Assembly: GCF_034424215.1 (NCBI RefSeq)
Contig: NZ_CP139960.1
Coordinates: 4,216,001-4,280,000 of the forward strand
Reading direction: 5' to 3'
DNA from: Niabella yanshanensis
GTDB taxonomy: Bacteria; Bacteroidota; Bacteroidia; Chitinophagales; Chitinophagaceae
DNA length: 64,000 bases
Position numbers and translations under genes: made by a program
Shown: positions 1-64,000 of the stretch, in pieces
Layout: each line of letters begins with the position of its first letter
Numbering within the stretch: position 1 is the stretch's first letter
The notes under the pieces: model-generated
Database searches by the model: none
Seen by the model: the letters and a program-made list of their open reading frames with translations, nothing else
Told to the model about the DNA's origin: nothing

Positions 1-594
1 CCTCAGATTGCCTTCAACCAGAACAAAGTCGATGATCTTTTGCATATAGATGGAGGTGGAAAGTCCCAGGATGGTATAAATTGCAGCACCAATAACAGCT
101 TGTAACATAATAGCGCTATGTGGCTGGATCAGCTGCCAGAATCTTTTAATGTTGGATACTTTTTCATTGCCCGTGGTAAAGCTTTCGCCGGGCACGATCA
201 ATACAATTACGCCGGTCCATATTTCTTTAAATGCTTCATGTGTATGCCTGTAAAGTTTGCCATCAGCCGGATCCATTACCAGGATATAGTTTTGGGTTGT
301 TTTATAAATCACTACATAGTGGTACAGCTGATTCTTAAGCTGCAGGTGAGCGATGGCAGGCAGCGGAATTTTAAAAAGACTTTCAAAAGGGCCTTTAGCT
401 CCTTTGGCCTGGAAGCCCAGCTTTTCTGCAGCTTCTATCAGGCCCAGTACATTCGTGCCGCGTTTATCGGTACCTGCAAACTGGCGGATACGGCTAACTG
501 GCAGACGGAGCTTATAATGGGCTGCGATTGAGGCCAGGCAGGCGGCGCCACAATCAGTGACGTCTCTTTGTTTGATTTTGATTTCCTTTCTCAT
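1..594 (-). CDS. Peptidase C39-domain ABC transporter (peptide exporter), N-terminal 198 codons
   Basis: This is the start of a peptidase-containing ABC transporter that would cut double-glycine leaders and export the released peptide across the inner membrane. The reading frame is open from the ATG to the window edge, so the rest of the membrane domain and the ATPase lie outside. Seen: the C39 motif QRDVTDCGAACL at residues 9-20 with catalytic Cys15, His92 (YHYVVIY) and Asp108 (VMDPADG), then the start of the transmembrane domain from about residue 155. It is the last visible gene of a minus-strand run with the HlyD protein, a CPBP protein and two GG-leader peptides, which gives it its likely substrates. 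Family assignment is firm; substrate pairing is inferred from neighbours. Confidence 0.93.
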   Translation of the reverse strand, partial: MRKEIKIKQRDVTDCGAACLASIAAHYKLRLPVSRIRQFAGTDKRGTNVLGLIEAAEKLGFQAKGAKGPFESLFKIPLPAIAHLQLKNQLYHYVVIYKTTQNYILVMDPADGKLYRHTHEAFKEIWTGVIVLIVPGESFTTGNEKVSNIKRFWQLIQPHSAIMLQAVIGAAIYTILGLSTSIYMQKIIDFVLVEGNLR

Positions 595-671
595 AGGTCT
601 TTAACAGTATTGGGTTTCAAGCAGGTTGCCGCAGGCAGATCCGTTGAATTAGAGACCCTTGCAATCGGTAG

Positions 672-1784
672 CTACCCTGCGTTGGCTATTCCAGGCGCTG
701 CCGGGTTCAGCCAGTCGTCTATCTTATCAAACAGCAATTGCCAGAGTGTTCGTTCTGCTACAACAAACCGGGCCTGCAGCGATAATCCTTTTTTCAGCTT
801 CTCGGGGAAGCCATTTTTTAAATGCAGCTGTGTAGTATCAAAACTGCAGCGTACTTTAAATACCAGCTGTTCATTCACTACTGAAAAGTCATTGTCGATA
901 CTTAAAATTGTCCCGGTAAGCACACCAAAATAGTTATAGTCAAAAGCGTCGACCTGGAATCTTGCAGCCTGTCCTGTTTTGAGTAAACCTACATCCCGCG
1001 TATTTACATAACATTCTGCAATCAGGCTGCTTTCGGGCGATAGGGTAGCAATGGTTTGTCCTGCCTGTACCATGCTTCCTTCATATAAGCTATTGATGCC
1101 TTGAATTACGCCGCTTACCGGTGCTTTTATCTGGAAGTTTTTTTGATCAGCCAGTATTTTGCTTCCGGCAGCCTGAAGTTGTGATAGCTCAGCTTCGTAG
1201 GTTGCCAGCTCCTGCTGCCATTGGGCTAGCTGGTTGCGCGTAAATGCCTCGTAAGCCGCCAGTAGTTTTTCATTTTCAACCTGCTTGTCAAAGGCTTCTT
1301 TAGGAGCAATTACTTTGTCTTTTAAAAGGGTATTATTAATGTCCAGCTCCCGCTGCACTTTTCTAAGTGAAGCCTGTTGATCAGCCAGTTGGTATTTAAA
1401 CCGGTTGAGTTGTTGCTTGTATAGGGCGCTACTTAAACTATTAAAGGAAACATTGCCATGAGACGTGGTAAGTATTTTAAGGTCATGTATAAACAGCGTG
1501 CGTTGGTTGATGTCGTAGTTATTACTTACAGCCTGCACCGGAGATACTTCATCTTTAATAATGGCGATTATCTCACCCGCTTGCACCAGCTCACCCTCTT
1601 TGTAAAAGAGTTTTTCTACGATGCCTGAAACAACCGGTTTTATATCGCTACGTTCGGTTACAGGACGGGTAATACCGGTAGCCCGGGTAGAAATAGTGGT
1701 GGAGATGAAGGGCAATGCAACCAATGCCGCCATTACCATAACCAGGGTGACAAGATAGATTATGGAAGTTTTTGGGAAATTCAT
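672..1784 (-). CDS. HlyD-family membrane fusion (periplasmic adaptor) protein
   Basis: A 370-residue adaptor that would link the C39 ABC transporter to the outer membrane for peptide secretion. Seen: a short cytoplasmic N-terminus, one membrane segment at about residues 8-28, a lipoyl-like half motif (KPVVSGIVEKLFYKEGELV) near residue 50, a long Gln/Leu-rich coiled coil at about 110-215, the second half motif (APVSGVIQGINSLYEGSMV), and a beta-rich C-terminal part. The length is usual for HlyD proteins paired with bacteriocin exporters. It lies 77 bases ahead of the transporter and 18 bases after a tiny membrane-peptide gene, consistent with one transcript. Confidence 0.92.
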   Translation of the reverse strand: MNFPKTSIIYLVTLVMVMAALVALPFISTTISTRATGITRPVTERSDIKPVVSGIVEKLFYKEGELVQAGEIIAIIKDEVSPVQAVSNNYDINQRTLFIHDLKILTTSHGNVSFNSLSSALYKQQLNRFKYQLADQQASLRKVQRELDINNTLLKDKVIAPKEAFDKQVENEKLLAAYEAFTRNQLAQWQQELATYEAELSQLQAAGSKILADQKNFQIKAPVSGVIQGINSLYEGSMVQAGQTIATLSPESSLIAECYVNTRDVGLLKTGQAARFQVDAFDYNYFGVLTGTILSIDNDFSVVNEQLVFKVRCSFDTTQLHLKNGFPEKLKKGLSLQARFVVAERTLWQLLFDKIDDWLNPAAPGIANAG

Positions 1785-1802
1785 AGGTGTAAAAAATGGT
1801 TA

Positions 1803-1919
1803 TCATTGGGAATTGTAGCCATCCAGGAAACCTTGTTTGGCATCTTCCCAGTCAAGGATGAGCCATACTGTAAGCACTATTATAATAATTATATAGATGG
1901 TTCGTTCATTTAATTTCAT
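1803..1919 (-). CDS. Small single-pass membrane protein, 38 residues
   Basis: I do not recognise a named family. The gene reads MKLNERTIYIII at its start, has one very hydrophobic segment at about residues 8-22, and ends in an acidic, polar tail (LDWEDAKQG then FLDGYNSQ). It sits 49 bases after the CPBP gene and 18 bases before the HlyD gene on the same strand, a spacing that supports translation as part of the secretion operon. A role in assembling the exporter or in immunity is only inference. Its short length means a chance frame cannot be excluded, but the predicted topology and tight packing argue for a real gene. Confidence 0.6.
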   Translation of the reverse strand: MKLNERTIYIIIIIVLTVWLILDWEDAKQGFLDGYNSQ

Positions 1920-1968
1920 AGCGGAGTGGGTTATGTTATTAAAGAAAATAATTACATTTTATGCTGTT

Positions 1969-2442
1969 CTAGGCAAGATATTTCTTGAGAAGAAAAACGC
2001 ATAGGTTATAAAGTAAATGGATCAAAACAACAGATAAATACGGATAGAATTTGGCTTTTTTGAAATAGAGATAACTATAATTGAGGGTGATTCCTCCCAA
2101 AAAAGCATTTACACGGTATAACCAATTGTAGCTATGCATAAAAGAAAATACCAAGCTGCTACATATGATAAATAACCAGTCCTTATTACTGTCAGTCAAG
2201 GTGACGTCCTTCGTTATATACAGAAAGATTTTGTAAGAATAGTATTGGAAAATCAGTGTCTCGAAAATAGGGACAAGTAATATAGTAACGATTGCTTCTT
2301 CAATTGTAGAATCCCAAATTATAGCGTTATTTGATAAAATGCCTTTGAGATAGTAGTAGGATAAGTATGAAATCGCAACTGAAAGTAAAAGATTTATACT
2401 AATTACCAGAAAAACGAACTTGAGATATTTACCTAAAGTCAT
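1969..2442 (-). CDS. CPBP-family intramembrane protease-like protein (bacteriocin-associated)
   Basis: A membrane protein of 157 residues related to CPBP (Abi/CAAX-processing) glutamic proteases. Seen: several hydrophobic segments and variants of the family motifs: ETLIFQ in place of EExxFR, FSFMH (FxxxH) and HLLYN (HxxxN/B). The open frame extends 14 codons further upstream, but that part is encoded inside an intrinsic terminator hairpin. The ATG giving MTLGKYLKF is preferred because the paralogue about 1.5 kb away has almost the same length (156 residues) from its own start. CPBP proteins beside bacteriocin genes often give immunity or process peptides; which applies here is not visible. 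It lies between the precursor peptides and the transporter genes. Confidence 0.85.
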   Translation of the reverse strand: MTLGKYLKFVFLVISINLLLSVAISYLSYYYLKGILSNNAIIWDSTIEEAIVTILLVPIFETLIFQYYSYKIFLYITKDVTLTDSNKDWLFIICSSLVFSFMHSYNWLYRVNAFLGGITLNYSYLYFKKAKFYPYLSVVLIHLLYNLCVFLLKKYLA

Positions 2443-2452
2443 TTGTTGAAAA

Positions 2453-2485
2453 TTAAAAAAATGCATGCCATACTTGGCATGCATT
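2453..2485 (-). terminator. Intrinsic terminator/attenuator after the precursor-peptide genes
   Basis: A perfect 10-bp stem (AATGCATGCC / GGCATGCATT) with a 6-base loop is followed on the minus strand by a T run. It starts 8 bases after the stop of the second peptide gene and ends just before the CPBP start. Partial read-through would give abundant peptide mRNA and less transporter mRNA; that role is inferred. Confidence 0.8.
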
Positions 2486-2493
2486 GTAAAAAA

Positions 2494-2691
2494 TTATTTG
2501 TAAAAGTATTTTGAGCCTTGTGAAGCACCCTCAACGAAAGCACAAAAGCCACCCCAAATTGCCATTGCTGTATAAACTCCATAATAGCTTATATCGTTGG
2601 CAAAAGAAGTGTCTTTAGATGGTGTTTTGCCTCCATAGGTGTCCATCAACTCTGTTTGGTTTAATTCCGTTAGTTCTATTAAATTTTTCAT
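2494..2691 (-). CDS. Double-glycine leader precursor peptide (bacteriocin-like), 65 residues
   Basis: A likely secreted peptide precursor. Seen: an N-terminal leader of 21 residues that is Leu/Glu-rich (NLIELTELNQTELMD) and ends in TYGG, followed by a 44-residue core that begins KTPSKD, carries the hydrophobic stretch VYTAMAIWGGFCAF, a GxxxG motif (GASQG), and ends KYFYK. The leader form and the nearby C39 transporter suggest cleavage after GG. It contains one cysteine, so no disulfide within the core. It lies 17 bases after a second precursor gene whose core also begins KxPS, which fits a two-peptide system. Antimicrobial function is inferred, not shown. Confidence 0.82.
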   Translation of the reverse strand: MKNLIELTELNQTELMDTYGGKTPSKDTSFANDISYYGVYTAMAIWGGFCAFVEGASQGSKYFYK

Positions 2692-2708
2692 GGTGTTAAA
2701 GTTTAGTA

Positions 2709-2915
2709 TTAGCGAGGATTGTTTTTATTGTAATCTTCCCAGGCACTTACTGCTCCATCCTTAATGTCTTTCCAATTGTCAACTACAAAGGCTACAAGAC
2801 CACCTATAGTTAATTTTCTTGCCCAAGATGGGACTTTCCCCCCATCTGCTACAAGCTGTTCGTCCGGAGCGAGGCTGACCAGCCCCATTTTTTCGAGTTC
2901 AATTGTTTGTGTCAT
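2709..2915 (-). CDS. Double-glycine leader precursor peptide (bacteriocin-like), 68 residues
   Basis: The first gene of the peptide operon. Seen: a 26-residue leader (MTQTIELEKMGLVSL, ending LVADGG) and a 42-residue core starting KVPSWARK, with a hydrophobic block TIGGLVAFVV, an amphipathic acidic/basic half (DNWKDIKDGAVSAWED) containing the GxxxA motif GAVSA, and a polar tail NKNNPR. There are no cysteines. Leader sequence and core start resemble the partner peptide just downstream, and the C39 transporter at the end of the run is the expected processing enzyme. A class II-like, possibly two-component bacteriocin is the best inference; a signalling peptide is an alternative. Confidence 0.82.
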   Translation of the reverse strand: MTQTIELEKMGLVSLAPDEQLVADGGKVPSWARKLTIGGLVAFVVDNWKDIKDGAVSAWEDYNKNNPR

Positions 2916-3443
2916 AAATTAGTTTTTAAAGTGTTTTCAAATACTCGTCTTACGTGTTTTGCCAACACAGGGCATACAGTATTGCTCCCTCATGGTGCGT
3001 CCACCAGTCTTTTTGTTTGATAATAATGGTGTTCGATACAGGCGTTAGCTCCTGTATATCGGCCAGCTTTCAATATGAAGTTACTATTACCACCTGTTGA
3101 AAACCAAACCATTTTTAATATATAGTTATCTGTTTTTTATATATTTTATAATTGGTATATTTCTGATGTATGAGAGTCATTCCAGGAGGTTTGATCAATT
3201 TGTCAGAACGAAAAGCAGGCAGGAAATGGTATTATAAATAGGTTTCAATGAGGGGCTACCAGGCACAGGATAAAAAATGACTAAAAGACAATTTATTTCC
3301 TGATGCCGGAGATGCGAGTTCGCCAACAGTTAAAAGTTCAGCGTACACGGTGACCATAACTGATATCAGGTATCCGCAACGAAAAGCATTACAAAGCAGA
3401 ATGCTTTTGGAATGGCCCAAAGGAATCGATAGTATGGCTGTTT
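2916..3443. other. Non-coding stretch upstream of the peptide operon
   Basis: No convincing gene. It should hold the promoter of the peptide operon on the minus strand; the best candidate is TTG then, after a spacer, TATTTG about 30 bases before the first start, one base short of the Bacteroidota -7 consensus. A 7-bp inverted repeat (ATACAGG / CCTGTAT, 3036-3057) and a second short one (GTGTT / AACAC, near 2954-2968) lie in the presumed leader region. On the plus strand, 3127-3147 repeats the sequence before the XRE gene, and a 24-codon frame follows at 3170-3241. Confidence 0.5.
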
Positions 3444-3914
3444 TTAAAGCAGTGTATGTCTGATAACGAATACTAAAAAGTTGTACAGGCAATGGATAAA
3501 CGTCACAGACCAGTAAGGATAGAAATTAGCCTTTGTAAAATACACGTAAGCATAATTAAGACAAATCCCGCCCAGAAATGCGCTGACGTGGTACAACCAG
3601 TTGTAATTGTGAAATGCAGAGAATACCAGGCTGGCTGAAATAATAAACAACCCATCTTTAGTATTGCGTTTTAAGTTTAGCTTTTTAATTAAAAACTGAA
3701 AAGCATCATAAACTGAAAGCTGAAATATAAGCGTTTCAAGAAGGGGCGCGACCACCACCACCAGGCAAAATTCTTCCATCAATGACTTCCATTCTATAGT
3801 ATTGCGGGACATAACACCATCTAATAGATGATGCGATAGACAGGCCAGAGAAAAGGTTATAAGCAGTTGCAGCGCTACAATTGCAATAGCAAATCGGAAA
3901 TGCTTATACACCAT
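3444..3914 (-). CDS. CPBP-family intramembrane protease-like protein, second copy
   Basis: A 156-residue paralogue of the CPBP protein in the secretion operon. Seen: the same motif variants, ETLIFQ, FSAFH and HCLYN, and long matching stretches such as NYNWLYHVSAFLGGI and LIFQLSVYDAF. It stands alone, on the same strand as the peptide operon but about 530 bases upstream of it. A terminator lies about 90 bases before its start. A stand-alone CPBP gene beside a bacteriocin operon is a reasonable immunity candidate, but this is inference. The duplicate shows that the unusual glutamate motif is conserved, not a random mutation. Confidence 0.8.
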   Translation of the reverse strand: MVYKHFRFAIAIVALQLLITFSLACLSHHLLDGVMSRNTIEWKSLMEEFCLVVVVAPLLETLIFQLSVYDAFQFLIKKLNLKRNTKDGLFIISASLVFSAFHNYNWLYHVSAFLGGICLNYAYVYFTKANFYPYWSVTFIHCLYNFLVFVIRHTLL

Positions 3915-4000
3915 GGTTCAAGTTTAATCGTTAGCAAGCGAAGAATGAGCCTCTGTTGGCTCTGAAATTTCCTGCGACCGGTTCATGTTAGACTTTGAGG

Positions 4001-4034
4001 CAAAAAATAAAGCAGCCATTTGACAGCTGCTTTA
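4001..4034 (-). terminator. Orphan intrinsic terminator on the minus strand
   Basis: A 9-bp perfect stem (TAAAGCAGC / GCTGCTTTA, loop of 9) is followed on the minus strand by a T-rich tail. No established minus-strand gene ends here; a 43-codon frame stops 3 bases before it. The arrangement copies that of the peptide genes, terminator and CPBP gene further left. Confidence 0.65.
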
Positions 4035-4036
4035 CT

Positions 4037-4168
4037 TTAATTAATAGCCTTTGGTCTTTCTCGATAGGTTACACGAAAAATACAGTTTAATAAACAATTT
4101 TCTTTTGCGTAACTTGCAGCACCTGAGTAAATAATAATCTGCCAAACTACCGCTTTTTTGTTGCGCAT
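4037..4168 (-). CDS. Possible 43-residue peptide before the orphan terminator
   Basis: A short frame beginning MRNKKAVVWQIII and ending RPKAIN stops 3 bases before an intrinsic terminator and lies upstream of the second CPBP gene. It has two cysteines (ENCLLNC) but no double-glycine leader like those of the two clear precursors. It may be a remnant of a third peptide, a leader peptide or a chance frame within a small RNA. Support is only the position. Confidence 0.25.
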   Translation of the reverse strand: MRNKKAVVWQIIIYSGAASYAKENCLLNCIFRVTYRERPKAIN

Positions 4169-4277
4169 GACAGTGTTTCTCAAATTTTATCGGTTAGCAA
4201 CGACAGCCGGGGTAAAAGTAGAAAGAGGTAGGTAGTTCAGCAACCCAAATTTCTTATATGTTTATCAGTTTTTTATA

Positions 4278-4285
4278 TAATTTTG
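4278..4285 (+). promoter_or_regulatory. Candidate -7 element (TAATTTTG) of the XRE regulator gene
   Basis: TAATTTTG matches the Bacteroidota -7 consensus TAnnTTTG and lies 18 bases before the preferred ATG. No good -33 element is visible at the usual distance, which could mean activator dependence or a wrong call. Confidence 0.45.
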
Positions 4286-4303
4286 TTTGAATATGTGTTA
4301 CCT

Positions 4304-4699
4304 ATGATTCATCATACTTTAAAACAACTAAGAAAGAGTAAGGGAATTACTCAAACGCAAATGGCCGAGTTACTACACAAAAGCCAAAACGCTTACAGTT
4401 TACTGGAGTCGGGGCAGTCGAAAATAGACGCGGCGGCCATACCGGATATCTGCCGGGTGTTTGATATTACGCCCAACGAATTCTTCGGTTTTGAATCCGA
4501 CAACAGTAATGAGCCGAAACAGGTTGACCTGGTAGAGATTGTCAGGCTGCTAAAAGCCGAATTGGATAAGAAGAATGAATTGCTAAAGCTTTCATTAACA
4601 GCTTTAAGCGAAGTAGAGAAAATAACAGAAAAGAATAAGAACCTGATCAGCTTTCTGAATATTACGAAAAACTATCTATCTTCTCAGGACAGTTGTTAG
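4304..4699 (+). CDS. XRE-family helix-turn-helix regulator
   Basis: A 131-residue DNA-binding protein. Seen: an HTH_3 domain at about residues 5-62 (LKQLRKSKGITQTQMAELL, then LLESGQSKID and FDITPNEFF) followed by a charged helical C-terminus at about 78-120 that could be a coiled coil for dimer formation. The frame can be extended upstream to a TTG, but that codon lies inside a candidate -7 promoter element, so the ATG is preferred. The gene diverges from the CPBP/peptide region and is closed by a strong terminator. Control of the peptide locus is plausible from position only. Confidence 0.88.
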   Translation: MIHHTLKQLRKSKGITQTQMAELLHKSQNAYSLLESGQSKIDAAAIPDICRVFDITPNEFFGFESDNSNEPKQVDLVEIVRLLKAELDKKNELLKLSLTALSEVEKITEKNKNLISFLNITKNYLSSQDSC

Positions 4700-4711
4700 C
4701 AACGGTAAAAT

Positions 4712-4741
4712 AAAAAAGTTCCGCAAAACGGAACTTTTTTT
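4712..4741. terminator. Bidirectional intrinsic terminator
   Basis: Stem GTTCCG / CGGAAC with loop CAAAA, flanked by an A run and a T run so that it can end transcripts on both strands. It lies between the convergent XRE and NlpC/P60 genes. Confidence 0.9.
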
Positions 4742-4778
4742 CATATCAAAATTTTCTGTCGTTTGAACTGTATTGAAT

Positions 4779-5387
4779 TTACATTCTTTTAGCGCCCAGA
4801 TACCGCGCTGCATAGTATTTTTCATCTAATCCGCTCACTGTAACGCCGTTACTTGAAGACGCGTGCGCAAATTTATTATTGCCTAAATATACACCTACAT
4901 GTGATACACCGCCTCTTGTGTTAAAGAAAAGTAAATCACCGGCTTGCAAATAAGCCATGGAAATAAACTGTCCTGCTGCTTTAAACTGATCACGGGCGGT
5001 TCGGGGAAGATCGATGTCAAATGCATTTTTATAAACCTCCCTCACAAAAGCACTGCAATCAATACCACTTTTAGTGGTGCCGCCAAACCGATACCTGGTT
5101 CCGTACCACTCGTCAATAGCTTCCAGCAATTTTACACTGGGAAGCATTCCCGGTAACATTTTCAGAATGGCACCATATTTGGACTGCAAACCAGAAGGCA
5201 TAAAAAACTTCTGGGCAGCTTCTAATAAACTTTCTTTGGTACTGTTCGATTTAGGCCTGATCCCGTTGATCTCATCTTCTATAGACTGGGCAGATCTTAC
5301 AGCAGCTGGTTTAGTAGGGTCTAGTTGGGCAAATGAATTGTTTACAAAAAACAAGCTAATCAACCCCAACACACAAACTCTTAGCAT
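4779..5387 (-). CDS. NlpC/P60 (C40) peptidoglycan endopeptidase
   Basis: An exported 202-residue cell-wall hydrolase expected to cut gamma-D-glutamyl-diamino-acid bonds in stem peptides. Seen: a signal peptide at residues 1-20 (cut after SFA before QLDP), a linker of about 70 residues, and a C40 domain from about residue 88 with catalytic Cys111 in IDCSAFV, His163 in SHVGVYLG and His175 in FAHASS. The pattern YRFGGTTKSGIDCS is typical of the family. It stands alone, divergent from dnaE and convergent with the XRE gene. No SH3 or LysM domain is visible. Confidence 0.93.
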   Translation of the reverse strand: MLRVCVLGLISLFFVNNSFAQLDPTKPAAVRSAQSIEDEINGIRPKSNSTKESLLEAAQKFFMPSGLQSKYGAILKMLPGMLPSVKLLEAIDEWYGTRYRFGGTTKSGIDCSAFVREVYKNAFDIDLPRTARDQFKAAGQFISMAYLQAGDLLFFNTRGGVSHVGVYLGNNKFAHASSSNGVTVSGLDEKYYAARYLGAKRM

Positions 5388-5905
5388 AAACTTAAATCCT
5401 TTTTATTGTTTTCATCCTGTTCTGCGAACCGGAATTAATTGTCAATTTTCTGAATCCTATTAAAAACGTCAAAAGGACAATATTATTGTTCAATGTGCCA
5501 TTTTTTTTAAAAAATTATTAAAAGCTTGATTTTTAATAAAATATCTAATTTTTGATCCATTTTTATGCTTTTTTTTATCGCCGGATGCCTCATTTTGTAG
5601 GTTGAATGCAGCATTTTGGGGAATTATTCTCCACAAAAAACGAAACATTTCTGTTCATCGGGCGAGGGGAAAGTGCCGTTTAAACGGTTCCCTGTTCTTA
5701 AACTTATCAGCATTAACCCCATAACCTTAATCTGTTTCCGGGTGTTATAAATCAGCCTGGGATATTGTGCATAAAGAATTTGGGTAGGGAGGGAAAAAAT
5801 TTGCACTTTGCAAGGCAAATCCGGAAGGTTAAAATTACATTGTCTTTCGGTATCATGATGTTTTAAAAAGGATAGCTGCTGCTGTGGCAATCATAAAATA
5901 TACGG
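5388..5905. other. Divergent non-coding region between the NlpC/P60 gene and dnaE
   Basis: About 520 bases that must contain promoters for two divergent genes. It is AT-rich near 5480-5580. I see a short palindrome near 5478 (ACAATA / TATTGT) but no clean TAnnTTTG element with a -33 partner, and no convincing reading frame. Confidence 0.5.
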
Positions 5906-8900
5906 ATGAAATTCTCACATTTACACGTTCATACACAATATTCACTGCTGGATGGGGCCGCACCTATCGGCAACCTGTACAAAAAAGCGATAAAAGACGG
6001 AATGCCGGCGTTGGCGATCAGTGATCATGGCAACATGTTTGGTGTTTTCCAATTTGTTGCAGAAGCCTATAAAAACCTGGATGAGAACGGAAAACCTAAA
6101 GTGAAGCCCGTGGTGGGTTGCGAATTCTATGTAGTAGAAAATCGTCTTGAAAAAACTTTTACCAAGGACAAAAAAGATAAAAGATATCACCAGATTTTAC
6201 TCGCCAAAAATGAGCAGGGATATCGTAATCTGACCAAACTCACTTCGCTGGGGTTTATCGAAGGGTTGTACGGCAAATACCCCCGTATTGACAAGGGCCT
6301 GATCCTGCAATACCATGAAGGGTTGATTGCCACTACCTGTTGCCTGGGGGCCTCCGTACCGCAGGCCATTTTGAGAAAAGGAGAGGCAGAAGCCGAACAG
6401 GAATTTAAATGGTGGCTGGACCTGTTTGGAGAAGATTTTTATGTGGAGCTACAGCGGCATGATATCCCCGACCAGGAAAAGGTAAACGAGGTGCTGATCA
6501 GGTTTGCGGCTAAGTATAAGGTGCCCATTATTGCCAGCAACGACTCGCATTATGTAGACCAGGAAGATGCGAACGCCCATGATATCCTGCTTTGCATCAA
6601 CACCGGTGAAAAGCAGGCCACGCCCAAGTTTAAAGGGGATTTTGGCGACGAAGATGCGAATAGTAAAGGATCCCGCTTTGCTTTTGCTAACGACCAGTTT
6701 TATTTTAAAACAACTGAAGAAATGACGCAGTTGTTTCATGATATTCCTGAAGCGATTGACAATACCAATGCCATTGTTGATAAAATTGAGTTGCTGGATC
6801 TGAAGCGCAGCATATTACTGCCTAATTTCCCTATTCCGCAGGAATATAAAACGCATACACAGGATCAAAAGACAGAAAAAGGGGATGTTATGAGCGCCGA
6901 CTCCCTGAACCAATGGGAGTTTCTGAAGCACCTTACTTATGAAGGAGCGAGAGAGCGTTATGGGCTGGCATTTGAAGGCGACGTAAAAGAACGGATCGAT
7001 TTTGAGCTGTTTACCATTAAAACCATGGGTTTTGCCGGTTACTTCCTTATTGTAAGTGATTTTATTAAAGCGGGTAGAGATAGTGGCGTATTTATCGGGC
7101 CGGGGCGCGGTTCGGCCGCGGGTTCGGTGGTAGCCTATTGTATCGGTATTACCAATATTGATCCTATTAAATATAACCTGCTTTTTGAGCGTTTTCTGAA
7201 TCCCGATCGTAAATCCATGCCGGATATTGATACGGATTTCGATGATGAAGGGCGCCAGAAAGTAATCGATTATGTAGTACAGAAATATGGTAAAAGCCAG
7301 GTAGCGCAGATCATTACTTACGGTACGATGGCCGCTAAAATGAGTATCAAAGACGTGGCTCGTGTAATGGATCTGCCCTTGTCAGATTCTAATGCCCTTG
7401 CCAAGCTGATACCGGAGAAACCGGGTATATCGTTAAAGCGGGTATTGCACGCGCCCATGTCGCCCAAAGACGGTGAAAAATCTCTTTCAGAAAAAGAGGG
7501 GCTGGCTTCTGAAGATCTTGATAGCGTAAGAAGGATACGGGAAATATATAATGGCAGCGATTTACAGGCTAAGGTATTACATGAGGCCGAAATCCTGGAA
7601 GGATCCGTTCGGAATACCGGTATCCATGCAGCGGGTATCATCATCGCTCCGAAAGATCTTACCGAATTATTACCTGTAAGTACAGCTAAAGATTCCGATT
7701 TATGGGTTACACAGATTGAAGGCAGTGTAATTGAAGAGGCGGGCGTAATTAAGATGGACTTCCTGGGTTTGAAAACCCTTACCATCATTAAAAATGCGCT
7801 GCAGCTGATCAAATTAAATTATGGTATTGAGATAGACATCGATAGTATACCGCTGGACGATGAAAAGACTTACCAGTTATATCAAAAAGGTGAAACCAAC
7901 GCAACGTTCCAGTTTGAAAGTCCGGGTATGCAGAAGCACTTGCGCGATCTGAAGCCCGATAAATTTGCCGATCTGATCGCCATGAACGCCTTGTATCGCC
8001 CGGGACCTTTACAGTACATTCCCAACTTCATTAAACGTAAACATGGAGCCGAGGAAATTACCTATGACCTGCCGGAGATGGAAGAGTACCTGGCAGAAAC
8101 TTATGGTATCACCGTGTACCAGGAGCAGGTGATGTTATTGAGTCAGAGCTTAGGAGGGTTTAGTAAGGGTGATGCGGATATCTTGCGTAAAGCCATGGGT
8201 AAAAAGCAAAAGGCGGTACTGGATAAAATGAAAAAACAGTTTATCGACGGAGCGGTACAGAAAGGGCATCCTGCCGATAAGCTGGAGAAAATATGGACAG
8301 ACTGGGAGGCGTTTGCGCAATATGCCTTCAATAAGTCGCACTCCACCTGTTATGCCTTTGTAGCTTATCAGACAGCCTATTTAAAAGCGCATTATCCCAG
8401 TGAATATATGGCCGCGGTTTTAAATAACGCCGGTTCATTAGAGAAAATCACTTTCTTTATGGAAGAGTGTAAGCGTATGACATTGGAAGTATTGGGTCCT
8501 GATATTAACGAATCGCTAAAAGGTTTTGCCGTAAACAAAAAAGGAGAGATCCGTTTTGGTTTGGGTGGATTAAAGGGTGTGGGTGAAGCAGCGGTGGAAA
8601 GTATTATTGCTGAACGCGAAAACGGTGCTTACCCCAGCATTTTTGATATGGTAAAGCGCGTAAACCAGCGCACTGTAAATAAAAAAACGATGGAAAGCCT
8701 GGCTTATGCAGGGGCTTTCGATTGTTTTACTGATATCCACAGAGCGCAGTACTTCTTTACACCGCCTAATGACAATATGAATGGACTGGAGAAGATCATT
8801 AAGTATGGCCAGGTGTGTCAAACCCAGTCACAAACGAGCTCGAATACCTTATTTGGAGACCTGGCAGAGTCAATGGAAATACAAGTGCCTAAAATAGCTG

Positions 8901-9577
8901 AGTGCGAACCCTGGCCATTGGTGGTTCAGCTGGATAATGAAAAAGAAGTAACAGGGATTTTTGTGAGCGGGCATCCTTTGGATGACTATCGTTTCGAAAT
9001 GGAAAACTACGGCATATCGAAGATTGGTTATGTGAATGAGTTTAAGGAAGACAAGGAAAAAGTAAACTCCAGCGCTACTTTTAAACTAATGGCCCTGGTG
9101 AGTGACGCGCAACATAGGGTAGCCAAGAGCGGTAATAAGTTTGGCAGTTTTGTACTTGAAGATTATAGCGGTAAGCTCGAAGTAGTATTGTTTTCTGAAG
9201 ACTATCTCAAGCACTCAGCGATATTGCAACTCGGTGCGACAGTTTATGTCACAGGCTTTTTCAAGCAGCGTTTCAACGGCGATTTTGATTTTAAAATATC
9301 ATCGATTTGCCTGGCCGAAAGCGTTAAGAAAAACATGACTAAGAAACTTACTTTACAACTACCCGCTGCAGAGATTACCGAAAACATGATAGATTTCGTG
9401 CAGCAAAACCTGAAATCAAATAAAGGCCCCTCAGCTTTGAACTTAAAAATAGTAGACGAGGCTGAAAATATAGAAGTCGAACTCTTAACAAATGGCAAAG
9501 GCTTTGAAATGAATAGCGAACTGATCGGGTTTTTAAAAGACAGAGAGAACTGGAAAGTGAAGGTGGAATGTAATTAG
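5906..9577 (+). CDS. dnaE: DNA polymerase III subunit alpha
   Basis: The replicative polymerase catalytic subunit, 1223 residues, acting in the replisome. Seen: an N-terminal PHP domain (HLHVHTQYSLLDG; ISDHGNMFG), the polymerase core with GPGRGSAAGS and the catalytic aspartates in MPDIDTDF at residues 438-445, a helix-hairpin-helix part (LGGLKGVGEAAV) near residue 886, and a C-terminal OB-fold at about 1065-1140. Length and domain order are those of a DnaE1-type enzyme; there is no DnaQ-like exonuclease insertion. The ATG with MKFSHLHVHT is the natural family start. It appears to be a single-gene transcription unit. Confidence 0.98.
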   Translation: MKFSHLHVHTQYSLLDGAAPIGNLYKKAIKDGMPALAISDHGNMFGVFQFVAEAYKNLDENGKPKVKPVVGCEFYVVENRLEKTFTKDKKDKRYHQILLAKNEQGYRNLTKLTSLGFIEGLYGKYPRIDKGLILQYHEGLIATTCCLGASVPQAILRKGEAEAEQEFKWWLDLFGEDFYVELQRHDIPDQEKVNEVLIRFAAKYKVPIIASNDSHYVDQEDANAHDILLCINTGEKQATPKFKGDFGDEDANSKGSRFAFANDQFYFKTTEEMTQLFHDIPEAIDNTNAIVDKIELLDLKRSILLPNFPIPQEYKTHTQDQKTEKGDVMSADSLNQWEFLKHLTYEGARERYGLAFEGDVKERIDFELFTIKTMGFAGYFLIVSDFIKAGRDSGVFIGPGRGSAAGSVVAYCIGITNIDPIKYNLLFERFLNPDRKSMPDIDTDFDDEGRQKVIDYVVQKYGKSQVAQIITYGTMAAKMSIKDVARVMDLPLSDSNALAKLIPEKPGISLKRVLHAPMSPKDGEKSLSEKEGLASEDLDSVRRIREIYNGSDLQAKVLHEAEILEGSVRNTGIHAAGIIIAPKDLTELLPVSTAKDSDLWVTQIEGSVIEEAGVIKMDFLGLKTLTIIKNALQLIKLNYGIEIDIDSIPLDDEKTYQLYQKGETNATFQFESPGMQKHLRDLKPDKFADLIAMNALYRPGPLQYIPNFIKRKHGAEEITYDLPEMEEYLAETYGITVYQEQVMLLSQSLGGFSKGDADILRKAMGKKQKAVLDKMKKQFIDGAVQKGHPADKLEKIWTDWEAFAQYAFNKSHSTCYAFVAYQTAYLKAHYPSEYMAAVLNNAGSLEKITFFMEECKRMTLEVLGPDINESLKGFAVNKKGEIRFGLGGLKGVGEAAVESIIAERENGAYPSIFDMVKRVNQRTVNKKTMESLAYAGAFDCFTDIHRAQYFFTPPNDNMNGLEKIIKYGQVCQTQSQTSSNTLFGDLAESMEIQVPKIAECEPWPLVVQLDNEKEVTGIFVSGHPLDDYRFEMENYGISKIGYVNEFKEDKEKVNSSATFKLMALVSDAQHRVAKSGNKFGSFVLEDYSGKLEVVLFSEDYLKHSAILQLGATVYVTGFFKQRFNGDFDFKISSICLAESVKKNMTKKLTLQLPAAEITENMIDFVQQNLKSNKGPSALNLKIVDEAENIEVELLTNGKGFEMNSELIGFLKDRENWKVKVECN

Positions 9578-9656
9578 GTAATAGTGAGTAGTAAATGGTG
9601 AATAGGAGGACCCGGCTCTAACCGATCCAAATTTAATACGGTGGCGTAAGTAATCA

Positions 9657-10388
9657 ATGCCTGCAGTTATGGATGATGCAATGTTTCATAAAGCCCGGAT
9701 TACGGGGCAGGGTTTTTCGGTTGTTAAATCGGTTTATACCAATATGGAAGTTGATGCTGTTCTGCAAATAATAGGGCAGGCAGATACTTCAAAAGATACT
9801 TTTCGCCGATCGGATGACCTTTTTGCCATCCGGCAGTTTTTAAAAGAATTGCCGGGTGTGTTACCAGTTTTATTAAATGACCGGTTAAAGGAGTTGATCA
9901 GTAGTTTGTTTGGTGAAAACTATTTCATTGTCAAAAGTATTTATTTCGACAAGCCCCCCGGCTCTAACTGGTATGTAGCCTATCACCAGGATCTGACCAT
10001 ATCTGTTGACCAGAGATCAGATATACCCGGTTTCGGTCCCTGGACGGTGAAACAAAACCAGTTTGCGGTGCAACCGCCCTTATCTGTACTGGAAAATAAT
10101 TTTACCATTCGTATTCATTTAGACGATACCACCGAAGAAAACGGGGCATTGAAAGTCATACCAGGTTCGCATATGAAAGGCATATACCGGCCGGAAACAA
10201 TTGACTGGGTCACGGAACGCGAAGTGAGTTGCGCAGTTCCGAAAGAAGGTATAATGATTATGAAGCCCCTTTTATTGCATAGTTCCGGCAGAACGACCAA
10301 TAATAAAAAAAGAAGGGTAGTGCATATCGAGTTCTCTGCAACTGAATTACCGGAAGGTCTGCGATGGTCAGAGCGTATCAATCTGTAG
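9657..10388 (+). CDS. Phytanoyl-CoA dioxygenase (PhyH)-family protein
   Basis: A 243-residue Fe(II)/2-oxoglutarate-type oxygenase of unknown substrate. Seen: the metal triad candidates His110 and Asp112 in AYHQDLTI and a distal His208 in LLLHSSGRTT, followed by the basic cluster KKRRVVHIEF that usually holds the 2-oxoglutarate-binding Arg. The region GALKVIPGSH is also typical. It is followed after 33 bases by a thioredoxin-like gene on the same strand, so the two may be co-transcribed. Bacterial PhyH relatives act on varied small molecules, and nothing here fixes the substrate. Confidence 0.85.
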   Translation: MPAVMDDAMFHKARITGQGFSVVKSVYTNMEVDAVLQIIGQADTSKDTFRRSDDLFAIRQFLKELPGVLPVLLNDRLKELISSLFGENYFIVKSIYFDKPPGSNWYVAYHQDLTISVDQRSDIPGFGPWTVKQNQFAVQPPLSVLENNFTIRIHLDDTTEENGALKVIPGSHMKGIYRPETIDWVTEREVSCAVPKEGIMIMKPLLLHSSGRTTNNKKRRVVHIEFSATELPEGLRWSERINL

Positions 10389-10421
10389 TCAACTTTTAAA
10401 CTTCCTGCTTGTTATTAATGC

Positions 10422-11000
10422 ATGATAAAAACAATGAACTGGAATGAGTATGTTGAGTATACTCATCAGCTTTTAATTACTGACCCGCCACCGCCTCCTT
10501 ATGATAATCCCGATTATCATCATTACACCAAAATGAATGAAACCCGCATGAAGCGATGGGTAAAAACAAATCCTGTCACAGCAGAAACAGCGGCTGTAAT
10601 CCAGTCGATCAGTAAGCCACAAAATTGGGTGGTAATTACGGAACCCTGGTGCGTCGATGCTGCCCATATAGTACCGATATTGTACCTGATGAGTTCGTTA
10701 AATGATAAGATCAGTTTTGAGTTGCAGTTACGCGACAGCGGATCTGAAATAGATCAATATCTCACCAATGGCTCTAAGTCTATTCCTATCCTGATAGTAA
10801 GGGATGAAGCAGGTAAAGATCTTTTTCATTGGGGGCCGCGCCCTAAAGAGGGGCAGGCAATGTACCTGGACCTGGCTGCTAATAAAGCCGATTTTGAAGT
10901 GGTGAAAAATGCTATTCAAACCTATTACAATGCAGATAAGTCTTTAAGTACTCAAAGAGAAGTCGTGGCGTTATTGAATGCTGTATATACCCCACAATAA
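10422..11000 (+). CDS. Thioredoxin-like protein with a single active-site cysteine
   Basis: A 192-residue cytosolic protein with a thioredoxin fold and no signal peptide. Seen: the beta strand and active-site region WVVITEPWCVDAAH at residues 69-82, where the second cysteine of the usual CxxC is replaced by Ala80, leaving Cys77 as the only cysteine in the protein, and a cis-proline region KSIPILIV. The form matches the group of small thioredoxin-family proteins of Bacteroidota and Bacillota annotated only as 'thioredoxin family'. A monothiol role is inferred from the missing cysteine. A second in-frame ATG lies 12 bases downstream of the chosen start. Confidence 0.82.
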   Translation: MIKTMNWNEYVEYTHQLLITDPPPPPYDNPDYHHYTKMNETRMKRWVKTNPVTAETAAVIQSISKPQNWVVITEPWCVDAAHIVPILYLMSSLNDKISFELQLRDSGSEIDQYLTNGSKSIPILIVRDEAGKDLFHWGPRPKEGQAMYLDLAANKADFEVVKNAIQTYYNADKSLSTQREVVALLNAVYTPQ

Positions 11001-11073
11001 CTCATCGCCATTGCTACTGCAATACCAGGAAGAACCCGCCTGAGAGACGTGTGCGCAAACTGTTTTTTGAAAG

Positions 11074-11220
11074 GGATTTTTAACCGCGAAGAAATGAGGA
11101 CGCTAAGAATGCGCAAAGGTGTCATCCAGTTCTGATAAATGGAACCGGAGTTGCTTTTAAACCTAACTACTCTGCGATACCTCTTTTCTCTCCGTCTCAG
11201 CGGTTAAGTATTTTAACCTT
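11074..11220. repeat. Imperfect inverted-repeat element with purine-rich arms
   Basis: The 312 bases between the thioredoxin-like and DUF2459 genes have no gene but contain two related arms in opposite orientation. The left arm begins TTTTAACCGCGAAGAAATGA; the right arm, read on the minus strand, begins ACTTAACCGCTGAGACGGAG. Both go on to GC-purine tracts ending in GCGCA or TCGCAGA. Such TTAACCGC-type arms recur between genes in Bacteroidota genomes; that this is a small non-autonomous mobile repeat is inference. Confidence 0.5.
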
Positions 11221-11312
11221 ATAAATAGAGGTATTAGCGTGTTGTATACGCTACTTATACACAAAGCTTCTGATTCTATTTTTCAGCCTATATTTACCTG
11301 GCAACGCAAAAA

Positions 11313-11996
11313 ATGAAAAAAATACTAAAACGTACCGCTAAAGTGTTACTGTATATCGTTCTGTTTTTGGGCATCTATGTATTGGCAGCGCTATTAATAC
11401 CTTTTATTCCGGTTAATAAAAATAAAGATTACCGCTCACCCAATGACCTAACGATCTACATTATGTCAAACGGGGTTCATACAGATATTGTGGTGCCGGT
11501 ACAAACGGAGTGGATGGGCTGGACGACATATATCCGCTATGCCGATACTGATCTAAAAGATACCACTTATGGTTATGTAGGAATAGGCTGGGGCGATAAG
11601 GGCTTCTACCTGCAAACACCAACCTGGGCAGATCTTAAATTTTCGACTGCCTTTAAAGCAATGACGGGTTTAAGCAGTTCTGCCATTCATGCTACTTTCT
11701 ACAAAAATATTGTTCCCGATTCCTCAACTGTAGCCATCAATATTAGCAAAGAAGATTATGAAGACCTTATACAATTCATTATGCAAAGGTTCGATCTTGA
11801 TGATAAGGGCAATTCCATTCCTATACCCAGTGTGAACGACGGCTATGGTGATATGGATGCTTTCTACGAAGCCAAAGGGTCTTATAACTTATTCTATACC
11901 TGTAATACCTGGAGTAATAATGCGTTGAAGGCCGCACATCAAAAAGCAGCGCTTTGGACGCTGCTTGATAAAGGTATTTTCAGGCATTACCGGTAA
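11313..11996 (+). CDS. DUF2459 / TIGR02117-family protein
   Basis: A 227-residue protein with one N-terminal membrane segment at about residues 10-32 and an extracytoplasmic domain. Seen: family landmarks NGVHTDIVVP, YVGIGWGDKGFYLQTPTW and TCNTWSNNALKAA. The TIGR02117 family has no established biochemical role; the conserved His, Asp and Cys residues look like an active site, but this is a guess. The gene stands alone after a repeat-bearing gap and is convergent with mqo, from which it is separated by only about 26 bases. Confidence 0.9.
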   Translation: MKKILKRTAKVLLYIVLFLGIYVLAALLIPFIPVNKNKDYRSPNDLTIYIMSNGVHTDIVVPVQTEWMGWTTYIRYADTDLKDTTYGYVGIGWGDKGFYLQTPTWADLKFSTAFKAMTGLSSSAIHATFYKNIVPDSSTVAINISKEDYEDLIQFIMQRFDLDDKGNSIPIPSVNDGYGDMDAFYEAKGSYNLFYTCNTWSNNALKAAHQKAALWTLLDKGIFRHYR

Positions 11997-12022
11997 GTTG
12001 CTGCCAAACCGGTAATACTTTA

Positions 12023-13504
12023 TTATGCATTTAATTCTAATATGCGGCTGGTGCGTTCTCTTACCTGCGCCAGCAATTCAGGGTTGTCTTCCAACTGCTG
12101 GCCATAGGAGGGGATCATCGCTTTCAACCGGTCAACATTATCACCTGCTCTGTCAGGGAAACACTGGTATAATAGCCGGAGCATGATAGAAACCGCAGTG
12201 GAAGCACCAGGCGATGCGCCCAGCAACGCAGAGATGGTACCATCTGCCGAAGTAACGATCTCTGTACCAAATTGCAGGGTAGGACCATTTTCGGGATCGT
12301 TTTGAATGACCTGTACCCTCTGGCCTGCTTCCTGCAGCTTCCAGTCGGCATTTTTAGCTTCGGGATAAAATTGTCTTAATACGCTCATCCGGTCTTCAAA
12401 AGAAAGACTTAACTGCCTGATCAGGTATTTTTCCAGGTCGATATTTTTGATACCCACTTTAATGAGCGGGAATATATTCCAGTACTTCACGGTTCCGAAA
12501 AGATCCCAATACGAACCTTCTTTCAGGAATTTAGTAGAGAAAGTAGCAAATGGTCCGAATAGTATTGCTTTTTCACCATCTATAATGCGTGCATCGAGGT
12601 GTGGCACGCTCATCGGAGGGGCACCCACTTCGGCCTGTCCATATACTTTGGCGCTGTGCTTTGCACTGATCTCCGGATTTTTACACACCAGCCACTGGCC
12701 ACCTACAGGAAAACCTCCGTATTTTTTACCTTCAGGTATATCCGATTTCTGTAACAGCTCTAAAGAACCACCTCCTGCACCAATAAATACAAATTTGGCA
12801 AGTACATTATACTTCCTTCCAGAGCTAAGGTCTTTCACCTTAATCAGCCAACGATTGTCTTTTTGCTGCTTCAGCTTTTTTACTTCGTGGTGTAAATGCA
12901 ATTCGGCTTTGCCGGTCTTTTGTAAAGACTTTACCAATGCTCCCGTAATGGCACCGAAGTTCACATCCGTTCCCAAAGTAGAATAAGTGGCTGCTACTTT
13001 TTCGGAAGCCTCCCGGCCACCGGTAATTAACGGTGCCCATTGTTCAATAACCTTCTTGTCTTCAGAGTACTGCATCTCTTTAAACAGCACGCTCTTCTGC
13101 AAAGCATTGAACCGCTTTTTCAGGTATTTTACATCTTTATCGCCGCGTACAAAACTCATATGCGGGGTTGAACGTATAAAATCTTTGGGGTTAGCCAATC
13201 TTTCCTGCTCAATTAAATAAGCCCAGAATTGCTTAGATACTTCAAACTGCTCCATAATAGAGCTGGCCTTATCGGTGTGTACTACGCCTTTGGCGTCTTC
13301 GGGTGTGTAGTTTAGTTCGCACAGAGCAGCATGACCCGTGCCCGCATTATTCCAGGCATCAGAAGCTTCTTCTGCAACATCTTTCAATCTTTCAAAAATA
13401 TGGATCGATTTATCTGGCGCCAGCTGGTTGATCAGCATGCCTAAAGTAGCGCTCATAATGCCACCGCCAATGAGGGCCACATCCGTTTCAATTGTTTCTT
13501 TCAT
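12023..13504 (-). CDS. mqo: Malate:quinone oxidoreductase
   Basis: A 493-residue FAD enzyme that oxidises malate to oxaloacetate and passes electrons to membrane quinone, serving the TCA cycle. Seen: the N-terminal FAD-binding motif ALIGGGIMSATLG at residues 10-22, ERLKDVAEEASDAWNNAGTGHAA typed in the usual order around residues 38-60 (only key parts quoted: ASDAWNNAGTGH), GGFPVGGQWL, and the C-terminal DGTISALLGASPGASTA. Length is normal for the family. It is a stand-alone gene with a 260-base upstream gap that contains a near-consensus -7 element (TATTTTCG on the minus strand). Confidence 0.97.
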   Translation of the reverse strand: MKETIETDVALIGGGIMSATLGMLINQLAPDKSIHIFERLKDVAEEASDAWNNAGTGHAALCELNYTPEDAKGVVHTDKASSIMEQFEVSKQFWAYLIEQERLANPKDFIRSTPHMSFVRGDKDVKYLKKRFNALQKSVLFKEMQYSEDKKVIEQWAPLITGGREASEKVAATYSTLGTDVNFGAITGALVKSLQKTGKAELHLHHEVKKLKQQKDNRWLIKVKDLSSGRKYNVLAKFVFIGAGGGSLELLQKSDIPEGKKYGGFPVGGQWLVCKNPEISAKHSAKVYGQAEVGAPPMSVPHLDARIIDGEKAILFGPFATFSTKFLKEGSYWDLFGTVKYWNIFPLIKVGIKNIDLEKYLIRQLSLSFEDRMSVLRQFYPEAKNADWKLQEAGQRVQVIQNDPENGPTLQFGTEIVTSADGTISALLGASPGASTAVSIMLRLLYQCFPDRAGDNVDRLKAMIPSYGQQLEDNPELLAQVRERTSRILELNA

Positions 13505-13764
13505 CCCTATTTCGTGTTTTAAGTTATCGGACGGCTGCCGTTGGGCAGACCAAGGAACGCTGCAGTATTATAAAGAATTATAACACGCATCGTTTTTTGT
13601 AAAATGCGGCGCGAAAATAACACGAATTGTTCAGCATACCTAAAGCAATGCTTGATTAAATTAAATTTTAAGGTAGTATTCGACGGAAAACTGACAGGAA
13701 ATTAGAAAATGATTAGAAATGGTAATATTAAATTAATATTGAATGAATGGGCTGTTGCTGGTTG

Positions 13765-15651
13765 TTATCCATCAATCATTTCACTTAATTCCAACCAGCG
13801 CATTTCTTTTTCATCCAAAAGATCTGCCAGCTCTCCGATTCGGTTGGATAGCTTCTGCAACTCTTCGAAAGGAAGGCTGCCATCGTTTAATTGTGCCGTA
13901 ACCTTTTCTTTTTCTTTGGTCAGATCTTCCATTTCTTTTTGCAGCAGCTCAAATTCCCGCTTTTCTTTAAACGAAACTTTTTTCTTTTCAACAGGAGCGC
14001 TTTGCGGCGCCGCAACTGTTGCCTTTGCTGTCACCTGCGAACTGTCACCTGTCGTCTTTTTCTTATCCTCCTGCAAGCGGTATTGCGTATAGTTACCCGG
14101 GAAATCGCTGATCACGCCCTCTCCCTCAAATACGAGCAAATGATCTACCAGGCGATCCATGAAGTAACGGTCGTGGCTGACGATCAAAAGGCAGCCGGGG
14201 TATTCCATTAAAAAGTTCTCCAGCACGCCTAATGTGGGTAGGTCCAGGTCGTTGGTAGGCTCATCCAGAATCAGGAAATTAGGATTGCGGAATAAAATAG
14301 AAAGCAGGTGCAGGCGGCGTTTTTCACCTCCGCTTAGCTTGCTGATGTAGGTATATTGTTTATCAGGGTTGAAAAGAAACAGCTCCAGGAACTGGGCTGC
14401 ACTCAAAGTTCCTCCTTTGGCGAGAGGAAAATGCTCCGCTATATCCTTAACAAATTCAATAACCCGCATATCAGTTTTTACCTGCAGGCCCTGTTGTGAG
14501 TAATTGCCGAATATAACGGTGTCGCCGATATTGATCTTACCGCTGTCAGGCTCCTGCAAACCCTGTAATATATTCAGGAAAGTAGATTTACCTGCCCCGT
14601 TTTTACCTATAACACCTACCCTCTCGCCTTTGCTGAAAGTATAGTCGAAGCCGTTTAATATTTTTTTGTCGCCATACGCCTTGTACACTTTCTTCATCTC
14701 CACAACCTTTCCTCCCAGGCGGTTCATCTTCATTTGTAACTCTACCTGCTCATTGGTTACCTGTTGTTTGGCTTTTTTTTCAACTTCGTAAAAACTGTCT
14801 TCGCGGCTTTTAGACTTCGTGGTGCGGGCTTTGGGCTGCTTACGCATCCATTCCAGCTCGCGCCGGTACAGGTTTTTGGCTTTATCGATGCTGGCCAGTT
14901 CGTTTTCGATACGCGCGGCTTTTTTCTCCAGGTAATTCTCGTAATCACCTTTATGAACATAAAGATTGCTACCCTCCATTTCCCAGATCTCTTCACTGAC
15001 GGCATCTAAAAAATAACGATCGTGGGTTACCAGCAATAAGGTTACTCTTTCTTTGTTTAAAAAATGTTCCAGCCATTCTACCATTTCCACATCCAGGTGG
15101 TTGGTAGGCTCGTCCATGATCAGCAGTACGTGCTTGTGCTCAAATCCAATATCAATAAGCGTTTTGGCGAGCGCCACCCGTTTTTTCTGCCCGCCGCTTA
15201 GATTTTTTACCATCGCGTCGAGGTGGTGTATTTTCAGCTTGCCGAAAATCTGTTTTACTTTAGAGTCGAAATCCCAGGCATTCAGTTCATCCATGCGTCC
15301 CAGGGCGTCGGCGATTTTATCTACATCTTCCACCTCACTGGCCGATTCATAATCTTTAATGGCAGTAATTATCGGGTTGTCGTGAAAAAAAACATTGTCG
15401 GAAATCGTTTTTTCCGGATCAAGATCGGGTTCCTGCTCAAACAATACTACATCCACATCTTTGCTGATCCAGAGTTTGCCTTTGTCGGGCGTTTCTTTTC
15501 CGGCCAGGATTTTTAACAAGGTAGATTTACCGGTACCATTGCGTGCCACCAAGGCTATTTTATCACCTTCTTCTATATGAAAAGAAATATCGGAGAACAG
15601 GGGCTGAATGCCATAACTTTTTTCTAAACCTTCCGCAGAAACATAATGCAT
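13765..15651 (-). CDS. ABC-F family ATPase (Uup-like)
   Basis: A soluble protein with two ATPase domains and no membrane segment, of the type that acts on ribosomes or nucleic acids. Seen: first Walker A (ARNGTGKST), signature LSGGQKKRVALAK and Walker B LLIMDEPTNHLD; second Walker A (GKNGAGKST), signature LSGGEKRRLHLL and ILDEPTNDLD; and a C-terminal coiled coil of about 65 residues as in Uup. The frame extends 8 codons upstream, but a -7 promoter element (TACTTTTG) sits there, so the internal ATG giving MHYVSAEGLEKSYG is the better start. A resistance-type ABC-F is less likely given the Uup-like tail. Confidence 0.93.
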   Translation of the reverse strand: MHYVSAEGLEKSYGIQPLFSDISFHIEEGDKIALVARNGTGKSTLLKILAGKETPDKGKLWISKDVDVVLFEQEPDLDPEKTISDNVFFHDNPIITAIKDYESASEVEDVDKIADALGRMDELNAWDFDSKVKQIFGKLKIHHLDAMVKNLSGGQKKRVALAKTLIDIGFEHKHVLLIMDEPTNHLDVEMVEWLEHFLNKERVTLLLVTHDRYFLDAVSEEIWEMEGSNLYVHKGDYENYLEKKAARIENELASIDKAKNLYRRELEWMRKQPKARTTKSKSREDSFYEVEKKAKQQVTNEQVELQMKMNRLGGKVVEMKKVYKAYGDKKILNGFDYTFSKGERVGVIGKNGAGKSTFLNILQGLQEPDSGKINIGDTVIFGNYSQQGLQVKTDMRVIEFVKDIAEHFPLAKGGTLSAAQFLELFLFNPDKQYTYISKLSGGEKRRLHLLSILFRNPNFLILDEPTNDLDLPTLGVLENFLMEYPGCLLIVSHDRYFMDRLVDHLLVFEGEGVISDFPGNYTQYRLQEDKKKTTGDSSQVTAKATVAAPQSAPVEKKKVSFKEKREFELLQKEMEDLTKEKEKVTAQLNDGSLPFEELQKLSNRIGELADLLDEKEMRWLELSEMIDG

Positions 15652-15655
15652 GGCG

Positions 15656-15663
15656 CAAAAGTA
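15656..15663 (-). promoter_or_regulatory. -7 promoter element TACTTTTG of the ABC-F gene
   Basis: An exact match to TAnnTTTG whose last base lies only 5 bases before the ATG on the minus strand. This predicts a leaderless or nearly leaderless mRNA and rules against the longer open frame. No clear -33 element is seen. Confidence 0.55.
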
Positions 15664-15784
15664 AGCAAGATGCACAGTTAGTGCGCTATTTTCAGCAGAT
15701 TGTCCGATTTACTGCAGCTATTTCTTTAAATCTGGTAACAACGGCGATGGCATCATAGTCAACAACAAATGCAGGAGGCAGTGA

Positions 15785-16570
15785 TTATATAGACTTTAAA
15801 AGCCCGCCATCAACCGGAATGCTGACACCTGTAACGTAAGCGGCCTGATCTGAAGCAAGGAAAGTAACTACATTGGCCAGCTCTGCTGCGGTTCCCAGGC
15901 GTTGCAGCGGGATATCGGTAATGGACTTTGCTTTTATCGCTTCTGTGGTAGAGCTTTGAGCTTCTGCCTGCGCTTCAAAAAGCTCGGTCAGCCGTTCTGT
16001 ATCGAAGTTCCCCGTGAGAATATTGTTAACGGTGATATTGTATTTTCCCAGGTCGCGGGATAAGGTTTTGCCCCAGGCTACTACGGCGGCTCTTATGGTA
16101 TTGGATAAAGCCAGGCTATCTACCGGCTCTTTAATGGTTCTTGATGTTAGATTAATGATCCGCCCAAAGCTCTGCTCTTTCATATGCTTTACCGCCAGCG
16201 CCGTAGTATGTTGTACGGTTTGAAATAAGAGGTCAAATGCCGATTGATAATCTGCTCCCGTTTTCTCGAGTACGGCACCTGCTTTTGGACCATTAGTATT
16301 GTTAACAAGAATATCAACGGTGTTGGCGCTGAAAAAAGTTTCTATTATTTTTTTGTAAGAGGCTAAATCAGCAAAATCAACTACCAGGTAGTTGTGCTGC
16401 TGGCCCTCAGTAGCCGGTAGCTCTGATGCAATAGCACGTAGCTTATCTTCATTACGCGCCATTAGAGTAAGGCTTGCACCGCTGTCTGCCAATTGCCGGG
16501 CTATAGCATAGCCCAAACCCTGGCTGGCGCCACCAACCAGGGCTTTTTTATTTTTCAATGAGATGATCAC
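15785..16570 (-). CDS. Short-chain dehydrogenase/reductase, variant without YxxxK
   Basis: A 261-residue Rossmann protein of the SDR family. Seen: the nucleotide-binding motif GGASQGLGYAIA near residue 13, the NNTNG variant of NNAG near residue 90, the catalytic Ser region NLTSRTI, and a typical C-terminus (AAYVTGVSIPVDGG). Where the catalytic Tyr-xxx-Lys is expected it has LALSNTIRAAVVAW, so the classical proton donor is missing. A known SDR subgroup carries SNxxR at this place, so the substitution is probably functional or signals a changed activity. The substrate cannot be told. It is a single gene between the ABC-F and M1 peptidase genes. Confidence 0.85.
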   Translation of the reverse strand: MIISLKNKKALVGGASQGLGYAIARQLADSGASLTLMARNEDKLRAIASELPATEGQQHNYLVVDFADLASYKKIIETFFSANTVDILVNNTNGPKAGAVLEKTGADYQSAFDLLFQTVQHTTALAVKHMKEQSFGRIINLTSRTIKEPVDSLALSNTIRAAVVAWGKTLSRDLGKYNITVNNILTGNFDTERLTELFEAQAEAQSSTTEAIKAKSITDIPLQRLGTAAELANVVTFLASDQAAYVTGVSIPVDGGLLKSI

Positions 16571-16630
16571 GGAGTGAAATTTTAAATACTAAATATAGAA
16601 TTCAGAATATTCAATGAGATACTTACATCT

Positions 16631-18205
16631 TTACAAGCTGCCTTTCTTTTTCAGCTCTGCAAAGAAGTCATCCAGGTTAATACCCAGCGATTTTTCAAAC
16701 GAGGCTTTCATATCTTCCGGTTGCGGATGTTTATGTTTCCAGGTTTTAAAATATTCCTGGAAGGCGGCATCTATTTTGTCGCGACCAAACATCTGCTCCA
16801 GTTCATATAACCAGATAGACGCTTTTAAATAGGAAATCAAACCATATTCTTCCGATGTTTTAAAATCAGCTGCGGGCTGGTCTATTGCCGCTTCCATTGG
16901 GATAGATGATAGTGCCCTGTAAGCAGTTTTCTGAAAATCGTCCAGAGGTAGTTGCTTCATTTGCGGCGGCATTTGGTCGCGGAAGATGGAATTGTACCGG
17001 TATTTCTCCGCCTCATAACGGAATTGGTAATAAGTGTTCAGTCCTTCGTCCTGCCAGGTATGCATGCGCTCATTACTGCCCAGCATGCTCATAAACCAGT
17101 TATGGCCAATCTCATGAGCAATTACACCATCCAGGTACTCCTTGCTGGCGTCAGGCACGGTAATGATGGTAATCATCGGATACTCCATACCGCCGCTTGA
17201 ATTATTCTTGGGGCCTTCAAAGACCTGTACAGTAGGGTAGTCATATTCGCCTATTTTTTCGCTATAATACCGGGTGCCATCTTTCGCATAGTCGATACTG
17301 TTGTTCCAGATCGTATTAGGCTTGTTCTTGTAATAAGTAAACGCATCCACAATTTTGCCGGACCGTAGTTTCAGTGTATCATATTGTATCACCACTCCTT
17401 TTTCTGCAAACCAGGCAAAATCAGGAACATTTTCTGCATGATAAGTCAATGTCTTACTACCGGCTTTCCCTTTATACAGTTCCGGAGTGCCGGTACGGTT
17501 GGCGGTATTTTTAGCGCCAATCGTTTTATATTGATTTAGCTCGTCTTTATTCTGTAAAATACCTGTAGCTCCTACTACATACTCGGCAGGCAGGGTAATA
17601 TTTACTTTGAAATTGCCATACTCGCTGTAATATTCTCCCATGCTCAGGTAAGGGAATTCGTGCCAGCCGTTTTTGTCAAATACAGCCGGTTTGGGGTACC
17701 ACTGGGTGGCCATATATTGGCCATCGGCATAACCTGAGCGTGAAAAATAGGAGGGTAGTTTTACCAGGAAGTCAGTAGAAATGGTGGTAGATTGTCCCGG
17801 CTTCAGGCTTTTAGGTAATACTACTTTTATAATGTCTATATAATTGGGATTGCTATGAGGCTCCGTTTTGGCCACTTTCCCGTCTACCTTGAAATTTAAA
17901 CCATTAATTTCTCCACGCGTGATTTGCGTTAGATCCTCGTGTGATGTTGAATCATTTCTGAGCTGCTGAAATAATGCCGTGCTATCATTTTTATAAGCAT
18001 TCGGCCAGATATGAAACCAGATAAAATCCAATGATTCCGGCGAATTGTTTTTATAAACAACATTCATGTTGCCTTTTAGGGAATTGCTTTTGTCGTCTAG
18101 TGCCACATCTATTTTATAATCGACATGCTGCTGCCAGTAGGCGTTTTGAGCAAAAACGGTGGTCGTTAAGGTTAGTAAAAGGGATAAGGATAATAATCTC
18201 ACCAT
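16631..18205 (-). CDS. M1-family zinc metallopeptidase, exported
   Basis: A 524-residue aminopeptidase-like protein. Seen: signal peptide at residues 1-19 (cut before QNAYW), an N-terminal beta domain, the GxMEN-like motif SGGMEYP at 337-343, and the gluzincin site HEIGHNW with His364, Glu365 and His368, with the third ligand Glu387 in WQDEGLNT. Compared with full-length M1 enzymes it lacks the ARM-repeat C-terminal domain, as is common for Bacteroidota M1 proteins of this size. It probably works in the periplasm or at the surface on peptides. A near -7 element (TATCTTTC) lies just upstream of the start. Confidence 0.92.
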   Translation of the reverse strand: MVRLLSLSLLLTLTTTVFAQNAYWQQHVDYKIDVALDDKSNSLKGNMNVVYKNNSPESLDFIWFHIWPNAYKNDSTALFQQLRNDSTSHEDLTQITRGEINGLNFKVDGKVAKTEPHSNPNYIDIIKVVLPKSLKPGQSTTISTDFLVKLPSYFSRSGYADGQYMATQWYPKPAVFDKNGWHEFPYLSMGEYYSEYGNFKVNITLPAEYVVGATGILQNKDELNQYKTIGAKNTANRTGTPELYKGKAGSKTLTYHAENVPDFAWFAEKGVVIQYDTLKLRSGKIVDAFTYYKNKPNTIWNNSIDYAKDGTRYYSEKIGEYDYPTVQVFEGPKNNSSGGMEYPMITIITVPDASKEYLDGVIAHEIGHNWFMSMLGSNERMHTWQDEGLNTYYQFRYEAEKYRYNSIFRDQMPPQMKQLPLDDFQKTAYRALSSIPMEAAIDQPAADFKTSEEYGLISYLKASIWLYELEQMFGRDKIDAAFQEYFKTWKHKHPQPEDMKASFEKSLGINLDDFFAELKKKGSL

Positions 18206-18417
18206 GTGTGTAAATTTTTTGAAAGATAAGGAGAAATTTGAAAGCTGTTTGCAAAGAACATTGCTATAGGAAACAGGTATATATTGTTAAGAGTTTCATA
18301 AACGGTATTTAAATAAAAGAGAAAATATTGCGCTTTTCCATGCTGGTATTGTGTGTCGTTTTTTTTATATCCACCCGGGTAGGGGTAAAAGGATGATCGG
18401 TTGTATTTCTACTATAA

Positions 18418-18430
18418 ACCCTGACAGGGT
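18418..18430. repeat. Short palindrome ACCCTGACAGGGT
   Basis: A perfect 6-1-6 inverted repeat in the divergent gap between the M1 peptidase and START-like genes, about 38 bases before the latter. It resembles the small CCTGACAGG palindromes scattered between genes in Bacteroidota. It could equally be an operator; nothing decides. Confidence 0.35.
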
Positions 18431-18467
18431 ATTCTGGCAATCCATTTTTAATATAAAAAGATAAAGT

Positions 18468-19100
18468 ATGAAAACGGTATTTCAATATAATACGTTGTTG
18501 GTGCTGGCGCTATTGTTCACTCATTTTTGCAGCGCCGGCGATTTTGAATTAATAAAAGCCGAACGGAATATAGCACTCTATGAACGGTGGGTAAAGCATA
18601 ATGGCCATACGGTAAGGGAATTAAAGGCCGATTTTACCGTCAAGGCTGCATCAGCCCAGGATGTTGTCGCGCTATTAAAGAATCCGGCTAAGGGGCCGCG
18701 TTGGAACACTAATGCCAGAAATTACAAGATAGCCTACACCAGCAACGATGCGGTTTGGCTAACCTATGTCCGATACAAAATTCCATGGCCAATGGACGAC
18801 CAGGACTGCAGCCTGAAATACTCCTTTAATACAAGCGATTTGAATAGTCAGGTATGTAATATTTATTTTGAAGGAATTTATACCGAGAAGTTCCCCGTTG
18901 TAAAAAACGTAACGCGCATTACAGGTACCAGGGGCAAATGGGTAGTAGAAAAGGCGAAGAACGGGAGCCTGAAAATTACCTACCAGATTGTAACGGATAA
19001 AAGCGCCAGTGTGCCCCGTTGGGTATCTGACCCCATTATACATGATAATCTTTTTAAAACCATTACCGAATTCAGGAAGTTGTTGGAGCAGGTTTCCTGA
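18468..19100 (+). CDS. Exported START-domain-like protein
   Basis: A 210-residue protein with a signal peptide (residues 1-23, ending CSAG) and one START/SRPBCC-type lipid-binding fold. Seen: landmarks of the bacterial START group, RWNTNARNYKIAY, YKIPWPMDDQDCSLKY, and the C-terminal helix start PRWVSDPIIHDNLFKTI. Such proteins probably bind a hydrophobic ligand in the periplasm; the ligand is unknown. It stands alone, divergent from the M1 peptidase and convergent with the rhomboid gene. Confidence 0.83.
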   Translation: MKTVFQYNTLLVLALLFTHFCSAGDFELIKAERNIALYERWVKHNGHTVRELKADFTVKAASAQDVVALLKNPAKGPRWNTNARNYKIAYTSNDAVWLTYVRYKIPWPMDDQDCSLKYSFNTSDLNSQVCNIYFEGIYTEKFPVVKNVTRITGTRGKWVVEKAKNGSLKITYQIVTDKSASVPRWVSDPIIHDNLFKTITEFRKLLEQVS

Positions 19101-19151
19101 TCAATGAATATTTTGGTGGAGTCAATTGAACCGGTGGGAGGTAGGCAATAC

Positions 19152-19841
19152 TTATCTCCTTACCGGTTGTTTCGTAACAAAAAAACTAACCAGTATGAGG
19201 CCTGCTGCGAAGCCGCCTACATGGGCCGCATAAGCAATACCGCTGCCCTCGCGTCCCATAGCGCCCCAGCCTTCAATCAATTGTAGTGCGATCCATAGTC
19301 CAAGCGCAATAAAAGCATTGACCCTGATGATAAAAGGAATTAAAAAAATACGGATCTTGTTTTTGGGGAACAGCAGAATATAACCACCTAGCACGCCTGC
19401 AATAGCGCCCGATGCGCCTACACAGGGAGTATAAAGACCTGTATGGGTATACGAGGAGATAAATATATGTGATAATGTTGCCAGGATGCCACAAAGCAGG
19501 TAAAAAATAAGATATTTTTTGTGGCCCATTACATTTTCGAGATTATCGCCGAATATCAGCAGGTACATCATATTCCCAATAATATGTCCGAAGCCTCCAT
19601 GCATGAACATGGATGTGAGAATTGTTCCGTAAACGGGAATAGGCGTGACCCCAAGCCCTCCACCTACGATATCGCGATTCGATAAGATTTCTTCCGGTAC
19701 CGCAGCATAGCGGCCGAGGAATGCTTCATTGGCACCCATTCCCTGGGCAAAAACAAATACCAGTATATTAATGGCTATTAAAAGATAATTGATGTAAGGT
19801 GTAATGGTACGACCCGAATTGTCATCTCCGATAGGAATCAT
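19152..19841 (-). CDS. Rhomboid-family intramembrane serine protease
   Basis: A 229-residue polytopic protease that cuts membrane proteins within or near the bilayer. Seen: six hydrophobic segments, the HGGFGHIIGNM motif (His81, Asn90), catalytic Ser144 in GASGAIAG and catalytic His207 in AAHVGGFAAG. All key residues are present, so it should be active. It lies about 55 bases after the J-domain gene on the same strand, so they may be one transcript. Confidence 0.93.
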   Translation of the reverse strand: MIPIGDDNSGRTITPYINYLLIAINILVFVFAQGMGANEAFLGRYAAVPEEILSNRDIVGGGLGVTPIPVYGTILTSMFMHGGFGHIIGNMMYLLIFGDNLENVMGHKKYLIFYLLCGILATLSHIFISSYTHTGLYTPCVGASGAIAGVLGGYILLFPKNKIRIFLIPFIIRVNAFIALGLWIALQLIEGWGAMGREGSGIAYAAHVGGFAAGLILVSFFVTKQPVRR

Positions 19842-19896
19842 AAGAGTTTAATTTTTATAATGTTGTTAGCAATAAGCTTATCAAAAAACCTGCCGT

Positions 19897-20541
19897 CTAA
19901 CGTCTTAAAGAGGTTCCCCATATTAAAATACACAGCATCACCACTAATAAAATAATGAACGCCGGTTTCCAGGTTTCCCAAAACACTTTCCCCGCCAGCT
20001 CTTCTTCTTTTTGTCGCAGTATGTCAATATGGTTACTTTGAATGGTTTGTAATTTTTGGAGGTAGCTGCTTTGAGCCGTGATGGGTATGGTCGCCGTTAG
20101 CTGAAACAGCTCTTTTACGATAGCGTCATTAATACTGGTTTCATTAAAATCATTCAGCAGTTGAACCCGGTTATCTGTGAGCAGCTGGTCCAGTTCTTCC
20201 TTAATTCCTTCCTTGTTCATGCGGTAAATATCCATCCGATGTATCTTATCACTGGCCGATAAAACCAGTTTTAATAAATCCTCAGGTGTTTTTACCGGTT
20301 GCTCAAATAACTGGCCGTTAGCCTTGTGTAACCATCTTTCCTGCAGGTATTGCTCTTTTCTCCCGGGGCTGGAAAGCGTTTCATAGGCTTCTTTGATCAG
20401 TTCAAAATATGCTAAAGCTGATTGATTATCAGGGTTTTTGTCAGGATGATACTGGTGCGCCAGCCTGCGGTAAGCCGATTTTATTTCAGCCAGATCAGCT
20501 GATGGCGGCACTTGTAGTATCTGGTAGTAATCAATAGCCAT
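19897..20541 (-). CDS. J-domain protein with a C-terminal membrane anchor
   Basis: A 214-residue DnaJ-type co-chaperone. Seen: a J domain at residues 3-68 with the essential HPD at 32-34 (HQYHPDKNPD), a helical middle part, and a single hydrophobic segment near the C-terminus (FIILLVVMLCILIW) leaving a very short tail. There is no zinc-finger or Gly/Phe domain, so it is not canonical DnaJ. It probably recruits DnaK to the inner membrane face. It precedes the rhomboid gene in the same direction, which suggests, but does not prove, a shared membrane quality role. Confidence 0.88.
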   Translation of the reverse strand: MAIDYYQILQVPPSADLAEIKSAYRRLAHQYHPDKNPDNQSALAYFELIKEAYETLSSPGRKEQYLQERWLHKANGQLFEQPVKTPEDLLKLVLSASDKIHRMDIYRMNKEGIKEELDQLLTDNRVQLLNDFNETSINDAIVKELFQLTATIPITAQSSYLQKLQTIQSNHIDILRQKEEELAGKVFWETWKPAFIILLVVMLCILIWGTSLRR

Positions 20542-20786
20542 GATAATGTGGCAAAATATATTAAATATTTAAATAACAGGCAGGTATAAATTAGGTTCAC
20601 TCCTTTCTGTAATAGTGGAACCGCTTGAAAGGTTTCATACCTACTTATTAAATAGTGTAAAATAAATCATAAAACCTTAACCGGCTTTCAATTTTGGCAG
20701 CAGGGTGACAACTTAATTTACAATTCCACGTCATATAAACAGAAGCGCGAACTTCTGCAATTATTAAAAAATAAATTACAATAAAA

Positions 20787-22280
20787 ATGAAACGATTTAT
20801 CAACTATTTAGGTATGGGACTGATGCTTGCCTTTGCAATGCTGTTGTCCAGACCTGTTGATGCGCAGCCGAGGGTAGGGGTGAGTATCAATTTTCAAACA
20901 TTCTACGATGAATTGAGTCCTTACGGAGAATGGATTGATTACCCTGAGTACGGGTATACCTGGAGGCCGCGTGTGGGAGCTGATTTCAGGCCCTACGCTA
21001 CCAACGGTTCCTGGGCTTATACAGCTGACAATGACTGGATGTGGAACTCCGGCTACGATTGGGGCTGGGCGCCGTTTCACTACGGCCGCTGGTTTAATGA
21101 CCCTTTTTACGGATGGCTTTGGGTACCTGGTTATGAGTGGTCCCCGGCCTGGGTAAGCTGGCGTGGTGGTGGCGATTACTATGGTTGGGCGCCGATCCGT
21201 CCCGGGATTAATATTAATATTGGCTTCGGCGGTTATAACCCTCCATACGATTACTGGACTTTTGCTCCCGGCCGTTACATGAATTCAGTGCATATTGGAC
21301 GCTATTTCTACCCTTACAGAAATAATGTAACTATTATTAACCGCACTACTATAATCAATAATTACAACTATGGTCCGAGAGGTGGTAATTACAGGGGAGG
21401 AAGAAATAGTTATTATACCAATGGTCCACGCAGGGGGGACGTTGAAAGATATACCGGTCGTATTAATGCCGTAACAGTTCGGAATGCTGACCGACCCGGG
21501 AGGGCCACCGTTTCAAGAAACGCTGTGTCTGTTTATCGCCCTGCAGTTAGCAGAAATGACAATCGCTCAACTTATGCGCCGCGCAATGTACAGCGTTATG
21601 ATAGAAACAGTATAGCCAGCCGAGGCACGGATAGAAGTGGAAGAACGAACGAAGTACGTAGTAACTCAAGAAATAATGATTCGAGAGATTACAGGGTGAA
21701 CTCAGCACCCCGCCGGGATGATGCAACTAGGACAGACAGGACCAACGAAAACCGGGGGGCTGCCAATAGGCAGGAATCTTCCCGCAGGTTTGGAAATGAC
21801 GCGGACCGGGGCAGTCAACCTAACGGGCAGATCATGCAGCGCAATAACGAAATGAGAGCGCGTCAGCAGCAGATGCAACGTTCTCAGGAGAACCGATCGT
21901 CTATAGATCGTTCTGCAGAAATGAGACAGCGTAACGAGGCGGCACAGCAGCAACGTTCGGCTGAGATGAGGCAGAGAAATGAGGCAGCACAGCAACAGAG
22001 GTCAGAGGCGATGAGGCAGCAACGGGAAACCAGGGCGCAACAGGAAAACCAGGCGAGAGTAGAATCCCGGCAAAGATCGGTACAGCAGCAACAAAGGCAG
22101 TACGAGAACAGAAGCAGGGAAATGCAGGTACAAAGGCAGCAATCGGCTCCGAGAGTAGAACGCCAGGCGCCAAGCAGGAGTTTCGAAAGTCGCAGCTCAG
22201 CTCCTTCACGCTCAATGGGTGGTGGTGAAAGTCGCGGAAGCCGCGGCGGTGGAGAAAGAGGAGGTGGCAGAGGCCGATAA
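20787..22280 (+). CDS. DUF6600-type exported protein with Arg/Gln-rich repeat tail
   Basis: A 497-residue exported protein. Seen: signal peptide at residues 1-26 (ending VDAQ), then about 150 residues rich in Trp, Tyr and Gly with recurring YGEW, YGWLWVPGYEW and YYGWAPI elements, typical of DUF6600/YXWGXW-like envelope proteins. From about residue 200 on it becomes low-complexity, very rich in Arg, Asn, Gln and Ser, and is predicted to be disordered, with near-perfect 15-residue repeats (RSAEMRQRNEAAQQQ). The strong positive charge could bind nucleic acid or anionic polymers outside the cell; this is inference. A clear terminator follows. Confidence 0.85.
   Translation: MKRFINYLGMGLMLAFAMLLSRPVDAQPRVGVSINFQTFYDELSPYGEWIDYPEYGYTWRPRVGADFRPYATNGSWAYTADNDWMWNSGYDWGWAPFHYGRWFNDPFYGWLWVPGYEWSPAWVSWRGGGDYYGWAPIRPGININIGFGGYNPPYDYWTFAPGRYMNSVHIGRYFYPYRNNVTIINRTTIINNYNYGPRGGNYRGGRNSYYTNGPRRGDVERYTGRINAVTVRNADRPGRATVSRNAVSVYRPAVSRNDNRSTYAPRNVQRYDRNSIASRGTDRSGRTNEVRSNSRNNDSRDYRVNSAPRRDDATRTDRTNENRGAANRQESSRRFGNDADRGSQPNGQIMQRNNEMRARQQQMQRSQENRSSIDRSAEMRQRNEAAQQQRSAEMRQRNEAAQQQRSEAMRQQRETRAQQENQARVESRQRSVQQQQRQYENRSREMQVQRQQSAPRVERQAPSRSFESRSSAPSRSMGGGESRGSRGGGERGGGRGR
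21909..22025 (+). repeat. Tandem 45-bp coding repeat in the DUF6600 gene
   Basis: Two complete copies of a 45-base unit encoding RSAEMRQRNEAAQQQ (21909-21953 and 21954-21998) and a partial third copy. The protein copies are identical while the DNA differs at several wobble sites, so the repeat is old enough to have drifted and is held at protein level. Confidence 0.85.
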
Positions 22281-22321
22281 AAATTGGGTGAGGTTTAGTT
22301 TTTTATATATTTAAAGTTTGC

Positions 22322-22352
22322 AAAACGGCTCCGGTTTTCCGGGGCCGTTTTT
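22322..22352 (+). terminator. Intrinsic terminator of the DUF6600 gene
   Basis: A 9-bp stem with one G-T pair (CGGCTCCGG / CCGGGGCCG), loop TTTT, followed by a T run, 45 bases after the stop codon. Confidence 0.9.
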
Positions 22353-22485
22353 GTTGGCAGTGAGGTGCTGCAACGGCACCGGGACCCGTCGTACCACTGA
22401 TGCGCGGCCATGCCGGCTGATTTTACATCGATTGAATTATTAACTTTTCAAGAAATGCTGTGCTTTTAGTCTATTTTAGCGAATT

Positions 22486-23658
22486 ATGAGTTACACAATG
22501 ATACAGACCATGCGATGGTATGGTGATAACGATGCTGTTTCGCTAAGTGATATACGCCAGTCGGGTGCTACCGGAATTGTAACTGCTTTACACCATATAC
22601 CGGTGGGAGCCATATGGACCTCAGAAGCAATCAGCAAAAGAAAAGAAACCATAGAAGCCGGAGGCTTAACCTGGGAAGTAGTGGAAAGCCTGCCGGTACA
22701 TGAGGATATTAAAAAGCGCAGTGGGAATTATCAAGAATGGATAGAGAATTATAAGGTGAGTTTAAAAAATCTTGCCGCCAATGGTATCAGGGTGGTTACC
22801 TATAACTTCATGCCGGTGCTCGATTGGGTAAGAACGAACCTGGATTTTCCCACCGAAACGGGAGCATTGTGTTTAAGGTTTGGATGGAAAGAATTTATTG
22901 CTTTTGATGTTTTTATATTAAAACGCCCGGGAGCTGAAGATGATTATAATGAAAGTGATTTAAGAAAGGCCAAGGAGTTTTTTGACAACCTGAGCATCAG
23001 TGAAATCGATCATCTTAAAACATCCTGTCTCATGGGGCTTCCAGGTTCTGATGGATTGTTTACGACCGGGCAGGTGCTGGACCTGCTGGATGAATATGGG
23101 GACATAAGTGCCGAACAGCTTCAGCAAAATCTTTTTTCATTTTTAAACGAGATCGCTCCAATTGCGGAAGAGGCAGGGGTTCTGCTGGCGATACATCCCG
23201 ACGATCCACCTTACCCGATACTGGGCCTGCCGCGTATTATGAGCACTGCCGCACATATTGAAGCATTGATTCAAAATGTACCCTCCAAAAATGCTGGGCT
23301 TTGTTTCTGTACGGGTTCTTATAGTGCCCGCAGGGATAATGACCTGTTAGATATGATCAAAAGATTTGGAGACAGAGTCTATTTCCTGCATTTAAGAAGT
23401 ACCGACAGAGATGAAGAGGGTAATTTCTTCGAAGCCAACCACCTGGAAGGAAACGGCAATATTGTTTCCATTATTCAATACGTGAGCCAATTACAAAAAG
23501 ATCAGCAGCGCCGCATTCCGATGCGTCCTGATCATGGTCATCAAATGCTGGATGACCTGCAAAAGAAAACCTACCCCGGATATTCTGCGATAGGTAGATT
23601 AAAGGGGCTTGCTGAAATAAGAGGCGTAGAAGCAGCTATTCAACAATTGCAGTTGTAA
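22486..23658 (+). CDS. uxuA: Mannonate dehydratase
   Basis: A 390-residue cytosolic enzyme that converts D-mannonate to 2-keto-3-deoxygluconate in glucuronate breakdown. Seen: family sequence throughout, including MRWYGDNDAVSLSDIRQSGA, ALHHIPVGAIWT, LAIHPDDPPYPILGLPRI and MRPDHGHQMLDD, with the conserved His and Cys residues of the metal site. A second ATG four codons downstream is an alternative start. No other hexuronate genes lie next to it, which is unusual as uxuA often has uxuB or uxaC nearby. It precedes the sigma factor by 263 bases and is not obviously part of that operon. Confidence 0.96.
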   Translation: MSYTMIQTMRWYGDNDAVSLSDIRQSGATGIVTALHHIPVGAIWTSEAISKRKETIEAGGLTWEVVESLPVHEDIKKRSGNYQEWIENYKVSLKNLAANGIRVVTYNFMPVLDWVRTNLDFPTETGALCLRFGWKEFIAFDVFILKRPGAEDDYNESDLRKAKEFFDNLSISEIDHLKTSCLMGLPGSDGLFTTGQVLDLLDEYGDISAEQLQQNLFSFLNEIAPIAEEAGVLLAIHPDDPPYPILGLPRIMSTAAHIEALIQNVPSKNAGLCFCTGSYSARRDNDLLDMIKRFGDRVYFLHLRSTDRDEEGNFFEANHLEGNGNIVSIIQYVSQLQKDQQRRIPMRPDHGHQMLDDLQKKTYPGYSAIGRLKGLAEIRGVEAAIQQLQL

Positions 23659-23864
23659 GCGTACAAAAAATAAAGTGAGAGTACCAGTGAACCATCACTA
23701 GTTTTTTTATGCCTTTAACAGTATATGTAAATCTGGCCTTAAGAGTTGCCACCGAATTCGCTAAAAGTCCAAGTTATCTCACTTAGACTGTCTTTTTTTT
23801 GTACAAACTCTGTTAGAATTAAGTATTCTCAACCTTTTTATTGCTATTATTAAAAAGTTTAATG

Positions 23865-23895
23865 TTTCTAAATTGTTAAATTATATATAACTTCG
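23865..23895 (+). promoter_or_regulatory. Candidate promoter of the sigma factor gene
   Basis: TTTC, 19-base spacer, TAACTTCG: one mismatch in each half of the Bacteroidota consensus TTTG-N19-TAnnTTTG. An AGGAG lies at 23914-23918, directly before the ATG, which supports the ATG rather than the TTG three bases upstream. Confidence 0.4.
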
Positions 23896-23921
23896 GGGAG
23901 AGATTTTTACATGAGGAGTTG

Positions 23922-24503
23922 ATGAATTTGTACAACGAGAAAATATTACTGGAAAGAAGTAGTCGCGGCGATGAGGAAGCCTTTGGCCAATTATTCCGGC
24001 ACCATAAAAACCGACTTTATAGTTTTTTGCTCAGGTTTTCACAATCTCCTGAAGTGGTGGAAGATATTGTGCAGGATATCTTTTTAAAGCTATGGTTAAA
24101 CAAAGAACAGCTTACTTCCATAGAAAACCTGGATGCGTATCTAATAACACTTTCAAAAAATCAATTGATCAATACCATTCGTCGCCGGGCTAAGGAGTCA
24201 GATATCCTGACGGTCCTCGGCAGGGAAGGCCAGCGGCACGAAATGAACAATGCTACTGTGAATTTAGCGCTGACGGAAACAAAAGAGCAGCTTTCTGCAA
24301 CCATTGAAAAATTGCCACATCAGCAAAAGGTAGCTTTTTATTTGAGCCGCCAGGCCAATCTTAAACACGAGGAAATCGCGTCGTTGATGCAGATCTCTAA
24401 AAATACCGTACGGAATCACATTATCCAGGCCATGCGCACATTAAAAAAGAGCCTGACTTCCTTACTGGTCTCTGTTGCGATACATTTTTTTATTTTTTTT
24501 TAG
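23922..24503 (+). CDS. ECF-type RNA polymerase sigma-70 factor (FecI-like)
   Basis: A 193-residue extracytoplasmic-function sigma factor. Seen: region 2 (FGQLFRHHKNRLYSFLLRF, VEDIVQDIFLKLW) and region 4 with the helix-turn-helix (LKHEEIASLMQISKNTVRNH). The C-terminus ends in a hydrophobic tail (LLVSVAIHFFIFF), as is common in Bacteroidota ECF factors. It precedes a FecR gene and a SusC-like receptor with an STN domain, the classical three-part surface-signalling unit in which ligand binding at the outer membrane releases the sigma factor to transcribe the uptake genes. Confidence 0.95.
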   Translation: MNLYNEKILLERSSRGDEEAFGQLFRHHKNRLYSFLLRFSQSPEVVEDIVQDIFLKLWLNKEQLTSIENLDAYLITLSKNQLINTIRRRAKESDILTVLGREGQRHEMNNATVNLALTETKEQLSATIEKLPHQQKVAFYLSRQANLKHEEIASLMQISKNTVRNHIIQAMRTLKKSLTSLLVSVAIHFFIFF

Positions 24504-24587
24504 GGTTACTAGTTCTATGACAATTCTTATTTGTCTTTAATAGTAACGGGACGTAATGCCGGTTATTCCTGCTTAAATACCAGGGCT

Positions 24588-25781
24588 ATGCAAGATTTAT
24601 ATTATTATAAAAATCTGGTCCACAAATGGGGACGTCAATCAATTTCCGAAGAGGAGAAGGGCGAACTTTTTACATGGATCAATGAAAAAGCTACAGATGA
24701 TGAGCTTTTAGAGATCATGCAAGATGAGTATTCGCAGGAGGATGCTGATGGTACTGTAATGCCCCTGGATATGCAGGAACGTATTATGCAACGTATTTTT
24801 CATACGCAGGATCACAAGGAGAAACCAGTTCGCCGACTTTGGACCAAAAGAATAGCCTGGGCTGCCGCTGCCGTTTTTGTGATGGTTATTGCAGGATATA
24901 TGCTACAGATGCAGCCGGCTGCAAGGCCGGAAGTTGATAATGTAGCCTCCGTAACAGCAGATATAACGGCACCTGTATTCAACCGGGCGGTGATTACCAT
25001 GGGTAATGGAAAAACAGTGTACGTGGATAGTATCCGGAAGGGACAGGTACTCAGAATTCCGGGCGGGGTTTTGAGAAAAAGCGATCTAGGCGACCTGGAG
25101 TACACCATGGACCGGCAAACCGCTGCTGCTGGTGCTATACTCAATACCTTATCAAACCCTAAAGGAAGCAAGATCATACACATTAAACTTTCCGATGGTT
25201 CAGTAGTATGGTTAAATGCAGGTTCCAGCATTACTTACCCGGTTGTATTCAACCAATCCACCCGTAAGGTTTCAATGGATGGCGAAGCCTATTTCGATAT
25301 TGCTCATGATAAACAAAAACCTTTTATAGTATCCAAGAACGGAGTGGTAAACATAGAAGTGTTAGGCACCCGGTTTAATGTAGCCGCCTACCAGCAGCAG
25401 GCCAAAGTAACCCTGCTGGAAGGGTCGGTGAAAATTTCAGCAGATTCATTGCAGTCACAGAAAGGTAAGTTTAAAATGCTGAAGCCCGGCCAGCAGGCAG
25501 TTGTAAGTAAAGAAGCAATTCAACTGGCAGGTACAGATGTAGCCCGGCATGTGGCATGGAAAGAAGGTTTCTTTAGCTTCAAAAATGATAGTCTATCATC
25601 GGTACTCCGCCAGTTGGCGGTGTGGTACGATCTTGAAATTGTTTACAATAATCCGGATGATCAACGTTTGTTCAACGGGGAACTGTCAAGAAGCTTAAGC
25701 CTGAAGCAGGTATTGGCCGTTTTAGAGGAATCAAATGTATCATTCAAAATAGAAGGCAAAAAACTAATTGTAGCGCCCTAA
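24588..25781 (+). CDS. FecR-family anti-sigma factor / signal transducer
   Basis: A 397-residue inner-membrane protein. Seen: a cytoplasmic sigma-binding part of about 90 residues, a membrane segment (IAWAAAAVFVMVIAGYML) at about 86-105, the periplasmic FecR domain (IIHIKLSDGSVVWLNAGSSI, GEAYFDIAHD, TLLEGSVKI) and the C-terminal DUF4974/STN-like part (GFFSFKNDSLSSVLRQLAVWYD). The open frame extends upstream to a TTG, but the ATG with MQDLYYYKNL fits family starts. It should hold the preceding sigma factor until the STN domain of the next gene's product signals. Confidence 0.94.
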   Translation: MQDLYYYKNLVHKWGRQSISEEEKGELFTWINEKATDDELLEIMQDEYSQEDADGTVMPLDMQERIMQRIFHTQDHKEKPVRRLWTKRIAWAAAAVFVMVIAGYMLQMQPAARPEVDNVASVTADITAPVFNRAVITMGNGKTVYVDSIRKGQVLRIPGGVLRKSDLGDLEYTMDRQTAAAGAILNTLSNPKGSKIIHIKLSDGSVVWLNAGSSITYPVVFNQSTRKVSMDGEAYFDIAHDKQKPFIVSKNGVVNIEVLGTRFNVAAYQQQAKVTLLEGSVKISADSLQSQKGKFKMLKPGQQAVVSKEAIQLAGTDVARHVAWKEGFFSFKNDSLSSVLRQLAVWYDLEIVYNNPDDQRLFNGELSRSLSLKQVLAVLEESNVSFKIEGKKLIVAP

Positions 25782-25984
25782 AAGAAAAACCGCTCCGGCT
25801 GGACCCCGAAGCGGAAGATGTTTAGTGTGTATAAGAACTCTGTCGAATCTCTTATTATTTAACCAAACTATGCAAAGCTATGCATTTAATGAATTCCTCC
25901 TGCCCTGAAGGAGTGAAACCCGAAACAATACCACAAACTGCACGTTTAGCATGCCTCGGAAAAAGCTGCTGGTGGCATTTTACA

Positions 25985-28900
25985 ATGTCGTCCTTTGCCA
26001 GCTTTGATAAGAGGGCGTTGGTGAAACAGGCAGTTTTGCGGAGATACGGGATCAGCAAAAAAACTGTTTTAAAAATGAAACTTACGGCAATTGTTATCCT
26101 GGTTGCGATTTTTTCCTGTTCGGCGGCTGAAGGCTATACCCAGTCTGTTACGATAAAAGAGCGGGGCATATCGATAGAGCAGGCGTTGAAGATGATTCAA
26201 AAGCAAACAGGATATGGCCTGTTTTATGACGCAAGCTTATTTGATAAGAGCGATAAACTCAATATCAATATAAAGAACGTGTCGGTACAGGAAGCGTTGC
26301 AGGCCAGTCTCGGGCATGAACGGGTCAGCTATAGCGTTGTCAATGGGGTTATCATTATAAAACCGGCCGTGTCAAGGCCTGTATCCGGTGCGGCATTAAA
26401 AACGGAGACTTTAGGGATAGACGTTACGGGTCGTATTGTTGGAGAAGATGGTGTAGCCGTTGGAAGTGTCTCTGTTCAGGTAAAAGGGAATCCGGGTAAA
26501 GGAACAGTGAGTAACAGCGAAGGGCGGTTTTCGCTGACTGATATCGACGAAAATGCTGTGTTGATAGTAAGCGGTGTCAATATAGAACCTAAGGAGATAA
26601 AAGTGGGCCGGAAAAGAGACCTGGGAGATATAGTAGTAACCATCAAAATAGCTGCACAGGAGGAGGTGAAAGTTATTAGTAATGGCTATCAAACCTTAAA
26701 CAAAAATACGTTTACAGGGACAGCGGTGGCTATTACGGGCGAGGAGCTGAAAAGAGTAAGTACACAAAACCTGTTCCAGGCCATACAGGTGCTCGATCCA
26801 TCTTTCAGGCTGCTCGATAATAATTTTGCAGGATCTAATCCTAATAGTCTTCCCAGCATCAATGTACGCGGTACTTCTGCTTTACCAACGGGTAGCAATG
26901 ATATTTTAAGAAGGGATAATATCACCGGTATGGCTAATATGCCTGCGTTTATCCTCGATGGCTATGAAGTAAATGTTCAAAAGATTTTCGACCTGGACCT
27001 GAACCGGGTTGCCTCAGTTACCTTGTTGAAAGATGCAGCCGCTACTGCTATTTACGGGTCGCGGGCCGCTAATGGCGTATTGGTCATTGTAACTAAATTA
27101 CCCAAGGAGGGCAAGCTTCAGTTTTCTTACCAGCACGAAACAAATGTAATGGCGCCTGATCTTACGGGCTATGATGTGTTAAACGCAGCTGAAAAGCTGG
27201 AGTACGAGAAGAAAGCAGGTGTTTACACCGCCGGACTTCAGAATACCATCTCGCAGGATGAACTGGATGAACTTTACTACCACCGATACAAAAATGTAGT
27301 GGGTGGGGTCAATACTTACTGGCTTTCTCAACCCCTGAGAACAGCTGTGGGGCAGAAGCATGGTTTGTCGCTCGAAGGAGGATCGAACACTTTTCGTTAT
27401 GGCGCCGACCTGCGTTACCAAACCCGGCCGGGCGTTATGAAGGGCTCGGGCAGGGATCAGTATTCGGGCGGAATGTTCTTCAGTTATAACCTTAATAATA
27501 AGATCAGGTTTCAAAATGAGCTATCCATTACTTCTATTGAGGGCAGCGAATCGCCTTATGGGAGCTTTACATCTTATGTAACGATGAACCCTTATTATCC
27601 CAAAACAGATGAGAACGGGAATATCATCCAGAATGTAGATGTATGGACCAGGCGGGCAGATAATGGCTCTTATATATATGACTATGTTCTAAACCCTATG
27701 TACAATGCGACATTGAGTAGTTTTGATAAAACGAAGTACAACGAAATACTTAACAACTTTGCCACTGAAATAGAACTGGTGAAAAACCTGAAGTTGCGTG
27801 GGCAAATCAGCATGTTGAAACGCATGAGCACGGGTGATCGCTTTATATCGCCACTGGCTAATGACTTTTACTTTTATGAAGCGGCCCGGGCCGATGAAAG
27901 AGGTAGCTATACCAGCAGCGTGAACGATGTTACAAATTGGGACGGGAATTTAAGGCTCAACTGGATTAAACAAACCGGGGGTCATGTCATTAACCTGGTT
28001 GCCGGTTCTAATATCCGTACCGAGCGTTCGGACGCCAGGTTTTTCACAGCCATAGGATTCCCGAATGACCGCTTCACCAGTATAGGATTTGCAAAAGGGT
28101 ATGCTGAAAATGCAAAGCCCGGCAGCAGCTTATCTGAGTCGCGCCTGTTCGGCGTTTTTTCCAGCGTTAACTATTCTTTTAAAAACAGATACCTGTTAGA
28201 TGGTACCGTACGAATAGATGGGTCTTCTTTATTCGGAGCTAATAACCGCACAGCTCCTTTTGGATCTTTTGGTGTGGGCTGGAATGTTGATAAAGAAAAC
28301 TGGTTCAATATACCACAGGTGAGCCAGCTCCGTTTACGCTTTACAACGGGTCTTACCGGATCGGTTCAGTTTGCTCCCTTCCTGGCACAAACCACTTACT
28401 CCTACGACCAGAATAATTGGTATTCTTCCGGTTTGGGCGCTTATGTAAATACTTACGGCAATAGCGACCTGTCCTGGCAAAAAACAACTAATATAGACTG
28501 GGGCGTGGATCTGGGATTATTGCGGGACCGGATCTTCCTGTCTTCGAGAGTTTACCGGAAGCTTACCCAGGATATATTAACGGATATCAGTATCGCGCCT
28601 TCTACTGGTTTTTCCACCTATAAGGATAACCTGGGCGATATGGAGAATAACGGGTTTGAGGTAAACCTGCGCGCGAACATCATACAGAATAAAAACTGGA
28701 CCGTTGGACTGATGGGCAATTTTGCACGCAACACCAATAAGATCGTAAAGATCTCCAATTCTTTAAAAAGTTATAACGAACGGGCAGACGAGGCTCAGCA
28801 GGGTGAGGACCTGAAAGCTGTTCCGCTGTTGCGTTACAACGAAGGACAATCCATCTATGCTATTTATGCGGTGCCTTCATTGGGTATTGACCCGGAAAAC

Positions 28901-29434
28901 GGTAAAGAGATTTTCGTAAAACGGGATGGCTCGCTTACCTACGAATGGGATGCCAGGGATATAACAGTAGTAGGAGAAAATACGCCGAAGCTGGAGGGCT
29001 CTTTTGGTACTACGTTGCGATATAAGCAACTGATGATTGTAGCTTTTTTTCAAACCCGGTTCGGAGGCGATATGTATAATCAAACCCTGGTCGATCGCGT
29101 GGAAAATGCCGATCCCCGCTATAATGTAGACCGGCGTGTGCTCGAGCAAAAATGGCAACAACCCGGCGACGTTGCGTTTTATAAAAACATTGCAGATCTG
29201 GGTACAACGCGTGTTTCCTCAAGGTTTGTGATGCCCGATAACCTGGTTAATTTCTCCTCACTCAATCTTACTTATGATGTGGATCCCCGGCTGGCTTCCA
29301 GGCTGTCACTGACCGGACTCAGGTTTGGTGTTACTGCAAATGACCTGGCCCGGTGGTCTTCTGTAAGAGTAGAACGCGGAATTGATTATCCGTTTGCACG
29401 TAATATCAGCATTACCCTCCAAGCTATTTTCTAA
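25985..29434 (+). CDS. SusC/RagA-type TonB-dependent receptor with STN signalling domain
   Basis: An outer-membrane uptake receptor of about 1150 residues. Seen: signal sequence (MKLTAIVILVAIFSC, then GYTQ), an STN domain (ALKMIQKQTGYGLFYD, VSVQEALQASLG) for contact with FecR, a carboxypeptidase-regulatory-like domain (GRIVGEDGVAVGSVSVQVKG), a plug (INVRGTSALP, LLKDAAATAIYGSRAANGV) and a beta-barrel ending in the aromatic IFC-terminal type ending QAIF. The start is uncertain: the frame opens 35 codons earlier, and the signal peptide itself begins 30 codons after the chosen ATG. The STN domain makes this the sensor of the sigma/FecR unit; the substrate is not visible. Confidence 0.92.
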   Translation: MSSFASFDKRALVKQAVLRRYGISKKTVLKMKLTAIVILVAIFSCSAAEGYTQSVTIKERGISIEQALKMIQKQTGYGLFYDASLFDKSDKLNINIKNVSVQEALQASLGHERVSYSVVNGVIIIKPAVSRPVSGAALKTETLGIDVTGRIVGEDGVAVGSVSVQVKGNPGKGTVSNSEGRFSLTDIDENAVLIVSGVNIEPKEIKVGRKRDLGDIVVTIKIAAQEEVKVISNGYQTLNKNTFTGTAVAITGEELKRVSTQNLFQAIQVLDPSFRLLDNNFAGSNPNSLPSINVRGTSALPTGSNDILRRDNITGMANMPAFILDGYEVNVQKIFDLDLNRVASVTLLKDAAATAIYGSRAANGVLVIVTKLPKEGKLQFSYQHETNVMAPDLTGYDVLNAAEKLEYEKKAGVYTAGLQNTISQDELDELYYHRYKNVVGGVNTYWLSQPLRTAVGQKHGLSLEGGSNTFRYGADLRYQTRPGVMKGSGRDQYSGGMFFSYNLNNKIRFQNELSITSIEGSESPYGSFTSYVTMNPYYPKTDENGNIIQNVDVWTRRADNGSYIYDYVLNPMYNATLSSFDKTKYNEILNNFATEIELVKNLKLRGQISMLKRMSTGDRFISPLANDFYFYEAARADERGSYTSSVNDVTNWDGNLRLNWIKQTGGHVINLVAGSNIRTERSDARFFTAIGFPNDRFTSIGFAKGYAENAKPGSSLSESRLFGVFSSVNYSFKNRYLLDGTVRIDGSSLFGANNRTAPFGSFGVGWNVDKENWFNIPQVSQLRLRFTTGLTGSVQFAPFLAQTTYSYDQNNWYSSGLGAYVNTYGNSDLSWQKTTNIDWGVDLGLLRDRIFLSSRVYRKLTQDILTDISIAPSTGFSTYKDNLGDMENNGFEVNLRANIIQNKNWTVGLMGNFARNTNKIVKISNSLKSYNERADEAQQGEDLKAVPLLRYNEGQSIYAIYAVPSLGIDPENGKEIFVKRDGSLTYEWDARDITVVGENTPKLEGSFGTTLRYKQLMIVAFFQTRFGGDMYNQTLVDRVENADPRYNVDRRVLEQKWQQPGDVAFYKNIADLGTTRVSSRFVMPDNLVNFSSLNLTYDVDPRLASRLSLTGLRFGVTANDLARWSSVRVERGIDYPFARNISITLQAIF

Positions 29435-29451
29435 TTAACAAAAAAGACATT

Positions 29452-30948
29452 ATGATAAAAACAAATCATATCCTTATAAGCCTGTTGGTGCTGGCGCTTT
29501 TTAGTTCCTGTAAAAAGTGGCTCGATATACAACCCGAAAGCCAGATATCGGAAGATGTTTTGTTCACTACGGAAGAAGGATTTAAAGAAGCGCTTATCGG
29601 CATTTACACACGCTGTACCAGAACGGATATTTACGGAAAAGAGCTAACCATTGGTACAACCGAAGTATTGGCTCAGAACTACAGCATCAGCGCCAACGAT
29701 CCACAGCGCTATCTGAAAACCAAAGCTTATGATTATAAAGACCTTAATTTTATTTCCCGCAGAGATGATATCTGGAAAGGGTTGTACAATGCCATCGTTA
29801 ACTGTAACCTGATCCTTGGTAAGATAGATGAGAAGAAGAACCTTTTTATGCCGGGTAACTATGAGTTGATCAAAGGTGAAGCGTTGGGATTAAGGGCCTA
29901 CCTGCATTTTGATGCATTAAGACTATTTGCTCCCTCATTCGCCAGTAATCCCAACGCAGCGGCGATTCCTTATGTAACGCAGTATTCTAATAAAACAACG
30001 CCATTGTCTACAGTGACCCAAGTGCTAGACTCAGCCATCTTTGACCTGGAGCGTGCCAAACAATTTTTAAGCAGCGACCTGATTCGCAGTGCTGCTTATC
30101 GGGTAGGTTATCCAACGCAGACTGATACAACTTTGAATACTGAGGAGGGCGCGCGTGATCTTTTTTTACATAACCGCAGGCATCGCCTGAATTATTATGC
30201 TGTGTGCGGCACATTGGCCAGAGTGCAACTGTATAAAAACAATAAAGCACAGGCATTGCTTAATGCGCAGGAAGTGATCAGTGCCAATAAATTTCCCTGG
30301 ACAAAAGCCGAAGACTTTTTAGCAGTTGATCAGGATAAAAAGGATCTTATGCTATATAAAGAACTGGTGTTTGGCTGGTTTATTCCAACATTAGATGGAG
30401 CGTATAATAATGAATGGTTTTCGGGTGGGGTTACCGGCATGCATCTCACCCAGGAGGCGTCGCAGGACTTTTATGAAACCGGGACTGTAGGTAGCAATGA
30501 TATGCGATATAAGCAATGGTTTGCTACTGTAAACGAGCAGACCAGCTACATTTCAGAAGTGCATAAATACCGCAGAAACAGTGCCAGTACCACCAGTACT
30601 GCCAACCTCGCTTATATGGTGGCGCCGGCTATACGGTTAAGCGAGATGTATTTTATTGCTGCAGAATGCACTTATGCTACTAATCCTGCCGCAGCTACCG
30701 CTTTTATAGATGAAGTGCGCAGCCACAGGGGCATTGGCGAGAAGATCACTGTAACTAATGAAACGGCCCTGAGAAATGAGCTACTGAAAGAATACCGGAA
30801 AGACCTCTTTGCTGAAGGACAATTATTCTATGCTTTTAAAAGATGGAATGTGGCAATCACCGGTCAGAATGGCGTCAGTTATCCGGCTTCCAACAACATT
30901 TTTGTATTGCCGCTACCCGATGATGAGATCATTTACGGAAACCGTTAA
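29452..30948 (+). CDS. SusD/RagB-type nutrient-binding outer-membrane lipoprotein
   Basis: A 498-residue surface lipoprotein that caps the SusC-like receptor. Seen: a lipobox (LALFSSC, Cys20), then KKWLDIQPESQISEDVLF, the helical TPR-like scaffold with YNAIVNCNLIL and ALGLRAYLHFDALRLFAP, and the C-terminal AIRLSEMYFIAAEC, LRNELLKEYRKDLFAEGQLFYAFKRW order typical of the family. It lies 17 bases after the receptor gene and 11 before the next lipoprotein gene, so these form one operon. Confidence 0.95.
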   Translation: MIKTNHILISLLVLALFSSCKKWLDIQPESQISEDVLFTTEEGFKEALIGIYTRCTRTDIYGKELTIGTTEVLAQNYSISANDPQRYLKTKAYDYKDLNFISRRDDIWKGLYNAIVNCNLILGKIDEKKNLFMPGNYELIKGEALGLRAYLHFDALRLFAPSFASNPNAAAIPYVTQYSNKTTPLSTVTQVLDSAIFDLERAKQFLSSDLIRSAAYRVGYPTQTDTTLNTEEGARDLFLHNRRHRLNYYAVCGTLARVQLYKNNKAQALLNAQEVISANKFPWTKAEDFLAVDQDKKDLMLYKELVFGWFIPTLDGAYNNEWFSGGVTGMHLTQEASQDFYETGTVGSNDMRYKQWFATVNEQTSYISEVHKYRRNSASTTSTANLAYMVAPAIRLSEMYFIAAECTYATNPAAATAFIDEVRSHRGIGEKITVTNETALRNELLKEYRKDLFAEGQLFYAFKRWNVAITGQNGVSYPASNNIFVLPLPDDEIIYGNR

Positions 30949-30959
30949 AACTTAAAATC

Positions 30960-31793
30960 ATGAATCAATATATAAATATATTGTTAAGCAGAAAAGGATG
31001 TTACTTATTATGCATGGTATTATTTGTCACTTCCTGTAAAAAGGCAGACCCTCTTACGTTTGATCATGCTGCCAATGTATATTTCGATCTGCCGCAGGAC
31101 CAAAAAGATAGCATTTCCTACACATTTGCCTATGATCTGGCCAAAGCCAGCGATACGATTAATATCCCGGTTACTATCTCCGGCAAACGAATATCTCAGG
31201 ATCGTTTTTATACTGCTTATGTGGAAGCGGATTCTTCAAGCGCTATACCCGGAACCCATTATAAGGCGCTCGAACAGCAATATACCGTCCGGGCGGATGA
31301 AGGCAGGACAGTACTGCCGTTGATTGTTTATAACCGGCCCGACCTGGAAGATAGCTCCAGAACTATTATCCTTAAATTAAGGGCATCCGGCGACTTTGGT
31401 ATAGAAAACCCAACTATTATAAAGGCCAGGGTAGTGCTTTCAGCAAGACTGGAGCAACCTGCATGGTGGAGTATGTGGTGCGGCGCTTATTCAAGAACGA
31501 AGCATCAGTTGTTCTTAATTGTGACGGGTATTACAGAGCTATCTACCGTTGGACTGGATGCCCCCAAAAACCTTTACATAGCCAACCTGCTGACGGTGAT
31601 GTTGAATAACCCTTTTGATTGGGTAGCCAATAATACAGGTAAAGGCTATGTGCTGGAGCCGGTAACTGCAGGCAATACAGATGCCTACTATTTCTACACA
31701 CCTCTAAATCCCAATAAGAAAATTGTACTGAGAAAAAACAGCGGTTCAGGACGATATTTCTTTATAGATGAAAATGGACAGGAAGTGAGATAG
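30960..31793 (+). CDS. DUF4843 lipoprotein
   Basis: A 277-residue predicted surface lipoprotein with lipobox LFVTSC. Seen: the DUF4843 pattern (VYFDLPQDQKDSISYTF; ATDTIN-like ASDTINIPVTISG; PGTHYK; RTIILKLRASGDF). Proteins of this family are found with SusC/SusD genes and are thought to be accessory surface binding proteins. It is packed 11 bases after the SusD gene and 27 bases before the PKD-like gene. Confidence 0.88.
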   Translation: MNQYINILLSRKGCYLLCMVLFVTSCKKADPLTFDHAANVYFDLPQDQKDSISYTFAYDLAKASDTINIPVTISGKRISQDRFYTAYVEADSSSAIPGTHYKALEQQYTVRADEGRTVLPLIVYNRPDLEDSSRTIILKLRASGDFGIENPTIIKARVVLSARLEQPAWWSMWCGAYSRTKHQLFLIVTGITELSTVGLDAPKNLYIANLLTVMLNNPFDWVANNTGKGYVLEPVTAGNTDAYYFYTPLNPNKKIVLRKNSGSGRYFFIDENGQEVR

Positions 31794-31820
31794 GAGGGGT
31801 TTCTTGGTTAAATAATATGA

Positions 31821-33269
31821 ATGAAAGTTAAACACAAAACAATGATCAGACAATACAGCTTTTTGTTGATGGTTTGCAGTGTGCTACTGGTTTCCTGCTT
31901 TAAGGATAAAGGTAATTACGATATCACACTTCCGGTGGAACCGGTTATTGCCAACCTGGATACGGTATACACCGCTTATGTGGGTGACAGCCTTATTATT
32001 GAACCACGTATAACGGCGCCGGCCGGTGCAGATATTGAATTGGAATGGCGGATTATGGTACCTGAAGCGATCAGCGATACTTTATACCGCTTCAGAGGCC
32101 CGTCACTACGCACTGTTTTTGGCCTGCAGTCGCTCAGGTATCGAACCAGGCTTATAGTGCATAATAAGACTAACGGGATGAAGTATTTTCATTGGTTTCA
32201 GATACAAGGCGTAACGGAATTTACCAGGGGCACCACGGTATTGAGTGTGGAAAACGGAACGACGCAGTTTTCTTTTGTAAAACCAGATGGTACGGTACAA
32301 CCCAGGGTGTACGAAGCTATTAATAACAAGACCCTGCCTGATGATCCTTTGCATTTGTTTTACCTGACCAACCATTTTACGGGTAATACGCCCCTCGGCT
32401 ACTGGATCATTACAAAAAACGGAGGTGTTCGTTTAAACGTAAGTACATTGATGGAAGATGCGATCAATCCGAATACTTTAAAGGATAATTTTTTTACACC
32501 GCCTTCTGGAATCGAGGTCGGTTCTTTGCAAAAAAGTCCACAGGGAGTAATGGTGGGGGTGATCAACGGCAAATTTTACGGAGGTGCAACCACTACCTGG
32601 GATCAGTCGCCGACATATGGAATGTTCGGAGGTTTTGCCAATGGGGAATATGAGCTCGATCCACATTTTATAATGACCAGAATCAATAATGATATTACTT
32701 ATATTGCTTTTGAAAAAAATAAGAAGCAATTCATACGCATCAATTCCTACGGTGTTCCCACCTATTTTGGCACCGATTACAGTGTAGAGAACCGTACTAT
32801 CTTTGATCCTACGGGTGTTGGAATGGATCTGACTGAAATGGTACAGATCAACAGTTCGGATACTTATGCCTATTGCAGGGATAATGCCGGTGTAATGCAG
32901 GAACTGATGTTTAACGTTAATTTTAACGGCCCCTTCACCTTTACGGCACGTCATAAGCGACCTTTTATAAGGCAGGAATTGTTTAATACTAAAACCAGGC
33001 TAATAGCCACCAGGAGCGGCGCTATTTATATAGCTTCAGGAGCGACCATTTACCGTTACAATCCGCTTAACCAAGAGGTGAGGGCCTTAAATACAACTTT
33101 CAATAGCGATGTAACCATGCTGAAGCTATCCGATGATGAAAACCAACTGATCGTAGGAACGGCCAATAGCCTCGCTTATTTAAACATCAGCGTTGGCAAT
33201 TACGGCGACCTGGTCAGCCGGGTAGATGGTATCCCCGGATCCCCTATAGATATACAAAGAAGAAATTAA
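31821..33269 (+). CDS. PKD-like family lipoprotein
   Basis: A 482-residue lipoprotein with lipobox LLVSC near residue 26 and N-terminal FKDKGNYDI. Seen: an Ig/PKD-like beta domain (TVYTAYVGDSLIIEPRIT, ELEWRI) followed by a larger beta-rich part with repeated YFGTDY, YIAF and YRYN strands that may form a propeller. The family accompanies SusC/SusD/DUF4843 genes. Its role is probably ligand binding at the cell surface. Either of two nearby ATGs (the second, MIRQYSF, is 7 codons in) may be the true start. Confidence 0.85.
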   Translation: MKVKHKTMIRQYSFLLMVCSVLLVSCFKDKGNYDITLPVEPVIANLDTVYTAYVGDSLIIEPRITAPAGADIELEWRIMVPEAISDTLYRFRGPSLRTVFGLQSLRYRTRLIVHNKTNGMKYFHWFQIQGVTEFTRGTTVLSVENGTTQFSFVKPDGTVQPRVYEAINNKTLPDDPLHLFYLTNHFTGNTPLGYWIITKNGGVRLNVSTLMEDAINPNTLKDNFFTPPSGIEVGSLQKSPQGVMVGVINGKFYGGATTTWDQSPTYGMFGGFANGEYELDPHFIMTRINNDITYIAFEKNKKQFIRINSYGVPTYFGTDYSVENRTIFDPTGVGMDLTEMVQINSSDTYAYCRDNAGVMQELMFNVNFNGPFTFTARHKRPFIRQELFNTKTRLIATRSGAIYIASGATIYRYNPLNQEVRALNTTFNSDVTMLKLSDDENQLIVGTANSLAYLNISVGNYGDLVSRVDGIPGSPIDIQRRN

Positions 33270-33296
33270 TCAATCACCAGAATAAAAAAGTTTATA

Positions 33297-34460
33297 ATGA
33301 AGTCAATAAAGATCACGCTTGTAGCGATGGTACTGACACTCAGTGCTACCGCCCAAAAAAAAGCTTTTAAATTAGAGGGTACCGCTCCTGCCGGTAAGGA
33401 AGGTGCCAAAGTATATCTCGATTACCAGATTGAATCGGGTAGTGTTGCCGATTCAGCAATAATTAAGAACGGTAAATTTTCCTTTGAAGGTGCTGTGGAT
33501 GAGCCTGCCTACTCGCGGCTGATACTGGATCACAAGAACCAGGGTAAATACTGGATTGCCAATGTTGGAGATCGTTTGTTTTTTTACCTGGCTAATGAAA
33601 ACTACAAGATCGAGATTAAAGATTCTGTACAATCGGCCCGGATTACCGGATCGCCTACACAGGCAGCGTTCCAGTCGTATATCAAAGAAATCGGAGGCGA
33701 TTTTATGGTGCTGATAGGAGCAGCGCAGGCCACCATGGCTGCCATTCCTCAAAATGCGCCGGACGCTAACGAAAGGGCAAAAGCTGTTTACGATTCTTTT
33801 GAACAAAAGTTCGAAGATCGCCGGCTGAAAGAAATCGAATTTGCTAAACGCAATCCCGGGTCCATTTTTTCGATCGATGCTCTTACAGATGCCGCCAATA
33901 AGCATCCCCTCAGCTCGCTGGAACCTATCTTTTTAGCCTTGACTGATGAAGTACGCAGCCTGAGGGGTGGCAAGGCACTGGACACCCGGATACTAGCTGA
34001 GAAAACCATTAAAATAGGAAATATAGCGCCTGTTTTTTCACAGGCAGATACCAGTGGGAAAATGGTTCATCTGGCCGATTACAGGGGGCAGTATGTACTG
34101 GTTGACTTCTGGGCCAGTTGGTGTAAGCCCTGCCGTGCCGAAAACCCGAATCTTAAAAAAGCGTACGATAAGTATAAAGATAAGCTTGCAGTGATCGGCG
34201 TTTCGTTAGATGATAAAGATACCCGGGATGCATGGATTGCGGCAATACATAAGGATGACCTGCCCTGGGTACATGTTTCCGATTTAAAAGGATGGAGTAA
34301 TGAAATTGCCCTGAGGTATGGGGTGCGGGCAGTTCCTCAAAACTACCTGCTTGACAAGGAAGGGAAAATCATTGCATCTAATTTGCGCGATGAAAGACTA
34401 CACGAGGTTTTGAGCGATGTATTTGCGGGTAAAACGCCTGCAGCCGATAGCACTGAATAG
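33297..34460 (+). CDS. TlpA-type thioredoxin with N-terminal DUF4369
   Basis: A 387-residue exported thiol-disulfide protein. Seen: signal peptide at residues 1-19, a DUF4369 beta domain at about 22-120 (FKLEGTAPAGKEGAKVYLDY), a helical linker, and a thioredoxin domain from about 240 with VDFWASWCKPCRAE, so the redox cysteines are Cys276 and Cys279. The cis-proline region is VRAVPQNYLL. Such proteins keep periplasmic or surface partners reduced. It is the last gene of the sigma/FecR/SusCD operon, followed by a strong terminator. Confidence 0.93.
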   Translation: MKSIKITLVAMVLTLSATAQKKAFKLEGTAPAGKEGAKVYLDYQIESGSVADSAIIKNGKFSFEGAVDEPAYSRLILDHKNQGKYWIANVGDRLFFYLANENYKIEIKDSVQSARITGSPTQAAFQSYIKEIGGDFMVLIGAAQATMAAIPQNAPDANERAKAVYDSFEQKFEDRRLKEIEFAKRNPGSIFSIDALTDAANKHPLSSLEPIFLALTDEVRSLRGGKALDTRILAEKTIKIGNIAPVFSQADTSGKMVHLADYRGQYVLVDFWASWCKPCRAENPNLKKAYDKYKDKLAVIGVSLDDKDTRDAWIAAIHKDDLPWVHVSDLKGWSNEIALRYGVRAVPQNYLLDKEGKIIASNLRDERLHEVLSDVFAGKTPAADSTE

Positions 34461-34483
34461 TAATTATTCCGTCAACAGATTTT

Positions 34484-34523
34484 AAAAGGGACTATTCGTC
34501 GCAGGATGAATAGTCCCTTTTTT
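34484..34523 (+). terminator. Strong intrinsic terminator of the SusCD operon
   Basis: A perfect 14-bp stem (AAAAGGGACTATTC / GAATAGTCCCTTTT) with a 10-base loop, then T residues. The A run on the other side would let it work for minus-strand transcripts too. Confidence 0.93.
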
Positions 34524-34625
34524 AACCAGATCTCATAACTATTTTAACTGGTTTACTTTGCAGACGATATTATAACGTGAACTGAGTACGATCAGTGGTA
34601 TTTTATCTGCTATTGAAATTAACAC

Positions 34626-35300
34626 CTACGAAGCGCTATTTTTTCTCCGGCTCTTATAAATTCCGATGCAGTAAGCCAGAAGCAGTGGAATAGCTAATAT
34701 CATAGAGAGCCCGGTTAGTAGCATCAGGATCAGGTAAGAGCTGTCGTGTGGCGACGGATCTCTGATGCCGCCCATCACTTCAAAGACAACATTATGTAAA
34801 TTGAGCATTGTTAGTACTGATATAATGAGGCAAATAGGCATAAATGTAACAGTTGCAATATTGCCCGGTGAAAGCTTTGTATAATGTTTTATAAAATAGT
34901 AGAGTAGGCAGAGTCTCCATAAGGCTACTATGGCCAGAAACCAAACATTGATTCTGTTGGCTGTTGTAATTGAATAAAAGCGTTCTACAGGGATCGCATA
35001 AAAGAGGGCAGGGAATGACGTTAGTGCTATAAAGGTTAGTACAATTCTATAGCTCCAGTTTTCAATTTTGAATGGTAAAATAATCAGCCATATAAAGCCG
35101 GCCAGTAGAAAAATATAAATGATAGAGCCTAAACCCAGGTGCTGCAATAAGCCTGCCTGCGTATCGTCCCAGTACCGTCCCATACCCACCACCCAGGTGC
35201 CGAAAATGCCGGCGATCAGGTGTTGGTTGTTTAATTTCAGCATATCTGCTCTGCTTAACCGAAAACTAAGCAGCTGCAGAATATAATTGATTATACTCAT
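34626..35300 (-). CDS. Unknown six-TM membrane protein coupled to a radical SAM gene
   Basis: I do not recognise a family. The 224 residues hold about six hydrophobic segments (around 28-45, 57-78, 85-104, 118-140, 147-168 and 190-214) with a basic C-terminus (YKSRRKNSAS) and a loop GGIRDPSPHD. Its ATG overlaps the stop of the radical SAM gene by 4 bases (ATGA), so translation is probably coupled and the two products may work together, for example on a lipid or membrane-bound substrate. That idea is inferred from the overlap only. Confidence 0.75.
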   Translation of the reverse strand: MSIINYILQLLSFRLSRADMLKLNNQHLIAGIFGTWVVGMGRYWDDTQAGLLQHLGLGSIIYIFLLAGFIWLIILPFKIENWSYRIVLTFIALTSFPALFYAIPVERFYSITTANRINVWFLAIVALWRLCLLYYFIKHYTKLSPGNIATVTFMPICLIISVLTMLNLHNVVFEVMGGIRDPSPHDSSYLILMLLTGLSMILAIPLLLAYCIGIYKSRRKNSAS

Positions 35301-36640
35301 GTGTTGATGGTGTTTGATTTTTCTTTTAAAACTGCTTTGAAATGTGATTTTCGTTCTTTCTTGTTTTCTTCAGTGTAGATCCGGGCCATCAGGTTTTGAA
35401 ACAAGCCTTCAAACTCCTGCACTGTAAAATTTCGCGGATGAAAGGTGGCATCAAATAGCGTACACTTGTCCCAATAGTTTTCTTGCAATAGCCTGTTCTG
35501 GCTTTTTAACTGATAGTATAAAGCTGTATTGGGAAAAGGCGTTAACATGGTTACCTGAACTTCTGTTAAGTTGCTTTGTTTAATGAACTGCTCGGTTGTA
35601 GTAAAGGTTTCCACTGTGTCTGTGTCAAAACCTAATATAAAACACCCATTGACCGATATCCCGTAGGACTGGATCTTTTCGATTGCTTTAAAATAGTGAT
35701 CAAATTGTTTGTATTTCCAGTTAGCCTTATCCAGGTTTTTCAACCCATTTGCGGTGGTGGTTTCAAAGCCTATTAAGATCTGGCTGCAGTTGGCCCTGGC
35801 CAGTTTTTCCAGTAATTCGTCATCATGGGCAACTGAAATATCTGTTTCGGTAAACCATTTCATAGGGTATTTCGAAAAAAGATCCAGCAATTGCTTCGAC
35901 CATATTTTATCAACGAAGGTATTATCATCAGCAAGCTCAATGAACGGTCTGTTCCAGAGTCCAAATATTTTATCCAGTTCTTTTCTAATTAATTCGAGGG
36001 GCTTTTTTTTATAAGAGCTTATTGTACGGGATGCTGCGCAGAAATGACAGTGCAGCGGGCAGCCCCTTGTTGTTTGAAGTGTTAGCCTGTTATACTTTGA
36101 AATGTCGAGTAAGTCATAGCGAGGTATTTTAGCCTGGTGTAGGTTAAAATTTAAGCCGCTATGGGAAAGGGAGCTGTAGTGAGGTTGTAATTTCCCTTTT
36201 TCGAAATCGCGGAGAAGCGAGGGCCATGCTAACTCACCTTCACCCTGGATCACACTATCTGCAAATTGCATGGCTTCTGCAGGCATAGCCGTAACGTGTA
36301 AGCCGCCCATGATAATCCTAATTCCCCATTGCCTGAATTTCGTAGCTAAAGCGTATGTTTCATTGATCCTTGCTGTCAAAGCGGAAAAAGCAATAATGTC
36401 GGGCTGTTCATCAATAATGTGCTGGATATCTTGCTCCGTGTAATGGTCTAATTCTTTATAAGCTATTTTCCAGTTGTCAGGCGTATGCGATGCCAGCGTC
36501 AGTAGCCCCAGACTAGGTAGGCTGGCTATTACCTGGCTTCTTTCCACGAAGCCGGGCAGCGTCAGGCCCAGCTCAAGAAGTTTTGGATTGTAGACCCTTA
36601 CACCACTCATCGATATTAAAGTAGCCTTGTATTGTTTCAT
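35297..36640 (-). CDS. B12-binding-domain radical SAM protein
   Basis: A 447-residue radical SAM enzyme of the BchE/HpnJ-like group. Seen: an N-terminal B12-binding-like Rossmann domain (residues 1-150; PSLGLLTLASHTP, IIMGGLHVTAMPAEA) without the DxHxxG base-off motif, and a radical SAM barrel with the iron-sulfur motif RGCPLHCHFCAAS (Cys194, Cys198, Cys201), ADDNTFVD, and GFETTT. The group includes methyltransferases and cyclases, often acting on lipids or isoprenoids. It is the first gene of a two-gene unit and has a perfect FNR-like palindrome about 50 bases upstream, so regulation by oxygen or nitrosative state is a fair hypothesis. Confidence 0.88.
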   Translation of the reverse strand: MKQYKATLISMSGVRVYNPKLLELGLTLPGFVERSQVIASLPSLGLLTLASHTPDNWKIAYKELDHYTEQDIQHIIDEQPDIIAFSALTARINETYALATKFRQWGIRIIMGGLHVTAMPAEAMQFADSVIQGEGELAWPSLLRDFEKGKLQPHYSSLSHSGLNFNLHQAKIPRYDLLDISKYNRLTLQTTRGCPLHCHFCAASRTISSYKKKPLELIRKELDKIFGLWNRPFIELADDNTFVDKIWSKQLLDLFSKYPMKWFTETDISVAHDDELLEKLARANCSQILIGFETTTANGLKNLDKANWKYKQFDHYFKAIEKIQSYGISVNGCFILGFDTDTVETFTTTEQFIKQSNLTEVQVTMLTPFPNTALYYQLKSQNRLLQENYWDKCTLFDATFHPRNFTVQEFEGLFQNLMARIYTEENKKERKSHFKAVLKEKSNTINT

Positions 36641-36682
36641 GATCCGGCATTTTAAAGCAAATCTATATCTGGTTATATATTC

Positions 36683-36708
36683 AAAACTTTGATATTTATC
36701 AAAGTTTT
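36683..36708. promoter_or_regulatory. FNR/Crp-type palindromic operator
   Basis: A 26-base palindrome (12-bp arms, 2-base centre) with the core TTGATATTTATCAA at 36689-36702, an exact TTGAT-N4-ATCAA FNR-type site. It lies 49 bases upstream of the radical SAM start and directly after the Crp/Fnr-family gene. Confidence 0.75.
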
Positions 36709-36797
36709 AAGCCAGTAAGCTTTTGTTTGCGATGTTGCAACAGACTGGTGACGGCAAGCTTTTACAGCATATTGATCTGTGTAGTTCAGTTGTATCG

Positions 36798-37364
36798 TTA
36801 TCGTTCAGAGCGGATACGGCTTAAAGTTTCGAGACTGATTCCCAAGTAAGAAGCCACATGCTTTAATGGAACCCGGTTGAGTATTTCCGGTTGAGTTTGT
36901 AACAGCGACAGGTAACGGTCTTTTGCTCTTTCCTTGCGAAGGGAATAAAGCCTTTCTTCGCTTTGAATATAATATTGGGTGGTTAATATTCTGCCAGTGA
37001 TATTGAATTCAGGAAACTGAACATATATCTGATGCAAGTCTTTATAATGAATTCCCAATACAGTTGTATTTTCCAGTGCAACAATGTTTTCTACACTAGG
37101 CGTTTGCGTGTAAAAGCTTTTTACAGAAATGATCACATCGTTTTCCTTCATAAACCATGATGTGATCTGGCTATCATGTTTCTCATAGTAGCATCGCAAC
37201 AATCCGTCATTTACAAAATAGATATATTCACAAACCTGTCCCTGATGCAAAAGCGCTTCCTTTCTCTTTATATTCCTGGCCACCAGTATCGACTTTAAAT
37301 GTTCCCGGAGCTCATGGGATAAAGGGTTTACGGCATCCAACATCGAAAATAAACGGTCGAACAT
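36798..37364 (-). CDS. Crp/Fnr-family transcriptional regulator
   Basis: A 188-residue regulator with a cyclic-nucleotide-binding-type beta-roll at about 25-115 (LLHQGQVCEYIYFVNDGLLR) and a C-terminal helix-turn-helix (PLKHVASYLGISLETLSRIR). The recognition helix carries Glu179-x-x-Ser182-Arg183 (ETLSR), the pattern used by FNR to read TTGAT. It has only two cysteines (45 and 58) and no FNR-type iron-sulfur cluster motif, so the signal is not the classical one. The site TTGATATTTATCAA lies just downstream, before the radical SAM gene. Short C-termini of this kind are normal for Bacteroidota Crp proteins. Confidence 0.92.
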   Translation of the reverse strand: MFDRLFSMLDAVNPLSHELREHLKSILVARNIKRKEALLHQGQVCEYIYFVNDGLLRCYYEKHDSQITSWFMKENDVIISVKSFYTQTPSVENIVALENTTVLGIHYKDLHQIYVQFPEFNITGRILTTQYYIQSEERLYSLRKERAKDRYLSLLQTQPEILNRVPLKHVASYLGISLETLSRIRSER

Positions 37365-37434
37365 TGCAGGTGTTTTAAAACTGTTTGTTAAGGAAATGGA
37401 ATTCAGCTATGAGCCATAATAATTGTTCTTTTTT

Positions 37435-37448
37435 ATCAGACGTCTGAT
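37435..37448. promoter_or_regulatory. Perfect 14-bp palindrome upstream of the Crp/Fnr gene
   Basis: ATCAGACGTCTGAT, about 70 bases before the regulator start. It has no loop and lacks the T run needed for a terminator on the minus strand. It could be an operator of the regulator gene; this is a guess. Confidence 0.35.
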
Positions 37449-37551
37449 TTTTCACGCAGCACTGTATTTAATTGCTCCGCCTTTAATAGTGATTTGTTAA
37501 GCAGGCCTGCGTCGCGATTGCAGTCTGCCTTTTTCACGGTCGCCAGCTTTA

Positions 37552-38349
37552 TTAGCGCCCGTCACCATCGAGCAGATTTCCTAAACCGCCTAAAATACTT
37601 CCTTCTTCCTTGCGGCTGGTAGTTGCAAAGGACAAAATGCGTGAGGCCAGTCGGCTTACCGGCAATGTCTGTATCCAAACACGGCCGGGACCAGCTAAGG
37701 TTGCAAAAAAGAATCCTTCACCACCAAATATCTTATTGCGGATGCCGCGCACCATTTCTATATCGTAGCGTATGTTTTGAGTGAAACCTACCAGGCAGCC
37801 GGTATCAACACGCAATAGGTCTCCCGGTTGCAGGTCACGATGAAAAACATGTCCACCTGCATGTATAAAGCTCATGCCATCGCCCTCCAGTTTCTGCATG
37901 ATAAAACCTTCCCCACCAAAAAGCCCTGTACCCAACCTGCGCTGAAATTCAATGCCCACTGAAACGCCTTTGGCCGCACACAAAAAAGCATCTTTTTGGC
38001 AAACAACTTTGCCACCATATTCCGAAAGGTCTACCGGGATGATTTTGCCGGGATAAGGAGAGGCAAATGCCACTTTCTTTTTGCCGTTGGCTATATTGGT
38101 ATAAGCTGTCATGAACAGGCTTTCTCCTGTAAGAAGCCGTTTGCCGGCGCTCATTAGTTTGCCTAATATGCCGCTGCCCTGGCCGGACTGGCTGCCATCC
38201 CCAAAAATAGTAGCCATTTCCACCCCATGATCCATCATCATAAAACTGCCTGCTTCTGCAATGGCGGTTTCATTGGGGTCTAGCTCAATGCTTACATATT
38301 GCATTTCTTCCCCAAAAATTTCATAATCTATTTCGTGGCTCGATTTCAT
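37552..38349 (-). CDS. TIGR00266 (AIM24-like) family protein
   Basis: A 265-residue soluble protein of the AIM24/TIGR00266 family. Seen: the start HEIDYEIFGEEMQYVSIELD, EAGSFMMMDHGVEM, and Gly-rich beta-roll turns GLFGGEGFIMQKLEGDG and NKIFGGEGFFFATLAGPG. The family folds as a trilobal beta barrel; its molecular role is unknown. The C-terminus ends soon after a Gly-rich stretch (GGLGNLLDGDG). It stands alone between the symporter and regulator genes. Confidence 0.93.
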   Translation of the reverse strand: MKSSHEIDYEIFGEEMQYVSIELDPNETAIAEAGSFMMMDHGVEMATIFGDGSQSGQGSGILGKLMSAGKRLLTGESLFMTAYTNIANGKKKVAFASPYPGKIIPVDLSEYGGKVVCQKDAFLCAAKGVSVGIEFQRRLGTGLFGGEGFIMQKLEGDGMSFIHAGGHVFHRDLQPGDLLRVDTGCLVGFTQNIRYDIEMVRGIRNKIFGGEGFFFATLAGPGRVWIQTLPVSRLASRILSFATTSRKEEGSILGGLGNLLDGDGR

Positions 38350-38483
38350 TGTATGTTTGTTTATATGTCAGAGATTTAGTTGCTGGCTATTGGATACTGG
38401 ATGTTAGGTTACTAGATGCCCCGACGCCGGATCAAGCGCGGGAATACTGAATGCATGCGGTTTAAATATTGCCACATTCAAGA

Positions 38484-39785
38484 TCATTGAACACCGGGCT
38501 TTATATTCAGCACTTTATTCAGTTGTTCTTTATCTAACTGCTTTTCCCAGCGTGCTATCACTACCGTGGCTACTGCATTGCCTACCATATTAGTTAACGC
38601 CCGGCATTCACTCATAAAACGGTCAATTCCCAGTATTAAGGTCATACCCGCTATGGGCACTTCGGGAACTACTGCCAGCGTGGCGGCTAAAGTAATAAAG
38701 CCTGCACCACTTACGCCCGCTGCACCTTTGGAGCTTAACATAGCTACTAATAGCAGCACGATCTGGCTTTCTAAAGGCAGATCAATATTGCAGGCCTGTG
38801 CTATGAACAGCGCTGCCAAAGTCATGTAGATATTAGTGCCATCAAGATTGAAAGAATAACCTGTAGGGACTACCAGTCCCACTATAGGTTTGGCACAACC
38901 GGCCTTTTCCATTTTCTGCATCAGGCTGGGCAGGGCAGCTTCAGAAGAGCTGGTGCCAAGCACCAGTAGTAATTCATCTTTTATATATTTCAGAAAGCGA
39001 AAAATGGAAAAGCCATTGTACCTGGCTACCGCTCCCAGGATTACAATCACAAATAATAAGGATGTTGCATAAAATGTAACTACCAGTGCCAGCAAATTGC
39101 CGATGGAAGAGATGCCGTATTTGCCAATGGTGAAAGCGATAGCGCCAAAAGCGCCGATGGGCGCCAGTTTCATCAAAATAGCAACTACTTTAAAAATGGG
39201 ATAAGCCAGGGCTTCCATAAAGTCAAGTACAGGCTTACTATTGGGCATGGTGGTTGATATCCCGATGCCGAACAAAATAGCGATCAGTAATACCTGTAAA
39301 ATGTTGTCACCGGTAAGCGGGCTTACCAAAGTTTTCGGAATAATATCGAATATGAATTTGATCAGTGAGTTATCGTGCGCTTTATTTACATATTGTTCAA
39401 TGGAAGAAGCCTGTAGGGTAGTGGGATCAATATTAAGCCCTTTGCCGGGCTGAACGATGTTGCTAACAATGAGACCTATGATAAGCGCCAGTGTAGAAAA
39501 AGTAATGAAATACAAAAAGGCTTTGCCCGCTACGCGGCCCACTTTTTTCATGTCGTTCATAGAGGCGATGCCCACGGTGATGGTGACGAATATGACCGGG
39601 GCGATGATCATTTTGATCAGGGAGATAAAACCATCTCCCAGCGGCTTCATCTGCTCGGCGAGAGAGGGTTTAAAATAGCCTAGTAGTGCGCCTATAGTAA
39701 TGGCTATTAAAACCTGTATGTATAGTACCTGGTAAAACTTTTTTTTCCCGGCAGGTGCGTCGTTTGGATGCGCTTCAACAATCAT
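38484..39785 (-). CDS. Dicarboxylate/amino acid:cation symporter (DAACS family)
   Basis: A 433-residue membrane transporter of the GltP/DctA family. Seen: the N-terminal [17 protein letters not shown], the hairpin serine motif [19 protein letters not shown], the substrate and sodium site [14 protein letters not shown], and [14 protein letters not shown] near the end. It would take up C4-dicarboxylates or acidic amino acids with a cation. It is the last gene of a closely spaced minus-strand run (yihY, acetyltransferase, unknown, symporter), with gaps of 20-34 bases. Confidence 0.94.
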
Positions 39786-39817
39786 TTGTTCATTTCTTTC
39801 CGGAAATATCGGAAAAA

Positions 39818-40399
39818 TTATTCAAGCAGTTCTTTAGGAAGGATCTTTTTTAAAAAAGGCATCTTGTCTTCCTCCATTACAATGAACTTCCAGTCGGTAA
39901 GATTTTTCGATTTGGCAATCACATCTTTCATAGAAAGGATAGTGTAGTAGCCTGATGCCTTATCATAAGTAACATTGGGCTCGCCAAATTTCGACTGCAT
40001 TGTTAAGGTCAGGAACTCATTTTCCGCAGCTGTAGAATCAGGCAAAGTGGAGTCGCCGCCAAACTTCATGCGAAGTATATTAGAGTATTGCAATTTCAGG
40101 AAATGAGCGCTATCGATTAACCTCGCATCTCCAACCTTTAATACTTTAGCAGAGTCGATCTGGTAATCAAATTCGGGCATATTAAAAACGGTTTCCATTG
40201 CCTTTATCATTTGCTCCCTGGGAATGATCGAATAGAAGTCTTCAATAATGAAACCGGCAGCCGTCCTAAAGTCTTTTTTAATAATTAGATTGGTATACTG
40301 CATGAACTGTTGCTCGGCGGTTTTCTTGTAGTCCTGGGCAAAGCTGTGTATATACCCGGCGCAAACAACAATGAGGATAAACAGGGACCTGATTTTCAT
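39818..40399 (-). CDS. Unknown exported protein, 193 residues
   Basis: No family recognised. Seen: a signal peptide at residues 1-21 (ending HSFAQ) and a compact alpha/beta domain with [17 protein letters not shown] and [20 protein letters not shown]. The arrangement of N-terminal helices followed by long beta strands recalls NTF2-like proteins, but this is weak. It lies in a tight run between the acetyltransferase (20 bases) and the symporter (32 bases). Confidence 0.78.
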
Positions 40400-40419
40400 G
40401 GGAAAGCGTTTAGGGGTGA

Positions 40420-41013
40420 TTAAAATTTTAAATTTCTGAAATAATATTGCTGGTCTTCATCTGTAATACTTCGTATCAGCTTGCAGGGGCTACCCACAGC
40501 AATGACATTGGCAGGAATATCTTTTGTTACTACGCTTCCCGATCCGATAACGGTATTGTCGCCAATGGTGATACCTGGGTTAATAACTGTATTCCCTCCA
40601 ATCCATACATTATTACCAATAGTCACTGGAAATGCGTATTCGTATGCTTCGTTACGGGGTTCGTAATGAATAGGGTGGCCTGCGGTGTAAATAGCCACGT
40701 TAGGTGCCAGCAATACATTGTCACCAATAGTTACGGGTGCGCAGTCCAGTATAATACAGTTGTAGTTGGAGTAGAAGTTTTCGCCAATGGTAATATTGTA
40801 GCCATAATCGCAATAAAAAGGCGGTTCTATATGAAATTGGGTACCGGTGGAGCCCAATAATTTTTTGAAGAGTTCGTTACGTTCTTCTAATTTAAAGGGG
40901 TGCAGCTGGTTGATCTGGTAATTCAGATCTTTAGCCCGTTGCCGTTCTTCAAACAGTTGAGGCTCGAACGATTTATAGGGTTTACCCGCCAGCATTTTTT
41001 CTTTTTCATTCAT
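40420..41013 (-). CDS. Maltose/galactoside O-acetyltransferase-like enzyme
   Basis: A 197-residue cytosolic acetyltransferase of the left-handed beta-helix family. Seen: the N-terminal Mac domain (KEKMLAGKPYKSFEPQL), hexapeptide repeats (ITIGENFY, VTIGDNVLL, VTIGNNVWIG, ITIGDNTVIGSGSVVTKDIP) and the catalytic His113 in TAGHPIH. It would transfer acetyl from acetyl-CoA to a sugar hydroxyl. No sugar genes lie beside it. It shares a run with yihY and the symporter. Confidence 0.93.
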   Translation of the reverse strand: MNEKEKMLAGKPYKSFEPQLFEERQRAKDLNYQINQLHPFKLEERNELFKKLLGSTGTQFHIEPPFYCDYGYNITIGENFYSNYNCIILDCAPVTIGDNVLLAPNVAIYTAGHPIHYEPRNEAYEYAFPVTIGNNVWIGGNTVINPGITIGDNTVIGSGSVVTKDIPANVIAVGSPCKLIRSITDEDQQYYFRNLKF

Positions 41014-41047
41014 ATTATAATTGTTGTGCTGTAAATGTAAGATTTGT

Positions 41048-42019
41048 TTACTGCTCCGAGGTATACTCCGGGTGCTGAGGAGGCAGCTCCCTTACATTTT
41101 GTTCTTCTGTTACTACTTCCACGTGCACGGCATATTTTGATGGCCTGATACTCTCGCTGTACTTTTCCGCGTATACCTGTGTAAATTCTGCGCCAAAATA
41201 TAAAATAAAGGAAGTATAATAAACCCATAACAAAATGATAATAATAGTGCCGGCAGCGCCAAATACCACGCCCGGGCTGGACTTGGTAATGTACAGGTCG
41301 ATCAGGAATTTTCCTATTCCAAATAATACGGCAGTGAAAGCAGCTCCTACAAATGCGGGTTTCCATTTTATAATAACATCGGGAAGTACCTTGAATATAA
41401 CAGCGAAGAGAAAAGTGATCACGCTAAAGGTTAACACATTATTCAGTATAAAGAATAACCAGCCGGAGTCAACAGGAATCAGGTTTTGAAAACGCGATTG
41501 CACACTTCCCAGGATGCTGTTAAGAATCAGGGAAACCAACAATAAAAAACCCAGGGACACAATCAGTCCGAACGATTTCACACGATTGGTTAATAGTCCC
41601 CAGATTCCTTTACGGGGTTTTGCCCTTACTTTCCATATAGTATTCAGGCTATCCTGTATTTCAAGGAATACAGCTGTAGCGCCTATGATAAGTGAGATAA
41701 TGCCGATGATCAGGGCGATGGTTGTTTTGCCGCTTAAACTGGCCTGGGTTACGATGTTTTGAACCTGTGCGGCAATATTTTCATCGGTTAATTTGACGAC
41801 TTCCTCATAAATCTTATTCTCAATAATTTCTTTTTTATAAATTAGACTTGCTGAAGCGATAACAATTGTGAGCAGGGGCGCCATAGAGAATACAGTGCAG
41901 TAGGCCAGCGAAGAACTGAGTTTAGGAATTTTGTCAGCGGAAAAGCCTTTGGCCGATGCGATCAGGAGGTCTCCTGTATTTTTAAAGAAGCTTTTTGATT
42001 TGCTGAATGCTCTTTTCAT
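41048..42019 (-). CDS. YihY/BrkB-family inner-membrane protein
   Basis: A 323-residue polytopic membrane protein. Seen: the family start KGFSADKIPKLSSSLAYCTVFSMAPLLTIV, six hydrophobic segments, and LPDVIIKWKPAFVGAAFTAVLFGIGKFLI near the end, followed by a polar tail of about 45 residues. The family's function is not settled; early claims that it is RNase BN were withdrawn. It is the first gene of a four-gene minus-strand run and lies 112 bases after tamL. Confidence 0.93.
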   Translation of the reverse strand: MKRAFSKSKSFFKNTGDLLIASAKGFSADKIPKLSSSLAYCTVFSMAPLLTIVIASASLIYKKEIIENKIYEEVVKLTDENIAAQVQNIVTQASLSGKTTIALIIGIISLIIGATAVFLEIQDSLNTIWKVRAKPRKGIWGLLTNRVKSFGLIVSLGFLLLVSLILNSILGSVQSRFQNLIPVDSGWLFFILNNVLTFSVITFLFAVIFKVLPDVIIKWKPAFVGAAFTAVLFGIGKFLIDLYITKSSPGVVFGAAGTIIIILLWVYYTSFILYFGAEFTQVYAEKYSESIRPSKYAVHVEVVTEEQNVRELPPQHPEYTSEQ

Positions 42020-42131
42020 GAGGCATAACTATTTTGAGTATAATTGGATAATCATATTCAATAATAAAGCCATACTGCCTGTTTCAATAAAAAGATATTC
42101 TTTAAAGTTCTGATTAATAATGAAGTGTTCG

Positions 42132-44426
42132 TTAAAACGGATACCCGATACCAATATTCAGGATGAGATTTTGCTTACGCCAGGTGGGGTCGCCAAAATT
42201 GATCTGGTTAAAAACCCAGCGCTCGCCAGCCGGTAACCAGGGTTTTCTGAAGGGCATGGCCAGGTCAAACCTGATCACAAAAATACTGGCATCTACTCTC
42301 AATCCAACACCGCCGCCTACAGCAAACTCGTTGAGCGCATTGCGTAACCTGAACTGGCTACCCATGCGCGATGTATCGGCTTTAGCAGTCCACACATTGC
42401 CGGCATCTACAAAAACAGCTCCATGTATCACGCTGAACAGTTTGGCGCGAAGCTCTCCATTCACCATCATTTTTATATCACCTCCCTGGTCGGGGAAAAT
42501 CTGGCTGGAGTCAGGATTAATATCATAATTATAAGAACCGGGGCCCAGCGATCTCGCTCTGAAAGCCCTGATATCATTGCTACCTCCCGCAAAAAATTGC
42601 CGGATATACGGGAGTACGGTACTATTGCCATAAGGAATTCCATAACCAATATTAGCACGCCCTGCCAAAACGAGCTGCGGTTTGATCTTATAGTAATCGC
42701 GGAAGTCTGCTTCCAGTTTGATGAACTGGTTAACCGCTGTATTAAGCAGGGTTTTTTGCCCCTGGTCATTCTTTTTAAGAAAAGCATTTACCAGGTTGCC
42801 TGCTGTTTCGGCGGTACCCTGGAAGTAAATATTGTTTCTTTTAGCATCCTGGAACTGGTCGCTGTAAGTGAAGCGGTAGTTGGTGCTGAAGATAAACTGG
42901 TTCTCGTAGTTGCCTCTTAAACTGGGTACTCTTACCAAAAGCTTTTCAAGACTATCTGTTGTTTTGAGTGTGCGTACATAAGTAACAGAAAAAGGATTGA
43001 ATGTATGGTCTACAAATTGGCTGCCCTTCCAATTATAACCAAATTCAGCATTTCCGGATAACATGGTGAAATAAAGAGCCCTGTTCAGAAGCTGTCCGCC
43101 CAGTGTAATATGTGTTTTAGGAACAAAATTGCTCGCACTTTTAAAATTGATGGGGGCAATGATACGAGGAAAGATCAGCCTGGCGCTGGCGCTTAAAGAA
43201 TAGGAATTTGTTCGGGCGCCACTCACCTGCGTTTCAAATCCGCCCGCTATGCTGGTAACTAATTGCTCTGCTCCTCTAAACAGGTTACGGTTGGTATTGG
43301 ACAGTTTTATTTCAGAACCCACGAAGTTGTTCGATTTACTGGTACCGGTTACCTGTAACGACATAGAACGCTTTTTTTGAGGGGTGAGGTAAAAGTTAGC
43401 ATCCAATAAATCACTCTCCAGTGTGTCTATGGGTCTGAATTCGGCTTTCACAAAACGGAAAGTACCCAGGTTTACGAGGCGGTTGAGACTGAGGCTGTGA
43501 TCGGCACGGTTGTACAATTCATCTTTCTGGAAGAAAACCAACCTGTCAAAAATCCGGGGCTTGTAAGTATTTTGAGGATCGTAAATTTTAAAATCGTTAT
43601 GCAGTACCGGCTTTGATAATCTTAGTGCAGAATCGCGCCTGATATTGTAATTGGGATAAATTTTGATTTCGTTGATCCGGTAAGGTTTCAGGCCTTCAAT
43701 AGGGGTCATGTCCTTAACTTTTACATACACATTGGCTTTGTTATTGCCGATGGTACTATCTACCTGTAGTAATAAAAAGTCGGGGTTAAAAAAGAAGTAG
43801 CCTTTTTCTTTCAGATCGTTATCAATACGCTCCCTTTCTGCGGTGAATACATCGATGTCGTAAAAGATCCCCGACTTTAATAAAGACTGATCCGCCCCGC
43901 GCCTGATGATATTGTTGAGTGCTGTCGGTTCTGTAGGGAATTTGATTTCGTTAAGTGTGTATCGGTCATTGGTTATCGCCTTATATTCTGCGCGCCCTGT
44001 GCGTCCTTTTACAATAGCTTCACCGGTAACCGCAGCCTGCAGGTAGCCTTTACTGATCAGGTGGCTTTGTAGTATGTTAATGTTGTTTTGTAAACGCAGG
44101 TCGCTCATCAAAACAGGTGGTTCACCTAGTTTGGTACGTATCCAGTTTCGCAATCCTTTAGGCTTTTTAGGCTCCCCCGCAAGTGCATAAAAGGAAAGCT
44201 TATACCGCATCCCCAATATCTTTTTATTGGGCTCGGGGCGTGTCATTTCTTCCAGTGTGCTCTTTAATGCTTTTTCACCGGGAACTTTTTTAGCGCTATC
44301 GGGATTTATTTTTACCGTGGCGCCGGTATATAAAACCTGGCCTTCCTTCAGAGCTTTTAAGCCGGTACAGGACGCTGCTCCAAGGATGATGGTTGTTAAT
44401 GTTATGATGTTGTAAAATATCCGCAT
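42132..44426 (-). CDS. tamL: BamA/TamA-family outer-membrane lipoprotein (TamL)
   Basis: A 764-residue outer-membrane assembly protein. Seen: a lipobox (ILGAASC, Cys20), POTRA-like repeats in the first 300 residues (NNINILQSHLISKGYLQAAVTG), and a surface-antigen beta-barrel with FFAGGSNDIRAFRARSLGPG (the loop-6 VRGF/Y-type motif), VNGELRAKL and a C-terminus LNIGIGYPF. In Bacteroidota this lipidated TamA counterpart is called TamL and partners TamB. It starts 36 bases after the tamB stop, so the two are one operon. Confidence 0.92.
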   Translation of the reverse strand: MRIFYNIITLTTIILGAASCTGLKALKEGQVLYTGATVKINPDSAKKVPGEKALKSTLEEMTRPEPNKKILGMRYKLSFYALAGEPKKPKGLRNWIRTKLGEPPVLMSDLRLQNNINILQSHLISKGYLQAAVTGEAIVKGRTGRAEYKAITNDRYTLNEIKFPTEPTALNNIIRRGADQSLLKSGIFYDIDVFTAERERIDNDLKEKGYFFFNPDFLLLQVDSTIGNNKANVYVKVKDMTPIEGLKPYRINEIKIYPNYNIRRDSALRLSKPVLHNDFKIYDPQNTYKPRIFDRLVFFQKDELYNRADHSLSLNRLVNLGTFRFVKAEFRPIDTLESDLLDANFYLTPQKKRSMSLQVTGTSKSNNFVGSEIKLSNTNRNLFRGAEQLVTSIAGGFETQVSGARTNSYSLSASARLIFPRIIAPINFKSASNFVPKTHITLGGQLLNRALYFTMLSGNAEFGYNWKGSQFVDHTFNPFSVTYVRTLKTTDSLEKLLVRVPSLRGNYENQFIFSTNYRFTYSDQFQDAKRNNIYFQGTAETAGNLVNAFLKKNDQGQKTLLNTAVNQFIKLEADFRDYYKIKPQLVLAGRANIGYGIPYGNSTVLPYIRQFFAGGSNDIRAFRARSLGPGSYNYDINPDSSQIFPDQGGDIKMMVNGELRAKLFSVIHGAVFVDAGNVWTAKADTSRMGSQFRLRNALNEFAVGGGVGLRVDASIFVIRFDLAMPFRKPWLPAGERWVFNQINFGDPTWRKQNLILNIGIGYPF

Positions 44427-44462
44427 TCTTATATTGTTATCGTCGTACGTGCATGAGATTAA

Positions 44463-47400
44463 TTAAGGTTGTTGCTGTTGCTGCTCTCTCTGCTGTCTTC
44501 TGGCTTCACGTTCCTTTCGTAATTTTTCTTCGCTCTTAAAACTTCTGAATATTTCGTTGAAACGGTTATAATCAACTACCATGACAAAGCCTAAACCCGT
44601 TTCAATGATCTGGCCCTCTACTACTAATGTAGACTGATTGCGCCGGTAAGCCCTGAGCCTGTAGCGCCCGTCCCTCGACAGCGCATACTCGATATTTACG
44701 TTGCCGGCGATATTGGCCCCGTTATTGTTTTGAGTGCGTGCTCCCTCCAGGGCAAAATCGCTACCTACGGTTATCGTTAACCGGTCATTCAAAAGACGTT
44801 TCGAAAGCGCCACATTCAGGTCGGTACGTGTTTGCTGAGTTCCCGTACTAAAGTCATCCTGCGAAGTAAGGTCAAATGCCACATCCACTCCTTTAATAAG
44901 ATCTGAAGCCAGGTTGTTCAGCTGCTGTGTTAATAACCTGCTTACACTCTGGCGGGCCAGCATTTCGGGAGACGCACCTCCGGCAAGGCTTTCAAAAGGA
45001 TTTTCGGATATAAACCTGTTTAGCGCCAATACTGCAAAAACCTGTTTATTAAGTTCGCTGGGGTTGGAGTTTACCTGCATTAACCGGGCGTTTACAATAC
45101 CATCTATAGCGTTTCTTTCATTTTCAGGCAAGGCAATTTCGAAGTTGATCTTAGGTTTCAACAACTGTTCTGTCATCTTCAGATAAACCATAAATGGTAA
45201 TTTTTGCCGGGCCCTGGTTTGTGTGGATTGATCTAACCCGGACAGCTGGTCCGCAATTAAATCAATAGGGGCGGTATTAACATTGTATACCGCGGTAAGA
45301 TCCACATTGGCTTCCGTAGGTGCGCCGGTCCATTGTATATAGCTCCCCTGTTGTAATTCAAATTTTCTTTTCGCCAGTCCTCCAATAGAAAGATTGTAGT
45401 TGCCGCCCGAAACAAGATAGCGTCCCGTCATGGCTATTTTACCGCTGGGGTCCATTGTTAAGTTCAGTTCTGCTTCGCCCTTCACCAGCAAGGCATCGCC
45501 GTTTGCAGGATCCACTACAACAGTAATTTCGGCTTCCTTCTCTGTTATCAGGTCCATCGAAACATTTAGCCCTTTTAATTTGGATCTGGTTAAGCTGTCC
45601 ACGTCCAACGCTTCCCTGCCGTTATTCGGCGGTGCATCCATATCTACAAATTCCACAACACCCTCCTGGCTTACGATATCCGGATCACTGTCGGGGATCG
45701 CAAAGAAAAAGCGCGTGTCCTTATTGATTCTTAAAGATCCCGTTACTTCAGGTTTGTTTAAATCGCCTCCTACATTGGCATTCAGGGTTAAAAAAACTTT
45801 ACCATAGAAAAGCTCATTGTCTTGCGACGTGGAGTTGAGCGCCATAAAGTTATTAGCACGCAATTTCAGATCGAACCCGAAATCCTGGTAGTTGGTTGTT
45901 TTAATTAAACCATTAACTGTAAATGCCTGGTTGGCAGAATCTCTCAAGGTAAAGTTGTTAAACCTGATGCCATTGGATACGAAAGAAATGTTTTCATCAT
46001 TTAACCTGAAATAAGAATTCAGCTGTGCTACGTTTAAGCCTGCATTCTTAAATGCTAAATTGCCTAATACTTTTGGGGCCGTTAAAGGTCCTTTTGCCGT
46101 CAACTGTCCAGTTAACGTACCCGAGCCATTTTTTATCTGGCCGCTGCTGAGACTTTCAATAAATTTTAGGTCAAAGCGATTGATGCTAACTGTCATATCC
46201 AGCGAACCTTTGTCGGAGGTATAATAATAGCCTCCTACTTTTACATCATGTACACCAGTTAAGGCAACATCTACTTTAAATGCATCTTTGGTATAATTGT
46301 CTGCCAGGATTTTTACATCACCCAACTGATCTTTCTGGTAACGCAATTTGTTGATCGTAAGGTCAGCTTCAAAAGCCGGAGAATCCTGTATATTTTTTAC
46401 ATCAACCGTTCCGTTAAGTGTACCCCCTACCAAAGCAGTGTCCTGTTCTGCATAACGGGTTAATGTTTCCAGCATAAAGTTTTGGAAGTTCACCTTAACA
46501 GGAGAATTGGCCGCTGTTGAAGCGCTGTTAACAGATAGTGATTGCCCGTTGTTACTGATACTGAAATTTCTGACGTATATGCCGGCTTCTCCGTATTGAA
46601 TCAAATTATCCTGCGCTACCTGCCATCTGTCGTAATTCAACAGTAGTTTCTGGGGATCTAATGAAAACTGGTAGGTTTGATTGTCCGCTTTAAAGTTTCC
46701 ACCGATCATATATTTGTCCTGGTTTTTACTATCGCGTAAAAACACGTTCACCCCAAGTATATTGTTGGCCGCTGCCCCATTGATAGATGAATTGTATAAT
46801 TTAACTGCCGGACTCTCCACACTTTTTATATCAAGGGTATAGGCGAGTTTCGAGCTGTCGTTAATATTGCTGACGTTAAGCGTAGTATTCTTTACATCAA
46901 AGCTATCGTATACTATATGAGGGAAACTGGCATTGACGAGCAGACTGTCTGCCTCTGTATCTAAAATGCCGTTTAAAGAAGAAGGGGCAAATGTATACAG
47001 GGAGGGAACAAACTCTTTCAATAATTTAGAATTGTGTATCATTATATTAAATCGCATCTTCTGCGGATCGGTTTTCTTCACCGGGGCAAAAGCATAATAC
47101 TTATGTATTTCATTGGTAAATGCCTGTCCGATTTGCGTGAGTTGGTATTTGCCGCTTAAATCTGCATTAACGATGTCAGATATTAATGTCAGGTTGTTTT
47201 CTGTTGCCGTGGATAAAGCGTTAAGGTAAATAGTATCCAGGTTGATAATACGTCCATCCATTGCTACCTGTAGGCTGGCAACATTAGCGGTTCCGTTCAG
47301 GTAGTCGGGGTCAACTGTGGGGAAATCGAGCGTGGTAAGTCCTGCAATTTTAAATTCGGAAGTAGCAAAATTTAGCTTTTGCAGGTCAATATTTTTTAGA

Positions 47401-49493
47401 TCTATCGTGCCTTTTAAGGATGGATATTTACCAGCTATATTGACATTGGTATTAATGTCAAAATGAGCATTGGAATCAGGACTGCTGGCTTGCAATTGCA
47501 ATGCCTGTTTGGCGTATCTGCCATCCAGTTGAATATCGCGGTAATTATACTTGTTGTAGTAAGCACTGTAAATGGTCCCCTTAACGGAAGCATTAGCTGT
47601 TTGAGCCGAAGTTCCAGTTCCTGCCACATCCAGGAAAAGACTTATCGTTCCAACATCGGTTCTTTTCAACAGGCGACCTACGTTAAACTGGTTGAGTTCA
47701 ACAATAGCTTTATACGATGGGTTTTTCGAAGAACCACCCATTGCTGCATTCACTTTTGCCGAGCCCATATCCGTACGTACACTCAGGTTCGTAGCAAATT
47801 TGCTGATGCTGCCTGCAAATTTACCATTGGCCGCAATCTGGTTAGGCAATTCAATACTGGTAGGTAAGGTCCCTTTGGGGAGCAATGCATTCAGGTCAGA
47901 TCTGGAAGTGGTAAACTTTGCAATGTTGATATTAAAAAGGGTATTGTCTACTTTAGGTAAACCCTTAATGGTTCCTTTAATATCAATATTAGTGTTTTTT
48001 AGCCCGCTTAACTGTAGCTGATTAATATCAATATCATTCAACCTGCCTCTAATAAGCGCTGCCAGGTTTAATTGTTGATTACGGTAAGTGGCCGGAACGG
48101 AGGATACAAAATAAGCGGCATCTGCCAAACCTAAAACCGATTTGCGAAACTGGATGTTCATGTCCACGCGCTCGGGATGTTTACTCAGATCATCCTGCGA
48201 CGTATAAGTGACCAGCGAATTATTGTCAATGTAAGTATGGGGCGTTTTAACCAGCAGGTCTTCAACACTGATCTGTTTGTCGTCATAGATTATTTTACCT
48301 CTTAAATCATTTAATACAAAACCACTGGTGTCGGCCAGTTTACCACCGTTAACAGTAGCTTTAATACCTGCACTATCAATTGCAATGTTTTCACCACTGA
48401 TACCCAGATTTTTTATATTCAGGTGGTTGAAATCCATTACTCCGTTCTCTCGGGGCGCAGCGAGGTTATCGTACTTAATATGATTGTTAGATAGAATGAT
48501 CCTGTTGAGATAAAGGCTGAATGAAGATTCCTGTGCACTGTCTGCTGCCTCTTCAATTGCCGCTTCATTCGATGGGGTAGGCCGGTATGCAAAGTCAATA
48601 ACAGAGTTGCTTAGTTCCCCGTTACTGGTTTGGTACCTGCCATGTGTAAGGTCGATAAGCAGGTCGTTAAAGTTGAAAGTTTTTAGTAAGGCAAAGGCTC
48701 TGGTGTCAGAGAGCCGGTCGTCATATTTTAAATCGATGTCGCTAAAAGCAAAGTTTTTCACCTCTATCAGTGGTAAACGTCCTCCTGATTCTTTTTCCGT
48801 GCTGTCAATAGCCGCATCTGCTTTTTGTTGCAGCACAGTTAAAGGTTTGTTCTGGAAGTACTGCAGCCGGGTATTGGCTAGTTCGAGCTTATCCAGCACA
48901 TAATGCATTTGTTCCAGGTCAAACTTGTCTACTCTTGCACTTAACCTACCTAGCGAAACACCGGCATCGTTTCCTACTACATCATCCCTGAACTTAATGC
49001 GGATATCGTTAAAAGTGATTTTGTCTAATTTCAATTGAAGAGGCGCCGTCGAGTCTTTAGGCGTTTCCGGTTCTTTTTCAGCTGATACAAAAGCGTCTAC
49101 GAGAAACTGGTAGTTAAAACTGGTATCCGGATTAACCCTGGTAAGATTGGCATTGACATTATCCAGCTCAATATTACTAACAGCAATGCGACTCCGGATC
49201 AGGCCGATCATATCCAATTGAACAGCCAATCTACCTGCATATAATAAAGTGTCTTTTTTCAGATCCTGTACATAAAATTGGTCTAGTTGTAAGCCGGTGG
49301 GAAAATTAATTCTTATCCGTTCCAGGCTGATCTCGGTTCCTGTCTTGGTTTTTAAATAGGATACAACTTTATCTTTTACGAAATTCTGGACAGCAGGTAT
49401 AGTTAGCGAAATAGCTACCAGTATAACAAGCATGATAACGCTCGCAATAACCCACAATATAATCTTCAGAACCTTACGTGCTACGCTACTCAA
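44463..49493 (-). CDS. tamB: Translocation and assembly module protein TamB
   Basis: A 1676-residue AsmA-like protein anchored in the inner membrane that spans the periplasm and is thought to move lipids or assist outer-membrane protein insertion. Seen: one N-terminal membrane segment (LKIILWVIASVIMLVILVAI) at about 8-28, a very long beta-rich body with AsmA-like repeats, and the C-terminal DUF490 domain (GTLTGQLTAKGPLTAPKVLG, DVAFDLTSQDDFSTGTQQ, NVALSKRLLNDRLTITVG). The extreme C-terminus is basic and Gln-rich (REARRQQREQQQQQP). It is followed directly by tamL, its predicted outer-membrane partner. Confidence 0.94.
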   Translation of the reverse strand: MSSVARKVLKIILWVIASVIMLVILVAISLTIPAVQNFVKDKVVSYLKTKTGTEISLERIRINFPTGLQLDQFYVQDLKKDTLLYAGRLAVQLDMIGLIRSRIAVSNIELDNVNANLTRVNPDTSFNYQFLVDAFVSAEKEPETPKDSTAPLQLKLDKITFNDIRIKFRDDVVGNDAGVSLGRLSARVDKFDLEQMHYVLDKLELANTRLQYFQNKPLTVLQQKADAAIDSTEKESGGRLPLIEVKNFAFSDIDLKYDDRLSDTRAFALLKTFNFNDLLIDLTHGRYQTSNGELSNSVIDFAYRPTPSNEAAIEEAADSAQESSFSLYLNRIILSNNHIKYDNLAAPRENGVMDFNHLNIKNLGISGENIAIDSAGIKATVNGGKLADTSGFVLNDLRGKIIYDDKQISVEDLLVKTPHTYIDNNSLVTYTSQDDLSKHPERVDMNIQFRKSVLGLADAAYFVSSVPATYRNQQLNLAALIRGRLNDIDINQLQLSGLKNTNIDIKGTIKGLPKVDNTLFNINIAKFTTSRSDLNALLPKGTLPTSIELPNQIAANGKFAGSISKFATNLSVRTDMGSAKVNAAMGGSSKNPSYKAIVELNQFNVGRLLKRTDVGTISLFLDVAGTGTSAQTANASVKGTIYSAYYNKYNYRDIQLDGRYAKQALQLQASSPDSNAHFDINTNVNIAGKYPSLKGTIDLKNIDLQKLNFATSEFKIAGLTTLDFPTVDPDYLNGTANVASLQVAMDGRIINLDTIYLNALSTATENNLTLISDIVNADLSGKYQLTQIGQAFTNEIHKYYAFAPVKKTDPQKMRFNIMIHNSKLLKEFVPSLYTFAPSSLNGILDTEADSLLVNASFPHIVYDSFDVKNTTLNVSNINDSSKLAYTLDIKSVESPAVKLYNSSINGAAANNILGVNVFLRDSKNQDKYMIGGNFKADNQTYQFSLDPQKLLLNYDRWQVAQDNLIQYGEAGIYVRNFSISNNGQSLSVNSASTAANSPVKVNFQNFMLETLTRYAEQDTALVGGTLNGTVDVKNIQDSPAFEADLTINKLRYQKDQLGDVKILADNYTKDAFKVDVALTGVHDVKVGGYYYTSDKGSLDMTVSINRFDLKFIESLSSGQIKNGSGTLTGQLTAKGPLTAPKVLGNLAFKNAGLNVAQLNSYFRLNDENISFVSNGIRFNNFTLRDSANQAFTVNGLIKTTNYQDFGFDLKLRANNFMALNSTSQDNELFYGKVFLTLNANVGGDLNKPEVTGSLRINKDTRFFFAIPDSDPDIVSQEGVVEFVDMDAPPNNGREALDVDSLTRSKLKGLNVSMDLITEKEAEITVVVDPANGDALLVKGEAELNLTMDPSGKIAMTGRYLVSGGNYNLSIGGLAKRKFELQQGSYIQWTGAPTEANVDLTAVYNVNTAPIDLIADQLSGLDQSTQTRARQKLPFMVYLKMTEQLLKPKINFEIALPENERNAIDGIVNARLMQVNSNPSELNKQVFAVLALNRFISENPFESLAGGASPEMLARQSVSRLLTQQLNNLASDLIKGVDVAFDLTSQDDFSTGTQQTRTDLNVALSKRLLNDRLTITVGSDFALEGARTQNNNGANIAGNVNIEYALSRDGRYRLRAYRRNQSTLVVEGQIIETGLGFVMVVDYNRFNEIFRSFKSEEKLRKEREARRQQREQQQQQP

Positions 49494-49574
49494 AAAAAAT
49501 AGTTTTTCAATATGAAAAATAAAGGATACATCTTATTGTCGCTCAACAGGGACATTATAAGATTATCATTTACA

Positions 49575-49582
49575 CAAAAGTA
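49575..49582 (-). promoter_or_regulatory. Candidate -7 element TACTTTTG for tamB-tamL
   Basis: An exact TAnnTTTG match on the minus strand, about 80 bases before the tamB start. No -33 element is seen at the expected distance. Confidence 0.4.
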
Positions 49583-49730
49583 TAATTTATACAAATTGCG
49601 TGCTACTTTTCCTGGTGTGGCAAATTTTACACAGTGCACCCTGTTTTTTAGAATATTAAGTATAAATCAGGCAGTTGGCTTGGTTTTGGTACTAGTTCAG
49701 GCGTCCATTAGCAATGTAAAAATTAAAGAT

Positions 49731-50561
49731 ATGCCTTATATAACCAATACAAAAAGTTCAGGCGAAGTAGCTATATTTTATGAAGATCATGGAGCGGGGA
49801 AACCTGTGATATTAATTCATGGGTGGCCGCTAAGTCACCGCTCCTGGGACGGGCAGGTAACGGCATTGGTGGCGGCAGGCTATAGAGTGATTGCCTATGA
49901 TAGAAGGGGTTTTGGCCGGTCTGGTACAGAATGGAACCGGTATGACTATGATACGTTGGCTTCCGACCTCCATGCATTGATAACCGGGCTGAATTTAAGT
50001 GATGTGGTCTTAGTGGGTTTCTCAATGGGAGGAGGGGAAGTGGTTCGTTACCTTACTAATTATGGTACGGAGCGTATTTCGAAGGTTGCTTTGATTGCCT
50101 CCATAATTCCACTGGTCCCTCAAAAAGAAGATAATCCTGATGGGGTTCCTCAGGAAGAGCTGGATAAAATTACAGATGCTTTGGAAACAGACCGCCTTGC
50201 ATTTCTTAAGGATTTTCATAAGAATTTCTATAATTATAGTATGCTGAAGAAAGATGTAAGTGAAGCAAGATTAGACGCTGATTTTATTGTGGCTTCAGGG
50301 GCGTCTGAAAACGCTACACAGAAAGCGGCTGAAGCCTGGGCCACTACTGATTTCAGGCCCGAACTTAAAAATGTAACAGTACCCACATTAATTGTGCACG
50401 GTGATTCGGATAATATTGTACCTATCAAAACTTCAGCTGAGCAGGCCGCTAAAGGCATTATTAATAATGAGTATCATATAATTGAAGGGGCTCCTCACGG
50501 TTTAAACGCAACCCATGCTTTTGAACTAAATAGCCTCTTATTAAACTTCTTAAATAAATAA
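49731..50561 (+). CDS. Alpha/beta hydrolase (non-heme chloroperoxidase/arylesterase type)
   Basis: A 276-residue cytosolic hydrolase. Seen: oxyanion region LIHGWPLSHRSWDGQ, AYDRRGFGRS, the nucleophile elbow GFSMGGGE, the acid region VHGDSDNIVP and the catalytic His in GAPHGLNATH. This matches the cofactor-free haloperoxidase/arylesterase group; the natural substrate is unknown. The frame is open for 73 further codons upstream, but that part overlaps the tamB promoter region and does not resemble the family, so the ATG with MPYITNTKSSG is chosen. It starts a plus-strand run with several small proteins. Confidence 0.92.
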   Translation: MPYITNTKSSGEVAIFYEDHGAGKPVILIHGWPLSHRSWDGQVTALVAAGYRVIAYDRRGFGRSGTEWNRYDYDTLASDLHALITGLNLSDVVLVGFSMGGGEVVRYLTNYGTERISKVALIASIIPLVPQKEDNPDGVPQEELDKITDALETDRLAFLKDFHKNFYNYSMLKKDVSEARLDADFIVASGASENATQKAAEAWATTDFRPELKNVTVPTLIVHGDSDNIVPIKTSAEQAAKGIINNEYHIIEGAPHGLNATHAFELNSLLLNFLNK

Positions 50562-50580
50562 TTTTTCTAACCTCAAATAA

Positions 50581-50832
50581 ATGATCATGGAAGATAATAA
50601 TGGCAGAGCATTTACAATAGAAGCCAAAGTGGGTGGCAAAATGCAACAGGTGCAGGTTGCTGCTTCAGAAACCACAGATGGGGCAGCTTTTTACATTTGC
50701 CGGGTAGCAGATGATGAAATTACCCAGGTAAGAAAAGACGAGCAGGTGTGGAAACAAATATGGGGCGAACTGGATGAAGCTGATGTGAAGTCAATCGGAG
50801 CGGCAATAGAGGGTGCTGTATTAGAGGAGTAA
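50581..50832 (+). CDS. Small conserved hypothetical protein, 83 residues
   Basis: Family not recognised. The protein is acidic and soluble, beginning MIMEDNNGRAF with a beta-rich first half (FTIEAKVGGKMQQVQVA, FYICRVADDEI) and a helical end (ADVKSIGAAIEGAVLEE). It lies 19 bases after the hydrolase and 14 bases before the DUF2383 gene, which supports a common transcript. The start may be the second ATG two codons in. Confidence 0.75.
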   Translation: MIMEDNNGRAFTIEAKVGGKMQQVQVAASETTDGAAFYICRVADDEITQVRKDEQVWKQIWGELDEADVKSIGAAIEGAVLEE

Positions 50833-50846
50833 TTAAAAAATGATGC

Positions 50847-51311
50847 ATGGAAACAGGAAATACTAATATACAGGTGGAGATACTTAACGATCTCATCCAG
50901 ATCAACAACGACAGGATCGCCGGGTATGAAAAAGCCATCGATGGACTTGAGGAAGAGGGTAACGAAGATCTGAAGCGTCTATTTCGTCACCTGATCAATA
51001 ACAGTCTCGATTATAATGAAACCCTTGAGCGACAAATTGGCTTGCTGGATGGGGAACCTGCTTTGGGAACCTCAGGTGCCGGCAAGCTATACAGGGCATG
51101 GATGGATTTCAAGGCGCTTGTAACCGGAGGCGATCGCGCGGCTATTCTCGGAAGTTGCATAACGGGTGAGGAAACAGCGATCCGGGCGTATAAAGAGGCT
51201 ATAGGTGACGGACAGTTGACTCCCGGCCTGGAGCAATTGTTAAACCTGCAGCTTGCTGAGCTCCGGCAGTCGTATCAGGAAATAAACGCCTTGAAAGAGG
51301 TGCTTGAATAA
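50847..51311 (+). CDS. DUF2383 / PA2169-type four-helix-bundle protein
   Basis: A 154-residue helical protein of the ferritin-like DUF2383 group. Seen: LNDLIQINNDRIAGYEKAID near the start, the second helix with FRHLINNSLDYNETLERQI, and C-terminal GEETAIRAYKEAIGDG and LRQSYQEINALK. Such genes are often induced in stress and sit near other small general-stress genes. The role is unknown. It precedes a tiny lipoprotein gene by 20 bases. Confidence 0.88.
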   Translation: METGNTNIQVEILNDLIQINNDRIAGYEKAIDGLEEEGNEDLKRLFRHLINNSLDYNETLERQIGLLDGEPALGTSGAGKLYRAWMDFKALVTGGDRAAILGSCITGEETAIRAYKEAIGDGQLTPGLEQLLNLQLAELRQSYQEINALKEVLE

Positions 51312-51331
51312 TAACCCCTTAAACCTTTTAT

Positions 51332-51490
51332 ATGAAAAAATTATCGTTATTCTCAATGGCCATTTTGGCTTCGTTTATGTTGCAAAGCTGCGAATTGGTA
51401 GAAGGCATTTTTAAGGCCGGGATGTGGTGGGCCTTTTTTCTGGTAGCATTGGTGGTTATCGGACTGTTTTGGCTGCTACGCAGAAAATAG
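51332..51490 (+). CDS. Small lipoprotein with one membrane segment, 52 residues
   Basis: A short gene reading MKKLSLFSMAILASF, a lipobox-like LQSC (Cys20), then ELVEGIFKAGMWW and a membrane segment (FFLVALVVIGLFWLL) ending RRK. Small proteins of this form, an N-terminal lipobox followed by G(I/V)FKAG and a hydrophobic segment, are common in Bacteroidota. Function is unknown. It follows the DUF2383 gene by 20 bases and probably shares its transcript. Confidence 0.72.
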   Translation: MKKLSLFSMAILASFMLQSCELVEGIFKAGMWWAFFLVALVVIGLFWLLRRK

Positions 51491-51632
51491 CCGGTTTTTG
51501 AAATATGGCAAGCAATTTGCAATAATTAATAAGATAGTAACACCGCTTAATCATCCTAAAACTGCGGTGTTGCTATCAGCTAACTTAAAAATGCGGTAGC
51601 TGTTGTAAACAATTTTAAAATAATATATATAT

Positions 51633-51836
51633 ATGAGAGACGCTTTCACCAACAACTCCAGAAACTTCGGCAGTAGTGACGCTGCAAGTGCCTTTCCTAT
51701 CAGGTTCACCGGAGATGCAATTCAATACTTATCCGCATCAATGTCCATTAATCTTAACGACTGGAAGTGGCATGAAGAAGAGATCAACGGTCAGAAACAT
51801 TGTATAATTACAGACCGGTTGTTATCAGATATGTGA
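51633..51836 (+). CDS. Small hypothetical protein, 67 residues
   Basis: Not recognised. It reads MRDAFTNNSRNFGSSDAAS and later WKWHEEEINGQKHCIITDRLL, a soluble, slightly acidic protein. It is preceded by an AT-rich stretch and followed by a clear intrinsic terminator, which supports a real transcript. It may be the last of the small-protein run or its own unit. Confidence 0.55.
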   Translation: MRDAFTNNSRNFGSSDAASAFPIRFTGDAIQYLSASMSINLNDWKWHEEEINGQKHCIITDRLLSDM

Positions 51837-51884
51837 TAGTGCTCTTATTGGGCCAGTCAGCAAAATGTAATGCTGAATGGAAGT

Positions 51885-51915
51885 GCGGTTGCAATATTGT
51901 TGTAACCGCTTTTTT
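51885..51915 (+). terminator. Intrinsic terminator after the small-protein run
   Basis: A 10-bp stem with one G-T pair (GCGGTTGCAA / TTGTAACCGC), loop TATTG, then a T run. It lies 49 bases after the last small gene and just before the convergent oxidoreductase stop. Confidence 0.88.
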
Positions 51916-51925
51916 GCATTTTGAA

Positions 51926-53128
51926 CTATCTTTTAAAGCGATAATAGTAAGATAGTTCGTTGGGCTTATCAGCAAGCATATCTTTTATAATTTGTCTGCC
52001 CTGTATGGAAAAGGTAATGCCGTTTCCTCCGAAGCCCAAAACGAACAAAGCATTTTCGAAATCGGGATGGGGACCTATATAGGGTAAACCATCTTTAGTA
52101 GATCCGAAAAGACCGGCCCACATAATATCTTCTATGAAATGAATGCCGGGCATCAGCTCCAGCAGCTGCTTCATCAATTCTTTCGATTTCTTTTCCTTGT
52201 TTTCTTGCATATAAGTAGCAGAAGTAAACCTGCTGTCGCCGCCACCTACCAGCAGGCGTCCATCATCCGTAGTGCGCATGTATAAATAAGGTGTGCGCGT
52301 GTTCCAGAGCAATATATTATTCACTTCTTTGTTGATCTTTATTTTCTCCTCGCTAACACAGGCATAAGTGCTGTGGAGGTCTGCAATACGCTCGTCGAAC
52401 ATATTCACTGTTTCGTACCCCGTACAATAAATTATTTTCTTTGCCTTTACGCGGCATCCATTTTCAAGAGAAATAGTGACGCCCCTATTTTTATGATCGA
52501 TTTTTTTGATGTCTACCTGGTCGTACACTAGGAGGCCGCGCCGGGTATTGATGCTGATCAGCTCGTGAGCCAGTTTGTAGGCGTCCACACTGGCGGCTAC
52601 TGATGATAAAATGCCGCCAAAGGACTGTAAGCCATATTTCCTTTTTATTGCCGATGCAGTTAGCCATTTAACGCCTAGCTTATTTTGGTCTCTTGCTTCA
52701 AACTCTTTGTATAAGTGTGGGCTGGCAGCTTTGGTGTGAGCCAGGTATAGCGACTGTTTTTTCCGGAAGCCGCAATTGATCTTTTCTTTACTGATCAACT
52801 CTTCTAATTCCCTTATCGCTGCTATTCCTGCCTTATAACATTTTACTGCAGCATCAGTACCAATCTTATCTTCCAGTTTATATAAAGGTACATCAATTTC
52901 ATATTGAAGCATAGAAGTAGTAGCTGACGTACTTCCCAGCGCGATATCATTTTTATCGATCAGGATCGTTTTATAACCTTCCCTTACCAGCATGTCTGCA
53001 ATCAGGGCGCCGGTGATACCGCCGCCTAATACCACGATGTCGGTAGACAGGTTTTGTTGTACAGAAGGGTAGGTATAAATAAGCCCGTTTTTCAGGAGCC
53101 AGAAAGACTCATAAGTTCGTAATCGCAT
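51926..53128 (-). CDS. FAD-dependent oxidoreductase (DAO family)
   Basis: A 400-residue flavoprotein of the D-amino-acid-oxidase/glycine-oxidase superfamily. Seen: the dinucleotide motif IVVLGGGITGALIADML at about 31-47, ILIDKNDIALGSTSATT, GGGDSR, and the C-terminal PYIGPHPDFENALFVLGFGGNGIT. There is no C-terminal Rieske domain of the kind seen in some relatives. It would oxidise an amine or amino acid; the substrate is unknown. It is divergent from the repair cassette and shares about 110 bases of upstream sequence with it. Confidence 0.88.
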   Translation of the reverse strand: MRLRTYESFWLLKNGLIYTYPSVQQNLSTDIVVLGGGITGALIADMLVREGYKTILIDKNDIALGSTSATTSMLQYEIDVPLYKLEDKIGTDAAVKCYKAGIAAIRELEELISKEKINCGFRKKQSLYLAHTKAASPHLYKEFEARDQNKLGVKWLTASAIKRKYGLQSFGGILSSVAASVDAYKLAHELISINTRRGLLVYDQVDIKKIDHKNRGVTISLENGCRVKAKKIIYCTGYETVNMFDERIADLHSTYACVSEEKIKINKEVNNILLWNTRTPYLYMRTTDDGRLLVGGGDSRFTSATYMQENKEKKSKELMKQLLELMPGIHFIEDIMWAGLFGSTKDGLPYIGPHPDFENALFVLGFGGNGITFSIQGRQIIKDMLADKPNELSYYYRFKR

Positions 53129-53236
53129 ATATGATTTAAATTGTGCTAATAATTAAACAATTATCAATCCAGATTTTTATATAATTGTTATTGGTTTTCA
53201 GGAACGATATTTGAAAAGATTAAGCAAAGCAATCAT

Positions 53237-54262
53237 TTGAGCCTCCTGCAATTTACAAACAAAGGAATTTATTGTCAGCAAGGGAACTTCTATATCGATC
53301 CCTGGCAGCCGGTAGATTATGCACTGATCACACATGCACATGGTGATCATGCCCGGTGGGGTAGTATGCATTACCTGGCTCACGAGGTATCCAAACCCAT
53401 CATGCTGGCCAGGTTGGGCGCCGATATCAGTATTGAAACCTTACCTTATGGAACCACTAAAATGATCAATGGCGTTAAAGTGAGCCTGCATCCGGCGGGT
53501 CATATTGTAGGTTCGGCCCAGATAAGAATGGAATATAACGGCTTTGTAAGTGTGATATCCGGTGACTACAAAGTGGAGAATGATCATATTTCCACACCTT
53601 TGGAAATTGTAAAATGCAATGAGTTCGTAACAGAAAGTACGTTCGGATTGCCTATCTATAACTGGCTCAGCCAGCAGCAGATATTTAACAATATCAAAAA
53701 CTGGATATCCGGAAATCAGCGCAACCAGCGTACCAGTATTTTTATTGCCTACAGTTTAGGTAAGGCGCAGCGACTGATGAAAGGCCTGGAAGGTATTGCA
53801 CCTATATTGGTTCATCGTTCAATAGACCGGTTGAATAGAGCTATTGAAAGTGCGGGGATACAACTGCCGAAAACCAGCTTATGGTATGCGGACATGCCAA
53901 AGGTTGATGTACAGGGAAATATTGTGATACTGCCTCCTTCACTTTTAGGTACCAATGTTATCAAAAGAATTCCTAATGGTGCCATTGCTATTTGTTCGGG
54001 TTGGATGCAGGTGCGTGGCAGCAGGCGATGGCAGAGTGCTGATGCAGGCTTTGCTGTAAGCGATCATGCCGATTGGCGGGGTTTGCTGAACACGATTAAA
54101 GCTACCGGAGCGGAGCAGGTATTTGTTACCCATGGCTATACTGCAACCTTTTCAAAGTATTTGAATGAGATCGGTATTAGTGCTAAAGAAGTAATAACCC
54201 AATATGGTAATGATGAAGAAGCAGAGGTCACAGGCCCTGAAACAAAAGAGGAGGGTAGGTGA
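53237..54262 (+). CDS. Ligase-associated DNA exonuclease (MBL fold)
   Basis: A 341-residue metallo-beta-lactamase-fold nuclease of the TIGR04122 group, first gene of the ligase-associated repair cassette. Seen: the metal motif THAHGDHARW with His33, His35, Asp37 and His38, LHPAGHIVGSAQI, SGDYKVENDHIS, and the beta-CASP-like part with SYSLGKAQ-like AYSLGKAQRL and SDHADW. No ATG is available at the family start: the frame is closed by a stop 8 codons upstream and the only suitable start is TTG (MSLLQFTNKGIY). It overlaps the ligase gene by one base (TGATG). Confidence 0.92.
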   Translation: MSLLQFTNKGIYCQQGNFYIDPWQPVDYALITHAHGDHARWGSMHYLAHEVSKPIMLARLGADISIETLPYGTTKMINGVKVSLHPAGHIVGSAQIRMEYNGFVSVISGDYKVENDHISTPLEIVKCNEFVTESTFGLPIYNWLSQQQIFNNIKNWISGNQRNQRTSIFIAYSLGKAQRLMKGLEGIAPILVHRSIDRLNRAIESAGIQLPKTSLWYADMPKVDVQGNIVILPPSLLGTNVIKRIPNGAIAICSGWMQVRGSRRWQSADAGFAVSDHADWRGLLNTIKATGAEQVFVTHGYTATFSKYLNEIGISAKEVITQYGNDEEAEVTGPETKEEGR

Positions 54263-55851
54263 TGAAAAATTTTGCAGCACTGATACAATCCCTGGAGATC
54301 AGCAACAAAACCAATGATAAGATTGATGCGATTGTTGACTACCTGAAAATAGCTCCCGATAATGATAAGCTATGGCTAATTGCTTTATTTACAGCCAGGC
54401 GACCCAAGCGTCCCGTAAAGTCAACATTGATTCGCGAGTGGGCGCTGGAAATTTCAGGATTGCCGGAATGGCTGTTCCTGGAATGTTACAGCAATGTGGG
54501 CGACCTGGGAGAAACCATTAGTTTGATATTGCCCCAACCACAAAGCCGCATTGACAAAACGATTTCGCAATGGATGCGCGAGCTGTTGGAACTGGGTACA
54601 AAAACAGATGAAGAAAAGAAAGCTTATGTTTTGGAAGCTTGGAATGGACTGGACTATAACCAGCGGTTTATTTTTAATAAGCTGATCGGAGGTGGTTTCA
54701 GGATCGGGGTATCTTATAAACTTTTGGTTAATGCACTTTCGAAGTTTAGTGGCACCGATGAAAGTACCATGATGCATAGTATTATGGGCAAATGGGATCC
54801 GCTGGAAACGGAGTTTGAGGACTTGATCGGTGGCGTGCATGTTAACGCAGACAATTCAAAGCCTTACCCTTTTTGCCTCGCTTATCCCATTGATAAGCCG
54901 GTGGAAGAATTGGGCAACCCTGAAGACTGGCAGGCCGAATGGAAATGGGATGGCATTCGCGGCCAGATCATCAAACGGAATAACGAATTTTTTGTATGGA
55001 GCCGGGGAGAGGAGTTAGTAACAGAACAGTTTCCTGAATTACAGTTGCTGGCTCCCCATTTACCGGATGGCACTGTAATAGATGGTGAGATATTGGCGGT
55101 AAAGGACGGGCAGGTACTTAATTTTAACCAACTGCAAAAAAGATTGAACCGTAAGACCATCTCTAAAAAATTGCTGGAGGACATACCGGCAGGATTTTAT
55201 GCCTATGATCTTTTAGAACACGTGGGAGAAGACATTCGTGAAAAAGTATTTGCTGAGCGCAGGCAGTTACTGGAAGAAGTAATGGAAAAAATACCTTTTG
55301 GATATGTATTATTGTCCCCGGTGGTGAGTTTTGATCAATGGGGGCAGCTGGCCGCTATACGTGAGGAAGCCAGGGATGTGAATAGTGAAGGTATTATGCT
55401 AAAGGCCAGAAACTCGATATACCATTCAGGTCGTAAAAAGGGCGATTGGTGGAAATGGAAGATCAATCCCCTGTCGATAGATGCCGTATTGATCTATGGA
55501 CAGAAAGGTAGTGGCCGCCGCAGCGCTTTCTATACGGATTATACATTTGCGATCAGGTCGGGTGATCAGCTGGTTACAATTGCTAAAGCATACTCCGGTC
55601 TTACGGATAAGGAAATTAAAGAGGTAGATAAGTTTATAAAAGCGAATTCTCTGGAAAAATTTGGCCCGGTACGAACGGTAAAGCCAGAACTGGTTTTTGA
55701 AATAGGATTTGAAGGCATTGCTGAAAGTAATCGCCACAAGTCGGGTGTGGCCCTTCGATTTCCCCGTATTCTTAGGTGGCGTAAAGACAAAAAAGTGGAT
55801 GAGATCAATACGATTGATGATCTGAAAGAAATGTTGACGAAATATGGTTAG
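54262..55851 (+). CDS. ATP-dependent DNA ligase of the repair cassette
   Basis: A 529-residue ATP-dependent ligase. Seen: an N-terminal helical DNA-binding domain, the adenylation domain with the nucleotide-binding lysine in EWKWDGIRGQ (Lys228), DGEILAVKDG, SEGIMLKARNSIY and WWKWK, and an OB domain from about residue 400 (YGQKGSGRRSAFYTDYTFAI). It is the second gene of the exonuclease-ligase-helicase-PdeM set. The cassette is then broken by a mobile element before the helicase, so read-through into the last two genes may be reduced. Confidence 0.95.
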   Translation: MKNFAALIQSLEISNKTNDKIDAIVDYLKIAPDNDKLWLIALFTARRPKRPVKSTLIREWALEISGLPEWLFLECYSNVGDLGETISLILPQPQSRIDKTISQWMRELLELGTKTDEEKKAYVLEAWNGLDYNQRFIFNKLIGGGFRIGVSYKLLVNALSKFSGTDESTMMHSIMGKWDPLETEFEDLIGGVHVNADNSKPYPFCLAYPIDKPVEELGNPEDWQAEWKWDGIRGQIIKRNNEFFVWSRGEELVTEQFPELQLLAPHLPDGTVIDGEILAVKDGQVLNFNQLQKRLNRKTISKKLLEDIPAGFYAYDLLEHVGEDIREKVFAERRQLLEEVMEKIPFGYVLLSPVVSFDQWGQLAAIREEARDVNSEGIMLKARNSIYHSGRKKGDWWKWKINPLSIDAVLIYGQKGSGRRSAFYTDYTFAIRSGDQLVTIAKAYSGLTDKEIKEVDKFIKANSLEKFGPVRTVKPELVFEIGFEGIAESNRHKSGVALRFPRILRWRKDKKVDEINTIDDLKEMLTKYG

Positions 55852-55992
55852 GGTGAATGTAATGCGAATTTTGAGTCTTGTTTGGATATAACCTCTCCGA
55901 TCATCTTGTCGCCGCTTCGAATGAAAAATCTTCCAATTGAATGAGGACTAGCCTTGTTTACCCAGCATAGGGTCTTTTGACAAAGAGAGACA

Positions 55993-56039
55993 AGGCCACA
56001 GGCCTGAATCATTTTGTAACAGCGGAATTTATTCCGGTG
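55993..56039. repeat. REP-like palindromes downstream of the transposase remnant
   Basis: Two close inverted repeats: AGGCC-ACA-GGCCT (55993-56005) and a 20-base palindrome CAGCGGAATTTATTCCGGTG (56020-56039, one mismatch). They are of the same kind and spacing as those on the other side of the transposase. The 238 bases between the ligase gene and the transposase hold only such repeat sequence; frames here are repeat translations. Confidence 0.7.
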
Positions 56040-56089
56040 ATAAAGCATAGCCTCCAATCCGAGTGCCATGGGCACGGTACATGCTTATC

Positions 56090-56552
56090 CTATTTTAGCT
56101 CATGAAAAATATATTGTGTATCATAGCTAATTTTAAATTTTTCAAGTAACTCAAGGTACTCCTCTCTAAATGTTTTGTGCTGATGGTGTTCTTGCTGATT
56201 TTGCACGTATCTGAATATTATGTCAACATCCCGCTGGCTATAGGAAAATACGCCATAACCTTCCTGCCACTCAAACCTTTGTTTTGTAAGCGCATGATCA
56301 TTGATATATTTTGATGACTTGGCTTTCACTATTTTCATCAGTTCTGAAATGGATACTACAGGCTTCAGCCCGAAAAAACAATGCATGTGATCTGCAACTC
56401 CGTTGACAAAAATGGTTTTTACATCCTGTTTCGTTTATTAGATTTCCTATCACAGCTTGTATGCTGGTTCGCCATTTATCGTCAAGCATAGCGCTCCGAT
56501 GTTTAACAGCGAAAACTGTCTCGAGGTAGATTTGGTAATAAGTGTTTGCCAT
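56090..56552 (-). pseudogene. REP-associated (IS200-like, Y1) transposase, frameshifted
   Basis: Two overlapping frames together make one transposase of about 152 residues. The first gives MANTYYQIYLETVFAVKHR and NLINETGCK; the second continues IFVNGVADHMHCFFGL, with the HUH motif HMH, and later FRYVQNQQEHH, which holds the catalytic Tyr. The break is a run of five bases (TTTTT at 56416-56420 on the plus strand, AAAAA in the gene) where four would restore the frame. Unless frameshifting occurs, the enzyme is inactive. It sits inside the DNA repair cassette, opposite in strand. Confidence 0.85.
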
Positions 56553-56596
56553 AGGTTTTATATTTTGGCATAAAAGTGTAGTTTTTAGAATGCTTC

Positions 56597-56682
56597 GAGC
56601 TTACGGCTCTCAACCGTAATTTTTGCTTTTTTTTCAACGGACTAAAGTCCATTGTTAAAACAATAGTTCGAGCCTTTGGCTC
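56597..56682. repeat. REP-like palindromes upstream of the transposase remnant
   Basis: Three small inverted repeats in 86 bases: GAGC-TTACG-GCTC (56597-56609), a 20-base palindrome CAACGGACTAAAGTCCATTG (56635-56654, one mismatch) and GAGCC-TTT-GGCTC (56670-56682). Palindromes of the CGGACTAAAGTCC and GAGCC/GGCTC kind typically accompany REP-associated transposases of Bacteroidota. Confidence 0.72.
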
Positions 56683-56790
56683 TGCGGATTGAAATTATAG
56701 CATTTCAAAAGGAACCCGTTGCAAAAAAATATTGATAAGTAAGAGCCCGGGTTGTAAATTCGGTAGTTTAAAAGTTCGTCAATCGCAGAT

Positions 56791-59259
56791 ATGGTGAAGC
56801 GCATTCAATCCACCCCCGGCTACCAGATCGTTGAAGACTGGTTTACATCTTTAGAGAACCGGCCATTCAGTTTCCAGCAGGAAAGCTGGCAGCGCTTTCA
56901 CGAGGGTAAATCCGGACTTGTGATCGCCCCAACCGGTTTTGGTAAAACTTTTTCTGTTTTCTTTTCAGTAGTGATACACTATCTCAATCATCCCAAAGAA
57001 TATGGCGATGGGCTGAAGCTGATATGGATCACACCTTTGCGTTCGCTGGCAAAAGACCTGGGCAGGGCAATGTCAGAAGCTTTAGGACAACTGGGGCTGG
57101 ATTGGGAGGTAGGCGTAAGAAACGGTGATACCTCAACAGCCGAAAGGCAGAGGCAGGTAAAGCGAATGCCCGATGTATTGATTATTACGCCGGAAAGTCT
57201 TCATTTACTATTCGCTCAAAAAGACAATACCCGTTACTTCAAATACCTGAAATGTATCGCGGTAGATGAATGGCACGAATTGCTGGGCAGTAAACGGGGG
57301 GTGTTAACCGAGCTGGCGATATCGAGGTTGAAGCATATTGTACCTGAACTTCGTATCTGGGGCATCAGTGCTACTATCGGCAACATAGAGGAAGCCCTGC
57401 AAGTGCTGATCCCATATGACGATACACCTAAAACCATTGTTAGGTCAAAAGAAAAAAAGAAGACGGAGATTATATCTATCATTCCTGACGAAATAGAAGT
57501 GCTGCCCTGGGCCGGGCACCTGGGTACCAAGATGGCTGCGCAACTCATCCCTATTATCAATGAAAGCCGTACCACGCTGATCTTTACCAATACCCGCGGG
57601 CAAAGCGAGTTGTGGTACCAGGTTATGCTTTCTGTAGCACCCGATCTGGCCGGCCAGCTGGCCATTCATCATGGTTCTATTGATATGGAATTGCGCAACT
57701 GGATTGAAGATATGCTGCATACTGCACAACTGAAAGCAGTGATCTGTACGTCTTCCCTCGACCTGGGCGTTGACTTTAAGCCGGTGGATACGGTGATACA
57801 GATTGGATCTCCCAAAGGGGTGGCCCGCTTTTTACAGCGTGCAGGACGCAGTGGACACTCACCTTTTGAAACATCGAAAATATATTTCCTACCCACCCAC
57901 TCACTGGAGTTGGTGGAAGCGGCAGCTTTGAAAGAAGCGGCTTTAAAAGGTGTGATTGAAAGCCGGCAGCCGTTGGTGCAAACATTCGATGTATTGGTGC
58001 AATACCTGGTAACGCTGGCTGTTGGAGAAGGTTTCTTAGAAGAGCATGTATATCAGCAGGTGAAGCAAACCTTTGCTTTTAGTTATATGGAAAGGGAGGA
58101 ATGGTTATGGGCATTGCGTTTTATTACGCAGGGCGGAGATGTATTAACGGCATATGAAGACTTTCAAAAAGTAATTATAGAAGACGGTATTTATAAAGTA
58201 AAGAACCGGCGCATAGCCATGATGCACCGCATGAACCTGGGCGTTATTGTGAGCGATCCGATGCTGAAGGTCAAGTTTCTAAGTGGAGGCTATATCGGGA
58301 TGGTGGAGGAGTACTTTGTGTCGAAGCTCAATCCGGGCGATAAATTCGGGCTGGCGGGTAAAATACTGGAATTCACGATGATCAAAGACATGACGGTGCT
58401 GGTGAAAAAGAGCACTGCTAAACGTGCGATCACACCGAGCTGGCTGGGAGGCAGGCTGCCACTGAGTTCTAACCTGAGTGCTTTTTTACGCCATAAATTC
58501 AGCGAGGCATTACACCCCGGCGCCAAAGAATTAGAGCTTCGAAAACTACACCCTCTTTTTGTACAGCAAGAGGCTCACTCTCATATTCCAAAAGAAAGTG
58601 AGTTTTTGATAGAGCTGATCCAGACACGCGACGGTCATCATCTGTTCATGTATCCTTTTGAAGGGAGATTGGTGCATGAAGTGATGAGTGCCTTGGTAGC
58701 CTATCGCATCAGCCGCATTCAGCCCATCAGCTTTTCTATGGCCATGAATGATTATGGCTTTGAACTGCTAAGTGATCAGCCCATCCCGATGGATAAGATT
58801 GATATGAATCAGGTTCTGTCTGCTGAGCATCTTACCGAAGACATTGCCCGTAGTATTAATGCCGCTGAAATGGCAGGACGTAAATTCAGGGATATTGCAG
58901 TTATTGCCGGGCTGGTGATGAAAAACTACGCCGGGAAATATAAGACAGATAAAAACCTTCAATCTTCCTCCGGCCTTATTTTCAGGATATTTGAACAGTA
59001 TGATGCTCAGAACCTTTTAATGCGACAGGCTTTTGAAGAGGTTTTTTACCAACAGCTGGAAGAACCCCGTTTAGCAGCAGCCCTGCAACGCATTCAACAA
59101 AGTAAGATCATTATTGTTAATGCTAAAGCCTTCACGCCCCTGAGCTTTCCGATAAAAGTAGATAGCTTGCGGCAGGATTTAAGTAGTGAAGAGCTGGACG
59201 CCAAAGTAAAGAAGATGCAGGATGAAGTGCTGCGGAAGGTGGATGGGAGAGGGGAATAG
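56791..59259 (+). CDS. Ligase-associated DEAD/DEAH-box helicase (Lhr-like)
   Basis: An 822-residue superfamily-2 helicase of the TIGR04121 group. Seen: Walker A IAPTGFGKT at residues 45-53, motif Ia WITPLRSLAKDL, the DExH box VDEWHELLGSKRG, motif III ISATIGN, and motifs IV-VI (TLIFTNTRGQSE, TSSLDLGVDF, RFLQRAGRSGHSP), followed by a long C-terminal Lhr-type region. It would unwind or remodel DNA in a repair pathway with the nearby ligase, exonuclease and PdeM. It is separated from the ligase by about 940 bases of mobile-element sequence. Confidence 0.95.
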   Translation: MVKRIQSTPGYQIVEDWFTSLENRPFSFQQESWQRFHEGKSGLVIAPTGFGKTFSVFFSVVIHYLNHPKEYGDGLKLIWITPLRSLAKDLGRAMSEALGQLGLDWEVGVRNGDTSTAERQRQVKRMPDVLIITPESLHLLFAQKDNTRYFKYLKCIAVDEWHELLGSKRGVLTELAISRLKHIVPELRIWGISATIGNIEEALQVLIPYDDTPKTIVRSKEKKKTEIISIIPDEIEVLPWAGHLGTKMAAQLIPIINESRTTLIFTNTRGQSELWYQVMLSVAPDLAGQLAIHHGSIDMELRNWIEDMLHTAQLKAVICTSSLDLGVDFKPVDTVIQIGSPKGVARFLQRAGRSGHSPFETSKIYFLPTHSLELVEAAALKEAALKGVIESRQPLVQTFDVLVQYLVTLAVGEGFLEEHVYQQVKQTFAFSYMEREEWLWALRFITQGGDVLTAYEDFQKVIIEDGIYKVKNRRIAMMHRMNLGVIVSDPMLKVKFLSGGYIGMVEEYFVSKLNPGDKFGLAGKILEFTMIKDMTVLVKKSTAKRAITPSWLGGRLPLSSNLSAFLRHKFSEALHPGAKELELRKLHPLFVQQEAHSHIPKESEFLIELIQTRDGHHLFMYPFEGRLVHEVMSALVAYRISRIQPISFSMAMNDYGFELLSDQPIPMDKIDMNQVLSAEHLTEDIARSINAAEMAGRKFRDIAVIAGLVMKNYAGKYKTDKNLQSSSGLIFRIFEQYDAQNLLMRQAFEEVFYQQLEEPRLAAALQRIQQSKIIIVNAKAFTPLSFPIKVDSLRQDLSSEELDAKVKKMQDEVLRKVDGRGE

Positions 59260-59329
59260 TGAATGGGAAATGTGAGTCGCAAATATTTAAAATAGATTAT
59301 AAAATAGTGCTGGTTAGTTGTTGATATAA

Positions 59330-59965
59330 ATGGAAATTGTTGTTCAAAATGAAATATTGATATTGTCTGCTTTACGGGCTATATACTGGCCGCGTAAAAA
59401 AGCGCTGATCCTGTCAGATATGCATCTGGGCAAGACCGGCTATTTCCGTTCAAAAGGTATTCCCATTCCTTCTACGGTGCTGGCTAATGATCTGCAGAGA
59501 CTGTCGTTGCTGATCGACACCTATAGTCCGGAAACTATAGTTGTCGCGGGCGATATGTTTCACCATGATTATAATGCAGATATTGATTATTTTCATACCT
59601 GGAGACAGTTGTATAATAGCATAGCTTTTATTTTGGTGCCTGGTAATCATGATAAGCTGCTGAATATAGATTACCAGGCATTGAGCATCCAACTGACAGA
59701 GAAGAAGCATTGGCTGGAGCCTTTTACCATTATACATGAGCCGGTTGAACGCTCCGAAACCTTTATGATTAGCGGCCACATACATCCCGGCTATACCATG
59801 GCTGGTCGCGCCCGCCAAACTTTACGGCTTCCTTGTTTTATTATAGGCCAACGGCAAATAATTCTACCTGCTTTTAGTCTTTTTACCGGATTATATACGG
59901 GGCACCAGACCATCGATACGAATAGCTACTATTTGATTGGAAATGATACGATATTCAAAGTATAG
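59330..59965 (+). CDS. pdeM: Ligase-associated DNA damage response endonuclease PdeM
   Basis: A 211-residue calcineurin-like metallophosphoesterase, fourth member of the ligase-associated cassette. Seen: the metal-binding motifs SDMHLGK (Asp30, His32), AGDMFHHD, PGNHD and GHIHPGY in the right order. Family size is normal. It lies 70 bases after the helicase on the same strand. The likely role is a phosphodiesterase or endonuclease step in repair, as named for the family (TIGR04123). Confidence 0.94.
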   Translation: MEIVVQNEILILSALRAIYWPRKKALILSDMHLGKTGYFRSKGIPIPSTVLANDLQRLSLLIDTYSPETIVVAGDMFHHDYNADIDYFHTWRQLYNSIAFILVPGNHDKLLNIDYQALSIQLTEKKHWLEPFTIIHEPVERSETFMISGHIHPGYTMAGRARQTLRLPCFIIGQRQIILPAFSLFTGLYTGHQTIDTNSYYLIGNDTIFKV

Positions 59966-60013
59966 CTTTCGTTTCGGCATGATTTTTTAAGCCATTGCTT
60001 AAACGATAAGTAT

Positions 60014-60181
60014 ATGTCGAAAACAACAAAAAAGTCTACGGATCCTATTGATTCTCCAAAAGAAGTTAAAGAAAGTAAAGATCCAAAAATCGACCAGGAC
60101 GTTCCGGGCTTTCCCAGTCATCCTTCCAGTAAAGAGGATTTAAAAAAGAAAGATCCGGCTAATAAAACGAATAAAAAATAA
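60014..60181 (+). CDS. Lys-rich small hydrophilic protein, 55 residues
   Basis: A short gene beginning MSKTTKKSTDPID, with a central KIDQDVPGFPSHPSS and a Lys-rich end KTNKK. It is all polar and predicted disordered. The DQD(V/F)PG(F/Y)P motif recurs in small proteins of Bacteroidota, which argues for a real gene; the function is unknown. It lies 48 bases after pdeM on the same strand. Confidence 0.65.
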   Translation: MSKTTKKSTDPIDSPKEVKESKDPKIDQDVPGFPSHPSSKEDLKKKDPANKTNKK

Positions 60182-60267
60182 CGCAAATGTAATTGGGATG
60201 GAAGTGGGCAAATCTTTAATTTCGTGGCCAATATTTAAATCTTAAATCCTAAAAAGCATTTTTACTT

Positions 60268-61068
60268 ATGAAAAGAATAGGGCTTTCTTTAATGGCCATC
60301 TCTATGTTGGTGGGTGCCGCTAACGCACAGTTAAAAGTTAACACAAAGGCTATCGGGGCGGTTGGGAAAGGTGTAAAAGCAGCTGCGTACAGTGATGCAG
60401 ATGCAGCGCGTGATGCGGCTGCCGGCGTGAAATGGATGGATGAGCACAATCCTGTAGCGGATGCGAATGATCCGTATACAGTTCGTTTAAACAAAATTTT
60501 CGGTAAGCACAAATCTGAAGACGGGTTAAATCTAAACTACAAAGTTTACAAGGTGGTTGATATTAATGCTTTTGCATGTGCAGATGGTAGTGTCAGGGTT
60601 TTTTCGTCTTTAATGGACATCATGAGCGATGATGAGTTGCTGGCTGTAATTGGGCATGAAATCGGCCATGTTAGAAACCATGACTCTAAAGATGCGATGA
60701 AAGCTGCTTTAACAAGGTCAGCGGTTGCTGATGCTGCCGGTTCTCAATCGGGTGTGGCAGCTTCTCTGACGGATAGCCAGCTGGGCGCCTTAGCCGAAGC
60801 AATGATGGACAGTAAACATAGCCGTAAACAGGAAACTGATGCCGATACTTACAGCTACGATTTTATGAAAAAGCATGGTTATAATGTAATGGGCGCTTAT
60901 AACGCATTTATGACTTTGGCCAGTTTGAGTGAGGGTGGTGCACAGGCATCTAAATTTCAAAAAATGATGAACTCTCACCCGGATAGTAAGCAACGCGCCG
61001 AAGAGGTGAAAAAAAGAGCCCAAAAAGACGGGCTTTGGAAAGAGGCTGATATCAAGAAAATAAAATAA
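60268..61068 (+). CDS. M48-family metalloprotease, exported
   Basis: A 266-residue periplasmic zinc protease. Seen: signal peptide at residues 1-20 (ending ANAQ), the site GHEIGHVRNHD with His130, Glu131 and His134, and the third ligand Glu189 in SRKQETDADTYSYDF. The C-terminus has MMNSHPDSKQRAEEV, as in other M48 (BepA/YcaL-like) proteins. It has no membrane segment after the signal peptide. A role in envelope protein quality control is likely from the family. A strong terminator follows. Confidence 0.93.
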   Translation: MKRIGLSLMAISMLVGAANAQLKVNTKAIGAVGKGVKAAAYSDADAARDAAAGVKWMDEHNPVADANDPYTVRLNKIFGKHKSEDGLNLNYKVYKVVDINAFACADGSVRVFSSLMDIMSDDELLAVIGHEIGHVRNHDSKDAMKAALTRSAVADAAGSQSGVAASLTDSQLGALAEAMMDSKHSRKQETDADTYSYDFMKKHGYNVMGAYNAFMTLASLSEGGAQASKFQKMMNSHPDSKQRAEEVKKRAQKDGLWKEADIKKIK

Positions 61069-61088
61069 TCGATATTGTGATGATTGGT

Positions 61089-61124
61089 AAAAAAGCCAGT
61101 GATTTAAATCGCTGGCTTTTTTTT
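61089..61124. terminator. Bidirectional intrinsic terminator
   Basis: Stem GCCAGTGATT / AATCGCTGGC with one T-G pair and a tight loop, flanked by an A run and a T run, between the convergent M48 gene and the small protein gene on the minus strand. Confidence 0.9.
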
Positions 61125-61470
61125 ATGCGAATAACTCCTGGTCTTCCCTGTCTTCAGTTGGAATTTTTTTGATGAAATCGTCAAATTCCGGTCCCTCATG
61201 GTCGCTGTAGGCGCCGTATGCATCCAGTATGTAGCTGATCTTTCCCTGGGTGTCTTCAACTATATAAAGCACCGAATTATCGCCCGGATCGGAGTCTCCT
61301 TCAAACCTGAATGTCTGAAACAGGAGTAAATCCTCCGGCTGATAGATCTTGCCTAATTTTTCAGAAGCCATTTGTTTGTCATGATTTAATTTGATTTCGC
61401 TTTCCACACCCTTTTGTCTTAATTTTTCCAATACCTGGCTCAAGGTGGTCATTTCAGTTGGCTGTTGCAT
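61123..61470 (-). CDS. Conserved small protein (sometimes called 'phosphoribosylpyrophosphate synthetase' in error)
   Basis: A 115-residue soluble acidic protein. Seen: LSQVLEKLRQKGVESE, a central FRFEGDSDPGDNSVLYIV and ILDAYGAYSDHEGPEF. This pattern (FRFEGxSDPxD ... DAYGxYxD) belongs to a family widespread in Bacteroidota with no known role; some database names for it are misleading because it has no PRPP synthetase domain. Its stop lies within the shared terminator. It stands alone on the minus strand. Confidence 0.82.
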   Translation of the reverse strand: MQQPTEMTTLSQVLEKLRQKGVESEIKLNHDKQMASEKLGKIYQPEDLLLFQTFRFEGDSDPGDNSVLYIVEDTQGKISYILDAYGAYSDHEGPEFDDFIKKIPTEDREDQELFA

Positions 61471-61586
61471 TTTGATTAGGTTTTAAAGAGTTATAAAGTG
61501 CTACGTTGTATGCGGTGCATAAATTAAGCCAAACTGCACCCGTTCTGCCACGCCAAAATCCTTGTATAGGAGTTCTTAATTCTGCT

Positions 61587-61594
61587 TACTTTTG
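61587..61594 (+). promoter_or_regulatory. -7 promoter element TACTTTTG of the SerB-SerA-ACT gene
   Basis: An exact TAnnTTTG match about 54 bases upstream of the ATG. A TTG lies 22 bases before it, slightly farther than the usual -33 spacing. Confidence 0.5.
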
Positions 61595-61647
61595 CGCTTC
61601 TTTTGAATACCGGTCATTTTCATACAAACTGAACTATAGCGCTCTTT

Positions 61648-62946
61648 ATGAAGCAAAAGAATTATTATATTATAGATTTCGACAGCACTTTTACACAGGT
61701 AGAGGCATTGGACGAGTTGGTTAGGATTTCTTTAAAGGATAATCCTGATAAAGAAAAAATCTTCAAAAAAATCGAAGAATATACCAACCTGGCCATGGAA
61801 GGGCAGCTTTCCTTTTCCGAAAGCCTGGCAGAAAGGGTAAAATTACTGGGCGCCAATAAAGAGCATCTAAAAAAACTGGTAACACATTTGAAAAAGAAAG
61901 TGTCTAAATCATTCTCGCGAAATGCACCTTTCTTTAAAAAACATGCAGATGATGTGCTGATCGTTTCCGGGGGGTTTAAAGAGTTTATCACCCCGGTAGT
62001 TAAAAAGTTTAATATAAAAAAGGAAAACATCTACGCTAATACCTTTTTATTCGACAGCGAGGGTACTATTATTGGCTACGATACAGCTAATCCTTTAAGC
62101 CAGGAAGGAGGGAAGGTAAAGCTGATGAAGGAATTGAAACTGGAAGGAAATCTTTATGGTATTGGCGACGGCTATTCAGACTTTCAATTGAAAGAAAGCG
62201 GGCATGTTAAAAAGTTCTTTGCTTACACCGAGAACATTTCCCGTAACAGTGTTACTTCAAAGGCCGATTACATCACACCCAGCTTCGATGAGTTTTTATA
62301 CCTCAATAAATTACCCGGCTCTATCTCTTATCCTAAGAACAGGATCATTGCCATTGTAGCAGGCAGTGTTCCGGAGGAAAGCGTTGAGCTGCTCAGGCAG
62401 GAAGGGTTTACCGTGGTAGCAGAACAGGAGGCAGATGAAAAAACGATTCAGAAAGCAGGGATTCTGCTGGTAGCTGACAAAATTATATTAGACAGCAAGC
62501 AAATCAAAAAAGCCACACGTCTTAAAGTGATCGGCTATTTTGGTCATGCACAAACGGAATTGCCGGTATCGTTTTGCACCGAAAAGGGTATTGTTATTTT
62601 TGATGCATCTAAAACATCTGCAAAGGGAGCCAATGCTATTTCCCAAAGAATCATAGATTTTATCAACAGGGGATCTGTTCAGCATAGTATTAATTTTCCT
62701 TCTCTTCAACTGACTGCGGTAACAAAAACGCATCGCATTATTCACATTCATAAGAATGTACCGGGTGTTATGGCGCATATCAATACAGTACTCGCCGAGC
62801 ATGCTATTAATATTGATGCGCAATATTTAATGACGAACCCAACCATCGGGTATGTCATCATTGACATCAATAAAGAATACGATAAGCAGCTGCTGAAAGA
62901 GCTGAAAGCCATTGAGCATACGATCCAGTTCAGGGTATTGTATTAA
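61648..62946 (+). CDS. HAD-IB phosphatase (SerB-like) fused to a SerA remnant and ACT domain
   Basis: A 432-residue protein with three parts. Residues 1-220: SerB-like HAD phosphatase with IIDFDSTFTQVEALDEL (nucleophile Asp10, Asp12), VSGGF and GIGDGYSD. Residues 231-352: both halves of the substrate-binding domain of phosphoglycerate dehydrogenase (NRIIAIVAGSVPEESVELL; then ANAISQRIIDFINRGSVQHS and INFPSLQL). Residues 363-432: an ACT domain like that of SerA (HIHKNVPGVMAHINTVLAEH). The NAD-binding Rossmann domain that should lie between the two halves, near residue 325, is absent. The phosphatase could act on phosphoserine; the SerA part cannot be a dehydrogenase and may sense serine. Serine biosynthesis is inferred. 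Confidence 0.88.
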   Translation: MKQKNYYIIDFDSTFTQVEALDELVRISLKDNPDKEKIFKKIEEYTNLAMEGQLSFSESLAERVKLLGANKEHLKKLVTHLKKKVSKSFSRNAPFFKKHADDVLIVSGGFKEFITPVVKKFNIKKENIYANTFLFDSEGTIIGYDTANPLSQEGGKVKLMKELKLEGNLYGIGDGYSDFQLKESGHVKKFFAYTENISRNSVTSKADYITPSFDEFLYLNKLPGSISYPKNRIIAIVAGSVPEESVELLRQEGFTVVAEQEADEKTIQKAGILLVADKIILDSKQIKKATRLKVIGYFGHAQTELPVSFCTEKGIVIFDASKTSAKGANAISQRIIDFINRGSVQHSINFPSLQLTAVTKTHRIIHIHKNVPGVMAHINTVLAEHAINIDAQYLMTNPTIGYVIIDINKEYDKQLLKELKAIEHTIQFRVLY

Positions 62947-62970
62947 TAGCCCGTACATCTCCGCTGCAGT

Positions 62971-63627
62971 TTAGATAACAATAATGTTATCTGAAAATTT
63001 CTGGCTTACAGATTTTGTTTCGCCGTTGATTTCGATGGTCATCATGCCGTCGAATGCCTCTCTGGCAATCACTTTGATCTTATTGTTGATGCCCAGGCCC
63101 AGGCTTACCACGTATTGGAGGAAGGAAGTTGAATTGTCTTTTACCGCAACCATTTTACAGGAACTGCCAGGCTCTGCTTTGGAAAGGGTTTTCTTGGATT
63201 GTTTCTGAAAGACCCCTTTTTCGTTGGGGATGGGATCGCCATGCGGATCATACTCGGGGTATTGAAGAAACTGGTCGAGCCTGTTGATCAGTTTTTTAGA
63301 GCGGATGTGCTCCAGCTCTTCTGCTACCTCATGCACTTCATCCCAGCTGAATTCCAGCTTTTCATATAAAAAGGTTTCCCATAACCGGTGCTTCCTGATC
63401 ACATCAACGGCCAGTTCACGGCCGGTTTTGGTTAGTTTAATTTTCCCGTATTTTTCATAGTTGACCAGCTTTTTGCCCTTCAGCTTCTTCAACATTTCGT
63501 TCACAGACGCGGGTTTAACGGACAGGGCTGCAGCCAGTTCATTAGTGCCCGCTTCCTCTGTGGTATTGTCCAGCCCGATCTTAAAAATCGTCTTTAAATA
63601 ATTTTCTTCTGTATATGAAAAGTCCAT
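62971..63627 (-). CDS. DtxR/MntR-family metal-dependent repressor
   Basis: A 218-residue regulator. Seen: an N-terminal winged helix (YTEENYLKTIFKI, ALSVKPASVNEMLKKLKGKKLV), the metal-binding and dimer domain with HRLWETFLYEKLEFSWDEVHEVAEELEHI, and a C-terminal FeoA/SH3-like domain (GLGINNKIKVIAREAFDGMM). It would bind DNA when loaded with Mn(II) or Fe(II). A perfect palindrome of the DtxR/MntR type lies about 55 bases upstream, between this gene and a divergent TonB-receptor-type gene, so control of both genes is likely. Which metal it senses is not clear. Confidence 0.94.
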   Translation of the reverse strand: MDFSYTEENYLKTIFKIGLDNTTEEAGTNELAAALSVKPASVNEMLKKLKGKKLVNYEKYGKIKLTKTGRELAVDVIRKHRLWETFLYEKLEFSWDEVHEVAEELEHIRSKKLINRLDQFLQYPEYDPHGDPIPNEKGVFQKQSKKTLSKAEPGSSCKMVAVKDNSTSFLQYVVSLGLGINNKIKVIAREAFDGMMTIEINGETKSVSQKFSDNIIVI

Positions 63628-63650
63628 TCTTCAATTTTTAGGTTCGATGC

Positions 63651-63658
63651 CAAAGGTA
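63651..63658 (-). promoter_or_regulatory. -7 promoter element TACCTTTG of the DtxR/MntR gene
   Basis: An exact TAnnTTTG match on the minus strand, 24 bases before the ATG. The metal-repressor palindrome begins 24 bases upstream of it, over the expected -33 region. Confidence 0.55.
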
Positions 63659-63678
63659 GAATAATATTTTAAAATAAA

Positions 63679-63710
63679 TTTGTTAGGCATGCCTAACTAT
63701 TATAGTTTTG
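63679..63710 (+). promoter_or_regulatory. Promoter of the TonB-receptor-type gene
   Basis: TTTG, 20-base spacer, TAGTTTTG: full match to the Bacteroidota promoter consensus. The repressor palindrome fills most of the spacer, so repressor binding should block polymerase directly. Confidence 0.75.
63682..63697. promoter_or_regulatory. DtxR/MntR-type operator palindrome
   Basis: GTTAGGCATGCCTAAC, a perfect 16-base palindrome containing TTAGGC and GCCTAA, the half-site form of DtxR/IdeR/MntR-type operators. It lies between the divergent repressor and receptor genes. Confidence 0.85.
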
Positions 63711-63726
63711 CATGGTAAACTTAATC

Positions 63727-64000
63727 ATGAGCATGAAAGATGGATTTGTTCTGATTGCACTACTTTGCTGCTGGCCCTCCCAGCTGATAGCACAATCGGC
63801 ATCAATAAAAGGAAAGGTGGTTAGCAATGGTAGCGCAGAGTCCTGGGTAAATGTATTCCTGGAGAATACCAACCTGGCAACGGCTACAGATAGTTTGGGC
63901 AATTTTAAATTGGACAGTATTCATCCCGGTCAATATAAACTGATTACAAGTCATCTCAGTTATGAGCCCTACATCAAAGAAGTTACAGTTGATGAAGGTC
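63727..64000 (+). CDS. TonB-dependent receptor-type outer-membrane protein, N-terminal part
   Basis: The start of a large gene cut by the window edge. Seen: a signal peptide (MSMKDGFVLIALLCC, ending QLIAQ), then a carboxypeptidase-regulatory-like beta domain (SIKGKVVSNGSAESWVNVFL, TATDSLGNFKLDSI, GQYKLITSHLSYEP) of the kind that precedes plug and barrel in Bacteroidota receptors. Other in-frame ATGs lie at 63712 and 63733; the first is too near the -7 element for a normal leader. With the DtxR/MntR operator in its promoter, it is probably a metal or siderophore receptor. The barrel itself is not in view. Confidence 0.8.
   Translation, partial: MSMKDGFVLIALLCCWPSQLIAQSASIKGKVVSNGSAESWVNVFLENTNLATATDSLGNFKLDSIHPGQYKLITSHLSYEPYIKEVTVDEG

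Follow-up and report, generated by a model that had tools for sequence, protein, structure and literature searches.

A predicted two-peptide, class IIb-like bacteriocin operon with a candidate CPBP immunity protein in Niabella yanshanensis

An operon of Niabella yanshanensis probably encodes a class IIb-like bacteriocin made of two unmodified peptides, together with a CPBP protein as its likely immunity partner and a Gram-negative exporter (probability about 0.75). A two-component unmodified bacteriocin had been proposed by a sequence-only reading of the same DNA, and it is also the best-supported interpretation here: two co-inherited double-glycine (GG) precursors accompany a peptidase-exporter, HlyD and, close by, a TolC gene, the CPBP protein is of a reported immunity kind and appears to be exchanged together with the peptides, and the cores show local resemblance to known peptides (P2 to LcnG-alpha and PlnK, P1 to PlnJ).

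Operon layout and precursors

The window analyzed here is a stretch of 64,000 nucleotides, and the operon lies on its minus strand at positions 1-2915, in the order P1, P2, CPBP, 38-aa membrane peptide, HlyD and C39 exporter. All gene parts named in the sequence-only reading were found in their places and on this one strand. The features are as follows:

2709-2915, minus strand: P1 precursor, 68 aa; GG leader at 2838-2915, ending DGG; core of 42 aa
2494-2691, minus strand: P2 precursor, 65 aa; GG leader at 2629-2691, ending YGG; core of 44 aa
1969-2484, minus strand: membrane protein of the CPBP (Rce1-like) type, candidate for immunity; PF02517, 39.3 bits (cut-off 22.4)
1803-1919, minus strand: 38-aa peptide containing a single hydrophobic segment; its tail is similar to the C-terminus of P1
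672-1784, minus strand: HlyD-type periplasmic adaptor; PF13437, 74.8 bits
1-594, minus strand: C39 peptidase-ABC exporter, N-terminal portion, the gene running past the window edge; PF03412 and TIGR01193 both exceed their cut-offs
3444-3914, minus strand: second CPBP, candidate orphan immunity gene just upstream; 47% identical to the first

As had been suggested, we looked left of the window, where the rest of the transporter is present. The complete exporter has 721 aa (genome stretch L003:11429-13594) with C39, ABC membrane and ATPase domains, and it is followed by a TolC gene. An Rfam scan of L003 gave nothing at gathering score.

Double-glycine leaders were confirmed for both precursors, although in one relative (L016) the P1 leader ends in GS rather than GG. 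The proposed shared core start KxPS was found in the own pair (KVPS and KTPS), in L026 and in L016 (KMPS and KTPS) and in no other of the 24 P1 and 23 P2 rows aligned (A10 and A11, respectively). Both alignments are without L018 (cores equal to those of L019) and L129; A10 also omits the second P1s of L124 and L127, and A11 the P2 of L130. No P2 could be found for L123 and L128. The P1 C-terminal motif resembles NWxDIKxGxxxGW. The claim of helix-helix motifs (GAVSA, a GxxxA, in the own P1) found support for P1, whereas P2 was not clearly above chance: strict GxxxG occurred in 9 of 11 distinct P1 cores (3.6 expected from shuffles) and in 4 of 10 distinct P2 cores (2.2 expected). When G, A or S was allowed, the counts were 11/11 (9.3 expected) and 10/10 (9.4 expected), respectively.

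Distribution, block exchange and candidate immunity

The order P1-P2-CPBP-HlyD-C39 was kept in all 11 relative family loci having upstream DNA, each of which, like the own locus, contained two different adjacent precursors and a CPBP gene (its frame broken in L026). A search of the 5.5 Mb genome with the P1 profile returned P1 itself, the 38-aa peptide and nothing else at E<=10; together with the conserved order, this indicates that the locus is more than a chance match. The sequence-only reading had placed the system in Chitinophagaceae, a restriction that did not hold: the P1 profile also matched 13 of 394 other Bacteroidota genomes. In the stretches read around these 13 outside loci, two adjacent GG peptides were present in 11, HlyD in 10 and CPBP in 4, with no CPBP found in the remaining nine. 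One stretch (L086) carried P1-P2-CPBP without an exporter, and another (L124) tandem sets. Four loci with 21-26% identity (L028-L031) were left outside the analysis, and a 3.8 kb contig (L015, G200) with CPBP, in which no GG peptide or exporter was noticed, was dropped. A search of plasmids with HlyD gave 1362 records, all below 60% identity.

The peptides and their likely protector appear to have been swapped as one block in relatives. In one pair of metagenome-assembled contigs (L017/L018), which may involve a chimaeric join, near-identical flanks enclose a block in which the two diverge, made up of the P1 core, P2, CPBP and the N-terminus of HlyD. The left flank (1972 bp, 1 mismatch) ends inside P1 codon 24, the first Gly of GG, and the right flank, starting at HlyD codon 28, runs for 5868 bp up to its fourth mismatch and includes the first 3. 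Between the flanks, the P1 core is 49% and CPBP 34% identical, whereas the P1 leader is 100% identical. The P1 core of L017 is 68-73% identical to Flavihumibacter cores, though HlyD is 55-56% identical. Exchange of the P1 core, P2 and CPBP together is expected of a toxin-immunity cassette, and such natural exchange offers ready-made peptide/CPBP pairs for studying specificity.

The CPBP protein is treated as a candidate immunity protein. CPBP or Rce1-like proteins carry the motifs EExxxR, FxxxH and HxxxN. Across 12 CPBP rows (both CPBPs of the window and 10 relatives), E75, F113, H117, H156 and N160 were invariant, and the first motif reads ETxxxQ instead of EExxxR. An AlphaFold2 model (mean pLDDT 88.2) had no PDB fold match at E<=0.001, which neither supports nor refutes the Rce1 assignment, and no Rce1 match was obtained against PDB sequences. 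L018 and L019 have identical cores but CPBPs only 71% identical; this weighs against the reading proposed here, as does the failure to find CPBP at nine of the outside loci. The second CPBP scored 33.2 bits for PF02517 (gathering cut-off 22.4), and no P1/P2 relic was found beside it. PMC8538875 reports CPBP-type proteins as the immunity proteins of sakacin 23K and of the plantaricins EF and JK.

The 38-aa peptide, the second of the two genome matches of the P1 profile (E 0.026), looks like a real gene (dN 0.21 and dS 1.51 against L026) with a tail like the P1 C-terminus. A profile of the peptide itself found matches at E<=1 in 146 of 244 genomes, probably mostly by chance. Ten stretches were taken from the 38-aa and P1 profile matches, three of which (L090, L091 and L092) as the matching translation only. 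A profile built from six transmembrane (TM) tails matched P1 of G108 (2.2e-6) and G231 (5.4e-6), a test that is not fully independent because its rows included P1-profile matches. In L088 and L089, XRE-type proteins were seen that combine a membrane helix with this tail. It could be imagined that the P1 C-terminus is a bait common to membrane proteins of one family, the 38-aa peptide displaying it at the periplasmic side of the producer's inner membrane to titrate P2 (decoy immunity) and the XRE-type proteins of L088/L089 using it to sense the peptides; we regard this as rather doubtful, considering that L083 has such a peptide before HlyD with no P1 or CPBP seen in the operon, and that no exporter was observed in the neighbourhood of the XRE-type genes.

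Resemblance of the cores to known bacteriocins

The comparison peptides PlnJK and LcnG were chosen after a resemblance had been noticed, and the resemblance is local (P1-PlnJ over 13 residues, P2-PlnK over 15). Using core-only profiles, P2 gave 0/3000 shuffles for both LcnG-alpha and PlnK and P1 gave 3/3000 for PlnJ, compared with 345-730/3000 for the opposite partners. The resemblance of P1 to LcnG-beta failed in split halves (735/3000 and 201/3000), with outside-family P2 the mismatched partner LcnG-beta reached 56/3000, and PlnK in reverse gave 7.1-9.5 bits, all of which weakens the comparison.

Matches to the lactococcin G models (NF038034 and NF038035) at E<=1 were observed for 8 of 24 P1 precursors (beta) and 6 of 23 P2 precursors (alpha); these scores are partly leader-driven and all those seen were below the cut-off of 37 bits, with none for the own P1 and P2. 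The highest (24.9 bits, beta, P1 of L134) covers only the leader and the first core residues. With its leader, P1 of L023 scored 22.9 bits on the beta model (four shuffled cores, 9.0-17.3 bits) and P2 of L131 23.5 bits on the alpha model, for which no shuffle matched. For TIGR03949 (lactobin A/cerein 7B), 14 of 24 P1 precursors matched at E<=1, most of the matches ending near the GG site, and P1 of L128 was the only one among those listed above the cut-off (25.9 against 21.5 bits, over the leader and core start). Neither the own P1 and P2 nor core-only sequences matched any of the bacteriocin models, TIGR03949 included in the case of the own pair. LcnG and PlnJK were absent from the PDB-set profile matches listed at E<=10 and from searches of P1 and P2 against PDB sequences, one of which returned the carnobacteriocin B2 precursor (E 0.2, over its leader). 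With P2 of L131 as query, plasmids yielded 20 records, every one from Lactococcus (best E 7), and a peptide read in one of them was unlike LcnG and was dropped; P1 of L023 gave none.

Alternative readings and related systems

Pheromones are also moved by C39 exporters, and some precursors weakly match BlpC/ComC models, so that P1 and P2 might be signals sensed by relatives and not toxins. We consider this unlikely, because the ComC matches fall in the leader, CPBP is co-exchanged with the cores, and no sensor kinase or response regulator was noticed by eye in translations adjoining the operon; moreover, at 37-51 aa the two distinct cores are longer than expected of pheromones. Peptides modified by an enzyme encoded elsewhere (a lanthipeptide or radical SAM product) are very improbable. 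An outside P1 (L125) weakly matches TIGR04149, a radical SAM-modified family (E 0.2), and three P2 precursors weakly match a lichenicidin-type model, but Cys is absent from 10 of 12 P1 and 9 of 12 P2 family cores. The earlier statement that no modification enzyme is visible still stands, as none was noticed by eye in translations 13 kb to the left (ORFs of at least 90 aa, of which three were scanned), nor in relatives in the interval from P1 to C39.

Quite unlikely, too, is a surface-held, two-protein contact toxin like Caulobacter Cdz in place of a diffusible bacteriocin. Cdz is likewise a Gram-negative two-peptide system of similar layout, which uses a type I exporter and has a small immunity protein in the membrane (PMC5380434). 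However, according to the same source, Cdz is contact-dependent and has glycine zippers, CdzC/D measure 84-86 aa, their N-termini resemble RTX signals, and double glycine is not mentioned in that text, whereas P1 and P2 have GG leaders and a C39 exporter.

Under the two-peptide bacteriocin reading, P1 and P2 would be produced as inactive precursors; judging from the protein families, the C39 domain would cut after GG and the ABC exporter would pass the cores outside via HlyD and the TolC channel. The two cores would then pair in the inner membrane of competitors, mainly relatives, and permeabilize it, while CPBP would shield the producer within its own membrane, as reported for PlnL (JK) and PlnI (EF). 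The second CPBP may guard against a sister bacteriocin, and the P1 core, P2 and CPBP would be exchanged together while the P1 leader and the exporter stay constant. The 38-aa peptide may be an additional membrane constituent in some loci of the Niabella type, where it might act as a P2 decoy.

Plantaricin JK (class IIb) also consists of two peptides, to which P1 (PlnJ) and P2 (PlnK) are similar, and has the Abi/CPBP immunity protein PlnL (PMC8538875). It differs in that the exporter here is Gram-negative, with HlyD and TolC, and the similarity is local only. P2 resembles LcnG-alpha of the lactococcin G/enterocin 1071/enterocin C group, but with sub-cut-off, partly leader-driven model scores and no robust P1-LcnG-beta likeness, and the immunity protein of that group is of another kind than CPBP. 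Enterocin C is reported to target BacA, and LcnG to need UppP (PMC12765074). The lactobin A/cerein 7B model matches 14 of the 24 P1 precursors, mostly up to near the GG site, but not the own pair. Class II microcins such as microcin V share the GG leader, C39 exporter, HlyD and TolC, but are single peptides of Enterobacteriaceae, unlike the two-peptide operon here.

Among the matches listed from open-licence literature, no paper on two-peptide bacteriocins of Bacteroidota was found; the two-peptide bacteriocins there come from Gram-positives, with Cdz as a Gram-negative relative in design. If the reading is true, a Bacteroidota-wide set with the same two-chain logic and immunity class and a Gram-negative exporter would suggest that this design crosses the Gram divide, and the receptor, outer-membrane crossing and CPBP immunity would become testable in Bacteroidota. 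The surprise is limited because class II bacteriocins of this phylum have already been predicted in a computational survey (PMC12648078). Bacteroidetocins likewise come from Bacteroidota and depend on a C39 ABC transporter for cleavage and export, but they are single class IIa-like peptides with a thiol oxidoreductase and a 5-TM protein, and no immunity protein is reported for them (PMC6671954). That layout was not seen at the operon; the other C39 locus of the genome (L004) has a layout of the bacteroidetocin kind.

Operon, exporter and CPBP proteins

All operon elements named in the sequence-only reading were found on the minus strand, as described. The features considered here are as follows.

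1-2915, minus strand: operon of P1 and P2 (GG-leader precursors of 68 and 65 aa), a CPBP protein, a 38-aa peptide, HlyD and a C39 exporter
3444-3914, minus strand: second CPBP protein, just upstream of the operon

The transporter, which that reading took to continue left of the window, does so, and the C39-ABC protein is complete in the genome (721 aa). The reading had also seen no modifying enzyme, and in the translations covering 13 kb to the left of the window, too, no maturase was noticed. The Pfam and NCBIfam scans covered ten proteins, of which six lie in the window, three in the left flank (among them the entire exporter) and one in L004, another stretch of the same genome. The exporter gave above-cut-off matches to TIGR01193 and to the C39, membrane and ATPase domains of Pfam. 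It is followed after 66 bases by a TolC-type outer-membrane protein (PF02321), and then by an RND-type adaptor and a protein reading as VOC-like. A relative of this TolC was present in 4 of the 23 relative loci scanned with it (L016, L026, L126 and L131; L numbers denote loci), each time adjoining C39.

A second C39 locus was observed in the same genome (L004:7113-10993; G000:C1 about 5.037-5.041 Mb). Besides its C39 exporter it holds membrane ORFs of 214 and 80 aa, a protein judged thioredoxin-like by eye and a GG peptide of 65 aa that contains two Cys; this arrangement is close to the four genes described in that role for bacteroidetocins.

Both CPBP proteins of the window exceeded the Pfam cut-off, the second being 47% identical to the first; no precursor relic was found beside it. 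Alignment of the two with 10 relatives (24-52% identical to the first) gave 12 rows, in which E75, T76, Q80, F113, H117, H156 and N160 were invariant. Thus, the candidate catalytic Glu, His, His and Asn (E75, H117, H156 and N160) are kept. The first motif is ETxxxQ, standing where CPBP proteins usually have EExxxR.

Spread and apparent joint exchange of peptides and CPBP

Two short peptide patterns from an HlyD alignment, run once against the species genomes of GTDB r220, gave 16 loci, 12 of them strong. P1, P2, CPBP, HlyD and C39 stood in constant order in all 11 strong loci with upstream DNA; the twelfth, L027, is truncated and lies outside this count. Strong loci occurred in Niabella (L016, L026), Hydrotalea (L021), Chitinophagaceae (L022) and Flavihumibacter (L023-L025), and L017-L020 belong to Sediminibacterium or Sphingobacteriia MAGs; L021 and L023 are apparently identical to L010 and L009. 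The nearest relative was Niabella hibiscisoli (L026; HlyD 80%), in which P1, P2 and the 38-aa peptide have open frames and those of CPBP, HlyD and C39 are broken, through either indels in the assembly or decay of the operon. The P1 leader of L016 terminates in GS, and in L022 additional small ORFs separate CPBP from HlyD. There, the stretch from 473 to 124 bases upstream of the HlyD match holds a third GG peptide, whose hydrophobic core is rich in Gly, and a small membrane ORF.

Within the family (244 Chitinophagaceae genomes), own P1 found 3 genomes including its own, own P2 found itself only, and the P1 profile matched 12 at E<=0.1, own included, several being leader-only or weak. Across the phylum this profile matched 14 of 395 genomes at E<=0.001, namely our own and 13 outside the family. 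On the basis of these counts, the locus occurs across the phylum but is uncommon. All 13 outside loci were read: two adjacent GG peptides were present in 11 (exceptions L123 and L128), HlyD in 10 and CPBP in 4, and in three of the nine CPBP-less loci (L127, L129, L132) an ORF after the pair reads as that of a membrane protein. L124 and L127 have two pairs each, and the L129 pair is without the P1 tail motif. P1-P2-CPBP without an adjoining exporter occurred in L086.

Two of the MAG loci, L017 and L018, share a left block of 1972 bp (one mismatch) whose end falls within P1 codon 24, which encodes the first Gly of the GG site, and a right block of 5868 bp (three mismatches before the fourth) running from HlyD codon 28 onward. 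The P1 leaders are 100% identical; between the blocks identity falls to 49% for the P1 core and 34% for CPBP. The changing units are the P1 core, all of P2, CPBP and HlyD residues 1-27. Joint change of P1 core, P2 and CPBP would be expected if two toxin peptides are linked to the gene for immunity to them. Because both contigs are metagenome-derived, a chimaera is possible; what tells against it is that the L018 cores recur, identical for both P1 and P2, in L019 (HlyDs 94% identical) and, at 95%, in L020. The CPBPs of L018 and L019 are just 71% identical despite their identical cores. Flavihumibacter P1 cores have 68-73% identity with that of L017, though the HlyDs share 55-56%. HlyD codons 1-27 encode the N-terminal membrane segment, and their changing along with the peptides and CPBP is a hint that this segment may contact the cargo.

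Comparison with class IIb bacteriocins

With leaders included, 24 P1 and 23 P2 precursors were scanned against family models. The lactococcin G beta model matched 8 of 24 P1 and 8 of 23 P2 at E<=1, and the alpha model 6 of 23 P2 and 1 of 24 P1. Since beta also matches 8 P2 and alpha one P1, the leader contributes to these scores. The highest beta score (L134 P1, 24.9 bits) covers the leader and first core residues alone, which counts against a class IIb reading; beta matches running through the core were found for P1 of L021, L023, L024 and L025 (14.5-22.9 bits). The class IIb lactobin A/cerein 7B model matched 14 of 24 P1, and L128 P1 (25.9 bits, cut-off 21.5), the sole one above cut-off among the matches listed, counts in favor. 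TIGR01847, a general GG-leader model (cut-off 15.7), was passed among the matches listed by two P2 (second pair of L127, 16.2 bits; L132, 16.7 bits). With its original leader and a shuffled core, L023 P1 scored 9.0-17.3 bits instead of 22.9, and L131 P2, at 23.5 bits unshuffled, gave no match in any of four shuffles. No bacteriocin model was found in core-only NCBIfam scans of P1 and P2, and none matched own P1 or own P2 with leaders included.

Core-only profiles were also scored on real peptides against 3000 shuffles each. The P1 profile scored 9.3 bits on PlnJ, reached by 3 shuffles (LcnG-beta 98, LcnG-alpha 730, PlnK 501, PlnE 1084, PlnF 142). The P2 profile scored 12.4 bits on LcnG-alpha and 12.8 bits on PlnK, each reached by none (LcnG-beta 652, PlnJ 345, PlnE 74, PlnF 1097). 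Profiles split into family and outside members repeated the matches of P1 to PlnJ (2 and 6) and of P2 to PlnK (0 and 0) and LcnG-alpha (19 and 0); that of P1 to LcnG-beta was not repeated (735 and 201), and the outside P2 profile gave 56 on LcnG-beta. Set against these known class IIb pairs, each chain fits one partner better than the other. Reversed PlnK scored 7.1-9.5 bits, so its match is partly Gly spacing. The best matches to PlnJ, PlnK and LcnG-alpha span 13-18 residues; the resemblance is local and may or may not reflect common descent.

Core charges (K+R minus D+E) were -1 to +3, and typical class IIb peptides have a higher net charge. No report of the two-chain family, its CPBP partner or the block exchange was found in the literature searched, among the matches listed. 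Passages of a class II survey give its bacteriocins a lower net charge than typical antimicrobial peptides and already predict class II bacteriocins in Bacteroidota; as a prediction, such peptides are therefore not new (PMC12648078).

The 38-aa peptide and P1-like tails

In a motif scan of 11 family loci, an ortholog of the 38-aa peptide was found in L026 only (66% identical; dN 0.21 and dS 1.51 by simple counting, dS being near saturation). By eye, its tail DWEDAKQGFLDGYNSQ is nearer the P1 tail of other genera than own P1. In its own genome the P1 profile matched just P1 and this peptide (E 0.026, 17.4 bits); within the window the peptide scored 19.2 bits, P2 10.6 bits and the highest-scoring position outside the locus 9.4 bits. 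P1 of genomes G108 and G231 is matched by a profile built from six TM tails, some rows of which the P1 profile had earlier matched. P1-like tails after a C-terminal membrane helix also occur in XRE-type proteins (by eye; L088:5355-5741 and L089:5689-6060; for example, NYTEIKSGIVEGWNSK), with no exporter seen among the ORFs listed around them. A similar 43-aa peptide precedes HlyD in L083, where the cargo differs. The 38-aa peptide is thus probably a genuine gene that has its tail in common with P1; it may be a decoy, an exporter part or a general membrane tail.

GG-leader peptide pairs in whose cores a hydrophobic segment and a lipobox-like AGC or GGC come first were observed at L083:9779-10305 and L085:7947-9958, twice in L085. 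They adjoin an HlyD-C39 exporter of the same type, together with a protein of 249-280 aa, and the L083 peptides matched Pfam LPAM_1 below cut-off.
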